From the NCBI GenBank assembly GCA_019634165.1, contig JAHQVT010000010.1, forward strand, positions 620,001 through 684,000: 64,000 nucleotides of DNA, written 5' to 3'. The notes under the pieces are model-generated. The model was not told the DNA's origin. It worked only from the letters and a program-made list of their open reading frames with translations, and made no database searches. The DNA comes from Rhodospirillales bacterium (lineage in GTDB: Bacteria > Pseudomonadota > Alphaproteobacteria > Rhodospirillales > Thalassospiraceae). The translations under genes and the position numbers were made by a program. Of the stretch, positions 1 to 64,000 are shown in pieces; position 1 is the stretch's first letter, and every line of letters starts with the position of its first letter.

Positions 1-861
1 AAACGCATGATACCGGGCATGATTGGTGCGGGGGTTTATCAGCTTAACCTTCTGATCGACACCATGCTGGCCTCATTGGTATCTGATGGCGCGGTATCTT
101 GGCTTTACTATGCTGATCGTGTGCAGCAGCTGCCACTTGGGGTTATTGGTATTGCGATTGGCACCGCACTTTTGCCGACATTATCGCGCCAATTACAGGG
201 TGCTGATCCCAAAACCGCGATGTATAGCCAAAACCGCGGCATTGAAATCGCTCTTTTGCTCACCCTTCCGGCTGCGGTTGCACTTGGCGTCATGGGTTTG
301 CCCGTCATCAATGTTTTGTTTGAACGCGGTGCTTTCGGTGCAGAAGAAACCCGCATGACCGGATTGGCATTGACGATCTTTGCCTTTGGCCTTCCGGCAT
401 CGGTTTTGGTCAAGGTTCTTGCCCCCGGATTTTTCGCCCGCGAAGATACCAAAACCCCGATCCGGATCGGTATTTCGGCGATGGTGCTTAACATCGTCCT
501 GATCGTGATTCTGATGCCGCAATTTGGGCATTTGGGGATTGCTGCAGCAACCTCTGTCTCGGTCTGGGTCAATGCGTTTTGCCTTGGTTTCCTGCTTCAT
601 CGACGGGGTGATCTGGTGTTTGATGCCCGACTTCTTAAACGGGTGCCGCGGATTTTGCTGTGCTCTGCGTTGATGGGAAGTGCACTTTGGTTTGCGATTG
701 ATGCTTTTTGGCAAAATGACGCACTTTCGATCACTCGGATCATCACCATGGTGATTTATGTGACGGGTGGTTTGGCCATTTATGGCATTACAGCACAGTT
801 GCTTGGCGCAACCAGTTTTTCCGAACTGAAATCAACGTTCAAACGCGGAAAACCTGCCTGA
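1..861 (+). CDS. murJ: Lipid II flippase MurJ, C-terminal part
   Basis: C-terminal 286 residues of a MurJ/MviN protein; the frame is open from base 1, so the gene begins upstream of the window. MurJ moves the peptidoglycan precursor lipid II across the inner membrane. The visible part is a series of hydrophobic helices, with the family-typical segment QQLPLGVIGIAIGTALLP near its start and the FFAREDTKTP loop in the middle. In many proteobacteria murJ lies close to trpS, which follows here on the same strand. The identification is firm; the missing 5' part prevents a length check. Confidence 0.93.
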   Translation, partial: KRMIPGMIGAGVYQLNLLIDTMLASLVSDGAVSWLYYADRVQQLPLGVIGIAIGTALLPTLSRQLQGADPKTAMYSQNRGIEIALLLTLPAAVALGVMGLPVINVLFERGAFGAEETRMTGLALTIFAFGLPASVLVKVLAPGFFAREDTKTPIRIGISAMVLNIVLIVILMPQFGHLGIAAATSVSVWVNAFCLGFLLHRRGDLVFDARLLKRVPRILLCSALMGSALWFAIDAFWQNDALSITRIITMVIYVTGGLAIYGITAQLLGATSFSELKSTFKRGKPA

Positions 862-895
862 TCCGATTATTTCCCAAGATTTACCGACAAGCTGC

Positions 896-924
896 TTGAC
901 CTTAGGAGATCAGACGGCTTAACT
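896..924 (+). promoter_or_regulatory. Candidate promoter for trpS
   Basis: TTGACC (896-901) and TTAACT (919-924) are separated by 17 bases, a plausible sigma70-type pair. A start near 931 would begin the transcript inside the hairpin described next. This is a motif-level prediction only. Confidence 0.35.
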
Positions 925-926
925 CC

Positions 927-1003
927 GCGCGTTGGTTTGCAAGCTCGTCCGCCGGCGGGTGTCCACAACCTGGCGGAGCTGGCAAACGCGTTTTTGTTTT
1001 TAT
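927..1003 (+). promoter_or_regulatory. Terminator-like hairpin in the murJ-trpS gap
   Basis: A long imperfect stem forms between 927-953 and 972-990: TTTGC/GCAAA, AGCTC/GAGCT and CCGCC/GGCGG pair with small bulges. It is followed by a T-rich run at 991-1003 (TTTTTGTTTTTAT). Geometrically it is an intrinsic terminator, but it ends only 5-20 bases before the trpS start. It could terminate murJ or act as a leader attenuator of trpS. No Trp-rich leader peptide is visible. Confidence 0.5.
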
Positions 1004-1022
1004 TGAAATGGACGACACCATT

Positions 1023-2024
1023 ATGGAACGTGTGTTTTCGGGCGCTCAGCCCACAGGTAACCTTCACCTTGGCAACTATCTTGGCGCGATCCGCAACTGG
1101 GTTGCGCTGCAGAAGCAATATGAATGCATCTTCTGTGTAGTGGATATGCATGCCATTACGGTCTGGCAAGACCCCGCTGAGCTGCGTTCCAACATTCGCG
1201 AACTTGCGGCCAGCATGATTGCATCGGGCATTGATCCGGAAAATCAGGTTCTGTTCAATCAAAGTCAGGTTTCCGCCCATGCGGAACTGGCATGGATCTT
1301 TAACTGTGTCGCGCGCATCGGCTGGTTAAACCGCATGACCCAGTTCAAGGAAAAAGCAGGCAAGCATCGCGAAAACGCCTCCCTTGGGCTTTATGCCTAT
1401 CCGAGCCTGATGGCGGCTGACATTCTGGCCTATAAGGCGACCCATGTTCCGGTCGGTGAAGACCAGAAACAGCACCTTGAACTGGCACGCGATATCGCAT
1501 TGAAATTCAACAATGATTATGGTGCCGAAGATTTCTTCCCGCAGCCAGAGCCATTGATTTTAGGCCCGGCAACGCGGGTAATGTCGCTGCGTGATGGTTC
1601 GAAAAAGATGTCAAAATCCGATCCGTCGGATATGTCGCGTATTAACATGACCGACGATGCCGACACGCTGGCCAAAAAAATCCGCAAGGCAAAAACCGAT
1701 CCGGAGCCATTGCCATCTGAAGCCGCTGGTCTGGAAGGCCGCCCGGAGGCCAAGAACCTGATCACGATCTTTGCTGCTCTTACCGACAGCACGGTTGATG
1801 CGGTTTTGGCTGAACATGGTGGCACACAATTCTCGGGCTTTAAACAGTCCCTGACCGATGTGGTTGTCGAGAATCTGGCCCCAATTACCGAGGAAATGGC
1901 CCGCCTGAAGGGCGACAACGCCTATATCGATGCGGTTCTGGCCAAGGGTGCGCAACGTGCAAATGCCATTGCGCAGCCGATCCTCAAAGAGGTCAAAGAA
2001 CTTGTTGGCTTTTTAAACAGCTAA
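1023..2024 (+). CDS. trpS: Tryptophanyl-tRNA synthetase
   Basis: Class I aminoacyl-tRNA synthetase charging tRNA-Trp. The HIGH-like motif appears as HLGN about 15 residues from the start ([16 protein letters not shown]), and the KMSKS loop is exact at 1605-1619. The length, about 333 residues, is normal. I chose ATG 1023 (MERVFSG) because homologues begin a few residues before VFSG and a weak GGA lies about 10 bases upstream. ATG 1008 would add five residues and has no visible ribosome-binding site. The gene is separated from murJ by a terminator-like hairpin and ends before a strong terminator, so it is probably monocistronic. Confidence 0.95.
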
Positions 2025-2048
2025 TCTGTTCGCATTCCAGATGAAGAG

Positions 2049-2080
2049 AAGCCCGCTTGTTGCAATCAAGCGGGCTTTTT
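2049..2080 (+). terminator. Intrinsic terminator after trpS
   Basis: AAGCCCGCTTG (2049-2059) pairs perfectly with CAAGCGGGCTT (2067-2077) across a 7-base loop, followed by a T run. It ends trpS and faces the convergent gene at 2116. Confidence 0.85.
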
Positions 2081-2115
2081 CATTTCCGACGGGGTGTTTA
2101 AAACATGGTCGTCGA

Positions 2116-3657
2116 TTAGATTGATCCCGCATTAGGCTGAGACTGTTTTTGCATCGCCTGATATTTCTTCAAGCCATCCATCATGGTCTGGCTAAACCAC
2201 GCCCCTACAGGTTCATCCCCCTCGAGATGGGTCGATGCGCGCTGCATCAGCGGATGAACCGATGGATCAGCACCAGCTTCACCTTGGACAACGATGTTAG
2301 CGCTATCATCGTTGGTTTCGCTGATGGGTTGGCTGCTTTGACGGGCAGTCATACGCCCCTGATCGGCAACTGCATTGGTACTGGCAACTGATTCTGCCGC
2401 CATGGTCTGGGCTTTGTCCCGACCAAGGGCGGCATTAAACCGCGCGGCCATTTCTGCGGCTGAAAGCGGCGCGCCACCAGAACTAAGATCAGACATGTTT
2501 GAGGCAGCAGGTTGAATGCTTGGTGTCCGATCAGCAACACGATCAGTTGTCGGCGCACCTTTCGCATCCGTTAGAACATTCTCTTTGGACTGCTTATCTG
2601 CTTTTGCCGCGGCAATGTTTGCCTGACGTGCTTCACGCTGGGCAAGTTCTGGCGACATTGCCATCATATTTGTCTGTCGGCTAAAACGCCCCCCGCTTTG
2701 AGCGCGCGCCCAAACTGTATTCCCACCTTCACTGCTAAAGCTTGCGCGCGATAGTAATCCGGTCGCGGTGGATTTTGCCGCAACCGTCTGCGCAATACTT
2801 GATGCCGGGTTCGCCGTTCCAGCCGAGGCTATGGCAGTGGTCAGCTCTGCCGGGTCAGATTCTTGTTTTTGTTCAGAAGAAGAAACAGCTTCGGCTTGAG
2901 GCTGTGCTTGTAATTGCGCCTGCAACAAAGGATTTGGAGCCGATGTCGGTGCAGAAGCCACCGCCGCATTTTGTGCCCAAGGGACATTCAGATCAGATGG
3001 ATTGATAGCATTTGCCGCCAAGACATTAGAAGAACCGCCTGAACCCAACACAGCCTGATCAACAGGGGCAACTGGTGCGGCCTGAACAATCGTTGCCTGC
3101 TCAGCCGGACTTGCCGCCATTCCAGAAGGCGCATTACTTCCCACCATCCAAGGCAGAACAAGATCTTCTTGATACCCACCAAGGGAAGATACTGTTGTTC
3201 CGGTAGCAGGGTTTTTAGATGCGTCGGCTATGGCAGTACCATCTTCAACGGGGCTGCCATTAAAACTGTCTTCGACAAATGCCATGACATGAGCACCGGT
3301 ATCTTCACCAGTTACGGCATCGACAACCGCGTCAATCGCAGCACCGGCAAGGCCAAACACCCCACCAAACAAGCCACCACCAACCACGCGTGCGCCATTG
3401 CCCAATTCATCCCCGGTCAGAGAGCGATACACCATTCCAACACCGGGAATATGTTGCAGCGGATTAACCACGTCGAGGAAATCGGTAAATTCAAACCCGT
3501 CTTCACCGAACATATATTCGGAAAAGCTCCGTCCTTCCGCGCTATCGGAAAGCTGGTCAGCCGCGTTCGATTGCGCAAACTTATTGCTTGCCCCATCCCC
3601 CGCAGCACCCGGAACGCTACCGGGCGAAATTTGCCGCCAATTTGCACCAATCGACAT
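2116..3657 (-). CDS. Unknown protein, 513 codons, low-complexity C-terminal half
   Basis: Function not recognised. Two parts are visible. The N-terminal part (roughly residues 50-130) has an ordered-looking segment with NPLQHIPGVGMVYRSLTGDE followed by a glycine-rich stretch (VVGGGLFGGVFGLAGAAIDA) that resembles a glycine zipper or amphipathic membrane helix. From about residue 200 the protein is Ala/Ser/Gln-rich and probably disordered, ending in a short conserved-looking tail (VGAWFSQTMMDGLKKYQAMQ). A good ribosome-binding site (GGAGG) precedes the ATG. From memory, comparable LQHIPxVxxxYRxLTGD segments occur in other alphaproteobacterial proteins of unknown role. It is a single gene between trpS (convergent) and ribA. 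Confidence 0.8.
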   Translation of the reverse strand: MSIGANWRQISPGSVPGAAGDGASNKFAQSNAADQLSDSAEGRSFSEYMFGEDGFEFTDFLDVVNPLQHIPGVGMVYRSLTGDELGNGARVVGGGLFGGVFGLAGAAIDAVVDAVTGEDTGAHVMAFVEDSFNGSPVEDGTAIADASKNPATGTTVSSLGGYQEDLVLPWMVGSNAPSGMAASPAEQATIVQAAPVAPVDQAVLGSGGSSNVLAANAINPSDLNVPWAQNAAVASAPTSAPNPLLQAQLQAQPQAEAVSSSEQKQESDPAELTTAIASAGTANPASSIAQTVAAKSTATGLLSRASFSSEGGNTVWARAQSGGRFSRQTNMMAMSPELAQREARQANIAAAKADKQSKENVLTDAKGAPTTDRVADRTPSIQPAASNMSDLSSGGAPLSAAEMAARFNAALGRDKAQTMAAESVASTNAVADQGRMTARQSSQPISETNDDSANIVVQGEAGADPSVHPLMQRASTHLEGDEPVGAWFSQTMMDGLKKYQAMQKQSQPNAGSI

Positions 3658-3791
3658 GTTTGTCCTCCTCTTGCCAATTAATTTGCAAAAGGAGTGCCAG
3701 TTTGGATAACCGATAACTTATTGGAAAGTTTCACTCTTTTGAAATTCCGATCTATGGCATTCCTGCCTGTCGGAATCTTCTGCCGGGTAGA

Positions 3792-4949
3792 TCAGAATAA
3801 ATGCCCGGCCCGATCCTTCTTGGTCTGAAGATAGAATTCATTATGACCGTTGGATGGAAATTTGTGCGGCACACGTTCTGAAACTTTAACGCCCCAACTT
3901 TCCAAACCTTTGAGCTTTTCCGGATTGTTGGTCAAAAGACGTACAGTTTCAAAGCCCAACTGACGCAGCATTTCGGCCGCCGGGCGATAAACACGTTCAT
4001 CGGCATCAAAGCCAAGTTCTTCATTGGCATCAAGCGTATCAAACCCGCGATCCTGCAATGCATAGGCCCGCAGTTTGTTGACTAGGCCGATACCGCGACC
4101 TTCCTGACGCAGATACAAGACAATACCGCCCTGCCCGCTCCGTGCAATTTCGGAAATCGCCCCACGTAATTGCGGCCCGCAATCACAGCGAAGCGATCCG
4201 ATCAAATCACCGGTAAAGCATTCCGAATGCAGGCGGATCATGACCGGTTTGTCTTTGGCTGGCTCATCAATAACAATGGCCAAATGTTCCTGACCACCAT
4301 CTTCGGGGCGAAACGCGATCACGGTTGCGTTTTCAGCATCTTCAAGCGGCACACGTGCCTGACTAACCTGACGCAAGCTTGCAGCCGAGGCGTTTTCATA
4401 CCCGTTGATGCTATCAGACTGCAAAACCAAAAGATTCTGCGCACGGGCAAGATTTTCCAACTGATTGGCACTGACCGACACCGTCACCACAGCAGGCAAC
4501 AGCCGGGCAAGTTTGGCCAGACGAATGGCAGCAGATTCTGCCATTGTAACCGGGCGCCATTCACCAGCCGGAAGTTTTTCAAGATCAAGCAGCGGATTGG
4601 CTATTTCACCAAGCCGGTCAGCATCAATGTTAGTACGATCATTGCTAACAAAGGCGATGAAAGGATCGTCCTTACACGCCTGACCCAATGATTTGGCGCG
4701 AACACGCGGAATAACAATTGCCGGTACCTGATCACTACCTGCGATGTCGCACAAGCGATCAAAACCAATCTGTGATAGCGGTTCTGCCGCAATCACAGCG
4801 ACACTGTGGGCTTCACCATCCTGATGGCCCTGAACAAGAACGATCTCGCCGCGCCGCAAGTCTGCAACGGCGCGTGATACTGTCACCAAATCCGTAGCCG
4901 GGATCAGATTTCTGTCATTTTGGGCGGTTGTGGCAAAGCTTTGGGTCAT
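3792..4949 (-). CDS. ribA: GTP cyclohydrolase II with degenerate DHBP-synthase-like N-terminus
   Basis: The C-terminal ~200 residues are GTP cyclohydrolase II, the first step of riboflavin synthesis. The zinc ligands are in HSECFTGDLIGSLRCDCG, followed by the catalytic/GTP-binding region YLRQEGRGIGL. The N-terminal ~170 residues (from VSRAVADLRRGEIVLVQGHQ) follow the outline of 3,4-dihydroxy-2-butanone-4-phosphate synthase. However, the acidic RE(D/N)EGD motif expected there reads HQDGEAHS, so this half probably no longer catalyses that reaction. Alphaproteobacteria commonly have such an inert extension. The gene stands alone, and no FMN riboswitch is recognisable upstream. Confidence 0.92.
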   Translation of the reverse strand: MTQSFATTAQNDRNLIPATDLVTVSRAVADLRRGEIVLVQGHQDGEAHSVAVIAAEPLSQIGFDRLCDIAGSDQVPAIVIPRVRAKSLGQACKDDPFIAFVSNDRTNIDADRLGEIANPLLDLEKLPAGEWRPVTMAESAAIRLAKLARLLPAVVTVSVSANQLENLARAQNLLVLQSDSINGYENASAASLRQVSQARVPLEDAENATVIAFRPEDGGQEHLAIVIDEPAKDKPVMIRLHSECFTGDLIGSLRCDCGPQLRGAISEIARSGQGGIVLYLRQEGRGIGLVNKLRAYALQDRGFDTLDANEELGFDADERVYRPAAEMLRQLGFETVRLLTNNPEKLKGLESWGVKVSERVPHKFPSNGHNEFYLQTKKDRAGHLF

Positions 4950-5005
4950 CGTTATCTTGTCTTTGTGATCACAACATCGCGATCTGGTGGGTATGGGGCT
5001 GGATA

Positions 5006-5270
5006 AGGACCCGGATTAATTCATATAACCGCTTTGGTCAGTCAGACCTGTTCGAAAGCGAGGAGCAAAATCGCAGGAAGATTAACATCTTTCAAGATTT
5101 TACGACAAAGCAACTCGGACAAATCCGGCGGGCCAAGAAACAACTGGTATGACACGGCCATTCCATATCAATCCCCATTTGCGGGGAAGCACCCGCATAT
5201 TGCGGGCTTTACCTTGTCTGGTCGTGTCATACCGGTTGCCAATTCGATTATATTAATTAGTCCGGGTCCT
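5006..5270. repeat. Nested inverted-repeat element (MITE-like candidate)
   Basis: A 265-bp non-coding segment between ribA and the response regulator. Its ends form an imperfect 26-bp terminal inverted repeat: 5006-5031 against 5245-5270, 23 of 26 positions matching. The outermost ten bases (AGGACCCGGA / TCCGGGTCCT) are perfect. A second 20-bp inverted repeat lies inside (5141-5160 / 5219-5238). No ORF is supported within it. A TA may flank both ends (5004-5005, 5270-5271) but no clear target duplication exists. I saw no second copy in the window. It could be a miniature transposable element or a large structured regulatory region. Confidence 0.5.
5141..5238. ncRNA. Three-way-junction RNA fold candidate
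   Basis: The closing stem pairs 5141-5160 with 5219-5238 over 20 positions: 18 Watson-Crick pairs and 2 G-U-type wobbles. Two hairpins sit inside: CCCC/GGGG with a 6-base loop (5173-5186), and CCCGCA/TGCGGG with a 3-base loop (5192-5206), the latter extendable by AAGC/GCTT. This gives a compact three-way junction. The coding strand is unknown: it lies about 220 bases upstream of the response regulator on + and about 190 bases upstream of ribA on -. It has no match to a riboswitch I know. Confidence 0.4.
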
Positions 5271-5456
5271 ACATAGGTCAATGGATTAAAGCGAAACAGT
5301 TTGTTCTTGAAAATACACGCTAAGACCCTGATCCTAGCATAAGCACTTTATATATGGCGGGCCTGACGCCGAAGTTCCACAAAAACAATGGTGCAAAACC
5401 GCATCAGTTCAGGCCCAATATATAGATGGGATCTGGCAAGCAGCAAGGGATGGTGA

Positions 5457-6146
5457 ATGTCGACAGGTAAACAGGTTCTCGTGGTTGAGGATGATGCAGC
5501 TCTCAGCCAGTCTTTGACCGAACAACTCCGACTGCATGAAGAATTTGAATGTGTGGTTGCCCACAGCGGCAAGGATGCACTTGATGCGGCCAAGGAAGCC
5601 TATTTCGATATGATCCTGCTTGATGTCGGCCTTCCGGATATGGATGGCCGCGATGTCTGCAAATTGATGCGTCGGGCAGGCGTAAAATCCCCCATCATCA
5701 TGTTGACCGGGGCCAATAGTGATTCCGATACCATTCTTGGTCTGGAATCCGGTGCCAATGACTATGTCACCAAACCATTCCGCTTAAATGTTCTTCTGGC
5801 ACGCATTCGCGCCCATATCCGCCAGCATGAACAAAGCGAAGATGCGGTATTTGTCATTGGCCCATACAGCTTCCAGCCCAGTGCCAAAATCCTGATCGAA
5901 ACCGCCACCGAAAAGAAAGTCCGCCTTACGGAAAAGGAAACATCGATCCTTAAATTCCTGTTCCGGGCCGGTGACAAACCGGTTACCCGCGAGACGCTAT
6001 TAGATGAGGTCTGGGGCTATAACGCTGGTGTCACAACCCATACACTTGAAACCCACGTCTATCGTCTACGCCAAAAGATCGAAAAAGACCCATCCAACGC
6101 TACAATCCTAATTACAGAACCGGGTGGCTATAAACTCATCCCGTGA
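5457..6146 (+). CDS. OmpR-family response regulator (orphan)
   Basis: Two-component response regulator of 229 residues. The receiver domain (about 1-120) has the acidic pair E11/D12, the phospho-acceptor D56 in MILLDVGLPDMDG, the conserved Thr in MLTGAN and the Lys in VTKPF. The C-terminal winged helix (about 130-229) ends with the family-typical ETHVYRLRQKIEKDP segment. AAGGGA precedes the ATG at good spacing. No histidine kinase is adjacent, so its partner and regulon cannot be read from this locus. A strong terminator follows, indicating a single-gene transcript. Confidence 0.93.
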   Translation: MSTGKQVLVVEDDAALSQSLTEQLRLHEEFECVVAHSGKDALDAAKEAYFDMILLDVGLPDMDGRDVCKLMRRAGVKSPIIMLTGANSDSDTILGLESGANDYVTKPFRLNVLLARIRAHIRQHEQSEDAVFVIGPYSFQPSAKILIETATEKKVRLTEKETSILKFLFRAGDKPVTRETLLDEVWGYNAGVTTHTLETHVYRLRQKIEKDPSNATILITEPGGYKLIP

Positions 6147-6170
6147 CGTGGTCCCAAAACAAGTCGAATT

Positions 6171-6200
6171 AAAAAAATCCCGTTTTGCCGGGATTTTTTT
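6171..6200. terminator. Bidirectional intrinsic terminator
   Basis: AAAAAAATCCCG (6171-6182) pairs with CGGGATTTTTTT (6189-6200) around a 6-base loop. The A/T tails allow it to end the response-regulator transcript on + and the yggS transcript arriving on -. Confidence 0.85.
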
Positions 6201-6371
6201 GTCACAAACTTCTTTCTCAGACGTCATTGAATTCGGGCCAATAATCGACAAAACCCCAATTTTCATATTTTTTACACCAAAAACACCAGTTTAACCGACT
6301 TAAAAGCGATTACCGCACCAATTCATGTCCAAAATGGCATTTTTAACTCAAAAACTTGGGTTATTTAGCGA

Positions 6372-7067
6372 TCAATAGCCCCTAGACCCGAAAATAGCTG
6401 TTCCAACCCTTACATGTGTCGCCCCAAGTCGGATGGCAGCCGCGTAATCACCGCTCATTCCCATGCTTCTAATTTTCAATTCATGGCGATCAGCTATTTT
6501 GCCCAGCAAAGAAAAATGCGGCGCCGGTTCTTCATCAACTGGGGGAATGCACATCAATCCCTTGATCGGAAGCTTCAGCTCATCGCGGCACATGACGATA
6601 AAGTCATCCGCTTCCTTTGGCGAAATACCCGCCTTTTGCTCTTCTTCGCCAGTATTGATCTGAATAAGCAAATCCGGGCACTGACCCGTATTATCACGAT
6701 GTTTGGCAAGGGCATTGGCCAGTTTGGGGCGATCAACTGTTTCAATCACATCAAACAGTCGAACGGCATCTTTGATCTTGTTGGTTTGAAGTGGGCCGAT
6801 CAGATGCAGCTCGATATCAGAAAATTCTTCGCGCAGGCCCGGCCATTTTCCAGAAGCTTCCTGAACACGGTTTTCACCAAACACCCGCCGGCCATCAAGC
6901 AAGGCCTTACGAACATGGTCTGCTTGATGATTTTTGCTTACACAGACAAGTGTGACATCACTTACATCTCGCTTAACAGCAGCACAGGCCTGATTGATAT
7001 TGTCCTGAATTTCAGCAAGATTTTGCGCAACGTCGTTCTTGGCTGATGACAGATCATGATTGCTCAT
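6372..7067 (-). CDS. yggS: PLP homeostasis protein, YggS family
   Basis: A 231-residue single-domain PLP-binding protein of the YggS/PROSC family, which buffers pyridoxal phosphate and affects amino-acid and vitamin B6 balance without a known catalytic turnover. Family motifs visible: the PLP lysine in TLVCVSKN, RVFGENRVQEA, HLIGPLQTNK, and the C-terminal RSMGMSGDYAAAIRLGATHV with RVGTAIFG. The length is normal. It is divergent from the thiE-like gene and shares a roughly 80-base upstream gap with it. Confidence 0.94.
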   Translation of the reverse strand: MSNHDLSSAKNDVAQNLAEIQDNINQACAAVKRDVSDVTLVCVSKNHQADHVRKALLDGRRVFGENRVQEASGKWPGLREEFSDIELHLIGPLQTNKIKDAVRLFDVIETVDRPKLANALAKHRDNTGQCPDLLIQINTGEEEQKAGISPKEADDFIVMCRDELKLPIKGLMCIPPVDEEPAPHFSLLGKIADRHELKIRSMGMSGDYAAAIRLGATHVRVGTAIFGSRGY

Positions 7068-7147
7068 GGATGATTGGCCCTTAAATCGGTGACAGCAATA
7101 AGCACTGATGAGTTGATCTCAATCCGCGCAGAATCGGGATACTATCA

Positions 7148-7780
7148 ATGGATGACACCCTGTTAAAGCAGGCACGGCAACTCAATCTTCGCAATGGTGG
7201 TCCAAATTGCCCGATTCCCCCGATTATCCTTCTGACAGACGATCTGCGTTTGCCCGATCCCGCACCGGCAATCAGGTCTTTACCGCGCGATAGTATGGTC
7301 ATTTTCCGCCAATATAATCACCCTCAGCGTGCTAGGCTTGGTGCAGATTTGCGCAGCCTGTGCCGGGCAAAAGGCATCCCGTTTTTGGTGGCAAATGATA
7401 TTGCGCTGGCATTAAAACTTGATGCTGATGGTATTCATCTGCCGGAATATCGCATTTTAACGACCCCAGATGTTTATTGCCAAATTCCGTCAGGATTTCT
7501 GATCACATCTGCATGCCATAACGTTGCGACCGTCCGTCGATTGGGGATTTTACCTCGTCAATATCGACCCGACGGTGTGTTGATCTCACCGGTCTTTCCA
7601 ACGCAAAGCCATCCGGGTGCCAATCCCTTGTCATTCAGCGATATTTTGACGATGGCCAGCATGTGTAAACACCATGGTATGGCCCCGATCGGCCTTGGCG
7701 GCATTAACAAGAAAAATGTCGGAAATCTGCGGTCTTCACCCCTTGCTTCTTTGGCTGGTATCGGGTTTTCTGCTTCCTGA
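7148..7780 (+). CDS. Thiamine-phosphate synthase-like protein (ThiE/TenI family)
   Basis: A 210-residue TIM-barrel protein of the ThiE/TenI superfamily. Visible landmarks are ILLTDDLRLPDP at the first strand, DADGIHLPE, LITSACHN (the usual G-x-S-x-H region, altered), DGVLISPVFPTQSHPGA and IGLGGINKKN near the end. ThiE couples hydroxymethylpyrimidine diphosphate to thiazole phosphate; TenI relatives act on thiazole tautomers. The divergence of the motif residues leaves both possible. No TPP riboswitch is visible upstream. It is followed closely by the glycosyltransferase-like gene. Confidence 0.8.
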   Translation: MDDTLLKQARQLNLRNGGPNCPIPPIILLTDDLRLPDPAPAIRSLPRDSMVIFRQYNHPQRARLGADLRSLCRAKGIPFLVANDIALALKLDADGIHLPEYRILTTPDVYCQIPSGFLITSACHNVATVRRLGILPRQYRPDGVLISPVFPTQSHPGANPLSFSDILTMASMCKHHGMAPIGLGGINKKNVGNLRSSPLASLAGIGFSAS

Positions 7781-7815
7781 TTCTACTCTATCCCGTGCAC
7801 GGAGTTCGTTTGGGA

Positions 7816-9030
7816 ATGTCAAAACACCTACATCCTGCCCGCAAGAAGTTTACCCGGTTTTCGTCACGACTACCGTTTGAATTTGGTATGCCAAATGCAA
7901 GCAACATTCACAAACAGGCATCGGATGGCAGCCCGGTATACTTCACTCGCTCCAGCTCTCTCTTGCGTCGTCAAGTGCTTGAAAATGCCCCATCTGTTAC
8001 CATCAAGTCAGATGATTATTACCCACGTGTTCTGAAACTTGAAAGATGGCAGCTAACAGATTTTAGTAAAACACGGATACTTTTTCTTGTGCCATCCGAT
8101 GCGTTGGGAGATTGCGTTGGTATGGCGTTGTTTATGCGGTCATTTAGTAAACATTACCCTGGCACGGAAATTGCCGTTCTGAACAGTGCTAGCGCATCTG
8201 ATATCTTTGCCTTGGTTCCAAATATAGAAATTTTTCAGTTATTCATTTCTGCACACCAAATGGCGCGTTTTAATCACATTATTGATTTGAGTGAGATGGA
8301 AGGATGGAAGGATATTGCTCAAATGCCTGTCAATACTGAGGAGACCCTTTGTGAAGCTTTTGGTATTGCCCCTGAGCCAATCACCCATCGCAAATTATCG
8401 GTAGGTCCGGGCTCAAAAATTGGCATTGTTCCCATGGCGTCTGCTCCTCTTCGAACATTACCACCTGAACTTATCCGAAACATCATTCGACACCTATCCG
8501 AGAAAGAATTTGAAGTTTCGGTACTTCTCAACGCCTATCAGGGAATTATGTCTACCTATAAGGCAGAACTTGGTGTTCCAGAATCACATAGAGTAAAATA
8601 TCTGGATGGTTTTCCCACAGTTGGCGGTTTGATTCAGTTCATCAGCGATCAAGACTATATGATTTTGGCTGATAGTGGTCCTGCGCATATTACCAAGTTA
8701 TTTCAAACTCAGGGACTTGCAATTTATACCTCGGCGTCAGGAAAGACTCTTCAGGGCCGTCACAAAAATCTTCGAAGTTGGCAAAGTTCATTCGCTGGGG
8801 ATTGGTGTGCTGCCCCGTGTGGCCTCGCCAAACTCCGTGCGACAGAGGATGGAAGAATCGGCTGCATGGGAAGCCTGAATTTGTCAGTTGAAGAATTGAA
8901 CGCATTTCCAAGCATGAGGAACAAGGGTATGGCTGAGTTTTTTACATTTAATCAACCTGTTCCTTGTGTCAGGCAACTATCATTAGACTTCGATGAAATA
9001 CTTGGTCTTTTACGAAAAGATTTAGACTAA
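7816..9030 (+). CDS. Glycosyltransferase family 9-like protein
   Basis: About 404 residues resembling ADP-heptose:LPS heptosyltransferase-type GT9 proteins. The donor-side glycine loop appears as PSDALGDCVGMALF (about 93-106), and the late GT9 signature appears as ILADSGPAHITKLF. A Cys-containing stretch near the end (DWCAAPCGL ... GCMG) is also common in these proteins. The acceptor cannot be inferred. ATG 7816 is preferred (GGAG about 11 bases upstream); an in-frame GTG lies at 7795. The gene is richer in A/T-ending codons than its neighbours, which hints at horizontal acquisition. The downstream hairpin at 9073 could end its transcript. Confidence 0.78.
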   Translation: MSKHLHPARKKFTRFSSRLPFEFGMPNASNIHKQASDGSPVYFTRSSSLLRRQVLENAPSVTIKSDDYYPRVLKLERWQLTDFSKTRILFLVPSDALGDCVGMALFMRSFSKHYPGTEIAVLNSASASDIFALVPNIEIFQLFISAHQMARFNHIIDLSEMEGWKDIAQMPVNTEETLCEAFGIAPEPITHRKLSVGPGSKIGIVPMASAPLRTLPPELIRNIIRHLSEKEFEVSVLLNAYQGIMSTYKAELGVPESHRVKYLDGFPTVGGLIQFISDQDYMILADSGPAHITKLFQTQGLAIYTSASGKTLQGRHKNLRSWQSSFAGDWCAAPCGLAKLRATEDGRIGCMGSLNLSVEELNAFPSMRNKGMAEFFTFNQPVPCVRQLSLDFDEILGLLRKDLD

Positions 9031-9072
9031 TTATGGTAGATCACAATTTATCTATGACCAATCACTCCCAAC

Positions 9073-9103
9073 AAAAAAGGGAAGCGGCAAAGCCGCTTCC
9101 CTT
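9073..9103 (-). terminator. Intrinsic terminator for the first porin
   Basis: AAGGGAAGCGGC (9077-9088) pairs with GCCGCTTCCCTT (9092-9103), a 12-bp perfect stem with a 3-base loop. The A run at 9073-9078 becomes a U run on the - strand, so it ends the porin transcript. It lies between two convergent genes. Confidence 0.88.
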
Positions 9104-9128
9104 AAATCTGTAATTCAATTCCGAAGAA

Positions 9129-10157
9129 TTAGAAGGACAGAACCAGACCGGTAACAGCACCATAGCCGTCATTGTCTGAAATGCTTGCACTGTCAGCTTC
9201 GTCATCGAACCAGAAGACAGAAGATTTCCAGGTCACGCCTGCACCAAGGGTGTAAGCAAGACCAAGATCAACGGTGCTGATTTCGCCGGTAGAAGTTACA
9301 CCGGTGTCGCCAACTTCACGGTTGCCATATTCAGCATAACCGTAGGACAGCGAAACTTTCGCAGCGTCCATTGCGTAGGAAACGCCAACGTCATATGCGT
9401 CGGTATCGCCAGCGGTTTTCGAACCTTCACCCTGTGCGTAATCATCTTCGATGTGACCCCAGGAAGAGCCAACGACGAAGTTGCCAAAGCCAACGGTTGC
9501 GCCAACGCCATACCAGTTGCCTTCGCCCTGATTTTCACCAGTTGCGGAAACGCCGAAGGATACACCATCGAAGTCACCCTGGTAGCTTACGCCAGCAGAT
9601 AGGATGTTATCGCCATCGGTTGCGGTGTCGTTATTATTCGAACCGCTGTCATCTGCATAGGAAACGCCAGCCTGGAAGCCACCCATGTTCGGGGTGAAGT
9701 AGGTTACGCGCTTCTGGTCGCCGCTCGACGGAACGGTATCAATCAGGTATGCATCAACCCAGTTGGTGAGATCGCCGTCATTGACGCCAACCGGACCAAC
9801 AGACGGTGCGGTGATGCCGAGAGAATCAGCTGCGCTGTCGTCTTTACCCAATTTAACCTGACCAAAGCCACCGTTAATGAACAGATACTGTTCATCGATC
9901 TGGTCGCTTGAGGTTTCAGCTTCAAGCTCGATTTTCGCACCAACTTCGATGCCGTTATCAAGCGTGGTTTTACCGGAGAAGTGAACTTCTGCGTCGGACT
10001 GAAAAGCGTTTTTGGATTCGCCAACGTCCTGATCAGCAACACCAGCCCACTGTTCCATGTAACCACCAACTTCAAGCTGGATTTTTTCGGAAGCCTGTGC
10101 CGAACCGGCAGCAGCAACAGCGACGAGCGCGCTGGTAGCAAAAAGAATCTTTTTCAT
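9129..10157 (-). CDS. Outer-membrane porin, first of a tandem pair
   Basis: A 342-residue Gram-negative porin: signal peptide MKKILFATSALVAVAAAGSA with cleavage after AQA, then alternating beta-strand sequence rich in Gly, Asp and aromatics, ending in ...LSF with the C-terminal Phe needed for barrel assembly. ATG 10157 is chosen because it starts the signal peptide and has TTGAGGG just upstream; the open frame continues to 10250 without sense. It should form passive diffusion channels. It is closely similar to the next gene over its full length, in particular the start (SVGGYMEQW-type) and the LGAGVTWKSSVFWFDD end. Upstream lies a cluster of CCATTGT half-sites. Confidence 0.92.
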   Translation of the reverse strand: MKKILFATSALVAVAAAGSAQASEKIQLEVGGYMEQWAGVADQDVGESKNAFQSDAEVHFSGKTTLDNGIEVGAKIELEAETSSDQIDEQYLFINGGFGQVKLGKDDSAADSLGITAPSVGPVGVNDGDLTNWVDAYLIDTVPSSGDQKRVTYFTPNMGGFQAGVSYADDSGSNNNDTATDGDNILSAGVSYQGDFDGVSFGVSATGENQGEGNWYGVGATVGFGNFVVGSSWGHIEDDYAQGEGSKTAGDTDAYDVGVSYAMDAAKVSLSYGYAEYGNREVGDTGVTSTGEISTVDLGLAYTLGAGVTWKSSVFWFDDEADSASISDNDGYGAVTGLVLSF

Positions 10158-10234
10158 CTTTACCCTCAATAGATTGACGTTTCGGGACGAAGGGATGAAC
10201 CGAGCGGCCCTTCGATCTGTCGAGAGCGATAAAG

Positions 10235-10278
10235 CCATTGTAATGAACAATGGTCAACTATCTTAAATGACCATTGTT
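10235..10278. promoter_or_regulatory. Three-half-site operator candidate upstream of porin 1
   Basis: CCATTGT occurs at 10235-10241, its complement ACAATGG at 10247-10253, and CCATTGT again at 10271-10277. The second and third form an 11-bp perfect inverted repeat (AACAATGGTCA / TGACCATTGTT) with an 11-base spacer. The cluster lies 78-121 bases upstream of the porin 1 start, where a transcription factor would act. The factor is unknown, and the second porin lacks these sites. Confidence 0.5.
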
Positions 10279-10657
10279 TATTTAATTATCTATCTGTGTC
10301 ATTTTAGCAACAATATTGAACTGCTGGACTGACCAGAATGCTATTCACTGGATATTAAATAATGCCACCGTGCTCCAATAATTTAATAATTTTGAATAAA
10401 TAACTTATGGTCATTAATTATCTCTGCAGAATGCTTGTCTTGGTCTGTGAATGTAACCATCACAGTTAGGTCTCAATGAATAGAATCATAAATGGGAAAT
10501 AAAACAGCAGCCAGAAAAGGCAATCTGGTGCTTATCCTGTTAGCAAGGCCAATGCTGCTCAGCCAACATAGGATAGAGGCATCTCAGAAACTTAACCAGT
10601 CGCAGCTCCTGACGTCCTTGCCACCCTGAGAGAAACACCTGACAAAACCTTTTGGCT
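10279..10657. other. AT-rich intergenic region between the two porins
   Basis: No gene is supported here. The first part is strongly AT-rich (for example TTAATTATC, AATAATTTAATAATTTTG) and probably carries distal control sites of porin 1. The part near 10500-10650 is of ordinary composition. No further repeat or RNA fold was convincing. Confidence 0.5.
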
Positions 10658-10662
10658 TAAAC

Positions 10663-10696
10663 AAAAAAAGAAGGAGGTGGAAAATCCACCTCCTTC
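10663..10696 (-). terminator. Intrinsic terminator for the second porin
   Basis: GAAGGAGGTGG (10670-10680) pairs with CCACCTCCTTC (10686-10696). The preceding A7 run becomes a U tail on the - strand. The stem contains an SD-like GGAGG, but no start codon follows it. Confidence 0.88.
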
Positions 10697-10721
10697 AATT
10701 TTTCAACTAACCCTAAAAGGA

Positions 10722-11753
10722 TTAGAAGGACAGTGCGAGACCGGTAACAACGCCGTAACCGTCGTTGTCGTCAGCCGAACCTGCGTCTTTACCTTGGTCG
10801 TCGAACCAGAAGACCGAAGACTTCCAAGTCACGCCAGCGCCGAGCGTGTAAGCAAGGCCAAGGTCAACGGTGCTGATTTCATCAGTGCCATCGATGGCAG
10901 CGGTATCGTCTTTTTCGCCGTAACCATAACCAAGCGAGATTTTCGCTGCGTCCATTGCGTAGGAAACGCCGATATCGAAATCGGTGGTGTCGTCACGATA
11001 GGACGTTGCTTTGCCTTGGCCGAATTCGCCTTCTTCCTGCAAAACAGAACCGCCAACGGTGAATGCGCCAAAGCCAACATTCGCGCCAACGCCGTACCAG
11101 TTGCCTTCGCCTTGTTTCTCACCAACAAGAGAAACAGCAACGGAAACACCATCAAAGTCGCCACTGTATTCTACACCAGCAGAAACGATGGCGTCACCAC
11201 CAGTGGCTTTATCAACGTTTTCAGAACCGCTGTCATCCGTGTAAGAAACACCAGCGCGGAAACCACCCATTACTGGGGTGTAGTAGGTCAGACGCTTCGC
11301 ATCACCACCAGCCGGAATGACGGTATCTGGAAGAGTATTAACGGTAACCCAGTTGCCAAGATCGCCATCGTTGACGCCAACCGGGCCAACAGACGGTGCG
11401 GTGATACCCATATCAGCAGCAGCGCCGTCTTCGGCACCAAGCTTAACCTGACCGAAGCCACCATTGATGTAGAGATACTGTTCATCGATCATGCTGGTGT
11501 CGTTACCACCTTCACCTTCGAGCTCGATTTTAGCACCAACTTCGATGCCGTTATCAAGGGTGGTCGAACCGGAGAAGTGGACTTCGGTGTCGGACTGGAA
11601 TGCGTTTACGGATTCGCCTTTGTCCTGATCAGCAACACCGATCCACTGTTCCATGTAACCACCAACCGAAAGGCTGATTTTTTCGGAAGCCTGTGCCTGG
11701 CCTGCGAATGCGACAGCGACGAGTGCGCTGGAAGCAACAAGAATCTTTTTCAT
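10722..11753 (-). CDS. Outer-membrane porin, second of a tandem pair
   Basis: A 343-residue porin paralogous to the preceding gene and expected to form a general diffusion channel. The signal peptide is MKKILVASSALVAVAFAGQA, the mature start is SEKISLSVGGYMEQWIGVAD, and the terminal segment ends in ALSF. ATG 11753 follows TTGAGGG, the same leader spacing as in porin 1. Each gene has its own terminator and upstream region, so they are separate transcription units that can be regulated differently. A small TAGCGTA/TACGCTA hairpin (11775-11792) lies in the leader about 22 bases upstream of the start. Tandem duplication is the simplest origin. Confidence 0.92.
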   Translation of the reverse strand: MKKILVASSALVAVAFAGQAQASEKISLSVGGYMEQWIGVADQDKGESVNAFQSDTEVHFSGSTTLDNGIEVGAKIELEGEGGNDTSMIDEQYLYINGGFGQVKLGAEDGAAADMGITAPSVGPVGVNDGDLGNWVTVNTLPDTVIPAGGDAKRLTYYTPVMGGFRAGVSYTDDSGSENVDKATGGDAIVSAGVEYSGDFDGVSVAVSLVGEKQGEGNWYGVGANVGFGAFTVGGSVLQEEGEFGQGKATSYRDDTTDFDIGVSYAMDAAKISLGYGYGEKDDTAAIDGTDEISTVDLGLAYTLGAGVTWKSSVFWFDDQGKDAGSADDNDGYGVVTGLALSF

Positions 11754-12006
11754 CTTTTCCCTCAACGTCTTTGTTAGCGTATTTTTACGCTACAAAAATT
11801 ATTTGGACAGCTTATGCCGCCCGGTTCGAGACGAATGGAGCCACCATTTGAAAGCCACGTCAACCAATCCTGTGACCAAAAGGATACATTCGCCACACAC
11901 TGTGGCAAAAAAAACACACTGGTTTTCTTTGATTGCAAAGAAGTTCCGCCCTATATTCGCAGCAAATCTTGGCTTCACCTCTTTTCAAAACGTCTAAAGG
12001 CCGGAA

Positions 12007-12573
12007 ATGGTAACCTTTTCTTCCATCAAATCACTGATGTCAGGTGCGGGACTCGCTTTGGTCCTTGCTGGATGTTCTTACGGTTCCGTCGATTATGATC
12101 AGTTTCCTGGATCTGCGACGACAGATGAACGTGTTAACGGCAAAGCAATGACTCGCGCCCAGGAAAAGGAGCGTGGCGGTCTGTTTGGCGAAGATGGCCT
12201 GAACATTTTTGGCGGCGAAGACAGCCAAAAAGGTGGTGGAACAGGTATTGGTGTAAATACATTCCTGTGGCGCGCCACCCTTGATACGCTTTCATTCATG
12301 CCGCTGAATTCCGCCGACCCGTTTGGTGGCGTCATTATTTCTGATTGGTATACGCCGGTAGAAACGCCGAATGAGCGTTTCAAGCTAACCGCCTATATAC
12401 TTGGCACGGCCCTTCGTTCGGATGCCATCAAGGTTTCAGTGTTCCGACAGGTCAATGTCGGACCAAACCAGTGGCAAGATGCCGTTGTTGAAGATGGTAC
12501 TGTGACTGCGATGGAAGATGCGATTCTAACGCGTGCACGCCAGTTGCGCATCGACAGTGCAAACGCCCAATAG
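12007..12573 (+). CDS. DUF3576 lipoprotein
   Basis: A 188-residue lipoprotein. The N-terminal signal ends in the lipobox LVLAGC, so it is lipidated at about C23 and probably resides in the outer or inner membrane facing the periplasm. The body (GVNTFLWRATLDTLSFMPLN, GGVIISDWYTP, ERFKLTAYILGTALRSDAI) matches the DUF3576 family as I remember it, whose function is unknown. In Rhodospirillales relatives this gene precedes leuS, lptE and holA. Here the same order holds, except that leuS is reduced to a short ORF. The envelope location and neighbouring lptE suggest, without proving, a role in outer-membrane assembly. Confidence 0.88.
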   Translation: MVTFSSIKSLMSGAGLALVLAGCSYGSVDYDQFPGSATTDERVNGKAMTRAQEKERGGLFGEDGLNIFGGEDSQKGGGTGIGVNTFLWRATLDTLSFMPLNSADPFGGVIISDWYTPVETPNERFKLTAYILGTALRSDAIKVSVFRQVNVGPNQWQDAVVEDGTVTAMEDAILTRARQLRIDSANAQ

Positions 12574-12577
12574 GCTT

Positions 12578-13261
12578 ATGCCAGCCCGCACTTCCTATAT
12601 ATCGCCAGAATATAACCCCCATTCGCTAGAACGCGATTGGGGGTTCTTCATGCGTACCCAGCACCCGGAAATTTATACTGAGTTGCCAATCGGGCTTGGT
12701 GCGTTACGCCAAACATTATTCAAAACGATATCGAGGCACTGCGTTTCGGACATACGCTCTGACGCCCTGACAGATACCGATCAGATAGAGACGACCTCCG
12801 TGCCAGTAAAGGTTTCCACCGATACCGTTCCAAACAGCGCATCAGAAATGTATCGCGAAGTTGGGTTGGATGTTCTGACCTTATCACTGCTGGCAGATGT
12901 GCCAATTCACCGGCCACGCCATCTAACCCAAAACAGTCTGGTCGGCCATTGGCGCTGGCTTCGGCAGGTTTGGCGACTCATGGCACCGTTATCAGATGCT
13001 TCCACACCGCCTGCGCACGTGAGCCCAGCAAAAGTGCATCACAACATCGCTGAGGCCATAGCACAGGGCCGCAACAACATCGCCATTGCGCTGCTCCGCC
13101 AAAGTTTCCAAGAGATAGAAGACGCAGATGCGGCCGAGTTGGCAGATTCGCATCAATCTTTCCTTGCCAATCTAACTCTGTTTTGCCCTTTTATCGGAAC
13201 CGAACTATTGTGGCGGCAGGGTCTGATCACAGCACCCAAGGCAGAAGGCTTGATTGAATGA
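12578..13261 (+). CDS. LeuRS-derived protein lacking the catalytic core
   Basis: This 227-residue ORF sits where leuS is expected (DUF3576 - leuS - lptE - holA) and resembles the C-terminal part of leucyl-tRNA synthetase. SEMYREVGLDVLTLSLLADV aligns with the post-KMSKS region (...EKYGADTxRLFMLxxxP), HWRWLRQVWRLM with the start of the anticodon-binding helices, and VHHNIAEAI plus the ending FCPFIGTELLWRQG with the rest of that domain. KVSTD may be the decayed KMSKS. The Rossmann fold, HIGH motif and editing domain are absent. The first residues (YNPHSLERDW) recall the LeuRS N-terminus, but that DNA is also the arm of a hairpin. ATG 12650 is an alternative start. It overlaps lptE by ATGA, so it is still translated in frame. 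Confidence 0.65.
   Translation: MPARTSYISPEYNPHSLERDWGFFMRTQHPEIYTELPIGLGALRQTLFKTISRHCVSDIRSDALTDTDQIETTSVPVKVSTDTVPNSASEMYREVGLDVLTLSLLADVPIHRPRHLTQNSLVGHWRWLRQVWRLMAPLSDASTPPAHVSPAKVHHNIAEAIAQGRNNIAIALLRQSFQEIEDADAAELADSHQSFLANLTLFCPFIGTELLWRQGLITAPKAEGLIE
12614..12645 (+). other. Strong hairpin in or before the leuS-derived ORF
   Basis: The arm 12614-12626 (AACCCCCATTCGC) pairs with 12633-12645 (GCGATTGGGGGTT) over 12 of 13 positions with a 6-base loop. It is followed by TTC-TTC rather than a pure T run. It could be a weak terminator after the DUF3576 gene or a structure that limits translation of the ORF from ATG 12578. In the latter case ATG 12650 directly after it would be the usable start. 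Confidence 0.5.
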
Positions 13262-13764
13262 GATTGCGTGCGGTTTTTCCAGTTCTGGCACTTGTTGCAC
13301 TTACCACCCTTAATGCATGCGGCTTTCGCCCGCTCTATGCAACCGACAGCAGTGGTCAAAGTACCGCATTCGATATGGCACAAGTTGATATTGCCTTGAT
13401 CAATGATCGAGTCGGACAGGTGACCAGAAACGCGCTTATTGAAACACTTACCCCGCGTGGGCAAGTTTCAAACCCGCTTTATGATTTAAAAGTCACGTTA
13501 TCTGAATCAACAAGCGGGCAAGGCTTCACCAAAGACAATGAAGCCACCATTTCTGATTATCTTGTGTCCGCAACATACGAACTGACACGCAAATCCGATT
13601 CGAAAGTGTTGCGCAAAGGTACGGTCCGCGCCCGCACAAGCTTTAACATTGTCGATTCCGATTATGCGAGCATCGAGGCCGAAGATGCCGCCCGAAACGA
13701 CGCGACCAAACAGCTTGCCCAGCAGCTTGCCAATCAGGTCGCAATCGGATTGCGATCGCAATAA
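13258..13764 (+). CDS. lptE: LPS-assembly lipoprotein LptE
   Basis: A 168-residue outer-membrane lipoprotein that plugs the LptD barrel and helps deliver lipopolysaccharide to the cell surface. The signal peptide ends in the lipobox TLNAC followed by GFRPLYA, the typical LptE start. The remainder has the alternating pattern of the family (YDLKVTLSES, YLVSATYELTRKSDSKVLRKG) and a helical C-terminus. Its ATG overlaps the stop of the leuS-derived ORF (ATGA), so translation is coupled. holA follows about 60 bases later. Confidence 0.9.
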   Translation: MRLRAVFPVLALVALTTLNACGFRPLYATDSSGQSTAFDMAQVDIALINDRVGQVTRNALIETLTPRGQVSNPLYDLKVTLSESTSGQGFTKDNEATISDYLVSATYELTRKSDSKVLRKGTVRARTSFNIVDSDYASIEAEDAARNDATKQLAQQLANQVAIGLRSQ

Positions 13765-13824
13765 ACTCCTGGTCAGCATATCCAGCGCGATACGGCTTAA
13801 CCACACAGACGAATAAGGGGCTCC

Positions 13825-14856
13825 ATGAAGCTTAAGGCTGCTCAGGTCGAAACCTTTTTGCGCGCACCAGATGCAAAGGCACAGCTCGTCCTGATCTATG
13901 GTGAGGACGAAGGTCTTGTACGTGAACGTGCCGTGCGTCTGGCAAAAACGGTGGTTGAAGACCTTAAAGACCCCTTTCGCGTTATCGAGCTTGGCATTCC
14001 CCACCTAAAAGAAGATGGCGGGCGCCTGCGTGACGAGGCCGCTGCGCTCAGTTTTGGTGGTGGACGCCGCGTTATTCGAATCCGTGATATCGGCGAAGCA
14101 CAAGCCCCCCTCATTGCCGATTTTCTCGGCGACCCGGCAGGTGATGCATTGATTGTCATCGAAGCAGGAAGCCTTCCGACCCGATCCAAGCTACGTCAGG
14201 CTGTTGAAAAGGCCGGCAATGGCATGGCCCTGCCCTGCTATGCTGATAGTGGCCGCGACATTGAAGGCCTTATCCAATCGATTATGGAAGACCACAAACT
14301 GCGGATTGACCGTGATGCAACACGCTATCTGGTCGCCAATTTGGGCTCAGACCGCATGATTTCACGAAGCGAGCTTGAAAAGCTTGCCCTTTATGCGCTT
14401 AAGGAAGGGCAAGTCACCCTTGCCGATGCCATGGCCTGCGTTGGGGATAGTTCTGCCCACCACTATGATGATGTCATTCAGGCCGTTTCACAGGGCAATG
14501 TCGTCAATCTTGATGCAGCCTTGACCCGGTTGGTCGAAGAAGGCCTCAACCCGGTTGGCGCGCTTCGTATGATGATCGGCTATTTTCAGAAACTGCATTT
14601 GGTCAAAGGTCAGATTGCCCAAGGTACGAACGCCGAGCAGGCAATGAAGTCCCTGCGCCCACCGTTGTTTTTCAAGGCAGCAGACCAGTTCCGTGCAAAC
14701 CTGAACAATTGGGCAGTTAATAACCTCCAACGTGCTTTGCAAATCCTGCTTGAAGCAGAAAAAGACTGCAAAAGCGGCCTTGCGATCCCAGAAACCATCG
14801 CCCATCGCGCAATGATCAAGGTCGCCGTTGCCCGCCAAAAACAAGCACGTCGTTAG
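13825..14856 (+). CDS. holA: DNA polymerase III subunit delta
   Basis: A 343-residue clamp-loader subunit that opens the beta sliding clamp during replication. Typical delta features: an N-terminal start that extracts the polymer (KLKAAQVETFLRAP), LVLIYGEDEGLVRERA, the non-catalytic AAA-like fold with LPCYADSGRDIEGLIQ, the helical lid (RMISRSELEKLALYAL) and the C-terminal collar with AHYDDVIQA-like and LNPVGALRMMIGYFQKL segments. The length is usual. It ends the DUF3576-leuS'-lptE-holA operon and converges with parB. Confidence 0.93.
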   Translation: MKLKAAQVETFLRAPDAKAQLVLIYGEDEGLVRERAVRLAKTVVEDLKDPFRVIELGIPHLKEDGGRLRDEAAALSFGGGRRVIRIRDIGEAQAPLIADFLGDPAGDALIVIEAGSLPTRSKLRQAVEKAGNGMALPCYADSGRDIEGLIQSIMEDHKLRIDRDATRYLVANLGSDRMISRSELEKLALYALKEGQVTLADAMACVGDSSAHHYDDVIQAVSQGNVVNLDAALTRLVEEGLNPVGALRMMIGYFQKLHLVKGQIAQGTNAEQAMKSLRPPLFFKAADQFRANLNNWAVNNLQRALQILLEAEKDCKSGLAIPETIAHRAMIKVAVARQKQARR

Positions 14857-14933
14857 GATAAAACCGAATCGGGAACCCCCACAACAAATCGCGGTTAAAG
14901 CGCCCCATCGACAATGTATCCAACCGATACAGA

Positions 14934-14963
14934 AAAACGGGCCACCCAATGGATGACCCGTTT
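14934..14963 (-). terminator. Terminator downstream of parB
   Basis: AAACGGG...CCC (14935-14947) pairs with GG...CCCGTTT (14951-14963), two positions being wobble pairs. An A run just left of it gives a U tail on the - strand. It could serve holA weakly from the other side. Confidence 0.7.
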
Positions 14964-14990
14964 GTAATCAATCATGACATCTGATTTGGC

Positions 14991-16229
14991 TTAAGCTTTG
15001 TCATTGATGATCAACTCATCAAGCTCATCCTCGCCAATCTGATCGGATTCGATCGGCGCATCGCCTTCGGGCCCGTCAATGATCATCGCTGCATCCGCCA
15101 TACCTTCGTCTTCTGGCAAAGTCGCATCAGCAATGTTTTCCAGCTCTGCTGTCAAGTCATCGTCACTGCCTGTATCGCCGTCGCCGTCACTACCGCCGTC
15201 AGATGCAGAATCAACATCGCTGTCATCATCTTCGATAAACATCGAGTCGAACTCGTTCTCTTCTGGGTTTACCGAATCATCCATTTCTTCATCGCTGCCC
15301 AGATCACTGGCTTTGCCATGCGTCAGGCGCTGTAAAATATCGTCGAGCTGTTCAAGCGTTTCATACCGAATGGAGATTTTTCCAGCAGCACCATCAAAGT
15401 CGATATTGACCGCTAACCCCAACATATTGCTAAGGTCACGCTCCAAAGACACTGTATCTGGGTCTTTATTCACGGAAGCCCCACCATTAGACTTCTTCGG
15501 GCGAGATGCTTTACCGCCATCTGTTTTGACCAGTTTTTCGGTCTGGCGAACATTCAAACCCTTTTTAACGATCTGACCGGCAAGCTCGACGGCATTTTCC
15601 GCGCCCAATAACGCACGTGCATGACCGGAGCTTAGAACCTTATCAGACAACATCTGCTTAATCGGTGATGGTAGTGCCAACAGACGCAAGCTATTGGCAA
15701 TGTGGCTTCGGCTTTTACCCAGCGCCTGCCCCAATGCTTCCTGCGTATGCGAAAATTCGCTCATCAGGCGGTTATAGCCTTCTGCCTCTTCAAGCGGCGA
15801 AAGGTCCTGACGTTGCAGGTTTTCGATTAGGGCAATTTCGGCCGTTTCGCGATCATCGAAATCACGTACTAAAACCGGAACTTCATGAAGCTGCGCACGC
15901 TGTGCTGCACGCCAGCGGCGCTCACCAGCAATGATTTCATAGGTGGTTTCGCCCGTCGAAGACGCACGCACAAGAATCGGCTGAATGATGCCTTTTTCGC
16001 GGATCGAAGCCGCCAGATCATCAATCGCTTCGTCGTCAAAATTGCTCCGCGGCTGAAACGGCGAAGGTCGCAGATCGGTAATTGCAATCAATTGGGTCGT
16101 ACCACCCGGCCCCGGATGAGCAGCAGGTGCAGTGTCGCCACCGGCAACCGCAACGCCAACATCCTCGTCTTCTTCCCCTAGAAGTGCCGAAAGCCCACGT
16201 CCCAAGCCGCGTTTCTTTGCATCACTCAT
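14991..16229 (-). CDS. parB: Chromosome-partitioning protein ParB with long acidic tail
   Basis: ParB binds parS and, as a CTP-dependent clamp, spreads along the origin region to drive segregation with ParA. The N-terminal ParA-contact motif is RGLGRGLSALLG. The CTP-binding/Srx-like domain has PFQPR and the box GERR at residues 102-105; the helix-turn-helix parS-binding segment is QEALGQALGKSRSHIANSLR; the dimerisation segment ends near residue 310 (TLEQLDDILQRLTH). After that comes a tail of about 100 residues made largely of Asp, Glu, Ser and Gly. This makes the protein 412 residues against about 290 usually. It overlaps parA by ATGA and is last in rsmG-parA-parB. Confidence 0.96.
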   Translation of the reverse strand: MSDAKKRGLGRGLSALLGEEDEDVGVAVAGGDTAPAAHPGPGGTTQLIAITDLRPSPFQPRSNFDDEAIDDLAASIREKGIIQPILVRASSTGETTYEIIAGERRWRAAQRAQLHEVPVLVRDFDDRETAEIALIENLQRQDLSPLEEAEGYNRLMSEFSHTQEALGQALGKSRSHIANSLRLLALPSPIKQMLSDKVLSSGHARALLGAENAVELAGQIVKKGLNVRQTEKLVKTDGGKASRPKKSNGGASVNKDPDTVSLERDLSNMLGLAVNIDFDGAAGKISIRYETLEQLDDILQRLTHGKASDLGSDEEMDDSVNPEENEFDSMFIEDDDSDVDSASDGGSDGDGDTGSDDDLTAELENIADATLPEDEGMADAAMIIDGPEGDAPIESDQIGEDELDELIINDKA

Positions 16230-17053
16230 GCTTTAACCCCTTCGCGTTTTAGGACTTCACTCGCAAGATTTAAATAGGCCTTCGACCCTGGGCACTTCAT
16301 GTCATAGACCAACACAGGGGTTCCGTGACTTGGCGCCTCAGACACACGTACATTGCGTGGAATGACAGTCCGGTACACCACATCACCGAAATAATCCCGC
16401 ACATCATTGGCGACCTGTGCCGACAGGTTATTACGCTTGTCATACATGGTCAGAACAATGCCCTGAATTTCAAGATCCGGATTGAAGGCCTTTTTAACCC
16501 GTTTGATGGTCCGGACCAGATGACTGATCCCTTCAAGCGCAAAGAATTCACATTGCAATGGCACCAAAACCGCATCTGATGCCACTAGCGCATTCAGGGT
16601 CAAAAGCCCCAAGGATGGCGGGCAATCGATTAGAACGTAATCAACATCCTGCGGCAATTTGGCCAGTGATTCTTTTAACTGCATTTCGCGGCGTTCAAAA
16701 TCGACCAATTCAATCTCGGCACCGGAAAGGTCCATGCCGGATGGCACAATCGTCAAACGCGGGATCGATGTATCCTGACGCGCTTCTTCCAACGAATTGC
16801 CATTAATCAGCACATCATAAGAGCTGATCTCTCGATCAGATGAACGCAACCCAAGACCGGTACTGGCATTCCCCTGCGGATCAAGATCAACAATCAAAAC
16901 CCGCTGGTTAACTGCAGCAAGTGCCGTTGCCAAGTTAATCGTGGTGGTGGTTTTCCCAACCCCGCCCTTTTGATTGGCAACTGCGATGATACGGGGGCGA
17001 TGTTCAGCGCCCTTAGACTGGGTCGAAAGCGGCAAGTCAATTACATCAGTCAC
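16226..17053 (-). CDS. parA: Chromosome-partitioning ATPase ParA
   Basis: A 275-residue deviant Walker ATPase that forms a nucleoid-bound gradient pulling ParB-parS complexes apart. The deviant Walker A KGGVGKTT lies at 29-36 with its signature lysine, Walker B is at YVLIDCPPSLGLLTLNAL, and the DNA-binding arginine region is TVIPRNVRVSEAPSHG. Its ends overlap both neighbours: the parB start by ATGA, and the rsmG stop by a few bases. The three genes are therefore one translationally coupled unit. The operon sits beside three parS sites. Confidence 0.97.
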   Translation of the reverse strand: MTDVIDLPLSTQSKGAEHRPRIIAVANQKGGVGKTTTTINLATALAAVNQRVLIVDLDPQGNASTGLGLRSSDREISSYDVLINGNSLEEARQDTSIPRLTIVPSGMDLSGAEIELVDFERREMQLKESLAKLPQDVDYVLIDCPPSLGLLTLNALVASDAVLVPLQCEFFALEGISHLVRTIKRVKKAFNPDLEIQGIVLTMYDKRNNLSAQVANDVRDYFGDVVYRTVIPRNVRVSEAPSHGTPVLVYDMKCPGSKAYLNLASEVLKREGVKA

Positions 17054-17685
17054 CGGCCAACTCCTTTTAAGATCATCACGACACCGTCCGGGTCCACTAG
17101 GCTGGCATGCGTGGTTACATCAAATGTCCAACCGGCTTCGCGTGCGTCAGCCAGCTCATCCTCAAAGGCACGTCCCTTCAGCAGCACATAATGGCCGCCG
17201 GCTTTTAAATGTCTTTGGCCAAGTTCAAGAAGCTTTGGCAAAGGCGCAAAGGCCCGCGCCGTAATCACATCAGCGTCGCGCGGTGCCGCAGCTTCGATCC
17301 GTTCCCGAGCAATTTCGGTCTGATCTAACACGCCGCAAACGCGGGCTGCTTCCATCAGAAAGACGGTTTTCTTGGTGTTGGATTCCATCATCGTGACATT
17401 TCCAGCGCCTAAAATCGCTAAAACGATCCCAGGAAATCCTGCGCCAGAACCAAAATCAACGATTTTCCCGTCCGCAGCGACATCCTGCAGATACGGCCAA
17501 AGCTGTGCAGAATCCTGTAAATGACGTCCCCAAACGTCTTCTGCCGTGCTGGCGCCAACGATATTAATACGCGGCTGCCACTTAACGACAAGATCTGCAT
17601 AAAGGCTCAAACGGTCCAATGTTTCACGTGAAACATTCAAATCGCGCTCAAACCATGTTTTTACGGGTGCGGAAATGGATTGCAT
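17050..17685 (-). CDS. rsmG: 16S rRNA (guanine-527-N7)-methyltransferase
   Basis: RsmG (GidB) methylates G527 of 16S rRNA using SAM; its loss gives low-level streptomycin resistance. The SAM motif is VDFGSGAGFPGIVLAI and the family segment ARAFAPLPKLLELG is present. ATG 17685 (MQSISAPVKTWF) is chosen; the frame stays open to 17811, but that extension is not family-like and begins at a parS site. Near the N-terminus, NVSRETL is encoded by a perfect parS site (17620-17635), so the DNA serves both protein and partition. It is first in the rsmG-parA-parB operon. Confidence 0.94.
   Translation of the reverse strand: MQSISAPVKTWFERDLNVSRETLDRLSLYADLVVKWQPRINIVGASTAEDVWGRHLQDSAQLWPYLQDVAADGKIVDFGSGAGFPGIVLAILGAGNVTMMESNTKKTVFLMEAARVCGVLDQTEIARERIEAAAPRDADVITARAFAPLPKLLELGQRHLKAGGHYVLLKGRAFEDELADAREAGWTFDVTTHASLVDPDGVVMILKGVGR
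17620..17635. promoter_or_regulatory. parS site 1, inside rsmG
   Basis: TGTTTCACGTGAAACA, a perfect 16-bp palindrome identical to the bacterial chromosomal parS consensus, embedded in the rsmG reading frame where it encodes the VSRET residues. It is the loading site for ParB encoded 1.4 kb away. Confidence 0.95.
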
Positions 17686-17790
17686 AAATGATTTATACGT
17701 CCAGTTTGAAAAACAAACCAGACTTGTTTTCCAAACTTCATCACTTTTCGGCATATCCGACAGGATAAAAGCGCCGAAAAATACGCCAAA

Positions 17791-17806
17791 TGTTTCACGT
17801 GAAACA
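17791..17806. promoter_or_regulatory. parS site 2
   Basis: TGTTTCACGTGAAACA, identical to site 1, about 105 bases upstream of the chosen rsmG start. Its place in the operon's upstream region means ParB bound here could also affect transcription of its own operon. Confidence 0.95.
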
Positions 17807-18064
17807 CTCACATCATCTTATTTGATCACCGCCCCTCGTATTTTAGGCCTTTACACGGAAAGGACTAATACGGATCAGACAGCCAAATCGAAAGATACCT
17901 TCCTTGCATCGGTTAGCTGCACTGCCCCCTCCGACTTCATACTCTTCATACTCTTCCTCCCATCGTCGAAAATACGGGATTGCTGTGAAGAGGGATGAAG
18001 GGACAGAAGAGACGTGAACAGAGAAAGCTAAAAACGACTCGGACAGACACCCCCGAACCGATAC

Positions 18065-18094
18065 CAAAAAACCCGGCTGCACAGCAACCGGGTT
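18065..18094 (-). terminator. Intrinsic terminator of mnmG
   Basis: AACCCGG (18070-18076) pairs with CCGGGTT (18088-18094), with a smaller inner pairing in the loop. The adjacent A5 run gives a U tail on the - strand. Confidence 0.75.
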
Positions 18095-18130
18095 CATGAA
18101 GGCCAGATGGCCAGAATTGACTATCAAAAA

Positions 18131-20032
18131 TTAGGCACTGCGTGCCTGGCTCTTGCCCATATGCTTATGGCTTTTGATATGACCCAACAGTGCAGTTACA
18201 GCCGCAGGGGTAACACCGGGAATACGTGATGCCGCGCCAATGGTTTCCGGCTGGATTTCTTTAAGCTTAAGCCGGATCTCTACCGATAGGCTTCCGACCT
18301 TATCAAAATCAAGATCACGCGGTAGACGCAATTCTTCATCACGACGGAAAGCGGCAACATCAGCAGCCTGACGATCAAGATACCCTTTATATTGGGCATC
18401 AATCGCCACCTGTTCCTTGATCGCAGGATCAAGTTCGGCAAGCTGCGGCCAGACTTTTATGATGGTTGAAAAATCAATGTCGGGATATGCCAACAGGTCA
18501 TAGGCACTGCGACGCACCCCGTCCTGATTAATCTTGATCCCAAACTTGGCCAACGCATTTGGTGTTTCTGCCAGATTGGAAACTTGATCTTTGGCAGCAT
18601 GAAGTGCTGCTTTTTTATCGCCCCAAACCTGTTCACGGGTTGATGCAACACAGCCAATATCAAGCCCCCGATCGGTTAGGCGTTGGTCGGCATTGTCGGC
18701 CCGCATCATCAAGCGATATTCCGCACGCGAGGTAAACATACGATACGGCTCACGCGTACCAAGTGTAACCAGATCATCGATCATGACACCGATATAGGCA
18801 TCCGCACGATCAAGGATGAATTCACGTTCGCCTCCATCTGCCACCAACGCAGCATTCACACCCGCGATAAGCCCCTGCCCGGCAGCTTCTTCGTAACCGG
18901 TCGTGCCATTGATCTGACCAGCAAAGAACAAAGCCCCGACCTTTTTCGTCTCCAGCGTATGGCGTAATTCACGTGGATCAACGAAGTCATACTCAACAGC
19001 ATAGCCCGGACGGAAAACCTTGACCTTCTCAAGCCCAGGAATGGTGACCAGCATCGCAAGCTGGACATCTTCGGGAAGCGAGGTCGAAATACCGTTTGGA
19101 TAGATCGTCGGATCATCCAAGCCTTCTGGCTCAAGGAAAATCTGATGCTGATTCTTTTCAGCAAAGCGAACGACCTTATCTTCAATTGATGGGCAATAGC
19201 GCGGGCCGCTGCTTGTGATCTGGCCGCTATACATCGGCGCCCGATGAAGGTTGGCACGAATGATTTCGTGGGTTGCTTCGGTCGTCCAAGTCATATGGCA
19301 CGAAATCTGCGGAACAGTAATTTCCTTGGTCAGGAAGGAAAACGGATCAGGTGGCGTATCGCCCGGCTGTTCCTGAAAGCTGCTCCAATCAATGGTCCGC
19401 CCATCCAGACGTGCCGGTGTGCCGGTTTTAAGACGACCTAATTTGAAATCGTATTTTTCCAGCGTATCGGAAAGACCCATGGCCGGTGCATCGCCGATGC
19501 GACCTGCAGGCGTGGTCTTTTCACCAATATGAATAAGCCCGCGCAAGAATGTCCCAGCGGTCAGCACCACCGCACCGGCGCGATATTCCGTGCCATCACC
19601 AGTGATCACCCCGGCGACACGATTGGTCGCATCAATGATCAGGTCTTCGACGCCGCCTTCAAGGATTGTAAGGTTTTCTTGATTGGCCAGAATATCCTGA
19701 ACCGCTTGGCGATAAAGTTTGCGATCTGCCTGTGCGCGTGGCCCGCGAACAGCCGGCCCCTTGGAACGGTTAAGCATACGGAACTGAATGCCGGCCCGGT
19801 CAATTGCGCGGCCCATGACACCGTCAAGCGCATCAACTTCGCGAACCATATGTCCTTTGCCCAAACCACCAATGGCCGGGTTACAGGACATTTCACCAAT
19901 GCGGTCTGCCCGATGCGTGACAAGAGCTGTTTGCGCCCCCATGCGTGCAGCAGCAGCCGCGGCTTCGCAGCCAGCATGTCCACCGCCAACAACAATCACA
20001 TCAAAACGGCTATGCGACACATTCTGTGACAT
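18131..20032 (-). CDS. mnmG: tRNA uridine-5-carboxymethylaminomethyl synthesis protein MnmG
   Basis: FAD enzyme (GidA) that with MnmE modifies the wobble uridine (cmnm5U34) of several tRNAs. The N-terminal dinucleotide fold is [19 protein letters not shown], then [20 protein letters not shown], the catalytic-region [11 protein letters not shown], and the C-terminal helical domain ending in [18 protein letters not shown] 20032 is preferred to the GTG twelve bases upstream because GAGGA lies at proper spacing before it. The length of about 633 is normal. It lies downstream of mnmE on the same strand with parS site 3 between them, as in many bacteria near the origin. Confidence 0.97.
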
Positions 20033-20123
20033 CGAATTCCTCACTCAATCCCCTATCAGCACATCTGACGGGTTTGAACCTTGTCTGGTTCGAATAGGCT
20101 TATTCGGCCCATCGACGGGCCAA

Positions 20124-20139
20124 TGTTTCACGTGAAACA
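20124..20139. promoter_or_regulatory. parS site 3
   Basis: TGTTTCACGTGAAACA, perfect, in the 130-base gap between mnmG and mnmE. Together with sites 1 and 2 it gives three sites within 2.5 kb. Confidence 0.95.
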
Positions 20140-20162
20140 TTTCTAGGGAACAGTCCCTGATC

Positions 20163-21536
20163 TTATTTGCCGATACAGAAGTCCCCGAAGATAATATCGA
20201 GCAAATCTTCTACATCGACACGTCCGGTAATCTTGCCAATTTCGCGCACTGCAAGGCGTACATCCTCGGCAGCGAGTTCAGCGATATCGGTCTGCATTCC
20301 GCGATCCAAATGGTCGCTGGCACTTTCAAGTGCCCGCCGGTGCCTGATACGCGTTAGGGGCACTGGCCCGGCAAAATCGAGCCCCTCTTTTACGCGAGTC
20401 TCCAGCAGTTGCAAGAGGGTTTCCATCCCAAGCCCGGTCATGGCCGATATGGTCAAAACGGGAAGCTCAAGAGCATGACCTTCAACCGAAGCGCCCTGCC
20501 AGACTTTCGGGATTGCCGTCCCACCGTCATCATCGACCTTGTTGATCAGGATAAGGGTATTGGCATCAATCACCCGTGCAGCTTCTGGATCAATATTTGG
20601 CCAGTCGTCACGGTCAATAACCACCAAACGAAGATCGGCATTTTCCGCCCGTTCCGTCGCCCGGCGCACGCCTTCAGATTCAATGGCATCGCCGCTTTCA
20701 CGCAGGCCCGCCGTATCCACCATCGTCACCGGGAAACCACCAAGATCAAGATGCACTTCGATCATATCGCGTGTGGTACCTGCGATCTCGGAAACGATCG
20801 CGGCATCGCGCTGTGCAAGACGGTTCAGCAGGCTGGATTTACCGGCATTGGGCGCACCCAGAATAACAATCTGGAACCCTTCGCGCAGGCGTTCCCCGCG
20901 GCGGTTATCGGCCAGATGGCGTTTAACTTCGTCATTCACAGCAGTCAAATCACCGCGCACGACCGGCACAATACCATCAGGTAAATCTTCATCCGGGAAA
21001 TCGATATCGGCTTCGATATGGGCCAATGCCTTCATCAGACGCGCCCGCCAGCCTTCATACAGGCTGCCGAGTTCACCGGCCATCTGGCGCACAGCCTGAC
21101 GGCGCTGGGCGGCGGTTTCAGCATCAATCAGATCGGCAATGCCTTCAGCCGAGGTTAAGTCCATTTTGCCATTTTCAAACGCACGGCGGGTGTATTCACC
21201 AGGATCGGCAATGCGCAAACCGTCTTGGCGCGACAGGCAATCAAGAACGCCTTCAATCACTGCCCGCCCGCCATGAACATGCAGCTCAACCACATCTTCA
21301 CCGGTAAAGCTTGCCGGACCTTTGAAATAGATCGCCACCGCATCATCAAGCCGCTCAGCCGATAACGGATCACGGATTGGCGCATAAACCGCATGACGCA
21401 GTTTGGGGACTTCGTCGCGGCCCAAAAGCGCACAAAGCGTCGGCCCGGACAACGGCCCGGACAAGCGGATTACGGCAACACCGGCACGCCCGGCCCCCGA
21501 TGACAGGGCAAAGATGGTTTCTCGGCTTGCAATCAT
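20163..21536 (-). CDS. mnmE: tRNA modification GTPase MnmE
   Basis: Partner of MnmG in wobble-uridine modification. The N-terminal folate-binding domain starts MIASRETIFALSSGAGRAGV. The inserted G domain has the P-loop GAPNAGKSSLLN, the switch segment IAGTTRDMIEV, DTAGLRE and NKVDDD. The C-terminus ends in the conserved FCIGK with the catalytic cysteine. ATG 21536 is used because it starts the family-typical sequence; the open frame extends upstream to 21590 without similarity. The length is 457. The gene is transcribed toward mnmG. Confidence 0.97.
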   Translation of the reverse strand: MIASRETIFALSSGAGRAGVAVIRLSGPLSGPTLCALLGRDEVPKLRHAVYAPIRDPLSAERLDDAVAIYFKGPASFTGEDVVELHVHGGRAVIEGVLDCLSRQDGLRIADPGEYTRRAFENGKMDLTSAEGIADLIDAETAAQRRQAVRQMAGELGSLYEGWRARLMKALAHIEADIDFPDEDLPDGIVPVVRGDLTAVNDEVKRHLADNRRGERLREGFQIVILGAPNAGKSSLLNRLAQRDAAIVSEIAGTTRDMIEVHLDLGGFPVTMVDTAGLRESGDAIESEGVRRATERAENADLRLVVIDRDDWPNIDPEAARVIDANTLILINKVDDDGGTAIPKVWQGASVEGHALELPVLTISAMTGLGMETLLQLLETRVKEGLDFAGPVPLTRIRHRRALESASDHLDRGMQTDIAELAAEDVRLAVREIGKITGRVDVEDLLDIIFGDFCIGK

Positions 21537-21662
21537 GTTTCGTCCGTCATTCTTGTGGTCGCCGACCCGGACAATGCCGCGCACGAGCAATATTGAAATT
21601 CTATGCTGTCGATATCGTTCAGACAGAGCAAAAGGTCAACATATCGCTTTGTCTGAAAACGA

Positions 21663-21690
21663 AAACGGCCCCACCTTGGGGACCGTTTGC
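21663..21690 (-). terminator. Terminator of the ferredoxin-like gene
   Basis: AAACGG plus CCCCA (21664-21674) pair with TGGGG plus CCGTTT (21678-21689), with one bulged A. The hairpin lies directly downstream of the gene at 21692. The flanking T run on the - strand is short (TTTTC). Confidence 0.6.
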
Positions 21691-21691
21691 A

Positions 21692-22018
21692 TCATCCCTG
21701 ATCAGGGGAAAGCTGTAATCTTTCGACCACCCTACCCGCAATCAAATGATCGGTCAGGATGGTGTCGATATCTTCCATTGTCTCATATCGATACCAGATG
21801 CCTTCTGGATAAATCACCATCACCGGACCCAGCTCACAGCGATCAAGGCATCCTGCGGTGTTAATCCGGGTCATTGGCAGGCCAAGTTCCTTGGCGCGGA
21901 CCTTCATATAATTGCGAAGCTTCGTTGCCCCCTTGGATTGGCAACAGCCGCGCTCATGGCCGCTTGGCCGTTCGTTCTGGCAGACAAAAACATGTGCCTG
22001 ATAGTAATGGTCGCTCAC
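21692..22018 (-). CDS. Thioredoxin-like [2Fe-2S] ferredoxin
   Basis: A 108-residue protein of the thioredoxin-fold [2Fe-2S] ferredoxin family. Likely cluster ligands are Cys in HVFVCQNERP, the CC in GHERGCCQSKG, and the pair in INTAGCLDRCELGPVMVIYP. The conserved GxWY follows (EGIWYRYET). It should act as a small electron carrier; the partner is not evident. It follows the DUF6489 gene after five bases, so they form one operon. Confidence 0.88.
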   Translation of the reverse strand: MSDHYYQAHVFVCQNERPSGHERGCCQSKGATKLRNYMKVRAKELGLPMTRINTAGCLDRCELGPVMVIYPEGIWYRYETMEDIDTILTDHLIAGRVVERLQLSPDQG

Positions 22019-22023
22019 GCTTT

Positions 22024-22278
22024 TCAGTCCTTGTCGCTGCTTCCGCCCTTGGTGGCATTGAATTGGCCCCAGAAAGCTTTTTGCAACTGTTCCCAGTTCT
22101 GAATGCCTTGGGGCATCCAGGTATTGATCATGGTTTCCGGATCCATCGCTGAAAGGTTCGCTTTCATGCGGTCTTCGATCTCTTTCATCATCGCCTTCTG
22201 CATCGGCTGAACATCAGGTAGACCAAAGAAGGTGCGCGCCTCTTCCGGCGTGCAATCAATGTTAACTGTAACTTTCAT
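22024..22278 (-). CDS. DUF6489 family small protein
   Basis: An 84-residue acidic/helical protein starting MKVTVNIDCTPEEARTFFGL, with PDVQPMQKAMMKEIEDRM and INTWMPQGIQNWEQLQKAFW, matching a small alphaproteobacterial family (DUF6489) of unknown role. Its sequence also resembles phasin-like granule proteins in the Q-x-FW ending, but that is only an impression. GGAG lies nine bases before the ATG. It is the first gene of a two-gene unit with the ferredoxin-like gene. Confidence 0.85.
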   Translation of the reverse strand: MKVTVNIDCTPEEARTFFGLPDVQPMQKAMMKEIEDRMKANLSAMDPETMINTWMPQGIQNWEQLQKAFWGQFNATKGGSSDKD

Positions 22279-22594
22279 CGCCCTGATCTCCTGTTTTCTT
22301 TTCTGTTTTTCTATTCTGTTTGGCTATCTCATTATGACCACCGCCACGGGCATCTCAATCACAATAACCCATTAGAGCAACATATTGGTCCATAACCCGG
22401 CAATATCACGGTTTTGCGACAAAAGATTACAGCCATTTGCCTTTGTGAATGATGCCGTTACCCTTAAAGTCAGTCAAACAACGCGGGCTCATATGTATTT
22501 ACAAGATCAGATTCCGCATTGATCTGGTATTTTGCCCACCCAAAACAATAAAGCTGCCCGGCTTTTCAACGCCAAAGGGCGGCAAGGAAATGAC
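22279..22594. other. Intergenic region between DUF6489 and the DUF255 gene
   Basis: About 315 bases between divergent genes. It should hold both promoters. It is pyrimidine-rich next to DUF6489 (CTTTTCTGTTTTTCTATTC). I see no repeat, RNA fold or additional gene. Confidence 0.5.
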
Positions 22595-24634
22595 ATGGAA
22601 CGCGCACGCAATAATCTTGGTTCGGAAACCAGCCCCTATCTCCTGCAGCATCGCGATAACCCGGTGCATTGGCAGCCCTGGAGCTCAGAGGTTCTCGCCG
22701 ATGCCAAGGCTGCAAACAAACCGATATTGCTTTCGATCGGATATGCCGCGTGCCACTGGTGCCATGTCATGGCCCACGAAAGCTTTGAAGATGAGGCCAT
22801 GGCCGCGCTGATGAATGATCTGTTCATCAATATCAAGCTCGACCGCGAAGAACGCCCGGATTTGGATGCGCTGTATCAAAATGCCCTTGCCCTTTTGGGC
22901 CAACAGGGCGGCTGGCCGCTAACCATGTTTCTAACGCCAGATGGCGAACCGTTTTGGGGGGGCACGTATTTTCCAAAAACTGCGCGCTATGGCCGGCCCG
23001 GTTTTGATGATGTTCTTAAAACCGTTTCGAAAATCTATACCGAAAAGCCCGATGACGTGCGCCATAACGTCACGCAGATTTCAAATGCCCTGATTAAAAT
23101 GAACAGTGCAGCAACGGGTTCGGTTCCAAGCCTTAATATGATTGATCGTTGTGGACATGGCTGTTTGCAGATCATGGACGGCGAAAATGGCGGGACATCT
23201 GGTGCCCCTAAATTCCCCCAACCCAGCCTGCTTGCGCTTTTGTGGCGCACCGGTATCCGCACCAACGATCTTGATCTGAAACGCATCGTCACACACAGCC
23301 TTGATCGTATGTGTCAGGGCGGAATTTATGACCATCTGGCAGGCGGTTTTGCCCGATATACAGTTGATGACCAATGGCTCGTCCCGCATTTCGAAAAGAT
23401 GCTATATGACAATGCCCAGCTCATAGACCTTCTGTGTGATGTTTGGCGGGTTGATCCCAATCCGCTTTATGCCAAACGGATCGAAGAAACCGTCACTTGG
23501 ATATTGTCCGAAATGCGCATCCCCGGTGGCGCATTCACCGCAAGCCTCGATGCCGATAGCGAAGGTGTCGAAGGGAAGTTCTATGTTTGGTCCGAGGACG
23601 AGATTAACGACCTTCTTGGCAAAGATGCCGACCTATTCAAAAAATTCTACGATGTCTCGCGGACGGGGAACTGGGAAGGCCACACCATCCTGAACCGCAC
23701 GGTATCTGGTCTTGGCCTGTCTGATGACGAAACCGAAGAAAAACTGGCGAATATTCGCCAAATATTGCTGAAAGCGCGAGCCAAACGCATTCGTCCCGGT
23801 TGGGATGACAAGGCGCTGACCGATTGGAACGCGATGACGATTGCCGCCTTTGCCGAAGCGGCGATGACGTTCAAGCGTGCAGATTGGCTGGATTACGCAA
23901 AGCTGGCCTATAATTTTGTCACCAGCACGTTGATGGATGGTGACCGGTTCCTGCACAGCTACCGCGATGGCAAGGCCCAGCATGCTGGCATGTTAGAAGA
24001 TTACGCCCACATGATACGGGCGGCCCTTCGCCTATTTGAATGTTTTGGCGAAGATGCCTATTTACGCGATGCTATTGCATGGTCCGAAACCGTCGAAACC
24101 CTGTTTGCTGATGCAAAGGGCGGCTATTTCCAATCGGCATCCGATGCCAATGACCTGATCATTCGCCAGAAACCACACATGGACAATGCCGTGCCATCGG
24201 GCAATGCAATTATGGCCCAAAATCTGGCAAAGCTTTATGCCCTGACCGGGGAAACCAAATATCGCGACCGGACAGAAATCACCCTTTCAGCGTTTAGCGG
24301 GCGGATCGAAGAACAATTCCCCAACATGCCCGGCCTGCTCCTTGCAGCAGAAATGCTGCAAAACCCGGTTCAAATCGTGCTGATCACCAAAAACCGCAGC
24401 CAGAACTATATTGAGATGCGCCGGGCGATCTTTGCCGCCTATCTGCCAAATCGTGCGATCACCATCCTGTTAGACGATGCCGCCCTGCCCCAAGGTCACC
24501 CAGCCCATGGCAAAACCGCAATTGATGGCAAGGAAACCGCTTATGTCTGTCAGGGACCAGTTTGTTCCGCTCCCGTAACAGCACCTGAAGACCTTGCCAA
24601 ATTGCTTGCAAACCTACCAGCCAAGGCGGCATAA
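22595..24634 (+). CDS. DUF255 thioredoxin-domain protein (YyaL/SSP411 family)
   Basis: A 679-residue protein with an N-terminal thioredoxin-like DUF255 domain ([17 protein letters not shown], then CxxC in [41 protein letters not shown]) and a long C-terminal alpha/alpha barrel like N-acylglucosamine-epimerase or glycosidase-type folds ([25 protein letters not shown]). The exact substrate of this widespread family is not settled. ATG 22595 has AAGGA six bases upstream; the frame is open back to 22532 without family similarity. It is followed by ogt. Confidence 0.93.
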
Positions 24635-24703
24635 GGCAAAAAGACTCAAACGCCATCATTGCTACCACCGCCACCATACATCATCGCCCGGAAAGACCCC
24701 ATC

Positions 24704-25192
24704 ATGCCGCAAATTTCGATCAATAGCCCGATTGGCGCACTGACAATTTTTGAATTCGACGATCAAATCGTTGCACTTGACTGGGGCTTTGTTGACGAGA
24801 TGGAGCCAAGCCCGGTGCTAGAAGAAGCCAAAAAGCAGCTTAGCGCCTATTTTTCCGGCACGCTGGCTACCTTTGATCTTCCTTTAGCACCCGATGGTAC
24901 GGATTTTCAAAAAGCCGTCTGGAAGGCCATGTGCAAGATCCCTGCGGGTCAAACTGCGACCTATAAAGACCTTGCTGCAGCAGCCGGATCACCCAAAGCA
25001 TTCCAATCAGTCGGCACCGCATGTGGCTTGAACCCTATCCCGATTATCATCCCCTGCCATCGCGTTCTGGCATCGGGTGATAAACCGGGTGGCTATTCCG
25101 GCCAAGGCGGGCTTGAGACCAAACGTGCCCTGCTTAAAATCGAAGGCGTCGAGCTCCCGCTTGAGACCGATCAGGCTAGTCTGGATCTGTAA
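24704..25192 (+). CDS. ogt: Methylated-DNA-protein cysteine methyltransferase
   Basis: A suicide DNA-repair protein that takes the alkyl group from O6-methylguanine. The active-site cysteine lies in IPIIIPCHRVLASGDKPGGY. The upstream helix-turn-helix region is FQKAVWKAMCKIPAGQTATY with the Arg/Tyr finger region. At 162 residues it is the single-domain Ogt type rather than the Ada fusion. Start MPQISINSP is chosen; an in-frame upstream ATG at 24659 adds a proline-rich, non-family leader. Confidence 0.93.
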   Translation: MPQISINSPIGALTIFEFDDQIVALDWGFVDEMEPSPVLEEAKKQLSAYFSGTLATFDLPLAPDGTDFQKAVWKAMCKIPAGQTATYKDLAAAAGSPKAFQSVGTACGLNPIPIIIPCHRVLASGDKPGGYSGQGGLETKRALLKIEGVELPLETDQASLDL

Positions 25193-25318
25193 CGCGTTTG
25201 TGGTTTTCTACTCTGCGAAATACATAACTTCCCCTGCTGCAAATCCTTGATATCTGACCTACACTCCACCCATTAATCAAACAAGCGTTCGATCGGACGC
25301 AAAAAATGGGAGGTCTAG

Positions 25319-26293
25319 ATGACCAAAGCTTTTCGCTTTTATGAAACCGGCGGCAGTGATGTGCTGCGGTTCGAAGATGTAGAAGTTGGTGAACCAGGCG
25401 CGGGTGAAGTCCGCCTTGCGCAAAAGGCCGTTGGCCTGAACTATATCGACATTTATTTCCGATCTGGCGTTTATCCCGCCCCTTCCATGCCATCTGGCCT
25501 TGGTCTTGAAGGTGCTGGCGTGATTGAGGCCATTGGCGATGGCGTTACCGATCTGGCCATTGGCGACCGTGTGGCTTATGCCGCACAACCGCTTGGTGCC
25601 TATGCTGAATCCCGCGTCATGCCTACCAAGGGGCTGGTGAAAATCCCCGATGATGTCAGCTTTGAACTTGCAGCCGCCGCGATGTTGCAGGGCATGACTG
25701 CCCAGTATCTTTTGCGCCGGACTTATAACGTCAAAAAAGGTGACACCATCCTGATCCATGCCGCAGCTGGTGGCGTTGGCCAGATTGTCTGTCAGTGGGC
25801 CAAACATCTGGGTGCAACCGTGATTGGTACAGTTGGTTCCAAGGAAAAAGCCGAAATCGCCAAGGCCAAGGGATGCGATTATCCGATCCTCTATCGTGAT
25901 GAGGTCGTATCAGAACGTGTAAAAGAAATCACCGGCGGCCAAGGCGTTGAAGTTGTTTACGATTCTGTTGGTAAAGACACGTTTGATGACTCGCTTAAGT
26001 GCCTGAAACGTCTGGGCATGATGGTCAGCTTCGGTCAATCATCGGGTCCGGTACCGCCGATCACGCTGGCACAGCTTGCCCCCGGCGCTTATTTCCTGAC
26101 CCGACCAAGCATCTTTAACTACAACGCCACCCGTGAAGAGCTTCTGGCGAGTGCCAAGGATCTGTTTGACGTGCTGAAATCAGGTGCGATCAAAATCGAC
26201 ATCACGGCGACCTATAAGCTTTCAGATGCACCAAAGGCCCATGACGATCTTGAAGGCCGTAGAACCAACGGATCAATCGTCTTTACGGTCTAA
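25319..26293 (+). CDS. Quinone oxidoreductase (zeta-crystallin-like MDR)
   Basis: A 324-residue medium-chain dehydrogenase/reductase of the QorA type, which reduces quinones with NADPH by one electron. It lacks structural and catalytic zinc cysteines. Visible: the N-terminal GroES-like part (GLNYIDIYFRSGVYPAP), the NADPH-binding loop HAAAGGVGQIVCQWAKHLGA, and the C-terminal LEGRRTNGSIVFTV. GGGAGG precedes the ATG. It is a single gene ending in a hairpin shared with the convergent HD gene. Confidence 0.92.
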   Translation: MTKAFRFYETGGSDVLRFEDVEVGEPGAGEVRLAQKAVGLNYIDIYFRSGVYPAPSMPSGLGLEGAGVIEAIGDGVTDLAIGDRVAYAAQPLGAYAESRVMPTKGLVKIPDDVSFELAAAAMLQGMTAQYLLRRTYNVKKGDTILIHAAAGGVGQIVCQWAKHLGATVIGTVGSKEKAEIAKAKGCDYPILYRDEVVSERVKEITGGQGVEVVYDSVGKDTFDDSLKCLKRLGMMVSFGQSSGPVPPITLAQLAPGAYFLTRPSIFNYNATREELLASAKDLFDVLKSGAIKIDITATYKLSDAPKAHDDLEGRRTNGSIVFTV

Positions 26294-26336
26294 TCATCAA
26301 GCAATTTAGTGCATTGATATAAATATATTTTTTAGG

Positions 26337-26363
26337 AAAAGGCAGGTTATCCCCCTGCCTTTT
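26337..26363. terminator. Hairpin terminator shared by convergent qor-like and HD genes
   Basis: AAAAGGCAGG pairs with CCTGCCTTTT across the short loop, followed by TCTTTTTG on + and by a U-containing run on -. The stem overlaps the last codons and stop of the HD gene (ends 26347), so it can serve both directions. Confidence 0.75.
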
Positions 26364-26910
26364 CTTTTTGATCTTCATGGAAGCCGCGGACATCCCGGGC
26401 AATTGCATCAAAGCGATCTGACAGACCGCCACTTACCTCGCGGCACGGGGCGACGACAGCCTCGGCCCAATCGACATAAGCCAGTATTTGCTCTTCATCC
26501 CAGCCAATTGGGGTATCGGTCAGCATCGCGCCCACATTGGCGACCTTATCGGCCAATCGCACAAGTTTGGCACCCGCACTCAGATGCGGCGCCCCTTCGA
26601 TCTGCTTGGCCTTGCGTTCATCACGTGGCAATTGCTTGTCATCACTGACTTCCAGAACGATATCGGCGACACAGTCATTAAAGCAGGCGGCGATTTCATC
26701 ACGGGTTGCACCGCAATCTTCGATCACATCGTGCAAAACAGCCGCACATAGAATATCGATCTCGATATCAGGTTCGCATTCGACGATCAGTCGGGAAACT
26801 TCAATCGGATGATTGATATAGGGTTCCTTGGCTGGTCCTTTGCGGCGCTGATCACGATGCGCGCGGGCTGCAAAATCAACGGATTTCAGTAAAAGCTGCA
26901 TTGAGCTCAT
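26347..26910 (-). CDS. Small HD-domain phosphohydrolase (MESH1/SpoT-hydrolase-like)
   Basis: A 187-residue single HD-domain protein. The metal-binding histidines and aspartates are seen in AARAHRDQRRKG, YINHPIEVSRL, LHDVIEDCG and LVRLADKVANV, the pattern of the (p)ppGpp hydrolase domain of SpoT and of stand-alone MESH1-type enzymes. It has no synthetase domain. It may degrade (p)ppGpp or a related nucleotide; the substrate is inferred only from the family. Convergent with the qor-like gene. Confidence 0.87.
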   Translation of the reverse strand: MSSMQLLLKSVDFAARAHRDQRRKGPAKEPYINHPIEVSRLIVECEPDIEIDILCAAVLHDVIEDCGATRDEIAACFNDCVADIVLEVSDDKQLPRDERKAKQIEGAPHLSAGAKLVRLADKVANVGAMLTDTPIGWDEEQILAYVDWAEAVVAPCREVSGGLSDRFDAIARDVRGFHEDQKEKAGG

Positions 26911-27043
26911 AACGGTAATGAATGAAGACCAATAGAGTCACACGGCTTTTCGCACGTTTCAAGCTTTCATCCCCTATCGACTTCGAAAAACCTATGCCTA
27001 CATACAAAACAGGCCGATATTTCAGACAGGAAGGGCACCAGAA

Positions 27044-27349
27044 ATGCCACAGGACATGCGACTGAAGCTGACCTTATGCAATGAAAGCAGCCAAAACCCC
27101 CTGCATTTGACAAGTTTAGCCCCGCGGGATGGTTGGAAAACAGATCCCCCGCACCATTTGCCGATTGGCAAAGCCGCAACTTGCGAAATCACGACCGCCA
27201 GTGAATTGGCAATTACAATGCACTATGGCGCCCATCATATCGGGCTTCACCTGGGCGATGGGACCTTCCGCTTCGAACCGGGCGATGCCACGGTCAAAGA
27301 TCAGAAACTTGATGGCCATCTTGCCGAACTGACTCTGGAGCTTCGCTAA
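27044..27349 (+). CDS. Small protein of unknown function
   Basis: A 101-residue protein with no recognised domain. The pattern alternates short hydrophobic strands and turns (LKLTLCNESSQNPLHLTSL, ASELAITMHYGAHHIGLHLG, LAELTLELR), suggesting a small beta-sandwich. No signal peptide or membrane segment is evident. A purine-rich ribosome-binding site (GGAAGGG) precedes the ATG. It stands alone between the HD gene and rho. Confidence 0.6.
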   Translation: MPQDMRLKLTLCNESSQNPLHLTSLAPRDGWKTDPPHHLPIGKAATCEITTASELAITMHYGAHHIGLHLGDGTFRFEPGDATVKDQKLDGHLAELTLELR

Positions 27350-27410
27350 TATTCACTAGGATTAATCATTTATCTATTTGAAATAGAATTACTTTTTCTA
27401 TTCATCAGAC

Positions 27411-27441
27411 AATAAAAAACGGGGCCTGAAAAGGCCCCGTT
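27411..27441 (-). terminator. Intrinsic terminator of rho
   Basis: AACGGGGCCT (27418-27427) pairs perfectly with AGGCCCCGTT (27432-27441) across a 4-base loop. The A run on the left gives a U tail on the - strand, 48 bases after the rho stop. Confidence 0.9.
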
Positions 27442-27488
27442 AATCATCAGACAATTAACCCAAACCGGCGAAATCCGCCGTTGTCTGG

Positions 27489-28751
27489 TTATCCATTCAT
27501 CGAATCGAAGAAATCGTCGTTGCTTTTGGTTGTCTTGAGCTTGCCCAAAAGGAATTCCATCGCGTCCTGTGGCCCCATCGGGTTGAGGATACGGCGCAGA
27601 ACCCACATTTTCGACAGAACCGATTTGTCGACAAGCAGTTCTTCCTTACGCGTACCCGATTTAAGGATATCAATCGCCGGGAAGATACGTTTGTCAGACA
27701 GCTTACGATCCAGGATAAGTTCGGAGTTACCAGTCCCTTTGAATTCTTCAAAGATGACCTCGTCCATGCGTGAACCGGTATCGATAAGGGCGGTTGCGAT
27801 AATGGTCAAAGAACCACCTTCTTCGATGTTACGTGCCGCACCAAAGAAACGTTTTGGACGTTGCAGTGCGTTGGCGTCAACACCACCGGTCAAGACCTTA
27901 CCAGAGCTTGGAACCACCGTGTTATAGGCACGGGCCAGACGGGTAATGGAATCAAGCAGAATAACGACATCATGCTTGTGTTCGACCAGACGCTTTGCCT
28001 TTTCAAGAACCATTTCAGTAACCTGAACGTGGCGCTGTGCCGGCTCATCAAAGGTCGAGCTGATAACCTCACCTTTGACCGAACGGTCCATGTCGGTCAC
28101 TTCTTCCGGGCGTTCATCGATCAGAAGAACAATCAGATAGGCTTCCGGATGGTTTTCTTCGATCGCGTGCGCAATATTTTGCAGCATCACGGTCTTACCT
28201 GTCCGCGGCGGAGCCACGATCAAGGCACGTTGACCTTTACCAAGCGGCGCAACCAGTTCAATCACCCGGTTGGTCGTATCCTTATTGCCTTCCTGATCGA
28301 CATTACGCTCCATCTTGAGCGGTTCATCAGGGTAAAGCGGGGTCAGGTTATCGAAATTAACGCGATGACGGACTTTTTCCGGCGCATCAAAGTTGACTTT
28401 GTCGACTTTAAGCAGCGCGAAATAGCGTTCGCCTTCCTTTGGCGAACGAATCTGCCCTTCCACCGTGTCACCGGTACGCAAGCCAAAGCGGCGCACCTGA
28501 CTGGGGGAGACATAAATGTCATCGGGTCCAGCAAGGTAATTTGCCTCGGGACTCCGCAAAAATCCAAAGCCATCCGGCAGCACTTCAAGAACACCTAAAC
28601 CAAAAATGGCATGGTCGTTCTCGGCCAACTGTTTGAGAATGGCGAACATCAACTCCTGTTTGCGGAGCGTGCTGGCATTTTCGATTTCAAGCTCATCAGA
28701 CAGAGCAACAAGCTCGGTCGGAGTTTTCTTTTTAAGGTCTTGAAGATGCAT
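27489..28751 (-). CDS. rho: Transcription termination factor Rho
   Basis: A 420-residue hexameric RNA helicase that releases RNA polymerase. The N-terminal Rho domain begins [20 protein letters not shown], the RNA-binding cold-shock fold spans roughly 50-125 ([20 protein letters not shown]), the Walker A is [11 protein letters not shown], Walker B is [16 protein letters not shown], and the Q/R-loops follow ([15 protein letters not shown]). Length and motifs are typical. The upstream region is long and gene-free, allowing autoregulation, which is known for rho in other bacteria. Confidence 0.97.
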
Positions 28752-29209
28752 ATGTGCGTTTAATGATCTGTGGTTGCCGGGAGGGCGAAGATGTCATGGG
28801 ATAGGGTAGAGGTGCGGTTGACCGTCAGGCAAGGCACTCAGGCAGATGCTTGGGCGTGCGGACGGTTCGAAACCTTGTAGTTGCATAAAGGCAGGGCTTA
28901 TTCATGTTTCTGGATCGAAACACTTCCGATTGATAACCTCGATAATCACAATAGTCAAACCGTGTTTCACGCAATGCAGCTATTTTGTTGCTTCTGATGC
29001 ACAAAAAACACGATTCGTAAGTCAATTTGCGGTTTGCTGATCATAAAACTGGCGATTTTAACGCCCGTAAACGTTTCGATCTTCCCAACCAGGGGATTAT
29101 TCGGCGTCATTTCACCAACGGCGCTTACATTCAGCCAAAATCATTAAAACCCGATCATCAGATACGCCCGACGACGATCCCTTATTTGATCGGGCCAAGT
29201 ATTTCGGCT
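28752..29209. other. Long gene-free region upstream of rho
   Basis: About 460 bases without a supported gene between XRE and rho. On the - strand a promoter-like pair TTGACT (28953-28958) and TTATCA (28931-28936), spacing 16, would give an untranslated leader of about 170 bases for rho. Short ORFs here have no family features and look like chance. Confidence 0.45.
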
Positions 29210-29569
29210 TTAAGCGTGCCGCTCGCGGATGATTTCAAGCATGCGATTAAGCTGATCATCGCTTAAACCCGCAATCCGTTCCGACAAAAGATTGGCAAGT
29301 TCGGTTGCCTCGGGATCAAGACCTGCTGTATCGACGGTAATTTTTGGATGGGAAAGCTGTGCGAGGCGTTTGATATCATCGACATCATCCCAGACCAGAT
29401 TGAAATAGCCGCAAATCTGCTGCACCAATCCGGGGCTTGGCCGGCCGCGATGGCCATGTTCAAGGGCTGAAAGATAGGCCGGTGAAAGCTGCAATGCCGT
29501 TGCCATATCGGTCAATGTGACATTGTTCCGCGCCCGTAATTCCCTGATGCGATTCCCAAACGGTGTCAC
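29210..29569 (-). CDS. XRE-family transcriptional regulator
   Basis: A 119-residue protein: the N-terminal helix-turn-helix (GNRIRELRARNNVTLTDMAT, then LQLSPAYLSALEHGHRG) and a C-terminal helical tail of unknown role. The GTG at 29569 is chosen because GGAGA is five bases upstream and the GTG overlaps the smr stop (GTGA), so translation is coupled. The frame is open further upstream only as overlap with smr. The pairing of a helix-turn-helix gene after smr is common in Rhodospirillales, from memory. Confidence 0.88.
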   Translation of the reverse strand: MTPFGNRIRELRARNNVTLTDMATALQLSPAYLSALEHGHRGRPSPGLVQQICGYFNLVWDDVDDIKRLAQLSHPKITVDTAGLDPEATELANLLSERIAGLSDDQLNRMLEIIRERHA

Positions 29570-30216
29570 GGGCGTCTCCGTTTCAACAAAACATAGAAGG
29601 CCCCGGAACCGCCATGCTGAATCTGGGCCTGATTGATTGCAAGTATACGTGTCCGCAAGCGCGGGGCACTTAACCATTGCGGCGTTCTTTGGCGCAAAAG
29701 TCCCGTGCGGCCATATTCATCGGACCGTGATCCTTTACCCGTAATCACCAGCACACAGCGTTTTCCTGCCCGCCAGCTTTCTTCGATGAAGGAATTTAGC
29801 GCATTATGCGCCACTTCTTGGGTCATGCCGTGCAGATCGATTCGGCCATCAATCTGCATTTTGCCTTTTTGGAATTTATTGGCCGTTGATCGGTCAATCC
29901 CATGCGTAATACCGGGCTTTAGATCATCAAGTGCGCGGTTTTTAATCTGCGGCCCCCGATCAGCATTCCGCGCTGAGGGCAGATTACGCGCTGCGCGATT
30001 CTGTTCGGATTGTTCAATATTTTCCGACAGTTTATCGGGCCAAGAAATCGCAGTGTCGCTAGAATGTGTCTCTTCGTCTTCAGGCACAAACACAGCATCA
30101 CCTCCTTTGCGCTTTTTACGGCGCAAAGGTTTGACGTCACGGGTGAAGACCTCCCACAGGGTCTTTTCATCCTCGTTGACGGTGCGGTGTCGCTTATTTG
30201 TTTTCTTTTGTGTCAT
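29566..30216 (-). CDS. Smr-domain protein
   Basis: A 216-residue protein with a charged, probably flexible N-terminal half (MTQKKTNKRHRTVNEDEKTL...) and a C-terminal Smr domain: RIDLHGMTQEVAHNAL (LDxHG motif) and VLVITGKGSRSDEYG. Smr domains are nucleases or nucleic-acid binders linked to DNA repair and mRNA quality control; the role here is unspecified. ATG 30216 is preferred, overlapping the end of lutC by about 20 bases. Part of the lutA-lutB-lutC-smr-XRE strand order, though functional linkage to lactate use is doubtful. Confidence 0.88.
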   Translation of the reverse strand: MTQKKTNKRHRTVNEDEKTLWEVFTRDVKPLRRKKRKGGDAVFVPEDEETHSSDTAISWPDKLSENIEQSEQNRAARNLPSARNADRGPQIKNRALDDLKPGITHGIDRSTANKFQKGKMQIDGRIDLHGMTQEVAHNALNSFIEESWRAGKRCVLVITGKGSRSDEYGRTGLLRQRTPQWLSAPRLRTRILAINQAQIQHGGSGAFYVLLKRRRP

Positions 30217-30898
30217 CCACCAGAACGATATGCAGTCGGCGCGGACCATGTGCGCCAAGCTGTATCGTCTGTTCGATATCACCCGTTCGCGAAGGCCCAG
30301 TCACCCATAGGAATGCTCGCGGCATATTGCCGTGTCCTTCCTTTTCACGCAACCGCGCCCATACATCTTCGTATGTTCCAACAACATCGCTGACCCGAAG
30401 GACCGCAATATGCGTGTCTGGAAGCATATTAAGCGTATAAGGCGTGTCTGCCCCGCTTCTTAACATCAAGCTTCCTGTTTCTGCCACCCCCGCAAAGCTT
30501 GGCGTCACAGAAACCACATCTTCTGCCCCGGCAATTCCAGTGCTGACTTCAAGTGCTGTATCACTCCAAGGAAGGCTGGAAACCGCAGAATCTGGTGATA
30601 TTTTAATCCGTGCTGGCAGATTATGCTCGGCGAGAAAACGGGCAATTTCGCGCGGAATATCACCATCACTGACAACCATGCCAACGGTGGCATTGACATT
30701 TGTTGCCATCTTTTCAAACAGTTCGACCTGTTGATCAGGGGCAATTTGGGCACGTTTGGGCACAACAGGGTTTGCTTTGGGCGATGCCAAACGTTCGGTG
30801 ACCGACGAAGGTGCCGTTTCCCCAGTCGCGCGGCCAAGACTTTTGCGAATCCGGCCCAAAATCGCATCGCGGGAGGTGACTTTTGATGCCGTGCTCAT
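30194..30898 (-). CDS. lutC: Lactate utilisation protein C (LUD domain)
   Basis: A 234-residue LUD-domain protein of the LutC/LldG family, one of three subunits that oxidise L-lactate in many bacteria lacking LldD. Typical sequence: GTIGMVVSDG-like region (ATVGMVVSDGDIPREIARFL), SVTPSFAGVAETGSLMLRSG and ALGVWVTGPSRTGDIEQTIQ-like ending (LWVTGPSRTGDIEQTIQLG), LGAHGPRRLHIVLV. It overlaps the lutB stop (ATGA), so the operon is tightly coupled. It has no cluster ligands of its own. Confidence 0.93.
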   Translation of the reverse strand: MSTASKVTSRDAILGRIRKSLGRATGETAPSSVTERLASPKANPVVPKRAQIAPDQQVELFEKMATNVNATVGMVVSDGDIPREIARFLAEHNLPARIKISPDSAVSSLPWSDTALEVSTGIAGAEDVVSVTPSFAGVAETGSLMLRSGADTPYTLNMLPDTHIAVLRVSDVVGTYEDVWARLREKEGHGNMPRAFLWVTGPSRTGDIEQTIQLGAHGPRRLHIVLVDDTKENK

Positions 30899-32331
30899 TT
30901 CGAACCTCCTTTGCCCGATTGTTTTTCAGCCCAAAGTTGCTTGAAGGTTTTGCCTTCGGGTGCCGGGAAGTCACGCATATCCGTCCAACCGCCTGCCAGT
31001 GGCAATTTAGCAATACGTCCTTTGCCGCGCGACATTTTGCTTAGAACCTTGGAAGCAATACCGGTAACGGTCCGGTAAAGCTTTGGTTTTGAAGCAAAAA
31101 ATGCCCATGTTTTGATACCGTAACGAAATGATGCGGGGCTTAGATGCTTCTCAAATTCCCGTTCACGCCAATGGCGCATCATTTTTGGCAACGGAATGCG
31201 CATCGGACAGACTTCTTCGCACTTCCCACAGAAAGTAGATGCGTTGGGAAGGTGCCCTGCTTCATCCACACCAATCAGCGACGGGGAAAGAACAGATCCC
31301 ATCGGCCCCGGATACACCCAGCCATAAGCATGTCCCCCCACCGCGCCATAGACCGGGCAGTGGTTCATGCAAGCTGCACAGCGAATACAGCGCAACATGT
31401 CCTGAAATTCGGTGCCCAGCATGTTGGACCGGCCGTTATCAAGCAGGATCACATGATATTCTTCAGGCCCATCAAGATCATCTGATCGGCGTGGTCCGGT
31501 CGAAAATGTCGTATAGGATGACATTTCCTGTCCTGTTGCCGAACGGGCCAAAACCCGCAGAATACTTGACGCATCTTCAAGGGTCGGGACAACTTTTTCC
31601 AGGCTGGCAATCGCAATATGAACCCGTGACAAAGTTTGGGTTAGATCGCCATTGCCTTCATTGGTCACGATCACCGAGCTGCCCGTTTCGGCAATCAGGA
31701 AGTTCGCACCCGTAATCCCAACATCAGCGGCAAAGAAATGCTCGCGCATTACATCACGGGCTTCATCAAGCAATTCACGCGGCTCGACCAACGACCGGTT
31801 CGGGTCACGGCCCTTATGTGTTTCGCGGAAACTTTCGGCCACCTGTTCCTTATGAACATGGATGGCCGGTGCAATGATGTGGCTTGGCGGTTCATGGCGG
31901 AGCTGGATGATATATTCGCCAAGATCGGTCTCAACGACTTTTAAGTCCTGTTTTTCAAGAAAGTCGTTCAGCCCGATTTCCTCGGAAATCATCGATTTGC
32001 CCTTTAGGACCGATTTGGCGTCCTTATCACGGCAAATTTTGGCAACCACTTCACGGGCTTCGGCAGCATCGGCACACCAATGGACATGCCCACCATTGGC
32101 CTTGACGTTTTCTTCGAATTTCAAAAGGTAATGATCAAGATTTTCAAGCGTGTGGTTTTTGATGTCACGGGCCTGATCACGCAGCGCCTCAAATTCCGGC
32201 ATCTTAGAGATGGCATTGGCGCGATTGACCTGAAAACCGGATTTCAAACGGCCAAGGGCACGCTGTAGGCTTTCATCACGGAGCGCATCATGGACATTTT
32301 CTTTGAATTTCGGGGATGTTGAAACATTCAT
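30895..32331 (-). CDS. lutB: Lactate utilisation iron-sulfur protein B
   Basis: A 478-residue LutB/LldF subunit: an N-terminal LUD domain (LDHYLLKFEENVKANGGHVH, ITGANFLIAETGSSVIVTNE) and two [4Fe-4S] motifs, CIRCAACMNHCPVYG and CGKCEEVCPMRIPLPKMM. It moves electrons from lactate oxidation to the quinone pool with LutA and LutC. The start codon lies four bases after the lutA stop. Family length is normal. Confidence 0.94.
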   Translation of the reverse strand: MNVSTSPKFKENVHDALRDESLQRALGRLKSGFQVNRANAISKMPEFEALRDQARDIKNHTLENLDHYLLKFEENVKANGGHVHWCADAAEAREVVAKICRDKDAKSVLKGKSMISEEIGLNDFLEKQDLKVVETDLGEYIIQLRHEPPSHIIAPAIHVHKEQVAESFRETHKGRDPNRSLVEPRELLDEARDVMREHFFAADVGITGANFLIAETGSSVIVTNEGNGDLTQTLSRVHIAIASLEKVVPTLEDASSILRVLARSATGQEMSSYTTFSTGPRRSDDLDGPEEYHVILLDNGRSNMLGTEFQDMLRCIRCAACMNHCPVYGAVGGHAYGWVYPGPMGSVLSPSLIGVDEAGHLPNASTFCGKCEEVCPMRIPLPKMMRHWREREFEKHLSPASFRYGIKTWAFFASKPKLYRTVTGIASKVLSKMSRGKGRIAKLPLAGGWTDMRDFPAPEGKTFKQLWAEKQSGKGGSK

Positions 32332-32334
32332 GGC

Positions 32335-33108
32335 TTATTCCCCTTCTTTACCGGTAATCGGCGGGGCAGCCATTGTCATATCTGCCAAAACTTCTGCAAC
32401 ATGACGAACTTCAACCTTCGATCCTTCACGCGCGAGCTTTCCGGCCATATTCATCAGGCAACCCAAATCACCAGCCAAAAGGGTTTTCGCCCCGGTTTGC
32501 GTGATATCGCGGGTTTTATCCCCCACCATCTTTCCCGATATTTCCGGGTATTTGACGCAGAAGGTTCCGCCAAACCCACAACAGCTCTCAGGCTCACCCA
32601 GTTCGGCAATTTCCAATCCCTTGATGGAATTTAGCAATTTTCGCGGCTGTTCTTTAACGCCCAATTCGCGAAGGCCCGAACAACTGTCGTGATAGGTAAC
32701 CTTGCCATCAAATTCCGCAGGAACCCCATCGACCTTCATAATGTCGGTCAAGAAAGACACCAGCTCATAGGTCTTGTCAGATAGCGCCTGAACTTTTTCC
32801 GCCATTAACGGATCATCGGCAAATAGTTCGGGGAAATGTTTTTTGATCATGCCTGCACAAGACCCGCTTGGGGCAACGACATAATCATAATCGGCAAACA
32901 TATTGATCAATGGGCGGGCAACCTTGCGGGCAGATGCATTGTCACCGGAATTAAAGGCCGGTTGCCCACAGCAGGTCTGATCCATCGGGACATCTACCTC
33001 GCATCCTGCTTCTTCAAGCAGTTTGACAGCAGAAAACCCGACCGTGGGCCGAAACATGTCGACCAGGCAGGTAATAAAAAGACCAACGCGCGGTTTGGAA
33101 GGCGTCAT
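32335..33108 (-). CDS. lutA: Lactate utilisation protein A (CCG-domain)
   Basis: A 257-residue LutA/LldE subunit with the two cysteine-rich CCG domains: DQTCCGQPAFNSG and ESCCGFGGTFCVKYPEISGKM. ATG 33108 (MTPSKPRVGLFITCLVDMFRP) is preceded by GAGAGGA; the frame runs further up without family similarity. First gene of lutABC. An almost textbook FadR/LldR-type palindrome lies 83 bases upstream, suggesting control by a lactate-responsive GntR regulator not encoded in this window. Confidence 0.94.
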   Translation of the reverse strand: MTPSKPRVGLFITCLVDMFRPTVGFSAVKLLEEAGCEVDVPMDQTCCGQPAFNSGDNASARKVARPLINMFADYDYVVAPSGSCAGMIKKHFPELFADDPLMAEKVQALSDKTYELVSFLTDIMKVDGVPAEFDGKVTYHDSCSGLRELGVKEQPRKLLNSIKGLEIAELGEPESCCGFGGTFCVKYPEISGKMVGDKTRDITQTGAKTLLAGDLGCLMNMAGKLAREGSKVEVRHVAEVLADMTMAAPPITGKEGE

Positions 33109-33190
33109 GGCGTATCCTCTCTCGGGGCTTTTTGACCATGAACGGACGGGATAGGAATTTGCGGGATTCCGTTTGGCCAATATCTTTTAT

Positions 33191-33207
33191 AATTGGTATT
33201 ACCAATT
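33191..33207. promoter_or_regulatory. GntR/LldR-type operator of lutABC
   Basis: AATTGGTATTACCAATT, a perfect 8+1+8 palindrome. It matches the ATTGGTnnnACCAAT pattern of PdhR/LldR/FadR-subfamily GntR repressors. It lies 83-99 bases upstream of lutA; a TATAAA -10-like element follows directly on the - strand, so bound repressor would block the promoter. Confidence 0.82.
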
Positions 33208-33258
33208 TTAGAGATTCAGGTCCAGACCAAGAACATCCAAATTCGCACTCTTAGGGTT

Positions 33259-34206
33259 TTATGGGCCAACCTCGCCAAGATCGACACAGCCAACACCATT
33301 ATTATTAAGGTTGAGCATGGCACTCAGGAAAGAGCTTTCGACATTTGTCGACAAGCCATGTGCGGCGCGGTTTTCAACAAAAAATCCATTTGTTTTAAAC
33401 CGGTCAAGCTCGGCCTGAAGGCGCGAAACATCCTGATCAGGAACATCCCCACTGATTGCGACATATAAATAACAATGACGATAAGAAGCAGCCCGACCAA
33501 TATCAGGAAGCTCTTCGCCACCATCTTGATCTTGGGCTGCGTCGATATAGTGGCGCAAAATATTGCGGCCCATCGCAATTAAATCGACACGGTCCGCCAA
33601 AAGCATCGGAAGTAAAAGTTCTTCGCGTGGCACGGTTACGATTTTCTGCGCCCCGCGTTGGCGCAAATAGGATTCTCGTGCTGATCCCATAAGGGTCCCA
33701 ATACGGGCCTGTACCAAAAGGTCGTTAAAACTTTTTTCTGACCAGTTCTGATTGGAAAACCCATACAGGTTCCAAATCGTACGGCTTACCGGCCCAACCC
33801 ATTTAAACTGGTCTTCGCGGTCCTTTGATCGCGTTGTCGGGTAAATCACATGGCCTGATTCCCGTGCTGCCAGCTCCATCTCGCGCTTCCACGGCATTTG
33901 CACAACAATGTCTGGTTCGAATCCGGCTTTTCTAAACAGTTGGATCGCCAGACTGTCAAAATAGCCCGGCTCCGGGCGGCCTGATGATCGGACGCGCGGG
34001 TTTTCAGACAAATGAAGGACATAGCGGCCGTTAAACGGTTCCTGCACCGATTCTTGATACACAAAACCAGCTCCGTCTTGGGCAAGAACGGGCGCAGTCC
34101 CAAAAGTCAGAACAAGATAAAGAAAAAAAGCGGAAACAACAGAAACAGCACATTTAGAAAAATACGGGCTCGGACAATAGAATGCCTGCCAATTCGGCAT
34201 TCTCAT
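33259..34206 (-). CDS. Orphan periplasmic solute-binding protein (family 3-like)
   Basis: A 315-residue secreted protein: a long signal region with a hydrophobic segment (VSVVSAFFLYLVLTFGTAPVLAQ) and then a bilobed substrate-binding fold (YFDSLAIQLFRKAGFEPDIV, VPREELLLPMLLADRVDLIA) as in amino-acid ABC-transporter receptors and PhnD/SBP-bac-3 domains. No permease or ATPase is adjacent, so it may feed a transporter elsewhere or act as a sensor. It starts two bases from the dnaQ stop on the same strand, and its 3' end faces the lutA promoter. Confidence 0.8.
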   Translation of the reverse strand: MRMPNWQAFYCPSPYFSKCAVSVVSAFFLYLVLTFGTAPVLAQDGAGFVYQESVQEPFNGRYVLHLSENPRVRSSGRPEPGYFDSLAIQLFRKAGFEPDIVVQMPWKREMELAARESGHVIYPTTRSKDREDQFKWVGPVSRTIWNLYGFSNQNWSEKSFNDLLVQARIGTLMGSARESYLRQRGAQKIVTVPREELLLPMLLADRVDLIAMGRNILRHYIDAAQDQDGGEELPDIGRAASYRHCYLYVAISGDVPDQDVSRLQAELDRFKTNGFFVENRAAHGLSTNVESSFLSAMLNLNNNGVGCVDLGEVGP

Positions 34207-34207
34207 A

Positions 34208-34915
34208 TCACGCCTCGTTCTTCTTCATCCAAAGCGCCTCTTTGACCTTGCTTTCAATATACGCTTGATGAGCAGCAAGTTCCGCATCACTTACCAGATG
34301 AGGACGGGGTTCTAGCCGATTTGATTTCGGCCCCAAAACCCGCGTGTTTTGGTGTCCTGCGTCATCATTTCTGGCATTAGGGTCAAGCGAAAGGCCATGT
34401 TGCCGTCCACCAAGGAGTTCCAGATACACCAATGCCAAAAGATCAGAGTCAAGCAGCGCCCCGTGAAGGGTTCGGTTCGAGTTATCAATTTTGAACCGGC
34501 GACACAGCGCATCAAGACTAACCGGTGACCCGGGAAATTTTTTGCGCGCCATCTGAACCGTATCAAGGGCACGACCCATCGGAATGCGCGGCTTATCAAG
34601 CCATTCAAGTTCCGCATTCAGGAACTTCATATCAAACGATGCATTGTGAATGACCAGCACGGAATCATCCCCAATGAACTCGATAAAATCATCGGCAACT
34701 TCGGCAAAAACCGGCTGGTCTTTCAAAAACTCATCGCCAAGACCATGAACATTAAAGGCCTCAATCGGCATTGGGCGTTGCGGATTGATATATTGATGAT
34801 ACTGCCGGCCGGTCGGCATGTGATTGAAGAGTTCGATACAGCCAATTTCCACCAATCGATGGTCGGCATAGGGGTCAAGGCCGGTAGTCTCGGTATCGAG
34901 GACAATCTCACGCAT
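34208..34915 (-). CDS. dnaQ: DNA polymerase III epsilon subunit
   Basis: The 3'-5' proofreading exonuclease of the replicase, 235 residues. The DEDDh motifs are ExoI IVLDTETTGLDP, ExoII VIHNASFDMKFLN and ExoIII HGALLDSDLLALVYLEL. The C-terminal polymerase-binding tail is present. It follows coaE by 17 bases in a leftward series coaE-dnaQ, part of ppsR-maf-aroE-coaE-dnaQ near the origin. Confidence 0.96.
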   Translation of the reverse strand: MREIVLDTETTGLDPYADHRLVEIGCIELFNHMPTGRQYHQYINPQRPMPIEAFNVHGLGDEFLKDQPVFAEVADDFIEFIGDDSVLVIHNASFDMKFLNAELEWLDKPRIPMGRALDTVQMARKKFPGSPVSLDALCRRFKIDNSNRTLHGALLDSDLLALVYLELLGGRQHGLSLDPNARNDDAGHQNTRVLGPKSNRLEPRPHLVSDAELAAHQAYIESKVKEALWMKKNEA

Positions 34916-34932
34916 CTATTCAGGTCCGATGA

Positions 34933-35517
34933 TCAGCTTAGTTGGTCAACAATACCCTGAATATATTGAAAAGTTACCGAACGACCCAACCCTGTCGGAA
35001 TAACAAAATCGGCACGGCGACGCTTTTCAATATCGGGCATCTGTTTGGACAGAATGGCGTAAAATTTGTCATCCGTCATCCCTTCTCGCGCAAGAACACG
35101 CTGGCGTTGAATAAATGCCGGAGCAGAAACAACCGCAACGTTATCACAGCGTTTTTCACCGCCCGTTTCGTATAAAAGCGGAATATCAAGAACAACCAAT
35201 TTACGTCCCAACATGCGTTGGTTTCGTAAAAAGCGGATTTCTTGTGCCCGTATCAAGGGATGCAAAATTGCTTCAAGCTTTTTTAAAAGTACGCGATTGG
35301 AAAAAACCTGCTTGCCCAGCGCCTGACGATCAATTCGCCCATTGATAATGACATCGGGAAAGGCCTTGGCAATCGCATCGAAAGCCAATCCATCTGGTGC
35401 CATCAAAAGATGGCTGCTGGCATCGGCATCATGAACGGGAACCCCAAGATATTTAAACATCTTGGCCGCGGTGGATTTGCCCATTCCAATGGATCCAGTT
35501 AACCCCAAAATCACCAT
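34933..35517 (-). CDS. coaE: Dephospho-CoA kinase
   Basis: The last step of coenzyme A synthesis, phosphorylating the 3'-hydroxyl of dephospho-CoA. P-loop [17 protein letters not shown] at 5-21, the nucleoside contact [13 protein letters not shown] and the lid-like region [19 protein letters not shown]. 194 residues, normal. It lies 21 bases downstream of aroE on the same strand. Confidence 0.95.
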
Positions 35518-35538
35518 AATAAGATCATCCCAGGCTCG

Positions 35539-36405
35539 TTAATCTGGTGAAAGAACAAAATCGCGCAGTTCCTGCGTCACTTCAGGATCAATCCCAAACC
35601 AGCGATGGAAACCCGGTCGTGCCTGATGAAGCAGCATACCCAAACCATCGACAATCGGATTCCCACGGGCTTTGGCCTGCACTAACAGATCGGTCATAAG
35701 CGGCGCATAAACGATATCGGTCACCAATGCCGATGTTGGCAAACCATCAAGATCGATGTCCAACTTAGGCTGCCCGACCATGCCAAGGCTTGTCGTATTG
35801 ACCACCAAGGACACATCGCAAAGGGCTTCGGACGCCAAAGGCCAATCCACCACTTTGATCCGGGGGTCATTGATTTCCTTGGCCAATTCTTCTGCACGTT
35901 TGCGGGTTCGGTTGGCGATCCGAATTTCCGGACTGCCTTCATCAAGAAGTGCAACCAAAACCGCCCGTGACGCGCCACCAGCGCCAAGCACCACCGACGG
36001 ACCGGAACAAAATGCAACATCCGGGGCTTCTTGCCGCAGGTTTTCCATAAAACCATATCCGTCGGTATTGTCCCCCCACATGCGACCATCTTTGGAGAAT
36101 GTAACCGTATTAACCGCGCCAATTCTGCGCGCACGATCAGACAATTCGTCGCATTCAGGCATTGCCATTTCTTTTTGCGGGATCGTGACATTCACCCCGG
36201 AAAAACCCAGATTTCGCAAGGAAATCAGCGCTGCCTGAAAGTTTTCAGGTTCAACTGGAAGCGGCATGTAACAGCCATCAATTCCGTATTTTGCCAACCA
36301 ATACCCATGCAAACGCGGCGATTTCGAATGTGACACCGGCCACCCCATAACACCTGCCAGGCGCGAGGTTCCAGATAAGGTTCGATAAGGATTACGGGGG
36401 GTCAT
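35539..36405 (-). CDS. aroE: Shikimate dehydrogenase
   Basis: NADPH-dependent reduction of 3-dehydroshikimate to shikimate, the fourth step of the aromatic amino-acid pathway. Substrate-binding SHSKSPRLHGYWL, the catalytic lysine in NVTIPQKEMAM, the NADP loop VLGAGGASRAVLVAL and NRTRKRAEEL are visible. 288 residues, normal. Between maf and coaE in one leftward series. Confidence 0.95.
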   Translation of the reverse strand: MTPRNPYRTLSGTSRLAGVMGWPVSHSKSPRLHGYWLAKYGIDGCYMPLPVEPENFQAALISLRNLGFSGVNVTIPQKEMAMPECDELSDRARRIGAVNTVTFSKDGRMWGDNTDGYGFMENLRQEAPDVAFCSGPSVVLGAGGASRAVLVALLDEGSPEIRIANRTRKRAEELAKEINDPRIKVVDWPLASEALCDVSLVVNTTSLGMVGQPKLDIDLDGLPTSALVTDIVYAPLMTDLLVQAKARGNPIVDGLGMLLHQARPGFHRWFGIDPEVTQELRDFVLSPD

Positions 36406-36451
36406 GTTGCGCTATTTCCTGCCTGAAGATCGGATCAGTTTATTATTTTCA

Positions 36452-37051
36452 TTATGCTTTTAGCACACCGTGATCGCGTAAAAAGCCAATCAATGGCAAA
36501 AGCGGCAATCCAAGAACGGTAAAATAATCACCGCGCACTTCGGTAAAAAGCTGCGCCCCAATACCTTCAATCTGATATCCACCGACACATTGAAAGATTT
36601 CTTCACCAGCGGCATCAAGATATTCATCAAGCCATTCTTCAGTGAAATTGCGCATGGTCAGATGGGCGGTATCAATCGTTCCCCAAATGCGCGATCCCTC
36701 TTTATATATAACAGCCGCAGAAACCAGTTGATGGGTTTTGCCGCGCAGGGCCAAAAGCTGTGCCCGAGTATGATCACGATCAACAGGCTTATCAAACCAG
36801 ATACCATTGCATTCCAACATCTGGTCAGCGGCAATGACAATCGCGTTTGGTTGCTGACGATACATGCGAAGTGCCTTCATTTCCGCAAGCGTTTCGGCGG
36901 CTTGCGCAGCATTCGCCCCCTCGGCCTTCATTGCCTGTTTATAGCCGTCTTCATCAATCATTGAGGCAACAGCTTCGCATTCAACACCGGCATTTTTCAG
37001 CATGGTGTGGCGTGCTTTACTGCTTGAGGCCAGAATAAGCCGGTGGTTCAT
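36452..37051 (-). CDS. maf: Maf-family nucleotide pyrophosphatase
   Basis: A 199-residue house-cleaning enzyme that hydrolyses non-canonical or modified nucleotides. The start LILASSSKARHTMLKNAGV is the Maf signature (SxSxxR), followed by the conserved VIAADQMLECNG (with Gln where many have Thr), FTEEWLDEYLDAAGEEI and GDYFTVLGLPLLPL. Which subfamily (YhdE or YceF) cannot be stated with confidence. Between ppsR and aroE, same strand. Confidence 0.93.
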   Translation of the reverse strand: MNHRLILASSSKARHTMLKNAGVECEAVASMIDEDGYKQAMKAEGANAAQAAETLAEMKALRMYRQQPNAIVIAADQMLECNGIWFDKPVDRDHTRAQLLALRGKTHQLVSAAVIYKEGSRIWGTIDTAHLTMRNFTEEWLDEYLDAAGEEIFQCVGGYQIEGIGAQLFTEVRGDYFTVLGLPLLPLIGFLRDHGVLKA

Positions 37052-37066
37052 CAGTCAAATATCCTA

Positions 37067-37891
37067 TTAGTGACCGCGACGGTCATACATGGTGGCCAAA
37101 ATCATGGCCGCGGTTTCTTCGATCGATCGGCGGGTAACATTGATAATCTTCCATCCGCGATCGGTAAAATAACGCCTTGCCTGATGCACTTCATCGCGCA
37201 CGGCTACCGGATCAACGTAATCGCCCCCTTCACCACGTTCGATCTGGCGCAGACGGTTTTTACGGATTGAAACCAATTGATCAACATCCTTGATCAGGCC
37301 AACCACCAACGGTTTTTTCAATTGATCCAGTTCAGGAGGCAATGGGCATCCCGGTACAAAAGGAATGTTGGCAGTCTTGATCCCACGATTTGCAAGATAG
37401 ACCGAGGTCGGGGTTTTTGATGTTCGCGACACGCCGACAATCACGACATCGGCTTCTTCAAGATCCCAACCAGATTGGCCATCATCATGCGATAATGTGT
37501 AATCAATCGCCTCGATCCGGCTGAAATATTCTTCATCCATTTTATGAAGTGCGCCGGTCCGACCGCGCGACTGTTGGCCAAGATAACCGGCCATCATGGT
37601 GACTGTATTATCCAAAACATGGCTATGGGGCACCTGAAGTCGACGACATCCTTCTTCGAGTTTGCGGCGAATATCGCTGTCAAACACGGTGTAAAGGACA
37701 ATCCCCGGATTGCGTTCGATATCTGCCAAAACACGGGCAAGCTGCGCATCGGTTCGGATCAGTGACCAGACATGTTCATGGGCACGCACATCAGGAAATT
37801 GCGCAATACAGGCGCGCGCCACACCATCAACGGTTTCACCGGTTGAGTCTGAAACCAGATGAAGATGGAAAATTTTATCTGTTTCAACCAT
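37067..37891 (-). CDS. ppsR: Pyruvate, phosphate dikinase / PEP synthase regulatory protein
   Basis: A DUF299-family bifunctional kinase/phosphorylase that switches PpdK or PpsA by ADP-dependent phosphorylation. N-terminal signature HLHLVSDSTGETVDG, the P-loop GVSRTSKTPTSVYLANRG, and RYFTDRGWKIINVTRRSIEE near the end. Start MVETDKIFHLHL chosen; upstream in-frame sequence runs into the origin region. First in the leftward series from oriC. Confidence 0.93.
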   Translation of the reverse strand: MVETDKIFHLHLVSDSTGETVDGVARACIAQFPDVRAHEHVWSLIRTDAQLARVLADIERNPGIVLYTVFDSDIRRKLEEGCRRLQVPHSHVLDNTVTMMAGYLGQQSRGRTGALHKMDEEYFSRIEAIDYTLSHDDGQSGWDLEEADVVIVGVSRTSKTPTSVYLANRGIKTANIPFVPGCPLPPELDQLKKPLVVGLIKDVDQLVSIRKNRLRQIERGEGGDYVDPVAVRDEVHQARRYFTDRGWKIINVTRRSIEETAAMILATMYDRRGH

Positions 37892-38070
37892 GGCCCATCC
37901 GTCTTTTGGCGATTTTTGCCGATGCAAGGGTACAGTTATCCACTTTTTGCAGCCCAAGCGATTTTTGAACTTATTATTTTAGGTGTTCGATATTTCGATC
38001 ACTACCCGGATGGATAAGGTATATTAGCCCAACCCGGAGTTACGAATCCGGAGTCGGGCCTGTGGACAAT

Positions 38071-38079
38071 TGTGGATAA
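38071..38079 (-). promoter_or_regulatory. Perfect DnaA box
   Basis: TGTGGATAA on +, that is TTATCCACA on the - strand, adjoining a one-mismatch copy TGTGGACAA (38061-38069). Part of the candidate oriC. Confidence 0.85.
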
Positions 38080-38372
38080 CGGGAGCGACTCCGGTGCAAA
38101 CTTTTCCACAGGAATTATCCTCCACGTCATACAAACTTTCTCAAGATGCCTGTCCCGACAGGGATAAGTGTTTATTTTTTCCCGTAATAGCAGGGATAAC
38201 ATCACAAAAACCAGCCTTATTCACGTTATCCACGTTATTCAAAACTGGCTTTTCCCAAGGTAGAGTCTGAGAGTCGTTTGGAGTCGTGCACAGTTTTCCC
38301 CAAATCGACTTGAGATGAATCATTTTTCCCGAGTCGGAATGTGAATAAACTGTGCGTTAAATTTAATCCCTG

Positions 38373-38381
38373 TTATCCACA
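38373..38381 (+). promoter_or_regulatory. Perfect DnaA box
   Basis: TTATCCACA, followed at once by GTATCCACC (38383-38391), next to the AT-rich candidate unwinding element. Part of the candidate oriC. Confidence 0.85.
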
Positions 38382-38562
38382 GGTATCCACCTACAAACAA
38401 CATCCTTTTTTATTAAATAAGGTTTTGGTAGGCAGAACGTGGAAAACGTCCCGGCCAAGGCCACAGGACAAAATTCACGAAATTAGAAAACTGGTTCTGA
38501 TCCTTTGGGTCAAAGCTCGGAACCAGATAAAAATCGATCGGGAAAGACGAACAGGAAACCAA

Positions 38563-39600
38563 ATGCCCAACACCAAAAAGACTTTCTTGCGTGCCCTAGA
38601 TGGCGAAACACTCTCCGTGCCGCCAATCTGGCTGATGCGCCAAGCAGGTCGATATCTGCCAGAATACCGTGCAACCCGCGGCGAGGCAGGATCATTTCTT
38701 GATCTTTGCTATAATCCCGATCTTGCCTGCGAAGTAACCTTGCAGCCCCTACGGCGCTATGACTTCGATGCGGCAATTTTGTTCTCCGATATCCTGGTTA
38801 TACCGCAGGCACTTGGACAACATTTGGCATTCAAGCAAGGTGAAGGCCCACAGCTTGACGCCATCCGAGATGCTTCAGGTCTTGGTGAATTATCGGTTGA
38901 TGGCATCCATGACACCCTTGGACCCATCTACGAGACCGTTTCAAAGCTTTCTAGCGCTATCCCCGCTCATACAGCCCTCATCGGGTTCGCAGGTTCCCCA
39001 TGGACTGTGGCGACCTATATGGTCGAAGGCAAAGGCAGCAAGGATTTTGCCAATATCCGTCGTTTTGCCTATGGCGATCCCGAAGGTTTTGGCAAATTGA
39101 TCGATATTGTGATTGAAGCAACCACGCAATATCTGCTCAAACAGGTTGAAGCCGGGGCAGAATGCATTCAGCTGTTTGAAACCTGGGGCGGTGTGTTGTC
39201 TGAAACCGGCTTTAATCGCTGGGTGATCGAGCCGACCAAACAGATCGTTGCCAATTTGCGCAAAGTTCATCCTGATTTGCCGATTATCGGTTTTCCGCGT
39301 GGTGCGGGTCTTCATCTAATTGATTTTAAAATCAAAACCGGTGTGACCGCTGTTGGTCTTGATAGTGGTGTCAAGCTCGACTGGGTGGCTGAAAACCTTC
39401 AAAAACTGGGTCCAGTGCAGGGCAATCTTGATCCGATGCTGCTGATTACGGGCGGGGATGCAATGTTTGATGAAACCAGACGCATTCTTGATACGCTGGG
39501 CAAAGGGCCGTTTATCTTTAACCTTGGTCACGGCATTACCCCGGAAACGCCGCCGGAAAATGTCGATAAGCTTGTGAAATTTATCAGGAATCAGCACTGA
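38563..39600 (+). CDS. hemE: Uroporphyrinogen decarboxylase
   Basis: Converts uroporphyrinogen III to coproporphyrinogen III in heme synthesis. The signature [20 protein letters not shown] lies at about 17-36, with [12 protein letters not shown] and the conserved [13 protein letters not shown] and [17 protein letters not shown] 38563 ([15 protein letters not shown]) with AGGAA upstream gives 345 residues; the longer open frame would include origin DNA. First of hemE-hemH-hemJ running rightward from the origin. Confidence 0.97.
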
Positions 39601-39767
39601 TTTTTGAAATCAATCAAATCGATTGAAAAATTCAATGCGTATAAGGGTCTAAATCCGTTGCGCTTCGATCTTGATTAGCCAAAATAGGCCTCGGAGCGGA
39701 CGGGTTTATCCATCAAAGACTGCCAGTTTGTCGGGAACTGGTCAAAACGCCATGAAGGATACGCCAA

Positions 39768-40871
39768 ATGTCCGAAACTACGCGTAAAAAACGCGCCATT
39801 GTTCTTTTCAATTTGGGGGGGCCGGACAGTCCCGCGGCGGTTGAACCGTTTTTGTTCAATCTGTTCAATGATCCGGCGATTATCAGTTTACCGAACCCGT
39901 TTCGGTATTTGCTGGCCAAATTGATTTCGCGACGTCGTGCCCCGGTTGCCCAAGAAATCTATGCCCATATTGGCGGTAAATCACCGCTTTTGGAATTGAC
40001 TCAGGATCAAGCCGATGCCCTGCAGGCTGCGCTGAATTCTGAGGATGATGAATATGAAAACCGTTGTTTCATTGCCATGCGTTATTGGAAACCATTCGCC
40101 GATGACACGGCTGCTGCGGTTAAGGCATGGGGGCCGGATGAACAGATATTGCTTCCGCTATATCCGCAATTTTCAACAACGACCAGTGGATCATCGGTCA
40201 AGGATTGGAAACGGGCTTGCCATAAGGTTGGGCTGAGTACGCCAATTAAAACAGCGTGTTGTTATCCGACCAATCCGGGCTTTATTGATGCCTCGGCCGA
40301 AATGATCCGCGAAGGATATGAAAAGGCGGTGGCAAAGGCCAAAGAACTGGGCATTGCGCCACCACGTTTGTTGTTTTCAGCCCATGGCGTGCCCAAGGCA
40401 GTGATTACCAAGCGCGGCGATCCCTATCAGTCGCAGATTGAAAAAACGTCTGCTGCAGTGGTCGAAAAACTGGCGATTGAAGGCCTTGATTGGAAGGTTT
40501 GCTATCAAAGTCGGGTTGGACCAATGGAATGGATCGGGCCATCGACCGAAACCGAAATCGAACGGGCGGGCAAAGAAGGTGTTGGTTTGGTCATCGTGCC
40601 AATTGCCTTTGTTACCGAGCATTCGGAAACGCTGGTCGAGCTTGATATCGAATATGGCGAGCTGGCCCATGAAAAAAGTGTACCGATCTATGAGCGCGTG
40701 AAAACGGTTTGCTCCCATCCGAAATTCATTGGCGGACTTGTTTCGGTTGTAAAACAAACGCAAATCGAACTCGATCAAAACGGGTCGGACGATTACACGG
40801 TCGAGAAGCGTGGTTGGTGGTGCCCGGATGAGCATTCCTGCGCCATTGCCAAGCAACCCGGTGGGGCTTAA
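39768..40871 (+). CDS. hemH: Ferrochelatase
   Basis: Inserts Fe2+ into protoporphyrin IX, the final step of heme b synthesis. Ferrochelatase signature region LLFSAHGVPKAVITKRGDPY with the catalytic His, IVLFNLGGPDSP at the N-terminus, and HSETLVELDIEY with the acidic residues. 367 residues. AAGGA eight bases before the ATG. Middle of the heme gene series. Confidence 0.96.
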   Translation: MSETTRKKRAIVLFNLGGPDSPAAVEPFLFNLFNDPAIISLPNPFRYLLAKLISRRRAPVAQEIYAHIGGKSPLLELTQDQADALQAALNSEDDEYENRCFIAMRYWKPFADDTAAAVKAWGPDEQILLPLYPQFSTTTSGSSVKDWKRACHKVGLSTPIKTACCYPTNPGFIDASAEMIREGYEKAVAKAKELGIAPPRLLFSAHGVPKAVITKRGDPYQSQIEKTSAAVVEKLAIEGLDWKVCYQSRVGPMEWIGPSTETEIERAGKEGVGLVIVPIAFVTEHSETLVELDIEYGELAHEKSVPIYERVKTVCSHPKFIGGLVSVVKQTQIELDQNGSDDYTVEKRGWWCPDEHSCAIAKQPGGA

Positions 40872-41030
40872 AGCATATAGACTAAAACTTGGTTGCTGCT
40901 TTTGTAAATTTATCAGCAAAATCAGGCCGGTTACCGCTTAGGGACCGGCTTGAATGCTGTTATGGTTTTGGCGATCCCGCAGATCAATGCCAACCACAAT
41001 TGCAAAACCGCCAAATCAGAGAAGAGAGAG

Positions 41031-41459
41031 ATGGATACATACAGCATTATCAAATCCCTGCATGTCATCAGTGTGATTTCCTGGATGGCAGGCCTTCTCT
41101 ATTTGCCAAGGCTTTTTGTCTATCACTGCGAAGTTGAACCGGGCTCGGAAGCCAGCGAAAAGTTCAAGATCATGGAACGCCGGCTTTTGCGGGCGATCAT
41201 GAACCCCGCGATGATTGCGTCATGGATATTTGGCGGATATTTGATCCACGAAATTGGCGCAATGTCCGATGGTTGGTTCCATGTGAAGCTTCTATGTGTG
41301 GTTTTGATGTCGGCGATCCACATGGTTCTGGCGCGCTGCCGCCGCCAATTCGAAGCGGATGCAAATACAAAGTCAGATAAATTCTATCGTATTATCAATG
41401 AAGTACCGGCTGTTTTGATGGTTATCATTGTCTTTATGGTCATCGCAAAACCGTTTTGA
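41031..41459 (+). CDS. hemJ: Protoporphyrinogen oxidase HemJ
   Basis: A 142-residue membrane protein of four or so helices that oxidises protoporphyrinogen IX in many Gram-negative bacteria. HVISVISWMAGLLYLPRLFVYH carries the conserved His at the first helix and the Arg/Tyr region; the end VPAVLMVIIVFMVIAKPF is typical. ATG 41031 follows GAGAGAGAG; the frame is open further up without similarity. Ends the hemE-hemH-hemJ series. Confidence 0.93.
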   Translation: MDTYSIIKSLHVISVISWMAGLLYLPRLFVYHCEVEPGSEASEKFKIMERRLLRAIMNPAMIASWIFGGYLIHEIGAMSDGWFHVKLLCVVLMSAIHMVLARCRRQFEADANTKSDKFYRIINEVPAVLMVIIVFMVIAKPF

Positions 41460-41519
41460 TTTTCAAAGATGTCCTGATTGTCTGTGATCGGCATAATATT
41501 TATTACGATAATCAAATAA

Positions 41520-41544
41520 AAAGGCCGCCAGATTGGCGGCCTTT
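41520..41544. terminator. Bidirectional terminator between hemJ and secB
   Basis: AAAGGCCGCCA (41520-41530) pairs perfectly with TGGCGGCCTTT (41534-41544) around GAT. A's on the left and TGTTTTG on the right allow termination from both convergent genes. Confidence 0.88.
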
Positions 41545-41581
41545 GTTTTGGTATCGAACCAAATAAAGATCAGCGGGTCAA

Positions 41582-42076
41582 TTAGGCGTTTCCAGCCGGT
41601 TGACCATCCATCTGTTTGGCGAATTTCTTGCGGAAAAGATCAGCAAAATCAATCTGCTGCATCATCAGCGGTGGGAAGCCACCATCTGCGGTAAGGTCAG
41701 AGATGATTTTACGGACATATGGGAACAGAAGACGCGGAACTTCAATCATGAGAACCGGCAGACGATGCTGTTCTTCAACATTCAGCGTCACAACCGCGCC
41801 GTATTGAAGCTCTGCGATGAAGGCAACCTTTTCGGCAACGTCGGCTTTGACATTGATTTTGATGGTGACTTCATGAAGCTTCTGATCCTGCGTGGTGCGC
41901 GCTTCGACATCGACATCAATGTTGATTTTCGGCTGCTCTTGAAGGGCAACGCTTTCCGGTGCATTCGGATTTTCAAAAGAAAGATCCTTGATGTACTGGG
42001 TGTGGATCGTAATCGGATTAGCGGCTGGCTGCTGCTGTGCGCCGCCCTGTTCTGCACCGGTGGTATTCTCGGCCAT
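41582..42076 (-). CDS. secB: Protein-export chaperone SecB
   Basis: A tetrameric cytosolic chaperone that keeps preproteins unfolded and delivers them to SecA. YIKDLSFENPNAPE, the beta-rich middle (VEARTTQDQKLHEVTIKINV, VAFIAELQYGAVVTL) and the C-terminal FPYVRKIISDLTADGGFPPL are diagnostic. 164 residues with a Gln/Ala-rich N-terminus. GGGAG precedes the ATG. Convergent with hemJ. Confidence 0.97.
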   Translation of the reverse strand: MAENTTGAEQGGAQQQPAANPITIHTQYIKDLSFENPNAPESVALQEQPKINIDVDVEARTTQDQKLHEVTIKINVKADVAEKVAFIAELQYGAVVTLNVEEQHRLPVLMIEVPRLLFPYVRKIISDLTADGGFPPLMMQQIDFADLFRKKFAKQMDGQPAGNA

Positions 42077-42450
42077 TAAAGTCTAGCTCCCTTAATTCAT
42101 TCGCTCGTAATCAGAAAAAAGCCTTCGAGCGCGTATTGAATGCGTAGATGCCTATAAGCCTTGATCGGCTTTTGGTCGTTCAAGACCGCTGAAATGCTTG
42201 TTTCTGATGCCGCGCATTTGCGGCAGATGATCTGGCCTAGCACGGATGACGTGTACGGGCAAGCCAATCAAACCGTCTGCAAAGCCTATATTTCTGCGGG
42301 TTTGGGCGATGTGGGGTTCAATCGGCAATGACGAAACCAACACAGACTCAAAGAAGGCTGGCCGTTGGGATTGGCCAACCTTCTGAAATTATGATTTTCC
42401 GGTGAAATTACCTGTGAAATTACAGATACATTTGACCAAGAATTTGGTGA
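42077..42450. other. Gap between secB and fxsA
   Basis: About 370 bases on the same strand direction. A hairpin at about 42352-42385 (GAAGG.TGGCC / GGCCA.CCTTC) may end fxsA. A 63-codon frame on - (42152-42343) has no features I recognise and no convincing ribosome-binding site; I treat it as non-coding. Confidence 0.5.
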
Positions 42451-43050
42451 TCATTGTTTTGGCGGCAGATTGCGCGGGCCATCTGATGGGGAAGTATCTG
42501 TATCCGTACTGTCATTTGCAGCATCATCGGGACTGACATTTTCGAATTCTCCGTCAATGATCGGACCTGGACCATTTGGGCCAGATGTATGCGGACCAGA
42601 CCCATGCGGACCGGACCTGTGGCCAGTGCCACCAGCGCCACCAGCACGGCCAGTGCCAAATCCGGCAGTGCTGAAATTGGTGCGGATATTGCCAGACTGG
42701 ACCAGTTTCATAATCACCTTTGCCCCGACAAGCTGTCGAAGCGGCGGGATAAGAAGCAGGAAACCAAAGGTATCGGTGACAAATCCCGGCGTAAGAAGCA
42801 ATACACCGGCAATAAGAATACAAATGCCATCAAACATTGGTCCGATTGGCATTTCACCCTGATCCATTTGGCTTTGTGCCTTGGCCAAGGTTTGTAGGCC
42901 CTGGGCACGCATCAAGGATGTTCCGAGAATAGCGGTCAGGATGACGACGCCAATGGTTGGCCACAAACCAATCAGTTCGCCAGCCTGAATGAAGACCGCG
43001 ATTTCAATGATCGGCATTGCGACGAATATGACGAGGAAATAAAAACCCAT
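42451..43050 (-). CDS. fxsA: FxsA-family membrane protein
   Basis: A 199-residue inner-membrane protein. The N-terminal ~120 residues hold three to four helices (FLVIFVAMPIIEIAVFIQAG, LWPTIGVVILTAILGTSL, GICILIAGVLLLTPGFVTDT) with the typical GFxTDxxGFLLLIPPxR motif. The C-terminal tail is Gly/Pro/Asp-rich and probably disordered. In E. coli FxsA alleviates phage T7 exclusion by F plasmids; the general role is unknown. A GGAG ribosome-binding site precedes the ATG. Confidence 0.9.
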   Translation of the reverse strand: MGFYFLVIFVAMPIIEIAVFIQAGELIGLWPTIGVVILTAILGTSLMRAQGLQTLAKAQSQMDQGEMPIGPMFDGICILIAGVLLLTPGFVTDTFGFLLLIPPLRQLVGAKVIMKLVQSGNIRTNFSTAGFGTGRAGGAGGTGHRSGPHGSGPHTSGPNGPGPIIDGEFENVSPDDAANDSTDTDTSPSDGPRNLPPKQ

Positions 43051-43390
43051 TTCTTCTCCGTTATCTGGCGAATTTGACCGCGAATTTCTGGTTTAAAACA
43101 ATGTATTTTAACGTCAAACCTGACGAAGTACTGAAACTATTGCAGAAAACAACTTGGATTTCAGTGATTTCCCATTAATCTGCAGTGTGTATTGGTCGGG
43201 AAACTAATGCCATAACTGGACGAAAATGCGGCAAATCCATAATTTTCACCTTATATAAGGGTGAAGATGATCACATGGATAAACGTGATCATTGGTTGCC
43301 CTTGCATTTGGTTCGGTTCATACCATCTCTCGACCACGGTTGTGATGTGAATCCGGCCTGTTTGAAACCACTAGGATCAAGAGATCGGTC
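43051..43390. other. Intergenic region between fxsA and tim44
   Basis: About 340 bases separating divergent genes. It includes an 8-bp inverted repeat ATGATCAC (43267-43274) / GTGATCAT (43285-43292) with a 10-base spacer about 100 bases upstream of tim44, a candidate operator. No gene is supported. Confidence 0.45.
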
Positions 43391-44095
43391 TTGCAGTATT
43401 TCGATATCTTCTTATTCGCACTGATTGCTGTTTTCCTTGTACTGCGTTTGCGCGGTGTACTTGGCCGTCGCACGGGGAATGAAAAACAGGGTCCGTCTGA
43501 TATTTTTGGCCGTCAGTCTCATGAAAATGACTCTGATAAAGGTCAGAATGACACCGCAGCGCAGACCGACAATGTTTACCGTTTGCCAGAATCTGATAAC
43601 GATCTGGACGCGGAAAATGTTCCTTCGGACACCTTTGCAACCCTGCAACAGATTCAAAAATACGACCCGAACTTTACCCAACAGGACTTCCTGAATGGTG
43701 GGCGTATGGCATTCGAAATGATTGTCGAATATTTTGCCAAGGGCGATAAGGATGGCTTGAACCCGTTGCTTTCGCCAGAAGTTTACAAAAACTTCGCCGC
43801 AGCAATTGATGCGCGGGCGGAAAAGGGTGAGCACGAAGAAACCACCTTGGTTGGTATCAAAAGTGCTTCGATTCACGATGCAAGTCTTGAAGGCCGCACA
43901 GCCTATGTCACGGTGAAATTCGTATCCGAGGAAGTCTCGGTAATCCGCAATTCCGAAGGTGATGTGGTTTCAGGCGACCCCAACAAGGTGATCGAAGCCG
44001 AAGACCTTTGGACCTTTGCGCGCAATATCGAAAGCCGGGATCCAAACTGGCAGCTTGTTGCGACCGAAACTCCGGAAGAAGAAGCCGCTAACTAA
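43391..44095 (+). CDS. Tim44/TimA-family protein
   Basis: A 234-residue protein with one N-terminal membrane helix (QYFDIFLFALIAVFLVLRLRG) and a C-terminal Tim44-like domain (MAFEMIVEYFAKGDKDGLNP, KNFAAAIDARAEKGEHEET, DLWTFARNIESRDPNWQLVATE). Bacterial homologues are inner-membrane proteins related to the mitochondrial import-motor subunit and lie beside mltA, as here. The start is a TTG at 43391, since no ATG gives the membrane helix. Its role in bacteria is not settled; membrane assembly or regulation is possible. Confidence 0.88.
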   Translation: MQYFDIFLFALIAVFLVLRLRGVLGRRTGNEKQGPSDIFGRQSHENDSDKGQNDTAAQTDNVYRLPESDNDLDAENVPSDTFATLQQIQKYDPNFTQQDFLNGGRMAFEMIVEYFAKGDKDGLNPLLSPEVYKNFAAAIDARAEKGEHEETTLVGIKSASIHDASLEGRTAYVTVKFVSEEVSVIRNSEGDVVSGDPNKVIEAEDLWTFARNIESRDPNWQLVATETPEEEAAN

Positions 44096-44121
44096 CCGGC
44101 TTCAAACCAAGCAGATTTATC

Positions 44122-44155
44122 AGGCGACCCGATTTAGTCGGGTCGCCTTTTTTGT
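44122..44155 (+). terminator. Intrinsic terminator after tim44
   Basis: AGGCGACCCGA (44122-44132) pairs with TCGGGTCGCCT (44138-44148) across a 5-base loop, followed by TTTTTTG. It separates tim44 from mltA. Confidence 0.88.
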
Positions 44156-44278
44156 GCGTGTGTCGTGCGATACTTCCATCAGATTATCGGCTTGTTAAGC
44201 ATGCTTGGGGCAAGATCAGCTAAACATCATGCCGTGATAGGAACGGCGCATTGTGCTTGTCATTAAACGGGTTCTATC

Positions 44279-45544
44279 TTGAAACGACGTCTGGTTTTAT
44301 CACGCAGCCTTAGTCTTATTTCCGTTCTGTTTGGGGCAGGTGCTGCCCTGATCTGGATGTTCTGGCCCGAAATTACCGGTCAGATAAAAGAGCGACCCAA
44401 GCAGGAAGATATTCTGACCCTGCGTCCGACAACATTTTCTGATCTTGATGGTTGGCAAAATGACGACATGCGGCCATCGATCCGTGCTTTTGTGCGGTCC
44501 TGTAAGGCAATGTTACGACGTGACGATGCCAAGATGGTTGGCCCAGATGACCGTATGGGCACCATTGGTCAATGGCGCAATGTCTGTGAGACGGCGGTTT
44601 CTTTGGATGTTGATAGCCTGCGCAAAGAAGATGCGCGCGCCTTTTTCCAAAGCGACTTCAAACCTTATTTAACCGGAAATAGAGATAAGCCAGAAGGCCT
44701 CTTTACCGGTTATTATGAGCCGGAATTGCGTGGTCGGCTGACCAGAGGTGGTAAGTTTCAGACCCCGATTTACCTGAAACCTGATGACATGGTGTCGGTC
44801 GATCTTGGTGATTTCCGCGAAGACCTTAAGGGGACCAAACTGGTTGGGCGCCTGACAGGCAGCAGTTTGAAACCTTATTTCGATCGGGCAGATATTGAAA
44901 AAGGCGCTCTTTCTGGCCGCGATCTTGAAATGGTTTGGGTTGATAACGCCATTGATGCCTTTTTCTTGCAGATTCAGGGATCAGGGAGGGTGGTCTTGCC
45001 TGACAGCAGCGTCTTGCGCGTTGGCTATGCCGCGACCAATGGGCGTCCTTATTTTGCCATTGGCCGTGAATTGATTGAACGCGGCGCGTTAACGCGCGAA
45101 ACGGTTTCCCTACAGACCATTCAGAAATGGTTGGAAGACAATCCAGACGAAGCTGATGGGGTGATGAACACAAACGCATCCTATGTCTTCTTCCGCCCGC
45201 TTCAAACCGACCCAAATGACCCAAACGCCGGTCCGCTGGGATCGCAAGGGGTGGCGTTGGAGCCAGGTCGGTCATTGGCTGTTGACCGGCGCTTTCATGC
45301 AATGGGTGTTCCGGTTTGGCTTGAAACCCGTGATCCGATGAACTTGGACCGTAAATTCAATCGTCTGATGATTGCCCAAGATACGGGTGGGGCCATTCGT
45401 GGACCGGTGCGCGGGGATGTCTTTTTCGGTCCCGGGGATGATGCTGCGCTGTTTGCCGGGCATATGAATAGAACCGGTCAGAAATTTATTCTTTTGCCGA
45501 GTGTAATTGACCCGGCGAAATGGGTGAAAGAGACAGCAAAATGA
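44279..45544 (+). CDS. mltA: Membrane-bound lytic murein transglycosylase A
   Basis: Cleaves peptidoglycan glycan strands with 1,6-anhydro product formation. The MltA barrel has GLFTGYYEPELRG, the conserved FFLQIQGSGRV and VGYAATNGRPYFAIGRELI. The C-terminal 3D domain carries the catalytic Asp region IAQDTGGAIRGPVRGDVFFG. An N-terminal hydrophobic segment (LSLISVLFGAGAALIWMFW) anchors or exports it; no lipobox is visible. The start is a TTG at 44279; the first in-frame ATG would cut into the signal segment. It overlaps the next gene by ATGA. Confidence 0.93.
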   Translation: MKRRLVLSRSLSLISVLFGAGAALIWMFWPEITGQIKERPKQEDILTLRPTTFSDLDGWQNDDMRPSIRAFVRSCKAMLRRDDAKMVGPDDRMGTIGQWRNVCETAVSLDVDSLRKEDARAFFQSDFKPYLTGNRDKPEGLFTGYYEPELRGRLTRGGKFQTPIYLKPDDMVSVDLGDFREDLKGTKLVGRLTGSSLKPYFDRADIEKGALSGRDLEMVWVDNAIDAFFLQIQGSGRVVLPDSSVLRVGYAATNGRPYFAIGRELIERGALTRETVSLQTIQKWLEDNPDEADGVMNTNASYVFFRPLQTDPNDPNAGPLGSQGVALEPGRSLAVDRRFHAMGVPVWLETRDPMNLDRKFNRLMIAQDTGGAIRGPVRGDVFFGPGDDAALFAGHMNRTGQKFILLPSVIDPAKWVKETAK

Positions 45545-45906
45545 TCCGTCATATCGTTCTGTTGCAAGTTTCTGGAAGCATTCCGCCGGGTCAGATCAAA
45601 GAAGTCCTGATCGGTGTTGAATCCGCAGCCCTTGCAACATCGGGAATGGTTGCCTTTGCCGGGGGCGAAAAGACCACAGGCAGCGGCCTTAGTCAGGGAT
45701 TTACCCATGGCTATACCATCGATTTTAAAGATGACGAGGCCCGCGATCATTACTTGGTTGCACTTGATGAGGACGGCCTCGGACGGAGATTATCCGATAT
45801 TGCGGTCGGTGGTCTTGGTGGGATACTGGTGATGAACATTGATATTTCAGATATCAAAACACCTGAAGATACCAGCAGCAAGAAGCTTCAAGCACGCTGG
45901 GTTTGA
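45541..45906 (+). CDS. Dabb-family (stress-responsive A/B barrel) protein
   Basis: A 121-residue protein starting MIRHIVLLQVSGSIPPGQIKEVL, the pattern of the Dabb alpha/beta-barrel family, with the mid-strand YTIDFKDDEARDHYLVALDE. Members dimerise and bind small molecules; function unknown here. Its ATG overlaps the mltA stop (ATGA), so the two are translationally coupled. Confidence 0.8.
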   Translation: MIRHIVLLQVSGSIPPGQIKEVLIGVESAALATSGMVAFAGGEKTTGSGLSQGFTHGYTIDFKDDEARDHYLVALDEDGLGRRLSDIAVGGLGGILVMNIDISDIKTPEDTSSKKLQARWV

Positions 45907-46044
45907 TCAAAATAGAATAATCATACTATTTCTATTTCCCGATTTATTGCCTTTGCATCGTGAAATGAAGCTGAATAATTCCCATCAAAAATATTAATCA
46001 AAAAACCAGCCTGAAACCGGCCGGAAGTTGTGCTGTTTAAAACA

Positions 46045-46077
46045 AAAACACCGAATAGCGATGCTACCCGGTGTTTG
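46045..46077. terminator. Hairpin terminator of rlmN
   Basis: AAACACCG (about 46046-46053) pairs with CGGTGTTT (about 46069-46077); the loop holds a second pairing TAGC/GCTA. A-rich on the left and TGTTTG on the right. It lies about 35 bases after the rlmN stop. Confidence 0.7.
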
Positions 46078-46109
46078 TTTGTATTTGGTCAATTTAGCTG
46101 GTGGATGCC

Positions 46110-47357
46110 TTACTGAGCGGCAACAACGCCTTCGCTGCTGGTCTCGCCGGCACCCGATTTGCCACAGCCCGATACGCGGGATTTGCGCTGGCGCTGGCTT
46201 TCGGATTTCAACTGACCACAGGCAGCCAGAATATCGCGGCCGCGCGGCCAGCGAATTGGCGCTTCATAGCCGTTATCAAGCAGGATCTGTGCAAACTTCT
46301 TGATATCGTTGGTTGGCGTGCATTCGTAATCCGATCCCGGCCATTTATTAAACGGGATCAGGTTAAACTTGCAATGAACGCCTTTGACCAGTTTGGCCAA
46401 TGCACGGGCATGCTCGGGCTTGTCATTGATGCCTTTGAGCATGACATATTCCATCGTGATCGGCCGGGAATTGGACATGCCCGGATAATGACGGCAGGCA
46501 TTCATCAATTCTTTCAGCGGGTATTTCTTGTTGATCGGCATGATTTCATTGCGCAGATCATCTTCCGGCGCATGCAGCGAAATTGCCAGACCAACGCCCA
46601 GTTCTTCGCCACAGCGCACGATTTCAGGCACCACACCAGATGTCGAAAGTGTCACGCGACGGCGTGAGATCGAAATACCTTCGCCGTCCATGGCAATGCG
46701 CAGAGCATCGCGAACATTTTCATAGTTAAACAGCGGTTCGCCCATGCCCATCATGACGATGTTGGACAGGCGGCGAATACCGTTGGATGGGGTTGGCCAC
46801 TCGCCGTAACTGTCGCGCGCAATCATGAACTGGCTGACGATTTCACCCGGTGTCAGGTTGCGTACCAGAAGCTGGGTGCCGGTGTGGCAGAACTTACAGG
46901 TCAGCGTGCAACCAACCTGGGATGAAATGCACACAGCACCGCGGTCTTCGTTGCGATCTGGGATATAGACAGTTTCGGCTTCATTCCCGTCATGGAATTT
47001 CATCAGCCATTTATGGGTATCATCCGAGCTTTTCTGATCGGCGGTCAAAACCGGGCGACCAACATAGAATTCCTGAGACAGGCGATCGCGCAGCTTTTTG
47101 GAAATATTGGTCATATCCTCGATATCAGTGACACCGCGGTTATAGATCCAGTTCCAAAGCTGTTTGACGCGAAACTTGCTTTCGCCCATGTCAGCCATCA
47201 ATTCGGTCAGTTCTTCACGCGGGATTCCCACCAGATCGCGACGACCATCGGCTGCCTGCCCATTGGCGGCGCGCGTAACAAAGTCGGTAAGCGATGGGCC
47301 GTCATTGCTGACGGTGGCTTCGGTCTGGGTCGCGTTTTCGGTCAGGACGTCGGTCAT
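46110..47357 (-). CDS. rlmN: Dual-specificity RNA methyltransferase RlmN
   Basis: Radical-SAM enzyme making 2-methyladenosine at A2503 of 23S rRNA and A37 of some tRNAs. The cluster motif is [13 protein letters not shown] (CxxxCxxC), the mechanistic C-terminal cysteine lies in [14 protein letters not shown], and the N-terminal helical domain has [18 protein letters not shown]. 415 residues; the extra length is a basic and acidic C-terminal tail of about 30 residues. Single gene. Confidence 0.96.
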
Positions 47358-47487
47358 CCCGGGCTCTCTCTTTTGTTCTGGTGGTATTGCCGGTCATTTT
47401 GATACGGGGCATTTGCCAGCGTCTGCGGGACTATACCAGAAAATGCGTCAAAAAGCGCCGGAACGTAAAATGTGCACGTAAAGCTAT

Positions 47488-47508
47488 GGCCCCGCATATA
47501 GCGGGGCC
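47488..47508. other. GC-rich perfect hairpin upstream of rlmN
   Basis: GGCCCCGC pairs with GCGGGGCC around ATATA. No T run follows on either strand, so it is not a standard intrinsic terminator. It lies in the 263-base gap between the IalB-like gene's 3' end and the rlmN start. A Rho-independent role or an RNA leader for rlmN is possible. Confidence 0.45.
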
Positions 47509-47620
47509 GGGCCGATTTAGAAACGATAAATTTCACATTGCAGCTATCGCGCATATGCAATCACGGTTGCAAATCCGCCCGTCCGTGCCGCACTTACCGG
47601 TTTGGTAAGGGAAAGTTCTG

Positions 47621-48181
47621 TTAGATCGGCTTGGTGTTACAAGCCTTTGAAATCGCTTTATAGGCGGCGGTAAAACCAGACAGTGAATAGGTATCAGTGG
47701 TTTTCGTCCCGCGGGAGGAATAGCCAACCAAAACCATTTTCGAACCTGATTTCATTGCACCGACCAGTTTGCGATCTGTTTCAGCATCAACCGCCCAGGC
47801 GGAGTCCGCATGGGTAAACAGGCTGAACTTCTTGGAATCGATTCGAAGATCAACCGTGCTTTTGTCTTTATAGGTGTAACCGGTGATGAAGCTGACTTCA
47901 TTCACAAGCTTTAAGGCCGGGCGATGGGTAACCATCACATAAATCTTGCCGCGCTGGGTATAATCACCTTTGGCCGAAGTTGGCTGACTGCCCATATAGC
48001 AGACTTTTTGGCCTTCTTCGGAATAGGTGTAGGCTTCCCATTTGCCGTAAACATCAATCAATTTCGGCGCATTCTGGGCCTGTGCTTTGCTGACAGGTGC
48101 GCTAATTGCGATGAGACAGACAAATGTAGAAATAACTGCTGCAAGCGAAGTTCTGACGAGACGATGGGCGTGTTTTTTCAT
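47621..48181 (-). CDS. Invasion-associated locus B (IalB)-family protein
   Basis: A 186-residue secreted protein: signal peptide MKKHAHRLVRTSLAAVISTF...AQAQ, then an IalB-like domain beginning VYGKWEAYTYSEEGQKVCYMGSQP and ending SLSGFTAAYKAISKACN, with two cysteines that could form a disulfide. IalB was named for erythrocyte invasion in Bartonella; environmental homologues are common, and no pathogenic role should be inferred. Single gene. Confidence 0.85.
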   Translation of the reverse strand: MKKHAHRLVRTSLAAVISTFVCLIAISAPVSKAQAQNAPKLIDVYGKWEAYTYSEEGQKVCYMGSQPTSAKGDYTQRGKIYVMVTHRPALKLVNEVSFITGYTYKDKSTVDLRIDSKKFSLFTHADSAWAVDAETDRKLVGAMKSGSKMVLVGYSSRGTKTTDTYSLSGFTAAYKAISKACNTKPI

Positions 48182-48442
48182 GAGGTCGCGTATCGTGTCT
48201 GAAGTTTCGGGACTGACCCTAGGGCCAAGAAGACGGTACTAAAGCCACAGGATATGGCAAATTTATGAGGTTCCTTATCCGAGCCTGCCAACAAAAGGTA
48301 AAGATTAAACCAAGGAAACCGGAGGGTTCGGGCAAAAATCAGAATTAACCAGATTATCTTGCCGTTTCAGGATGCTAGCAAGGCCTAAAACCGCAGAAAA
48401 CAGACCTTTTTATCGTGATACTTATTGCAGTACTGCGCGGGA

Positions 48443-48997
48443 TTAACCTCGACCAAGATTGAGTTTAACCACCTGATCAAGGCAATCTTGTAGGGAGATG
48501 GCGTTATTTCCGCGGCGCATTCGTGCAAGCATATGGCCCAATTTGCGGGTTTCGCCTTTGGCTTTTGGGACAAAAAACGCATCAAACGAACACTGTTCGG
48601 AGCGATATTGCCAAACCCGGATGTCACCTTCGGCCCGGATCATTTCCGGTGCGCCGATTTTCGATTCGAAATCAGTTTCCGTCAGACCTTTAAGCGCTTC
48701 AGTCGGAATAGATTTAAACGGAATGGCGGCAACACTTGGTTTAGGCCGGCTTTTTGGTTTCTGGCGTGCCGTTGTACTTGTGGCTGGACGGGGTGTTGAA
48801 CCAGTTGCCAAGCGGGTGGCTTTGGCGTCGTCCTGATTATTGAGCTTGCCGTAATTGGTATTTGTCGTGCCCGGTGGCACGGTGGCACCGCCACAGGCAC
48901 TTAAGGCCAGTCCAATCACGGCTAAAAGCAACAACACCCCGAACGGACGGATGATGTCTGTTCGGGGTGTTTGTATGGTCAAATTTAATGCGCGCAC
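48443..48997 (-). CDS. Small lipoprotein of unknown function
   Basis: A 184-residue lipoprotein with signal segment LLLLAVIGLALSACGG (lipobox SAC at about residue 34-36), a Thr/Pro/Lys-rich linker, and a C-terminal domain: PTEALKGLTETDFESKIGAP, IRVWQYRSEQCSFDAFFVPK, ISLQDCLDQVVKLNL. The domain resembles SmpA/OmlA-like or related small folds (GxxExxxxxxxGxPxxxRxEGxxxxWQY), common in alphaproteobacterial lipoproteins. The GTG start leaves a few bases after the bactofilin stop, so they are one unit. Confidence 0.75.
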   Translation of the reverse strand: MRALNLTIQTPRTDIIRPFGVLLLLAVIGLALSACGGATVPPGTTNTNYGKLNNQDDAKATRLATGSTPRPATSTTARQKPKSRPKPSVAAIPFKSIPTEALKGLTETDFESKIGAPEMIRAEGDIRVWQYRSEQCSFDAFFVPKAKGETRKLGHMLARMRRGNNAISLQDCLDQVVKLNLGRG

Positions 48998-49002
48998 GGG
49001 GA

Positions 49003-49710
49003 TCAGGAATCTTCCGATTTACGCGGAATGGTGATGGCAGCGCTATTGCCGCTGCGCGACGTTCCATCGTCGCTGCTTTCGACATAGTCGAGTTCACCTT
49101 TGATGCGGGCACCATTTTCGATCTGAAGCGATCCATAAGTGATTTTGCCGCTGATTTCGGCAGAATTGATAATGGTCACGCGACGTGCGTTGAGATCGCC
49201 TTCGAACTTTCCGCTGATTTCAGCTTCATCAACCTGTGCGGAACCAACGAAAGTACCGCCATTGGAAACTTCCAGACGTGAGCATTCTTTGATCTGTGCT
49301 TCGACGACGCCTTCAACCACCAAAACATCGCAAGAACCAATCTCGCCCTTAAGCGTGATGTCGCGACCAACCGTCAGCCTTTTGCCTTCGGCATTGCTGC
49401 TAGCACTTGCCGGGCGGCCTGAATTGCCACGGGTCGGGATTTCAAGCGGGCGTTTTGGGATTTCCGGGCGGAAGCTGGTGGAATGCGGTTTACTGGACAT
49501 TTGCGGTTCATCCTTTGTGCGCGGCTTGGTGAATAGCTGCGGCTCAGTTCGTTTTTCTGTTCTTACGGCGTTGCCGGTACTGGTGGCCTGGTCAGTCGCA
49601 ACATCAGATGGCTTGGTCTTAGAAAGCGTGTCTGATCCACCTAACGGAGATGTATCGGACGAAGCCGCACTGCTGTCGACTGTTTTATTGGCTTTTTTCT
49701 TTCCAAACAT
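49003..49710 (-). CDS. Bactofilin (polymer-forming cytoskeletal protein)
   Basis: A 235-residue bactofilin: a flexible Ser/Lys/Pro-rich N-terminus (about 1-110), then the beta-helical core of short repeats (GRDITLKGEIGSCDVLVVEG, VVEAQIKECSRLEVSNGGTF, KFEGDLNARRVTIINSAEIS) and a short tail. Bactofilins polymerise without nucleotide and organise local cell-wall synthesis or polar structures. It precedes the small lipoprotein gene on the same strand. Confidence 0.92.
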   Translation of the reverse strand: MFGKKKANKTVDSSAASSDTSPLGGSDTLSKTKPSDVATDQATSTGNAVRTEKRTEPQLFTKPRTKDEPQMSSKPHSTSFRPEIPKRPLEIPTRGNSGRPASASSNAEGKRLTVGRDITLKGEIGSCDVLVVEGVVEAQIKECSRLEVSNGGTFVGSAQVDEAEISGKFEGDLNARRVTIINSAEISGKITYGSLQIENGARIKGELDYVESSDDGTSRSGNSAAITIPRKSEDS

Positions 49711-49790
49711 TGGATGACCAGATCCTTAAAGTTGCAGTTTCGGTTCTTTAGGCCGTTTTATTCGTTTGCCAGTGACCTTAAATGGTGACT

Positions 49791-50471
49791 TTAGGCCGTG
49801 GCTTTTGGCACATAGGTACCAAGGCGAACAGAATAGTGGACCATAAAGGCAGTTGCGATAATTGGTGCGACCAAATTAACAAATGGAATTGTCATCAAAA
49901 AGGTCAGGCCAACCCCGGCAACCCAAAGTTTTTTCTGGCGGCTTTTGCGGATTGCTTCGACGGTGCGCGCATCATAGCGACGTGCGGCAACCAGTTCAAA
50001 ATATTCACGCGATAAAAGATAGCCATTCATCGTGTAAAACGCGATGACATAGAGCGGCCCCGCCAGAAGAAGCGGCAAAATCAGAATGTTAAGCCCCAAA
50101 GCGGTCAGTGCGAATTTAAGACCATTGATAAGGGCTTCGCTGATCGGCTGTGGGCGGGTATCGGGGAGTGTTGGGTAATGTTTGTCTTCGACTGCATCGG
50201 CAATCTGATCAAGCATAAGGCTTGAAATCAGAACCGTGGCTGCGGGGAACATCAGCAAAACCAACAATGTCAGGCCAATGCCAAGCACCCCGTCGACCAA
50301 GCTTTCAAGCCAGCCACCATCGGTAAAGAAGGTGATGGAGTTCAGGCCAAACCAGATCAGAACCCACAGACCAACAATGGTTGCCAGTGCGCCGGCAACA
50401 CCAATCAGCACGACTTTGCGAAAGCGCGGGTCGGAAAATTGTGCGATGGATTTCAGAAAGTCATTGATCAT
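49791..50471 (-). CDS. EI24/CysZ-like membrane protein
   Basis: A 226-residue integral membrane protein with several hydrophobic helices (LIGVAGALATIVGLWVLIWF, LEGIGLTLLVLL-type segment, LGLNILILPLLLAGPLYVIA, VGLTFLMTIPFVNLVAPIIA) and the family-type YLLSREYFELVAARR stretch. It matches EI24-domain proteins, related to the CysZ sulfate permease. Sulfate transport is not implied by the context, as no cysteine genes are nearby. Single gene, downstream of the sRNA candidate. Confidence 0.85.
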   Translation of the reverse strand: MINDFLKSIAQFSDPRFRKVVLIGVAGALATIVGLWVLIWFGLNSITFFTDGGWLESLVDGVLGIGLTLLVLLMFPAATVLISSLMLDQIADAVEDKHYPTLPDTRPQPISEALINGLKFALTALGLNILILPLLLAGPLYVIAFYTMNGYLLSREYFELVAARRYDARTVEAIRKSRQKKLWVAGVGLTFLMTIPFVNLVAPIIATAFMVHYSVRLGTYVPKATA

Positions 50472-50646
50472 CGAAGATGTCGGTCCTGTTCTTATGTCGA
50501 AAACTTCCCTGTAAGGGAATCATGCCTGACATTCCTAGGCAATTAAAATTAACAGCCCGTGAAATCCGATGCCCGAAGCATGAATTTTCATAAAATTGTC
50601 GGAAGGCTGGCATCCGTTGAATTTTGTCTTATCGTGGGGATTGGGC

Positions 50647-50775
50647 AAAAAAAAGGCGTCCGGCCAGGGGGGAGAACCGGACGCCAGCGCTCCGATGATC
50701 TGGAGCGTGAGGAAAGGTAGGGGAGACCTTTTCCTCACACCGGGTTCCAATCATTTATTGGGAACCTTGTGACAG
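50647..50775 (-). ncRNA. Candidate small RNA with four stem-loops and C-rich loops
   Basis: Read on the - strand, four hairpins follow each other. HP4: GGTTCC.AAT/ATTGGAACC (50766-50743). HP3: 12 bp, GTGAGG... at 50738-50707. HP2: CGCTCC/GGAGCG (50707-50688). HP1: GGCGTCCGG/CCGGACGCC (50685-50655), followed directly by U8 (50654-50647), an intrinsic terminator. Two loops are C-rich (CTCCCCT in HP3, TCTCCCCCC in HP1) and could pair with SD sequences. A -10-like TATATG lies just upstream. It sits alone in a 513-base gap between lolA and the EI24 gene. The remaining flanks show nothing else. Confidence 0.72.
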
Positions 50776-50984
50776 ACTCACATATAGGGATCAGAAAGGT
50801 TCTGTGCCATAGAATCCCAGCCCGAAACCCAAGAATTTTCAAATGATCGGACGATTTTCACGCAGCACTGATTTCGTTACGAAACCACAATGTTGCCAAG
50901 GGCTTGAATCGAAAAATAATTACGTTTTCGCGCCTTACTTTTGGCGATGATGCGTTTGGTGCGAAGAATAATCAATTTTTGTGA

Positions 50985-51683
50985 TTAATTGCCCTTATCG
51001 GGCCAGATGCGCTCAAATTTAAACAGTTCCGGGTCAAGTGAAACGCCTTCTTCAGTGTTAAAAAGCGTCACTGTGGTTTCAATTCCGGTCGGATCGGTGA
51101 CGATCCATTGGCGCAACTGCATCGGTGCTTCGGCAAAAACCAAGGTCACACTGCCAGCGCCCGGATCAGATTTGCGCACCAGCTCAACCCGGACGGTTTT
51201 GGCTGTGCGGCTATAATCAGCAATCTTGACCTTGTCGGTCAGCGAGACATTTTCTGCCAGAATGATGCCCGCGGGGGTTTCATCAATGTCGAAATAGGTC
51301 GGGGCGTTGATTTCCTTGTCATAGTAAATGAAATCATGCCCGGTCGAGACCAGAAGGATCTGGGCTGGCGGATTATATTCAAACCGCATTTTGCCCGGCC
51401 GTTCCATGTAAAGTTTGCCCTCAGCAGCGCCACCATCTGATGAAATCTGAACGAAATCGGCCCGAAGGGTCGTCATGTCGCCAAGATAGCTTTCGATCTT
51501 GTTGATCATGTCAGGGGTGATTTTGCTTGCTGATTGCGCATGGGCGGCTTGGGGCAGGAAGGCGATACTTGTGACCGCACCAAGACCAACTGCAATGGCA
51601 ATGACGGCAGCAGCAAGGACAGAACGGTTTTTCTTGCGTTGCGTTTGCGCATTTTTCTGCGGATTTCTGGTCAAAAAAGTCAT
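50985..51683 (-). CDS. lolA: Outer-membrane lipoprotein carrier LolA family
   Basis: A 232-residue periplasmic protein that ferries lipoproteins from LolCDE to the outer membrane. It has a signal-like N-terminal hydrophobic segment (VLAAAVIAIAVGLGAVTSIA...AHAQ) and then LolA sequence: YLGDMTTLRADFVQISSDGG, KLYMERPGKMRFEYNPPAQI, SVTLVFAEAPMQLRQWIVTD, GIETTVTLFNTEEGVSLDPE. In alphaproteobacteria LolB is usually absent. Single gene, divergent from gshB. Confidence 0.9.
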   Translation of the reverse strand: MTFLTRNPQKNAQTQRKKNRSVLAAAVIAIAVGLGAVTSIAFLPQAAHAQSASKITPDMINKIESYLGDMTTLRADFVQISSDGGAAEGKLYMERPGKMRFEYNPPAQILLVSTGHDFIYYDKEINAPTYFDIDETPAGIILAENVSLTDKVKIADYSRTAKTVRVELVRKSDPGAGSVTLVFAEAPMQLRQWIVTDPTGIETTVTLFNTEEGVSLDPELFKFERIWPDKGN

Positions 51684-51911
51684 TTGCCTGCCTGGTCTTC
51701 AAAACATTTAGTTGATCGCGATTGCGGAAGATGAATGGCGGATGATAAAAATCCTGCCAAATGAGTATTCATCAATTGCGAATTACATATCGCATCATTT
51801 GGCCGGGAAGGCCAGCCGGGTCAAGCCGTGCCCGCAAATGATCACAATTGGCCGCTTTGGGCCATATTTGCAGGCACGGCGTAACTGCCGGTGAATAGGA
51901 GAACGCGTTTA

Positions 51912-52856
51912 ATGAGCCGTATCGTCGCCATCCAGATGGACCCGATCGAGTCAATCGACATCAAAGGGGACTCCACCTTTGTCATGGGCCTTGAAGCCCA
52001 GGCACGTGGATATGATCTGCTGCATTATCATCCCGATGACATGTTTTATGACCGCGGACGTGTTAAGGCCGAAGTCCGGCCGATGACCCTGCGCTATGAA
52101 CACGGCAATCATCATGATCTGGGAGATGCCAAGATCATTGATCTCGCCCGTGAAACCGACGTGATCCTGATGCGTCAGGACCCACCGTTTGACATGAATT
52201 ACATCACCGCAACCCATTTGCTGGAATCCATCCACCCAGAAACCTTTGTGGTCAACCATCCCGGCCATGTGCGGAATGCCCCGGAAAAAATCTTTGTGAC
52301 GGAATTTCCCGATCTGATGCCCCCGACCCTGATCACGCGATCGGCCGCACGGATCAAGGATTTCCGCGAAGAATATCACGACATCATCGTCAAACCATTG
52401 TTTGGCAACGGCGGGGCAGGCGTATTTCACCTGAAACCCGGTGATGAGAACCTTAATTCCCTGCTTGAATTGTTTGCAGCCCAATCACGCGAACCTTTGA
52501 TGGTTCAGGCTTATTTGCCTGATGTGCGCAAAGGCGACAAACGCATCATTTTGGTTGATGGCCAGCCGGTTGGCGCGATCAACCGGGTTCCAGCCGAAGG
52601 CGAAGCACGATCAAACATGCATGTTGGCGGCGTTGCAGAACGCTCGCTTCTGACCCCGCGGGAGCTTGAGATTTGTGAACGCATCGGGCCGGAACTTAAA
52701 AAGCGCGATCTGATCTTTGTCGGGATTGACGTGATTGGCGATTATATGACTGAAATCAATGTCACCTCGCCAACCGGCCTTCAGGAAATCAACCGTTTTG
52801 ATGGCTCTAAGCTTGAAGGTTTGATTTGGGATGCGATTGAAACCCGCCTGTCATGA
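51912..52856 (+). CDS. gshB: Glutathione synthetase
   Basis: ATP-grasp ligase joining gamma-glutamylcysteine and glycine. N-terminal region [20 protein letters not shown], the ATP-grasp loop [14 protein letters not shown], the metal- and substrate-binding region [18 protein letters not shown]. 314 residues. ATG 51912 is used, with AGGAG about 11 bases upstream. comM lies about 5 kb further on the same strand with unrelated small genes between, although gshB and comM are often neighbours. Confidence 0.96.
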
Positions 52857-52911
52857 TGTGATCGTTTAGATCGCTTAGACACCAAGGACAGACTAATTTT
52901 AAGCAACTATT

Positions 52912-52940
52912 GGGCAGGTGCAAATCACCTGCCCTTTTTT
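52912..52940 (+). terminator. Intrinsic terminator after gshB
   Basis: GGGCAGGTG (52912-52920) pairs with CACCTGCCC (52926-52934) and is followed by TTTTTT. Confidence 0.9.
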
Positions 52941-52955
52941 ATGCTGACCGCTTTG

Positions 52956-53261
52956 CTATGCCTTGGTTGTTTTGATTTCGATTTCAACAAAGGTAAAGGC
53001 AAAATCATTGTCATTAATGACGTTGTGGGCAACGCCTGTTTTGCGGGCATAGGATTGGCCAGAAGTCAGGTCGGACAGAACAATATTTCCATCATGCATT
53101 TCGATGGTCAGTGTACCGCTGGTCATCGGAACTACGACGTAATCCATGCCATGGACATGATTGCCGGTTTCGGCACCGGGCGGGAAATGCCATTCGGTCA
53201 CCCGAACAGTATCGTCATCGACCTGAACCGTTGGAATTGCCTTGGGGCGCTTTGTAACCAA
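52956..53261 (-). CDS. Small cupin-domain protein
   Basis: About 101 residues forming a single cupin: motif 1 in HFPPGAETGNHVHGMDYVVV and the second motif in GVAHNVINDNDFAFTFVEIE. Two histidines (HVH) and others could bind a metal. The TTG at 53261 is preferred: GGAG lies seven bases upstream and the sequence before it is not cupin-like; the frame is open back to 53405. Function not known. Convergent with gshB across the terminator. Confidence 0.75.
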   Translation of the reverse strand: MVTKRPKAIPTVQVDDDTVRVTEWHFPPGAETGNHVHGMDYVVVPMTSGTLTIEMHDGNIVLSDLTSGQSYARKTGVAHNVINDNDFAFTFVEIEIKTTKA

Positions 53262-53368
53262 TGGTTTTCTCCAGATGATTGGCAGGAAAAGTGATGATAG
53301 TGGCAAGTGATCGGGCGTGCTTACCCTTTTTTGCGGACAAGTCTTAATCTTGTGGTTTGCAGGCAGGT

Positions 53369-53566
53369 ATGATGATGGATCATGCGATTTCAAAGCACTC
53401 GCCAAGCCAAAACCGCTATTTTGAGGGCAAAGGTATCTATTGTGCGGCGCGAAATTACCTTACACTGATTGCTAAACGTCAGAACCGGGATGCAAACTGG
53501 CATCTTGAAGGGATCGGCAAGGCACTGGATTTGGCGGTTTTGGGTCGTCGATTTCCTGTGCACTGA
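53369..53566 (+). CDS. Possible small protein, unknown
   Basis: A 65-codon frame (MMMDHAISKHSPSQNRYFEG... to ...FPVH) with native-looking codons, ending 25 bases before the GST gene. No family recognised and only a weak purine stretch upstream. It may be a short real gene co-transcribed with GST or a chance frame. Confidence 0.35.
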   Translation: MMMDHAISKHSPSQNRYFEGKGIYCAARNYLTLIAKRQNRDANWHLEGIGKALDLAVLGRRFPVH

Positions 53567-53590
53567 GATCAGGATAAGGGGCTTTGGATC

Positions 53591-54217
53591 ATGATGCAGC
53601 TTTACTATTCGCCAACTTCACCATTCTCGCGCAAGGTGCGCGTTGTTTTGCGTGAATTGGGTCTGGAAAAACAGATTAGCGAAATTCTGATCGATCCGTG
53701 GACCGATGACGCCCTTCGTGCCCATAACCCCTTGTCCAAAGTGCCGACATTGATCCTTGAAGATGGCATGGCAGTTTTTGAATCAGCCGTGATTTGTGAC
53801 TATCTTGATCAGCTCGCACGGTCTACTGGCAATGCGCATGGCGTGATCCCGCAAGAGGGTGTGCCCAGACTGAATGCCCTGAAATGGCAAGGTCTTGCCG
53901 ATGGCATGATGACGGCGACGGGTCGGTTATTTGCCGATTCAAAGCGCGATGAAAGTGATCGTTCCCAATTCGTAATGGAACGCCAAACGCAGGCCATTCA
54001 AAGCGGCATTGATGCGATTCTTGATGGATTGCCGCAACTTCGCACCGAAGATCCGCATTTGGGCACCTATTCGGTGCTGGTTGGGCTTTATTACATTGAT
54101 TTTCGCTGGCCGGACCGACGTTTTGACATTCCGGTTCGCGTTCGCGACTGGATGGCGATCATGTCCGAACGGGAATCTTTTGCCGAAACCGTTTTTCATT
54201 TGATGCCAACGCAATAA
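53591..54217 (+). CDS. Glutathione S-transferase family protein
   Basis: A 208-residue GST: thioredoxin-fold N-terminus (YYSPTSPFSRKVRVVLRELG with the Ser as likely catalytic residue, NPLSKVPTLILEDG, ESAVICDYLD) and an all-helical C-terminal domain. The substrate is unknown; such proteins conjugate glutathione or use it to reduce compounds. A second ATG three bases in is an equal start choice. Confidence 0.9.
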   Translation: MMQLYYSPTSPFSRKVRVVLRELGLEKQISEILIDPWTDDALRAHNPLSKVPTLILEDGMAVFESAVICDYLDQLARSTGNAHGVIPQEGVPRLNALKWQGLADGMMTATGRLFADSKRDESDRSQFVMERQTQAIQSGIDAILDGLPQLRTEDPHLGTYSVLVGLYYIDFRWPDRRFDIPVRVRDWMAIMSERESFAETVFHLMPTQ

Positions 54218-54406
54218 GCCCCGTTCAACAAGGCCGCAGAATTGCAGCATGGAATGGCCAAGCAGAACCGCAGAAATATGCCTTTCATATTGCCTGCTTC
54301 TAGATTTGGCTTCGATTCTTGACCCAACCACCCCGGCCTCGCTCCAGCCCGACAACGACAATGCGCCAGCATGGCCTGAATAATCTTTCTTAAAAGCATG
54401 TGGCCC

Positions 54407-54485
54407 AAAAAAAACTGCCCGGTTTTGCACCGGGCAGTATGTATTGGTGAATGGTTCGGGGGGGGGATTAAGACCATTCACCAAT
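54407..54485 (-). ncRNA. C9-loop hairpin plus terminator, 3' UTR of the CMD gene
   Basis: On the - strand, about 20 bases after the CMD stop, ATTGGTGAATGGT (54485-54473) pairs perfectly over 13 bp with ACCATTCACCAAT (54455-54443). It encloses a 17-base loop with nine consecutive C (54466-54458). Next comes a 10-bp intrinsic terminator ACTGCCCGGT/ACCGGGCAGT (54438-54414) with a U7 tail. The terminator is firm. The C-loop hairpin suggests a 3'-UTR-derived regulatory RNA like the intergenic candidate 4 kb upstream. The rest of the gap 54218-54406 holds nothing recognised. Confidence 0.65.
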
Positions 54486-54505
54486 TAGGTTTGGCGCGTT
54501 TTGGC

Positions 54506-55066
54506 CTAGGCGGCTTGGGTTTTTTCCCACAAAAATTTCTGGAATGGTTTGTCGACAGGGGTTTGTGCGACGTGGTTGACATAGTTCGACATGACTTTTT
54601 GCGCCAAGCCCAAAATGACTTCCAATACTTGCTGTTGGCCGTAACCCGCAGCATAGAACGCATCAAGCTGCGCTTTGGTGACATTTCCACGTTCGCGAAG
54701 GACTGCGAGGGTAAAGGTGCGCAGCGCTTCAAGTTTTGCCGTCGAAAGCGGGGTTTCATCGCGCAGGGCATTTACAATGTCAGCGCTGACTTTCATTGAA
54801 TTCGCAATGCCGGTATGGGCCGGAACGCAATAGTGGCACGCATGTTCAACATTGATCGAAAGCCAGACGACGGTTAGCTCATCGGCATCAAAACTGGTGG
54901 TTTGAAAAAGCTTATGAAGGGTCTGATACCCGTCAAGCAGTGCTGGGGCTTCGGCCATTACGGCATGCAGGCCGGGGATCATGCCAAAACCGTCTATGGA
55001 TTTCTGCAAAAGCGGTTTGGCATCCGCCGGGGCGGTTTCGATATCATGAAGCGTGAAGTCAGACAT
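54506..55066 (-). CDS. Carboxymuconolactone decarboxylase (AhpD-like) family protein
   Basis: A 186-residue all-helical protein of the AhpD/CMD fold. The motif E-H-A-C-H-Y-C with a following H (NVEHACHYCVPAHTGIA) is the redox-active CxxC of AhpD-type peroxidase partners, so a role in peroxide or aldehyde-type defence is more likely than decarboxylation. Divergent from a TetR gene, with two matching operators between them, one just upstream of each start; TetR probably represses it. Confidence 0.92.
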   Translation of the reverse strand: MSDFTLHDIETAPADAKPLLQKSIDGFGMIPGLHAVMAEAPALLDGYQTLHKLFQTTSFDADELTVVWLSINVEHACHYCVPAHTGIANSMKVSADIVNALRDETPLSTAKLEALRTFTLAVLRERGNVTKAQLDAFYAAGYGQQQVLEVILGLAQKVMSNYVNHVAQTPVDKPFQKFLWEKTQAA

Positions 55067-55085
55067 TCGGCTATCTCCTATATTT

Positions 55086-55101
55086 TTGAGCGATCACTCA
55101 A
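55086..55101. promoter_or_regulatory. TetR operator 1 (CMD side)
   Basis: TTGAGCGATCACTCAA, an imperfect palindrome centred 28 bases upstream of the CMD start. It matches the second site 65 bases away in arms and length. Confidence 0.75.
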
Positions 55102-55150
55102 TAACTATGATCCGAACCTAACTTGACGATTTTACCTTTGCAAGCTATTT

Positions 55151-55166
55151 TTGAGTGAATGCTCAA
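55151..55166. promoter_or_regulatory. TetR operator 2 (tetR side)
   Basis: TTGAGTGAATGCTCAA, the second palindrome with the same TTGAG...CTCAA arms, ending 16 bases upstream of the tetR GTG. The two sites together suggest joint repression of the divergent pair. Confidence 0.75.
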
Positions 55167-55182
55167 TAATACGGAATTTGAC

Positions 55183-55776
55183 GTGGCAAGACCAAGTTCG
55201 TTTGACCGACAAGAAGCCCTTTCGAATGCGCGCGACCTGTTTTGGCGCAAAGGGTTCCATGCGACCTCGCTTAAGGACATCGAAGGTGCGTTGTCGCTTA
55301 AACCCGGCAGCATCTATGCCGCCTTTGGTAGTAAAAAGGCCTTGTTTGCCGAGGCGTTGAAACTTTATGCCCAAGAAGCACAGGCGGAATTCCTTGACTG
55401 TCTGAAACAGGAAGAATCGCCGCTTGACGCTGTGATGACCTATGTTCGCGGCCTTACAATTCCCAAAGAACAGTGTGCGCCATCAAATGCCTGTATGGTT
55501 TTCAAAACGGCGTTGGAGCTGGTCGAAGATGATACTGATCTTAAACAAATCGCCGGTCAGCAATTATCAAGCATGGCGGAAAGGTTTGCAGAAGCATTTG
55601 AATTGGCCCGTCAAAAAGGCGAACTGGCCGACAATGTCGATCCCCACCGTGCAGCGTTGAAACTTCAATCCAATTTGACGGGTATGCGTGGGATGATTGA
55701 AGGTGGATTGCCGCCAGAGGATATCAAAAATCTGAATGACGATATTATTTCGGATCTAGAACGATTGCGCGCCTGA
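55183..55776 (+). CDS. TetR/AcrR-family transcriptional regulator
   Basis: A 197-residue repressor: the N-terminal helix-turn-helix (ARPSSFDRQEALSNARDLFW, then LKDIEGALSLKPGSIYAAFG) and a C-terminal ligand domain (SNACMVFKTALELVEDDTDL). The GTG at 55183 gives the family-typical start (M)ARPSSFD...; an upstream ATG at 55159 lies inside operator 2 and is rejected. Divergent from and probably controlling the CMD gene. The inducer is unknown. Confidence 0.92.
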   Translation: MARPSSFDRQEALSNARDLFWRKGFHATSLKDIEGALSLKPGSIYAAFGSKKALFAEALKLYAQEAQAEFLDCLKQEESPLDAVMTYVRGLTIPKEQCAPSNACMVFKTALELVEDDTDLKQIAGQQLSSMAERFAEAFELARQKGELADNVDPHRAALKLQSNLTGMRGMIEGGLPPEDIKNLNDDIISDLERLRA

Positions 55777-55857
55777 TGGCAAACGGCTTTTCAATTCCCA
55801 AATAAGTACGACAAACTCTAGCAGACGTGGTATCGCCACAGTCTTTGATATAAAAAT

Positions 55858-56082
55858 GTGAAAACCAACATGACCGAACCGACCATTACCAAAGCAATGC
55901 GTGAACGCGCCTGGGCCCGTGCGGGACGGATTGACGGCGAAGATGCCAGCACCGTGCGCAAGCATGAAGAAAGCGGCATCACCATGAAAAAAGAAAGCTT
56001 TGGCAAGTTCCGCAATTTCGGCTGGACCGTGGTCAACGAAGAAGCGGTTCCCTGCCGCAAGGAATTCCTGCCGCCGCGTTAA
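55858..56082 (+). CDS. Small hydrophilic protein of unknown function
   Basis: A 74-codon frame (GTG 55858, or ATG 55870 giving MTEPTITKAMRERAWARAGR) with a charged sequence and a fairly conserved-looking middle (GITMKKESFGKFRNFGWTVV). No domain recognised. Codon use resembles neighbouring genes. Confidence 0.6.
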   Translation: MKTNMTEPTITKAMRERAWARAGRIDGEDASTVRKHEESGITMKKESFGKFRNFGWTVVNEEAVPCRKEFLPPR

Positions 56083-56211
56083 TCCGGTCTTCCATTACCT
56101 GTGTTCGGCAGATGGACGTTTCCCGATCAGCAATGACTTACCCGGGCAGCCTTGATATAGGCAGGAAGGCCGCGCCTATTGGCGCGACCCCAAAAATTGT
56201 TGTAGCCGGGA

Positions 56212-56556
56212 TCAAAGATTACACCCGCATGCCTTTGCGTAGCCGTAGTCGTCGCAGATTTCGGCAATCTTTTCTCTGAGCCGAATTGGAGTCGCTGTAT
56301 CTGAGCAGTATTTCTTGGCTGCCGTGGTATCAAGCCCTTGCTTGTCAACGATACGTTTACTTTGCTTTCCCCCGCCGGCGCTGTAATTTATCCAGCGTTT
56401 GTTGCAGTGTAGGTGCGGGTAACCATTATTAGTCGGTGTCGCTCCGTAATACTCTTGGCTTCCACAATAGTCACTTTGAAGGCCGTTTGCCTGAGCAGAA
56501 CCCGCGGCCCCCAGCATTAGGGTGGCGACGGCAATGGTTGCAATGATGAATTTCAT
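56212..56556 (-). CDS. Small secreted cysteine-containing protein
   Basis: 114 residues: signal peptide MKFIIATIAVATLMLGAAGS...AQA, mature part of about 90 residues with six cysteines (SDYCGSQEYYG, HLHCNKRW, KYCSDTA, EICDDYG, KACGCN), so disulfide-stabilised in the periplasm or outside. No family recognised. Good ribosome-binding site (GGAG) before the ATG. Confidence 0.7.
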   Translation of the reverse strand: MKFIIATIAVATLMLGAAGSAQANGLQSDYCGSQEYYGATPTNNGYPHLHCNKRWINYSAGGGKQSKRIVDKQGLDTTAAKKYCSDTATPIRLREKIAEICDDYGYAKACGCNL

Positions 56557-56724
56557 GACTGTCTCCTTTTTGGGAAAGACAGCGCTGCCAGACCATTTTT
56601 CTCATCACGACTTCACAACATCCGGGCAATAGACGTCATATCTGTAGCCGGAACTAAGGCTACTGCGAAATGCGGTGATTGTGATGAAGTCAGCGGCATG
56701 GCAGGCTGCTTGGCGATTAAGCGA

Positions 56725-57063
56725 TCAGGAAGCGGATTCGAGCCGGCCGGGGCCGGCGTATACATAAGCTTTGCCAGGTGCCACTAGGAATTCTTCACCT
56801 TTGTTGTTGTTGGGGTGGATTTTGAAAAACACCCCAGATGCGGCAACCGTGCCATATGCACCCGATGCAATCAGGGTTTTCTGGGCCGGAACCCAGTTGA
56901 CCAGATCGCTGTAGTTATAGACATGGAACGTGACCGGTTTGCCGGAGTTGTTGAAAATGACAGCACCATCTACCGCAGCGCCTGCGATCAGTTTGGCGAT
57001 ATCTTGACTGGCAAGTTTGTGAAACTTGTTCAGATCGATTGTTCCTTCGATTTCAACGCCCAT
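56725..57063 (-). CDS. Small beta-rich protein of unknown function
   Basis: 112 residues starting MGVEIEGTIDLNKFHKLASQ, with alternating strands (VIFNNSGKPVTFHVYNYSDL, VPAQKTLIASGAYGTVAASG, FLVAPGKAYVYAGPG). The pattern suggests a soluble beta-sandwich that interacts with a partner or membrane; I do not recognise a named family. GGAGA precedes the chosen ATG. No signal peptide. Confidence 0.7.
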   Translation of the reverse strand: MGVEIEGTIDLNKFHKLASQDIAKLIAGAAVDGAVIFNNSGKPVTFHVYNYSDLVNWVPAQKTLIASGAYGTVAASGVFFKIHPNNNKGEEFLVAPGKAYVYAGPGRLESAS

Positions 57064-57289
57064 CTTGTGTCTCCAATTGATTACTTTGATGCGCATTCCC
57101 GTTAGCATTGTGAAGCAAGGTCAAAGCCGCCGGTTTTGCATCGTTTGAAAAAATATGAATATTTTCAGTTATTTTTTGACCTCGCATTACAACTTTTAAT
57201 TTAATTTTCAGAGTAATGTCGTTTACCAAGGCAGGCCGAAAAATACGGGCCAGTTGTGGAAAAAATTTTCCATAAAAGGATTTTGATGT

Positions 57290-57619
57290 TTGGAGAACGT
57301 TGGCTCGAATAGGTTTGCTGAATTAATCTCACAGGCCTTGCATGAGGAGTTTGGCGACAATCGAAGTTCGGTGAAAATGATTGCTCGATTGATCAACGCC
57401 AATGAGCGTGCTGTTAAGAATTGGTTCGACGGCACCAATGGACCAAATGGCGAATTTCTAGTCCGGTTATGCCGTCATTCAGATCTGGTGCTAGAAACGG
57501 TTCTTCTGCAATCAGGTCGGACAGAGTTGGTGAAGGTCCGAAATCTAATTTGTATGCGTGAAAAACTGCACCAAATGTTGTCGATATTAGATGAATTGGA
57601 AATGATGGAATCAGACTAG
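57290..57619 (+). CDS. Small HTH-like DNA-binding protein
   Basis: A 109-residue protein from a TTG start (AAAGGA about nine bases upstream). The segment SVKMIARLINANERAVKNWF followed by GTNGPNGEFLVRLCRHSDLV has the shape of a phage-type helix-turn-helix (Cro/XRE-like). The remainder is helical. It lies in an AT-rich stretch between small unknown genes and comM, suggesting accessory DNA. No partner or operator identified. Confidence 0.65.
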   Translation: MENVGSNRFAELISQALHEEFGDNRSSVKMIARLINANERAVKNWFDGTNGPNGEFLVRLCRHSDLVLETVLLQSGRTELVKVRNLICMREKLHQMLSILDELEMMESD

Positions 57620-57819
57620 GGTTGGCTACATGCCAGCGTTATCTGACAGGGTCGGCGCAATACCAACATCCAAAATACTGCTAAGGCTGCTTCACATTCT
57701 TAGATAACGTAATCAAATGTTTGCGTAACATTGGTTGCACCACGATTATTGTCATTCCTTGCCAACTTATCCCAATGCGTTAAAAGTAACACAACTTTGG
57801 GTTTTGGGTGCGGGGGCAT

Positions 57820-59331
57820 ATGACAGCACGGGTTACAACGGTTGCCTTTGCCGGGATTGAAACGATTGCTGTTGATGTTCAGGTGCAAATGGCAAGTGGC
57901 CTGCCGGCCTTTACGGTGGTTGGTCTACCGGATAAGGCGGTGTCCGAGGCCCGCGAACGCGTGCGTTCCGCCTTGTCTGCCATGGGGTTGGCCCTGCCGC
58001 CCAAGCGGATCACGATCAATCTTGCCCCGGCTGATTTGCTCAAAGAAGGATCGCATTTCGATCTGCCGATTGCGCTTGGCCTTCTGGCCGAAATGGATGT
58101 GATCGGGCATGAAGATATTGCTGGATTCCTAGCCCTTGGTGAGCTTGGCCTTGATGGCAGTATCACAAGTGTTGGCGGCATTTTGCCTGCGGCAATGGAA
58201 GCAGGTATGCAGGAATGCGGGATTATTTGCCCGCATGATAATGGGTCTGAAGCCCTTTGGGCTGGTGATCTGGAAATACTTGCGCCGCGCAATTTGATCA
58301 GCTTGATCAATCATTTCAAAGGCACGCAAATTCTTGCCCGTCCGGTGCGACGCGATGATGTTGATGTTAGTGCAGTGCACAGTGACCTGCGGGACATCAA
58401 AGGACAGGAAAGTGCCAAGCGCGCGCTTGAGATCGCAGCGGCCGGTGGCCATAACCTTTTAATGTCGGGGCCACCCGGATCGGGAAAATCGATGCTTGCC
58501 GCACGGTTGCCGGGTATTTTGCCCGATCTTGATGCCAGACAAGCACTTGAAACCACGGTTATTCATTCGGTATCGGGGCTTTTGCCCGAAGGCGGGCTGA
58601 TCCGCACCCGACCCTTTCGCCAACCTCATCATTCTGCATCAATGCCAGCCCTTGTCGGTGGGGGACATCGGGTTAAGCCCGGCGAGATTTCATTGGCCCA
58701 TAACGGGGTTCTGTTTTTGGATGAATTGCCGGAATTTCAACGCAACGTTCTAGATGCCTTGCGCCAGCCGCTTGAAACCGGCCAGATTTCCGTGGCACGG
58801 GCCAATGCGCATGTGACCTATCCGGCACGGGTGCAATTGGTGGCCGCTATGAACCCATGCCGGTGTGGGTATCTTGGCGATAACGAACTTGCCTGTAGCC
58901 GCGCACCCCGATGCGGAGAGGACTATCAGGCGCGGCTTTCAGGCCCGCTTTTGGATCGGTTTGATATTCAGATTGATGTGCCCGCGGTAAAGCCGGAAGA
59001 ACTTGATCTGCCAAGTAATGGTGAAACCAGTGCCGTGATCCGCGAACGGGTATTTTTGGCCCGTGAATTGCAAATGTTACGATATAAAAATGAACAAATA
59101 TCGACCAATGCGCTGGCCGACGGTGAAGTCCTGCAAGAAGCCGCATCGCTTGATGCTGATGGTCGTGGATTGCTTCAGGATGCTGCGCGCCAGATGAAGC
59201 TTTCGGCGCGTGGGTATCACCGGATTTTGCGGGTTGCCCGCACGATTGCCGATCTGGCGGGAAGTGGTGGCGTTAAACGCGGACATATCGCCGAGGCACT
59301 TAATTACCGTCAAATGGTCTATCGGACATAA
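57820..59331 (+). CDS. comM: ComM/YifB-family AAA+ ATPase
   Basis: A 503-residue Mg-chelatase-like helicase; ComM promotes branch migration during natural transformation. The N-terminal Lon-S5-like domain (FAGIETIAVDVQVQMASGLP, VVGLPDKAVSEARERVRSAL), the Walker A GPPGSGKSMLAARLPG, Walker B LFLDELPEF, the cysteine-containing insert AMNPCRCGYLGDNELACSRA, and C-terminal Mg-chelatase domain ending EALNYRQM. ATG 57820 is chosen (GGGGG just upstream). The commonly linked gshB is about 5 kb upstream. Confidence 0.94.
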   Translation: MTARVTTVAFAGIETIAVDVQVQMASGLPAFTVVGLPDKAVSEARERVRSALSAMGLALPPKRITINLAPADLLKEGSHFDLPIALGLLAEMDVIGHEDIAGFLALGELGLDGSITSVGGILPAAMEAGMQECGIICPHDNGSEALWAGDLEILAPRNLISLINHFKGTQILARPVRRDDVDVSAVHSDLRDIKGQESAKRALEIAAAGGHNLLMSGPPGSGKSMLAARLPGILPDLDARQALETTVIHSVSGLLPEGGLIRTRPFRQPHHSASMPALVGGGHRVKPGEISLAHNGVLFLDELPEFQRNVLDALRQPLETGQISVARANAHVTYPARVQLVAAMNPCRCGYLGDNELACSRAPRCGEDYQARLSGPLLDRFDIQIDVPAVKPEELDLPSNGETSAVIRERVFLARELQMLRYKNEQISTNALADGEVLQEAASLDADGRGLLQDAARQMKLSARGYHRILRVARTIADLAGSGGVKRGHIAEALNYRQMVYRT

Positions 59332-59342
59332 ACCCGATGAGG

Positions 59343-60131
59343 TTAGCCGTTATTATCAGCACTGGACGAGGGAATTATAGTGCCAAACGGTTCAACGATC
59401 TGATCAAGCTCCCCGCTTTCGCGCAAAAGCTGCAACTGCGTATTCACAGCTTCAAGAACCTCTCTCGCCTCTGCAAGACACACAATTGCTGACTGATTTA
59501 CAATAATGGAAAATTCTTCCGAGAATTGAACGCGACCTGTTTGACGATTGCTGATGTCAATTGTGGTCAGGAAATGTGGGTGATAGGCGAGAACAGCATC
59601 AATCCGCTTATGCATCAGCATGTCATAAAGATGACTTTCATGTTTTGCAGCATATACGGTTGCGCCCGACGCGATTGCGATCTTTTCAAGTGTTGAGTTC
59701 GCCAAAGTCCCTACTGATCGACCGTAAAGTTGCGAAAGTGAATTAAACACGGCGTCATCTTCGCGGCTATAAACCTTGCTGTTCGTGAAGAAGAAAGGAT
59801 CGCTTTCGATCAAGGCGACATTTTTGTTTTCGGGAAATGTCTGGCGCGAGGCTGCTATTGATGCCGGATACTTGCAGGATTTTTGGTTTTTCCAGAACTC
59901 GTCCAGAGCCCGGCTGAGCGGAAACAGCCGTGTTTTAACCGGTGTTTGTAAGCCTTCGAGTGTTCTTAATAGAAGTCGATGAGGCGGCAGAATTTCGGTG
60001 CTGCTTGCCACACCTTCGATTTCGAACAGATAAAGCTCTACCGGATGTGTGCCATTCTGTGCCGATGCCCCAGTTGGTATCCATAGGGTCAAAAGCAGAA
60101 GCGCGCCCATCCATCTCAATGTGCTTTGCAT
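59343..60131 (-). CDS. Periplasmic solute-binding-like protein (second orphan)
   Basis: A 262-residue secreted protein: signal peptide MQSTLRWMGALLLLTLWIPT...SAQ, then a bilobed SBP-bac-3-like body (RLFPLSRALDEFWKNQKSCK, SQLYGRSVGTLANSTLEKIA, MLMHKRIDAVLAYHPHFLTT). It is not accompanied by transporter genes, like the gene at 33259, and could be a receptor for a distant transporter or signalling protein. Convergent with comM. Confidence 0.75.
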   Translation of the reverse strand: MQSTLRWMGALLLLTLWIPTGASAQNGTHPVELYLFEIEGVASSTEILPPHRLLLRTLEGLQTPVKTRLFPLSRALDEFWKNQKSCKYPASIAASRQTFPENKNVALIESDPFFFTNSKVYSREDDAVFNSLSQLYGRSVGTLANSTLEKIAIASGATVYAAKHESHLYDMLMHKRIDAVLAYHPHFLTTIDISNRQTGRVQFSEEFSIIVNQSAIVCLAEAREVLEAVNTQLQLLRESGELDQIVEPFGTIIPSSSADNNG

Positions 60132-60269
60132 AATCCAGCAATTTTACCGCGGTTAGACATTGTTGCCTACATTAATAGGTGTGGTTGGCATGACGGTTTA
60201 CAAGGATCGCAACTTTCTGCCCAGCTTTTCGGGCCTAACCGATACCTGTTTTGTCACACGCAGACATAT

Positions 60270-60884
60270 CTATTCGGTTGGAAATTCGTTGCTTATGCAG
60301 GCTGATTTGAACTGGTCCGCACGGTTTAGGCGTTCAATCTTATAGACTGAAGATGGCGGCATGTTTCGCACCGTGGTTCCGATGCGGGTTGCATGTAAAT
60401 TCAGTCGGGCAAGAATAGCCGAAGGTACGGGGCATCGTGGGCCATAGGTGAATTGATAAAATGCCCCGTCATCGCGCAAATAGCCAAATGCACCGCCAAG
60501 GATGCCCATGATTTGGCGGGGAGTCATCGATAGCAATGGTAGACCGCTGATCGTGCTTGAAAGTTCGCCACGCGAAAACAGGTTTGCGCGGCCCAGTCGC
60601 GAAGCATCCATTTGCAGAATGCGGGCATCAGGATAACGGTCTGCCAGAAGGCTTGAAAAATATGGCCCGGCCTCGATCAGGGTCAGGTCATTTTGACGTA
60701 ACCCACGATCAAGCAGCGCGCGGGTAAACACCCCCGTCCCTGGGCCAAGTTCAAGAACCGGGCCCTTATCAGGATGGACTTCTGACGTAATCAAATGTGC
60801 CAGTGCCGGGCCAGAGGGAGAAATAGCCGAAACCTGTTTGGGATCGGTCACCCAGGCGCGAAAAAACGGCAAAAGATCCGACAT
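60270..60884 (-). CDS. SAM-dependent methyltransferase, PmtA-like
   Basis: A 204-residue class I methyltransferase of the phospholipid N-methyltransferase/rRNA-dimethylase-like group: PKQVSAISPSGPALAHLI, motif I VLELGPGTGVFTRALL, TLIEAGPYFSSLLADRYPDA, and GAFYQFTYGPRCP with the ending PPSSVYKIERL. PmtA makes phosphatidylcholine from phosphatidylethanolamine; the match is by memory of the family pattern. Single gene. Confidence 0.85.
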   Translation of the reverse strand: MSDLLPFFRAWVTDPKQVSAISPSGPALAHLITSEVHPDKGPVLELGPGTGVFTRALLDRGLRQNDLTLIEAGPYFSSLLADRYPDARILQMDASRLGRANLFSRGELSSTISGLPLLSMTPRQIMGILGGAFGYLRDDGAFYQFTYGPRCPVPSAILARLNLHATRIGTTVRNMPPSSVYKIERLNRADQFKSACISNEFPTE

Positions 60885-60984
60885 GTGCGTATCTGCCTCG
60901 GTAAAGTGTGTGCTTCACGATAGAAGCTACTGATCCTTTATGTCGTGACAGGTGCTTATTTGTGTTCATTTTACGAAATTATGC

Positions 60985-61024
60985 GCCGACCCCCAGACAC
61001 ATCATGGTGATGTCTGGGGCCGGC
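60985..61024 (-). other. Stem-loop downstream of the small paralogue pair
   Basis: CCCCAGACA (about 60991-60999) pairs with TGTCTGGGG, extended by TCA/TGA inside and GCCG/CGGC outside with small bulges. No U run follows on -, so it is a poor intrinsic terminator; it may still protect or end the transcript of the gene at 61066. A C-rich stretch precedes it on -. Confidence 0.45.
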
Positions 61025-61065
61025 GGGGGTTAGTTGGCTATATGACGTGTTATGCCAATTGGTGG

Positions 61066-61362
61066 TTAGCCTTGCTGGTTCTGGCGCAAAGTATCAATCA
61101 GGCGTGCTTCATCTGGATCAGCATGGAAGCTGTTGGGGATGATCATGACGCCTTTGGTGCCGTCTTTGGCCTCGATCATGTAAAGGGTGACGTCATCACC
61201 CGGATCGGTACCATGATCGGTGCTGTTGGAATGAACAAGATGCAGCTCATCAGGGGTGTAAAGATGCCCGGTGCCATCGCTTCGCACACCATCTTCTTCA
61301 CACATGAAATGATGTTCAAATCCGTGTTCTTTGGCATTTGCCTGAAGATCAGCCAAGGTCAT
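61066..61362 (-). CDS. Small protein, paralogue 2 of a tandem pair
   Basis: 98 residues starting MTLADLQANAKEHGFEHHFM, with DELHLVHSNSTDHGTDPGDD and VTLYMIEAKDGTKGVMIIP. About half identical to the neighbour at 61431, so a tandem duplicate. The layout (short helix, xHPDEFxI-like segment, TDPxDDxxxYxIxxxDGxxG) recalls small proteins often labelled phosphoribosylpyrophosphate synthetase by annotation carry-over; they lack that enzyme's domains. AGGAGG before the ATG. Confidence 0.72.
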   Translation of the reverse strand: MTLADLQANAKEHGFEHHFMCEEDGVRSDGTGHLYTPDELHLVHSNSTDHGTDPGDDVTLYMIEAKDGTKGVMIIPNSFHADPDEARLIDTLRQNQQG

Positions 61363-61430
61363 TTGGTCCTCCTTAATCGAAATGATGTCGATACAGGGAA
61401 AACGTTGGACCAAAGAACTTGTTCCAAAGA

Positions 61431-61724
61431 TCAGGAATGCTTGCGCCGCAAATGATCAACCAGATCGGCTTTTTCGGGATCGGTATGGAAGCTGTCTGGG
61501 ACGATTAGCATGCCGCGTGTGCCATCATTGGCTTCGATCATGTAAAGGGTGGCGTCATCGCCCGGATCTGTACCGTTATCGACGGTTCTGTAATCAATAA
61601 TGGTCAGCTCATCTGCGTGATATTTTGCCTGTTTTCCATCACACATCACATGGTTATCAGATGCGCTGAAAACATGCGAAAACCCTTTGTTACGGGCGAG
61701 TTCCTGCAAGTCGACTAAATTCAT
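61431..61724 (-). CDS. Small protein, paralogue 1 of a tandem pair
   Basis: 97 residues starting MNLVDLQELARNKGFSHVFS, sharing DEL(T/H), GTDPGDDxTLYMIEAxDGT and PxSFHxDPxxAxLxDxLR with the following gene. GGAGG precedes the ATG. The pair is separated by 68 bases and probably cotranscribed. No catalytic motif is evident; possibly a binding or stress protein. Function unknown. Confidence 0.72.
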   Translation of the reverse strand: MNLVDLQELARNKGFSHVFSASDNHVMCDGKQAKYHADELTIIDYRTVDNGTDPGDDATLYMIEANDGTRGMLIVPDSFHTDPEKADLVDHLRRKHS

Positions 61725-61839
61725 GATGAACCTCCGTCGGTTTGATTTTTCAAGATCGTATGTCGCAGATTAACAGATGTTGCGCATAACGTATTTGAGC
61801 AAACGCAAACCGTTGAATTTTCTGATGCGTTTTTTCTGA

Positions 61840-62328
61840 TTAATTCGGGGTAAGCGCCATTTTCATGCCTTCGTGACTGGCGACAAAGCCAAGCCGTTCA
61901 TAAAATCGATGGGCATCTTTGCGGGTTTTATCTGTGGTGAATTGTACCAGTGCAGCCCCAAGTAATTTCGAAATCGAAACAGATTCGATAATGAGCTTTT
62001 CGCCGATTTTTTGCCCGCGCACCTTGCTTGAAACCCGAACCCCTTCGATCTGGGCACGCAATTGTCCACGGCGCGACAATCCGGCAATCAGGGTTAACTG
62101 CAAACAACCAACAACATCATTTCCCTGACAGGCCAGAAGGTATTTGTTGGGAAGTGCATCGGTTGATTGTGATTCCATCGCATCAAATGCCGCGTAATAG
62201 GCATCGGGCAGCGGATCGGTAAATTCTTCGCGGGTTTTGCCTTTTTCGTCATCGGCCAAAAGGGCAACAATTGCGGGCAAATCATCGCGGTTGGCATAGC
62301 GGAAAGTCAGGGTGTCCGTTGGTGTCAT
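61840..62328 (-). CDS. GNAT-family N-acetyltransferase
   Basis: A 162-residue GNAT: FRYANRDDLPAIVALLADDE at the start, the acetyl-CoA loop IEGVRVSSKVRGQKIGEKLI (R-x-x-G-x-G/K form), and the terminal FYERLGFVASHEGM. Substrate unknown. Single gene. Confidence 0.9.
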   Translation of the reverse strand: MTPTDTLTFRYANRDDLPAIVALLADDEKGKTREEFTDPLPDAYYAAFDAMESQSTDALPNKYLLACQGNDVVGCLQLTLIAGLSRRGQLRAQIEGVRVSSKVRGQKIGEKLIIESVSISKLLGAALVQFTTDKTRKDAHRFYERLGFVASHEGMKMALTPN

Positions 62329-62473
62329 TTGTGTTTCTCTTGCCAGTTGATTGTATGCATAACAACTGCGCCAATATGGTGGAAAAACCTTCTAATTGAC
62401 AGAAACATATCCCTTTGTCGCTAGTCACATTTGGCGATGGGGGCCCCTGTAAAATGGCAATATCAACGGTTGG

Positions 62474-63406
62474 TTACAGATCAAGTTTCCAATGCTGCCC
62501 GATCAGGTCATGACCAAAGCTGTGATGTGGTTCTTCGGTGAGGAGGGCAAAGCCAGCTTTCTCATAGATATGTCGGGCTGCATGGAGGTTTGCATTCGTC
62601 CACAGGACGATTTGTTGGTATCGAGCACGTCGTGCAAACGCAATACAGTGATCGACAAGATACCGTCCAATCCCCAATCCGCGGGCATCTGGTTCTACAA
62701 ACAGTAATCGTAGCTTTGCGACTTGATCACTTTCACACACCAGCATAACCGAACCAACAGGTTTGCCATCATATAGCGCGATCCAGCATCCTTCGCGGCG
62801 GGGATCATGTTTGGTAAGAAACTTTGCCGCGATTTCGGCAACCATGCCTTCAAACGTTGTATCCCACTGATATTCCGTCGCATACAACGCGCCGTGCCTT
62901 TGAACGATCCACCCTAAATCGCCGGGTTGGTGATCGCGGATGATAACGGGGTGTTGGCGTTGCTTGGCGGGTTCTATGAAATTGGGTTCCAAAATTTCTT
63001 GAATGCTTTGCATGGCTTGTGAAAGCGCATTGCGCTGATTTGGTGATAGCGGCTTGATCAGCGTTGCAACCTCGTCGCGGGCGGCAGTTTGCAGTGTGAC
63101 GTAAGTGGCATGCCCGGCCTGCGTAAGTTCGACAATTCGCACCCGGCGGTCATTGGGATCGGTTGTCAGGGTTACGAGGCCGGCCTTTTTAAACCGGGTC
63201 AGAATGCGACTGAGATAAGCCGGGTCAAGTTCAAGGGTGGCGGCCAACTTTCCAACAATCTGTGCGCCGCTGCTATCAAGCTCAAACAGAACACGGGCTT
63301 CGGTCAGCGAAAATGTGCTTTTATGCAATCCCTCGCTCAGCAATCCGATCTGACGGGTGTAAAACCGGTTAAATGCTCGAATTTCATCAATTTGCTGAAC
63401 ATCCAT
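62474..63406 (-). CDS. MarR-GNAT fusion (regulator plus acetyltransferase)
   Basis: 310 residues in two parts: a MarR-type winged helix (about 1-150: FNRFYTRQIGLLSEGLHKST, LDPAYLSRILTRFKKAGLVT, TDPNDRRVRIVELTQAGHAT) and a GNAT domain (about 155-310: IIRDHQPGDLGWIVQRHGAL, FVEPDARGLGIGRYLVDHCI, ARHIYEKAGFAL). Such fusions occur widely; acetylation of a small ligand or protein may be linked to control. A near-perfect palindrome 40 bases upstream of the start is a likely autoregulatory operator. Confidence 0.92.
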   Translation of the reverse strand: MDVQQIDEIRAFNRFYTRQIGLLSEGLHKSTFSLTEARVLFELDSSGAQIVGKLAATLELDPAYLSRILTRFKKAGLVTLTTDPNDRRVRIVELTQAGHATYVTLQTAARDEVATLIKPLSPNQRNALSQAMQSIQEILEPNFIEPAKQRQHPVIIRDHQPGDLGWIVQRHGALYATEYQWDTTFEGMVAEIAAKFLTKHDPRREGCWIALYDGKPVGSVMLVCESDQVAKLRLLFVEPDARGLGIGRYLVDHCIAFARRARYQQIVLWTNANLHAARHIYEKAGFALLTEEPHHSFGHDLIGQHWKLDL

Positions 63407-63445
63407 GGTTTGTTCTCGTGCGTTGGAGATTGTTTATATGACATA

Positions 63446-63463
63446 GTCCAATATATACTGGAC
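63446..63463. promoter_or_regulatory. Palindromic operator of the MarR-GNAT gene
   Basis: GTCCAATATATACTGGAC, 16 of 18 positions self-complementary, 40-57 bases upstream of the start on -. The AT centre and size fit MarR operators. Confidence 0.65.
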
Positions 63464-63489
63464 CAAGTCAAATAAATTGCCAACTCAAA

Positions 63490-63515
63490 GGGGCACGATG
63501 TTTTCATCGCGCCCC
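63490..63515 (-). terminator. Hairpin after the SDR gene
   Basis: GGGGC.CGATG (63490-63500) pairs with CATCG.GCCCC (63505-63515) with one mismatch (A/C), loop TTTT. On - it is followed by TTTGAG, a weak U tail. A C-rich run (CCCCACCCCC) lies between the SDR stop and the stem. Confidence 0.6.
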
Positions 63516-63552
63516 AAAATGGCATGTAGCTTTGTGGGGGTGGGGAAAAGAT

Positions 63553-64000
63553 TTAAGCCAGTCCGCCATTTGCACGAAGTGTTTGACCATCGACCCAGCC
63601 CGAATCCGTTCCGGCCAGGAAGGAAACCACACCGGCAATGTCATCAGGCTGACCAAGCCGTTCAAGCGGTGGCATCTTGGCAAATTGTGCGATCTGTTCA
63701 TCGGTTTTACCGGTCAAGAACAGCTCGGTTGCGACCGGACCAGGTGCGACGGCATTGACCGTGATCTGACGACCGCGCAGTTCCTTGGCAAAGACGGCTG
63801 TCATGGCCTCAACCGCGGCCTTGGTCGCATTATAGACCGCATAGCCCGGCAGTTTCAGATGCAGGGCCGTGGTTGAAAAATTGATCACCCGCCCCTGATC
63901 GCGTAGATGTTTCGCCCCTTCGCGCAGCATATTGAACGTGCCACGCACATTGATATCCATCATCGCATCAAAGGTGGCGTCATCCATCTCGGCGATCGGC
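63553..64000 (-). CDS. SDR-family oxidoreductase, partial
   Basis: C-terminal part (about 148 residues) of a short-chain dehydrogenase; the frame is open to the window's edge, so the N-terminal Rossmann part lies beyond. The catalytic Tyr-x-x-x-Lys is YAVYNATKAAVEAM, after NFSTTALHLKLPG (the catalytic Ser), then VNAVAPGPVATELF and GWVDGQTLRANGG, the usual end. Substrate not identifiable. Confidence 0.92.
   Translation of the reverse strand, partial: PIAEMDDATFDAMMDINVRGTFNMLREGAKHLRDQGRVINFSTTALHLKLPGYAVYNATKAAVEAMTAVFAKELRGRQITVNAVAPGPVATELFLTGKTDEQIAQFAKMPPLERLGQPDDIAGVVSFLAGTDSGWVDGQTLRANGGLA

Follow-up and report, generated by a model that had tools for sequence, protein, structure and literature searches.

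A probable hemE-type replication origin in a Rhodospirillales bacterium carries a conserved array of GAGTCG boxes among its DnaA boxes

We identified in the gap between the ppsR and hemE genes of a Rhodospirillales bacterium a region (37892-38562, 671 bp) that is very probably the chromosomal origin of replication, of the Caulobacter (hemE-COG1806) positional type and equipped with arrays of DnaA and GAGTCG boxes. The gap lies in a 64,000-nucleotide stretch (hereafter, the window) of a genome assembled in 15 contigs (4.28 Mb). It is an ordinary, well-supported hemE-type origin plus a second conserved box array, which was overlooked in the initial annotation. The GAGTCG boxes are interleaved with the DnaA boxes and are under equally strong constraint. 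The flanking genes match Pfam families PF01208 (hemE) and PF03618 (ppsR), the latter of which we take to be the DUF299 or COG1806 gene of the literature. hemE and COG1806 are described as the bounds of Caulobacter Cori and of the Rickettsia origin, and some origins are predicted for Wolbachia and its kin (PMC1914354). The gap sits between the same two genes, as in Cori, and combines a cluster of DnaA boxes, a sign change in GC skew and an AT-rich unwinding region, all of which support the origin proposed in the initial annotation.

The change in GC skew that was expected at the gap was found. Up to 39.0 kb, 32 of 39 1-kb bins had negative skew, and beyond that point 24 of 25 had positive skew; the cumulative minimum was at 38982, 420 bp beyond the gap. 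The pattern extended to the 794-kb contig, where skew was negative in all 13 stretches to the left of the gap and positive in all 5 to the right (a count that leaves out the 2-kb stretch L099). Further, a congener assembled as a single 4.70-Mb contig (G012) carries hemE in reverse orientation at 309-310 kb and has its skew flip at the same hemE gap. Skew in this genome was slightly positive in the first 20 kb, negative between 120 and 308 kb, positive between 311 kb and 2.39 Mb except at 1.02 Mb, and negative again between 2.64 and 4.52 Mb. The second flip thus falls between 2.39 and 2.64 Mb, and the point opposite the gap is at ~2.66 Mb; 18 of the 20 stretches fit one origin at the hemE gap with a terminus opposite, and two do not. 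The strand bias of the genes, also invoked in the initial annotation as a sign of diverging forks, was not supported. Based on greedy ORF tiling rather than annotation, 21 of 36 ORFs on the left are on the minus strand (including every one in the run near the gap, from ~27.5 to 38 kb) and only 12 of 29 on the right are on the plus strand. The bias is absent on the right; the argument for forks rests on GC skew.

Both of the perfect DnaA boxes (TTATCCACA) reported for the gap are present (Table 1), as are boxes with one mismatch, although these number five rather than four. With up to one mismatch allowed, the window holds 14 boxes against a mean of 13.2 in shuffled sequences, and hence no overall excess, yet seven of them sit in the gap, which makes up ~1% of the window. 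Stretches clear of the gap have at most one box per 671 bp, and the clustering has a Poisson probability of ~2.6e-10 at the window's own density (a rough figure). Perfect boxes number 22 in the whole genome, with 10 on the forward and 12 on the reverse strand, and do not outnumber the 26 copies of the reversed word (17 and 9), which is why we take the place of the boxes, not their number, as evidence. The TTATCC core is similarly concentrated, with 8 of the window's 37 copies in the gap compared to 0.39 expected. Alignment of the gap from 25 genus genomes (this one and 24 others, 59-85% identical to it) gave mean column identities of 0.89-0.996 for the six boxes from 38061 to 38373, which are recognisable in most of the genomes; in the box at 38226-38234, the TTATCC core forms a block in which no column falls below 92%. 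The perfect pair in the gap is unique in that no other two perfect boxes in the genome are closer than 4.4 kb. This spacing, the strong constraint on the boxes, the sharp skew switch and the position of the congener's second flip opposite the gap make it very improbable that the gap is a former or inactive origin, with replication now starting elsewhere, even with a genome in many contigs and an origin called from sequence.

Table 1. Features of the candidate origin and of the linked parABS region (window coordinates; n/25, number of aligned genus genomes).
Feature	Position	Strand	Evidence or conservation
parB	14991..16229	-	Pfam ParB_N, HTH_ParB, ParB_C
parA	16226..17053	-	Pfam AAA_31, E 1.1e-64
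parS, perfect	17620..17635	+	
parS, perfect	17791..17806	+	
parS, perfect	20124..20139	+	
ppsR (COG1806/DUF299, Kinase-PPPase), left boundary gene	37067..37891	-	Pfam PF03618, E 4.7e-90
Probable oriC (ppsR-hemE gap)	37892..38562	.	GC skew switch, DnaA box cluster, conservation in 25 congeners
DnaA box, 1 mismatch (TTATCCACT)	37936..37944	+	Same word 15/25, different or missing 10/25
TTATCC core, possible weak DnaA site	38012..38017	-	Motif count
GAATC, unconserved GANTC site	38044..38048	.	1/25
GAGTCG box 1 (GANTC, CcrM-type)	38051..38056	+	GGAGTCG 25/25
DnaA box, 1 mismatch (TTGTCCACA)	38061..38069	-	Perfect TTATCCACA 18/25
DnaA box, perfect	38071..38079	-	Perfect 20/25
GAGTCG box 2	38086..38091	-	CGACTCC 25/25
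DnaA box, 1 mismatch (TTTTCCACA)	38102..38110	+	Same word 21/25
TTATCC core, possible weak DnaA site, conserved block	38115..38120	+	Alignment of congeners
TTATCC core, possible weak DnaA site, conserved block	38162..38167	-	Alignment of congeners
TTATCC core in conserved block CAGGGATAA, possible weak DnaA site	38194..38199	-	Alignment of congeners
DnaA box, 1 mismatch (TTATCCACG)	38226..38234	+	Commonest form TTATCCCCA, 16/25
GAGTC, partly conserved GANTC site	38263..38267	.	15/25
GAGTCG box 3	38271..38276	+	GANTC 24/25; one change to GAGTT
GAGTCG box 4	38281..38286	+	GANTC 24/25, once GATTC; one non-GANTC word
Conserved block CAGTTTTCCCCAA, contains TCCCCA (presumably the W-box word)	38291..38303	+	Block list of alignment
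GAATC, partly conserved GANTC site	38317..38321	.	18/25
GAGTCG box 5	38331..38336	+	GANTC 25/25
DnaA box, 1 mismatch (TTATTCACA)	38340..38348	-	TTATTCACA 16/25, TTATCCACA 9/25
DnaA box, perfect, most conserved, beside unwinding region	38373..38381	+	TTATCCACA 24/25
Likely unwinding region: weak box TATCCACC, conserved ACAAACAACATCCTTTTT (38393-38410), AT-rich run (38405-38421)	38383..38421	+	
hemE (uroporphyrinogen decarboxylase), right boundary gene	38563..39600	+	Pfam PF01208, E 2.8e-116

The second array came to light as eight GANTC sites in a 292-bp part of the gap, the densest such cluster in the window. Five of the eight carry the longer word GAGTCG and span 286 bp; their mean column identity is 0.988, compared to 0.888 for random 6-mers in 38040-38430 (P 0.0003). 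The window has few copies of the word (10 compared to 19 expected in shuffles), and half of them are in the gap, where 0.10 would be expected. The density of the word is 7.5 per kb in the gap as opposed to 0.09 between ORFs and 0.10 within ORFs in 384 kb outside it. The genome has a single direct GAGTCG pair with a spacing of 0-30 bases, and it lies in the gap. Close pairs are no commoner genome-wide than those of a reversed-pattern control (1 versus 3), and because the control has three places, it is the place of the pair and not its number that is telling. Twenty-one of the 25 genus genomes with a known hemE place have such a pair ~300 bp before hemE; the remaining four (G005, G009, G015 and G020) lack it there. 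An identical 16-base word is also present in a 26th genome, G396, whose hemE is unplaced. Further GAGTCG pairs number 0-3 in each of the genus genomes, and control places 2-13. Among the matches listed in the open-licence literature (titles, word counts and abstract starts), we found no report of GAGTCG boxes at an origin; in one search, the 20 matches listed out of 990 had no occurrence of the word.

Ten other families of the order were sampled, and the array recurred in only one of them (f17). All six f17 gaps, which are from genus g17, have three CGACTC boxes in the same places and without variation, in an alignment that has only 38% of its columns invariant. Ten invariant blocks of at least 6 start in the first 300 columns: three are the CGACTC boxes and seven are DnaA-like (GGATAA, TTATCCCC, ATCCACA, TGTGGAT, a long block with TTATCCACAGG, and GGACAA and GGGGACA, the last two taken as DnaA-like by resemblance). 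The f17 boxes all point one way, and we rejected on these grounds a hairpin role for the boxes, even though boxes 1 and 2 of the window form an inverted pair. The nine further families (f3, f5, f6, f15, f18, f160, f163, f164 and f166; 20 loci) yielded one f160 locus with two GAGTCG words, one f18 locus with one, and none in the rest. Overall, 84 genomes of the order had hemE and the gap was inspected in 26 non-genus loci, L161 being one of them. Two or more GAGTCG words were found in 6 of 108 gaps elsewhere in the class. A metagenome-assembled Phyllobacteriaceae genome (L078), far from the window's order, has five GAGTCG words in a 424-bp gap and none in the flanks, an array possibly of independent descent. 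We could not uphold a shared ancestry of the f1 and f17 arrays, which a two-gene tree does not join. The tree has partly weak branches, an outgroup placed inside and 6 of 35 rows with one protein only, and the arrays are compatible with either one or two origins.

The parA and parB genes and the three parS sites that the initial annotation placed ~18-20 kb from the gap are present as described. Five parS matches were recovered from the window when allowing up to three mismatches, a number reached by none of 100 shuffles. The genes are part of a trmE-gidA-gidB-parA-parB cluster (14991-21590) on the ppsR side of the origin; the Caulobacter cluster is, we assume, on the hemE side. The region between gidB and gidA, by the parS sites and upstream of gidB-parA-parB (17620-18131), contains a GAGTCG at 18035, and two or three copies are found between the same genes in four congeners (L273-L276) chosen for having GAGTCG pairs there. 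Another DnaA/GANTC locus lies ~280 kb to the left of the origin, at ~377.9-378.3 kb of contig C10 (G000:C10 ~377861-378280; L089 17861-18280), and nowhere else in the 386 kb sampled, apart from the origin, are three one-mismatch DnaA boxes found within 450 bp. Among GANTC clusters this locus ranks second in density, with 7 sites of mixed words in 300 bp, two of them CGACTCG, and it is upstream of a DnaJ-like ORF (Pfam match below cut-off). In the two congeners examined (G012 and G009), the corresponding gap retains a core of two GANTC sites that face each other, with CATTCACAGG or CATCCACAGG after them, but the box set is incomplete. The C10 locus may be a promoter controlled by DnaA and CcrM or a site that titrates DnaA.

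CcrM methylates GANTC. The genome encodes this methylase (a 399-aa ORF with a RAMA match) as well as GcrA, and the gap supplies the GANTC sites. GcrA acts as a promoter factor at methylated GANTC (PMC3667746), raising the possibility that the GAGTCG boxes are GcrA-CcrM promoter elements of hemE or ppsR and are in the origin by chance. The copy at 18035 does resemble a promoter element in its position upstream of gidB-parA-parB, as in the four congeners. An array of five boxes that extends over 286 bp, uses both orientations and is mixed with DnaA boxes would however make an unusual promoter layout, and a simple (weak) sigma-70 scan of 37800-38700 found no promoter-like site. Nor did GAGTCG qualify as a general promoter word, as only 4 of 38 sites in the 384 kb outside the origin are between ORFs, which is no enrichment (the count is low because the site at 18035 escaped the crude ORF mask). 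We regard the promoter explanation as rather unlikely.

Among 16 gapped palindromes, GANTC had the highest observed/expected ratio both in the gaps of the genus (2.76) and in those of the class (1.78). The class-wide enrichment does not behave as a CcrM signature, being 1.65 in the 42 gaps from genomes with a RAMA match and 1.89 in the 21 from genomes that lack one (Mann-Whitney one-sided P 0.73), or 1.67 and 1.91, respectively, in the palindrome comparison. These gaps represent 63 of 100 loci, a divergent ppsR having gone undetected in 8 of 50 loci with RAMA and 29 of 50 without; for named loci, the figure was 35 of 80. For the RAMA-bearing sample, hemE was sought in 80 of 209 genomes and detected in 67, of which 50 were taken; the RAMA-less sample comprised 80 genomes, 56 with hemE, and contributed 50 loci from 49 genomes. 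A CcrM protein search of the 21 RAMA-less genomes returned nothing in 13 and partial or weak matches in 8. The longest good matches were 46% (G297) and 39% (G134) identical over ~245 residues of the methylase part; the remaining ones were short or less than 33% identical. By eye, some of the GANTC words of the class seem to belong to box-trio junctions or to AT-rich runs.

Enrichment independent of CcrM is what would be expected if the boxes bound a lineage-specific origin protein with no role for methylation, the GANTC within GAGTCG being incidental. Moreover, the conserved word exceeds what CcrM needs, and the other three GANTC sites of the gap are kept in only 1, 15 and 18 of the 25 genomes. 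The changes in boxes 3 and 4 are indecisive in this respect (GATTC is still GANTC; GAGTT and one other word are not). The GANTC cluster at C10, the only other strong one in the 386 kb covered, combines three DnaA-like boxes with a mixture of GANTC words, which counts against this reading. A protein indifferent to methylation is, on balance, a doubtful though possible explanation. In Caulobacter, the GANTC sites near the origin remain hemimethylated longest, and the same study reports that deletion of ccrM leaves replication control unchanged (PMC3973325). For Agrobacterium, an action of CcrM on ori2 and no clear effect on the DnaA-dependent ori1 are described (PMC11514494). Reported GcrA motifs are YGAKTCG and YGAKTCK (PMC7987155). 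YGAKTCG fits one of the five conserved boxes (38330), and the other four have a purine first. The motif itself is in doubt because no extended GcrA motif was found in Brevundimonas (PMC7987155). We prefer a protein that reads the GAGTCG word itself because the enrichment is independent of CcrM, because of the results in Caulobacter and Agrobacterium, and because four of the five boxes depart from YGAKTCG. Such a reader is the safer inference, with linkage to methylation and its absence about evenly balanced.

The likely site of duplex opening is 38383-38421. We confirmed that its AT-rich run, noted in the initial annotation, is 88% AT, and of the 148 17-mers in the window that contain 15 or more A/T, 15 fall inside the gap. 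The block ACAAACAACATCCTTTTT is the longest conserved one in the gap; it lies shortly after the box at 38373 and extends into the AT-rich run. A strong box, a weak box and then a conserved track bordering the AT-rich run follow one another as in a basal unwinding system (BUS; DnaA boxes plus DnaA-trios), although the trio track of the window (ACAAACAACATCC) is, as in the genus, degenerate. Only the first trio (CTA) fits beside the strong box (by eye), and a run of ATC-CTT-TTT fits when counting from the weak second box (by eye, compared to PMC8287927). Thus, at least three 3'-NAN-5' trios no more than 16 bp from a box are found, by eye, only by counting from the weak box TATCCACC. Of 113 gaps from other Alphaproteobacteria, 52 contain the word CACTAC or ACTACC, with 76 of 83 matches (overlaps counted twice) on the hemE-sense strand. 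The matches are mostly within 140 bp of hemE and immediately ahead of an AT-rich run, a place like that of 38383-38421. These words resemble DnaA-trios (loci L003-L082 and L125-L229), and the tracks look clearer than the window's. A literature search combining DnaA-trios and Alphaproteobacteria returned, among the matches listed, only one study, of Epsilonproteobacteria. We used only the CACTAC/ACTACC listing because the looser word ACWACW failed its own control, both in the class (sense strand 56 of 113, antisense 3, reversed sequence 39 of 113) and in the genus (22 of 25 in sense and reversed sequence alike).

The gap shares with Caulobacter Cori its boundary genes, DnaA boxes and AT-rich region (PMC1914354) and an origin-linked parABS system (PMC4468827), and several GANTC motifs have been reported for Cori and its near relatives (PMC3973325, with reference to Shaheen 2009). 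The two perfect TTATCCACA boxes of the gap contrast with the G-boxes and W-boxes of Cori (PMC4468827); the GAGTCG array is another difference. The CtrA site TTAA-N7-TTAA does not occur in the window, and the single one-mismatch match in the gap (38346-38360) is not kept in the congener alignment (by eye). Exact matches to WATCAANNNNTTR, which we take to be the IHF consensus, number three in the window and none in the gap. We thus rejected CtrA and IHF control sites in the gap, which has no exact consensus match to either. The origins of repABC secondary replicons also have an excess of GANTC in cells with CcrM (PMC6090056, PMC11514494), but use RepC; the window's origin is of the DnaA type and keeps one fixed word, GAGTCG. 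The E. coli oriC (GATC/Dam/SeqA) is similar in having methylatable sites among DnaA boxes within a few hundred bp. Its site is GATC, as opposed to GANTC in the window's origin, and GATC is not enriched in the gap (3 compared to 4.9 expected). We know of no reader protein at the window's origin.

From the known biology of initiation, DnaA would bind the seven full boxes and several of the TTATCC sites, the latter at half strength, and would open the duplex at 38383-38421, beside the best box at 38373, for helicase loading. Forks would then leave the origin in both directions, and the hemimethylation left by their passage could tell a reader of GAGTCG that the origin has fired. We infer from the array a second regulatory input on DnaA, possibly linked to methylation. 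Our tentative proposal for it is a GAGTCG-reading protein (GcrA or another factor), possibly sensitive to methylation, that tunes DnaA assembly. It is less probable, indeed unlikely, that GAGTCG marks a dedicated class of origin control in which a methylation-sensing reader hinders or licenses DnaA and the C10 cluster is a second site of the circuit. If true, these Alphaproteobacteria would have an analogue of Dam/SeqA where CtrA control is missing. The GANTC richness of hemE-type origins is not simply creditable to CcrM. A second class of sites, as well conserved as the DnaA boxes and clustered at the origin, provides a concrete target for finding the protein that may bind GAGTCG.
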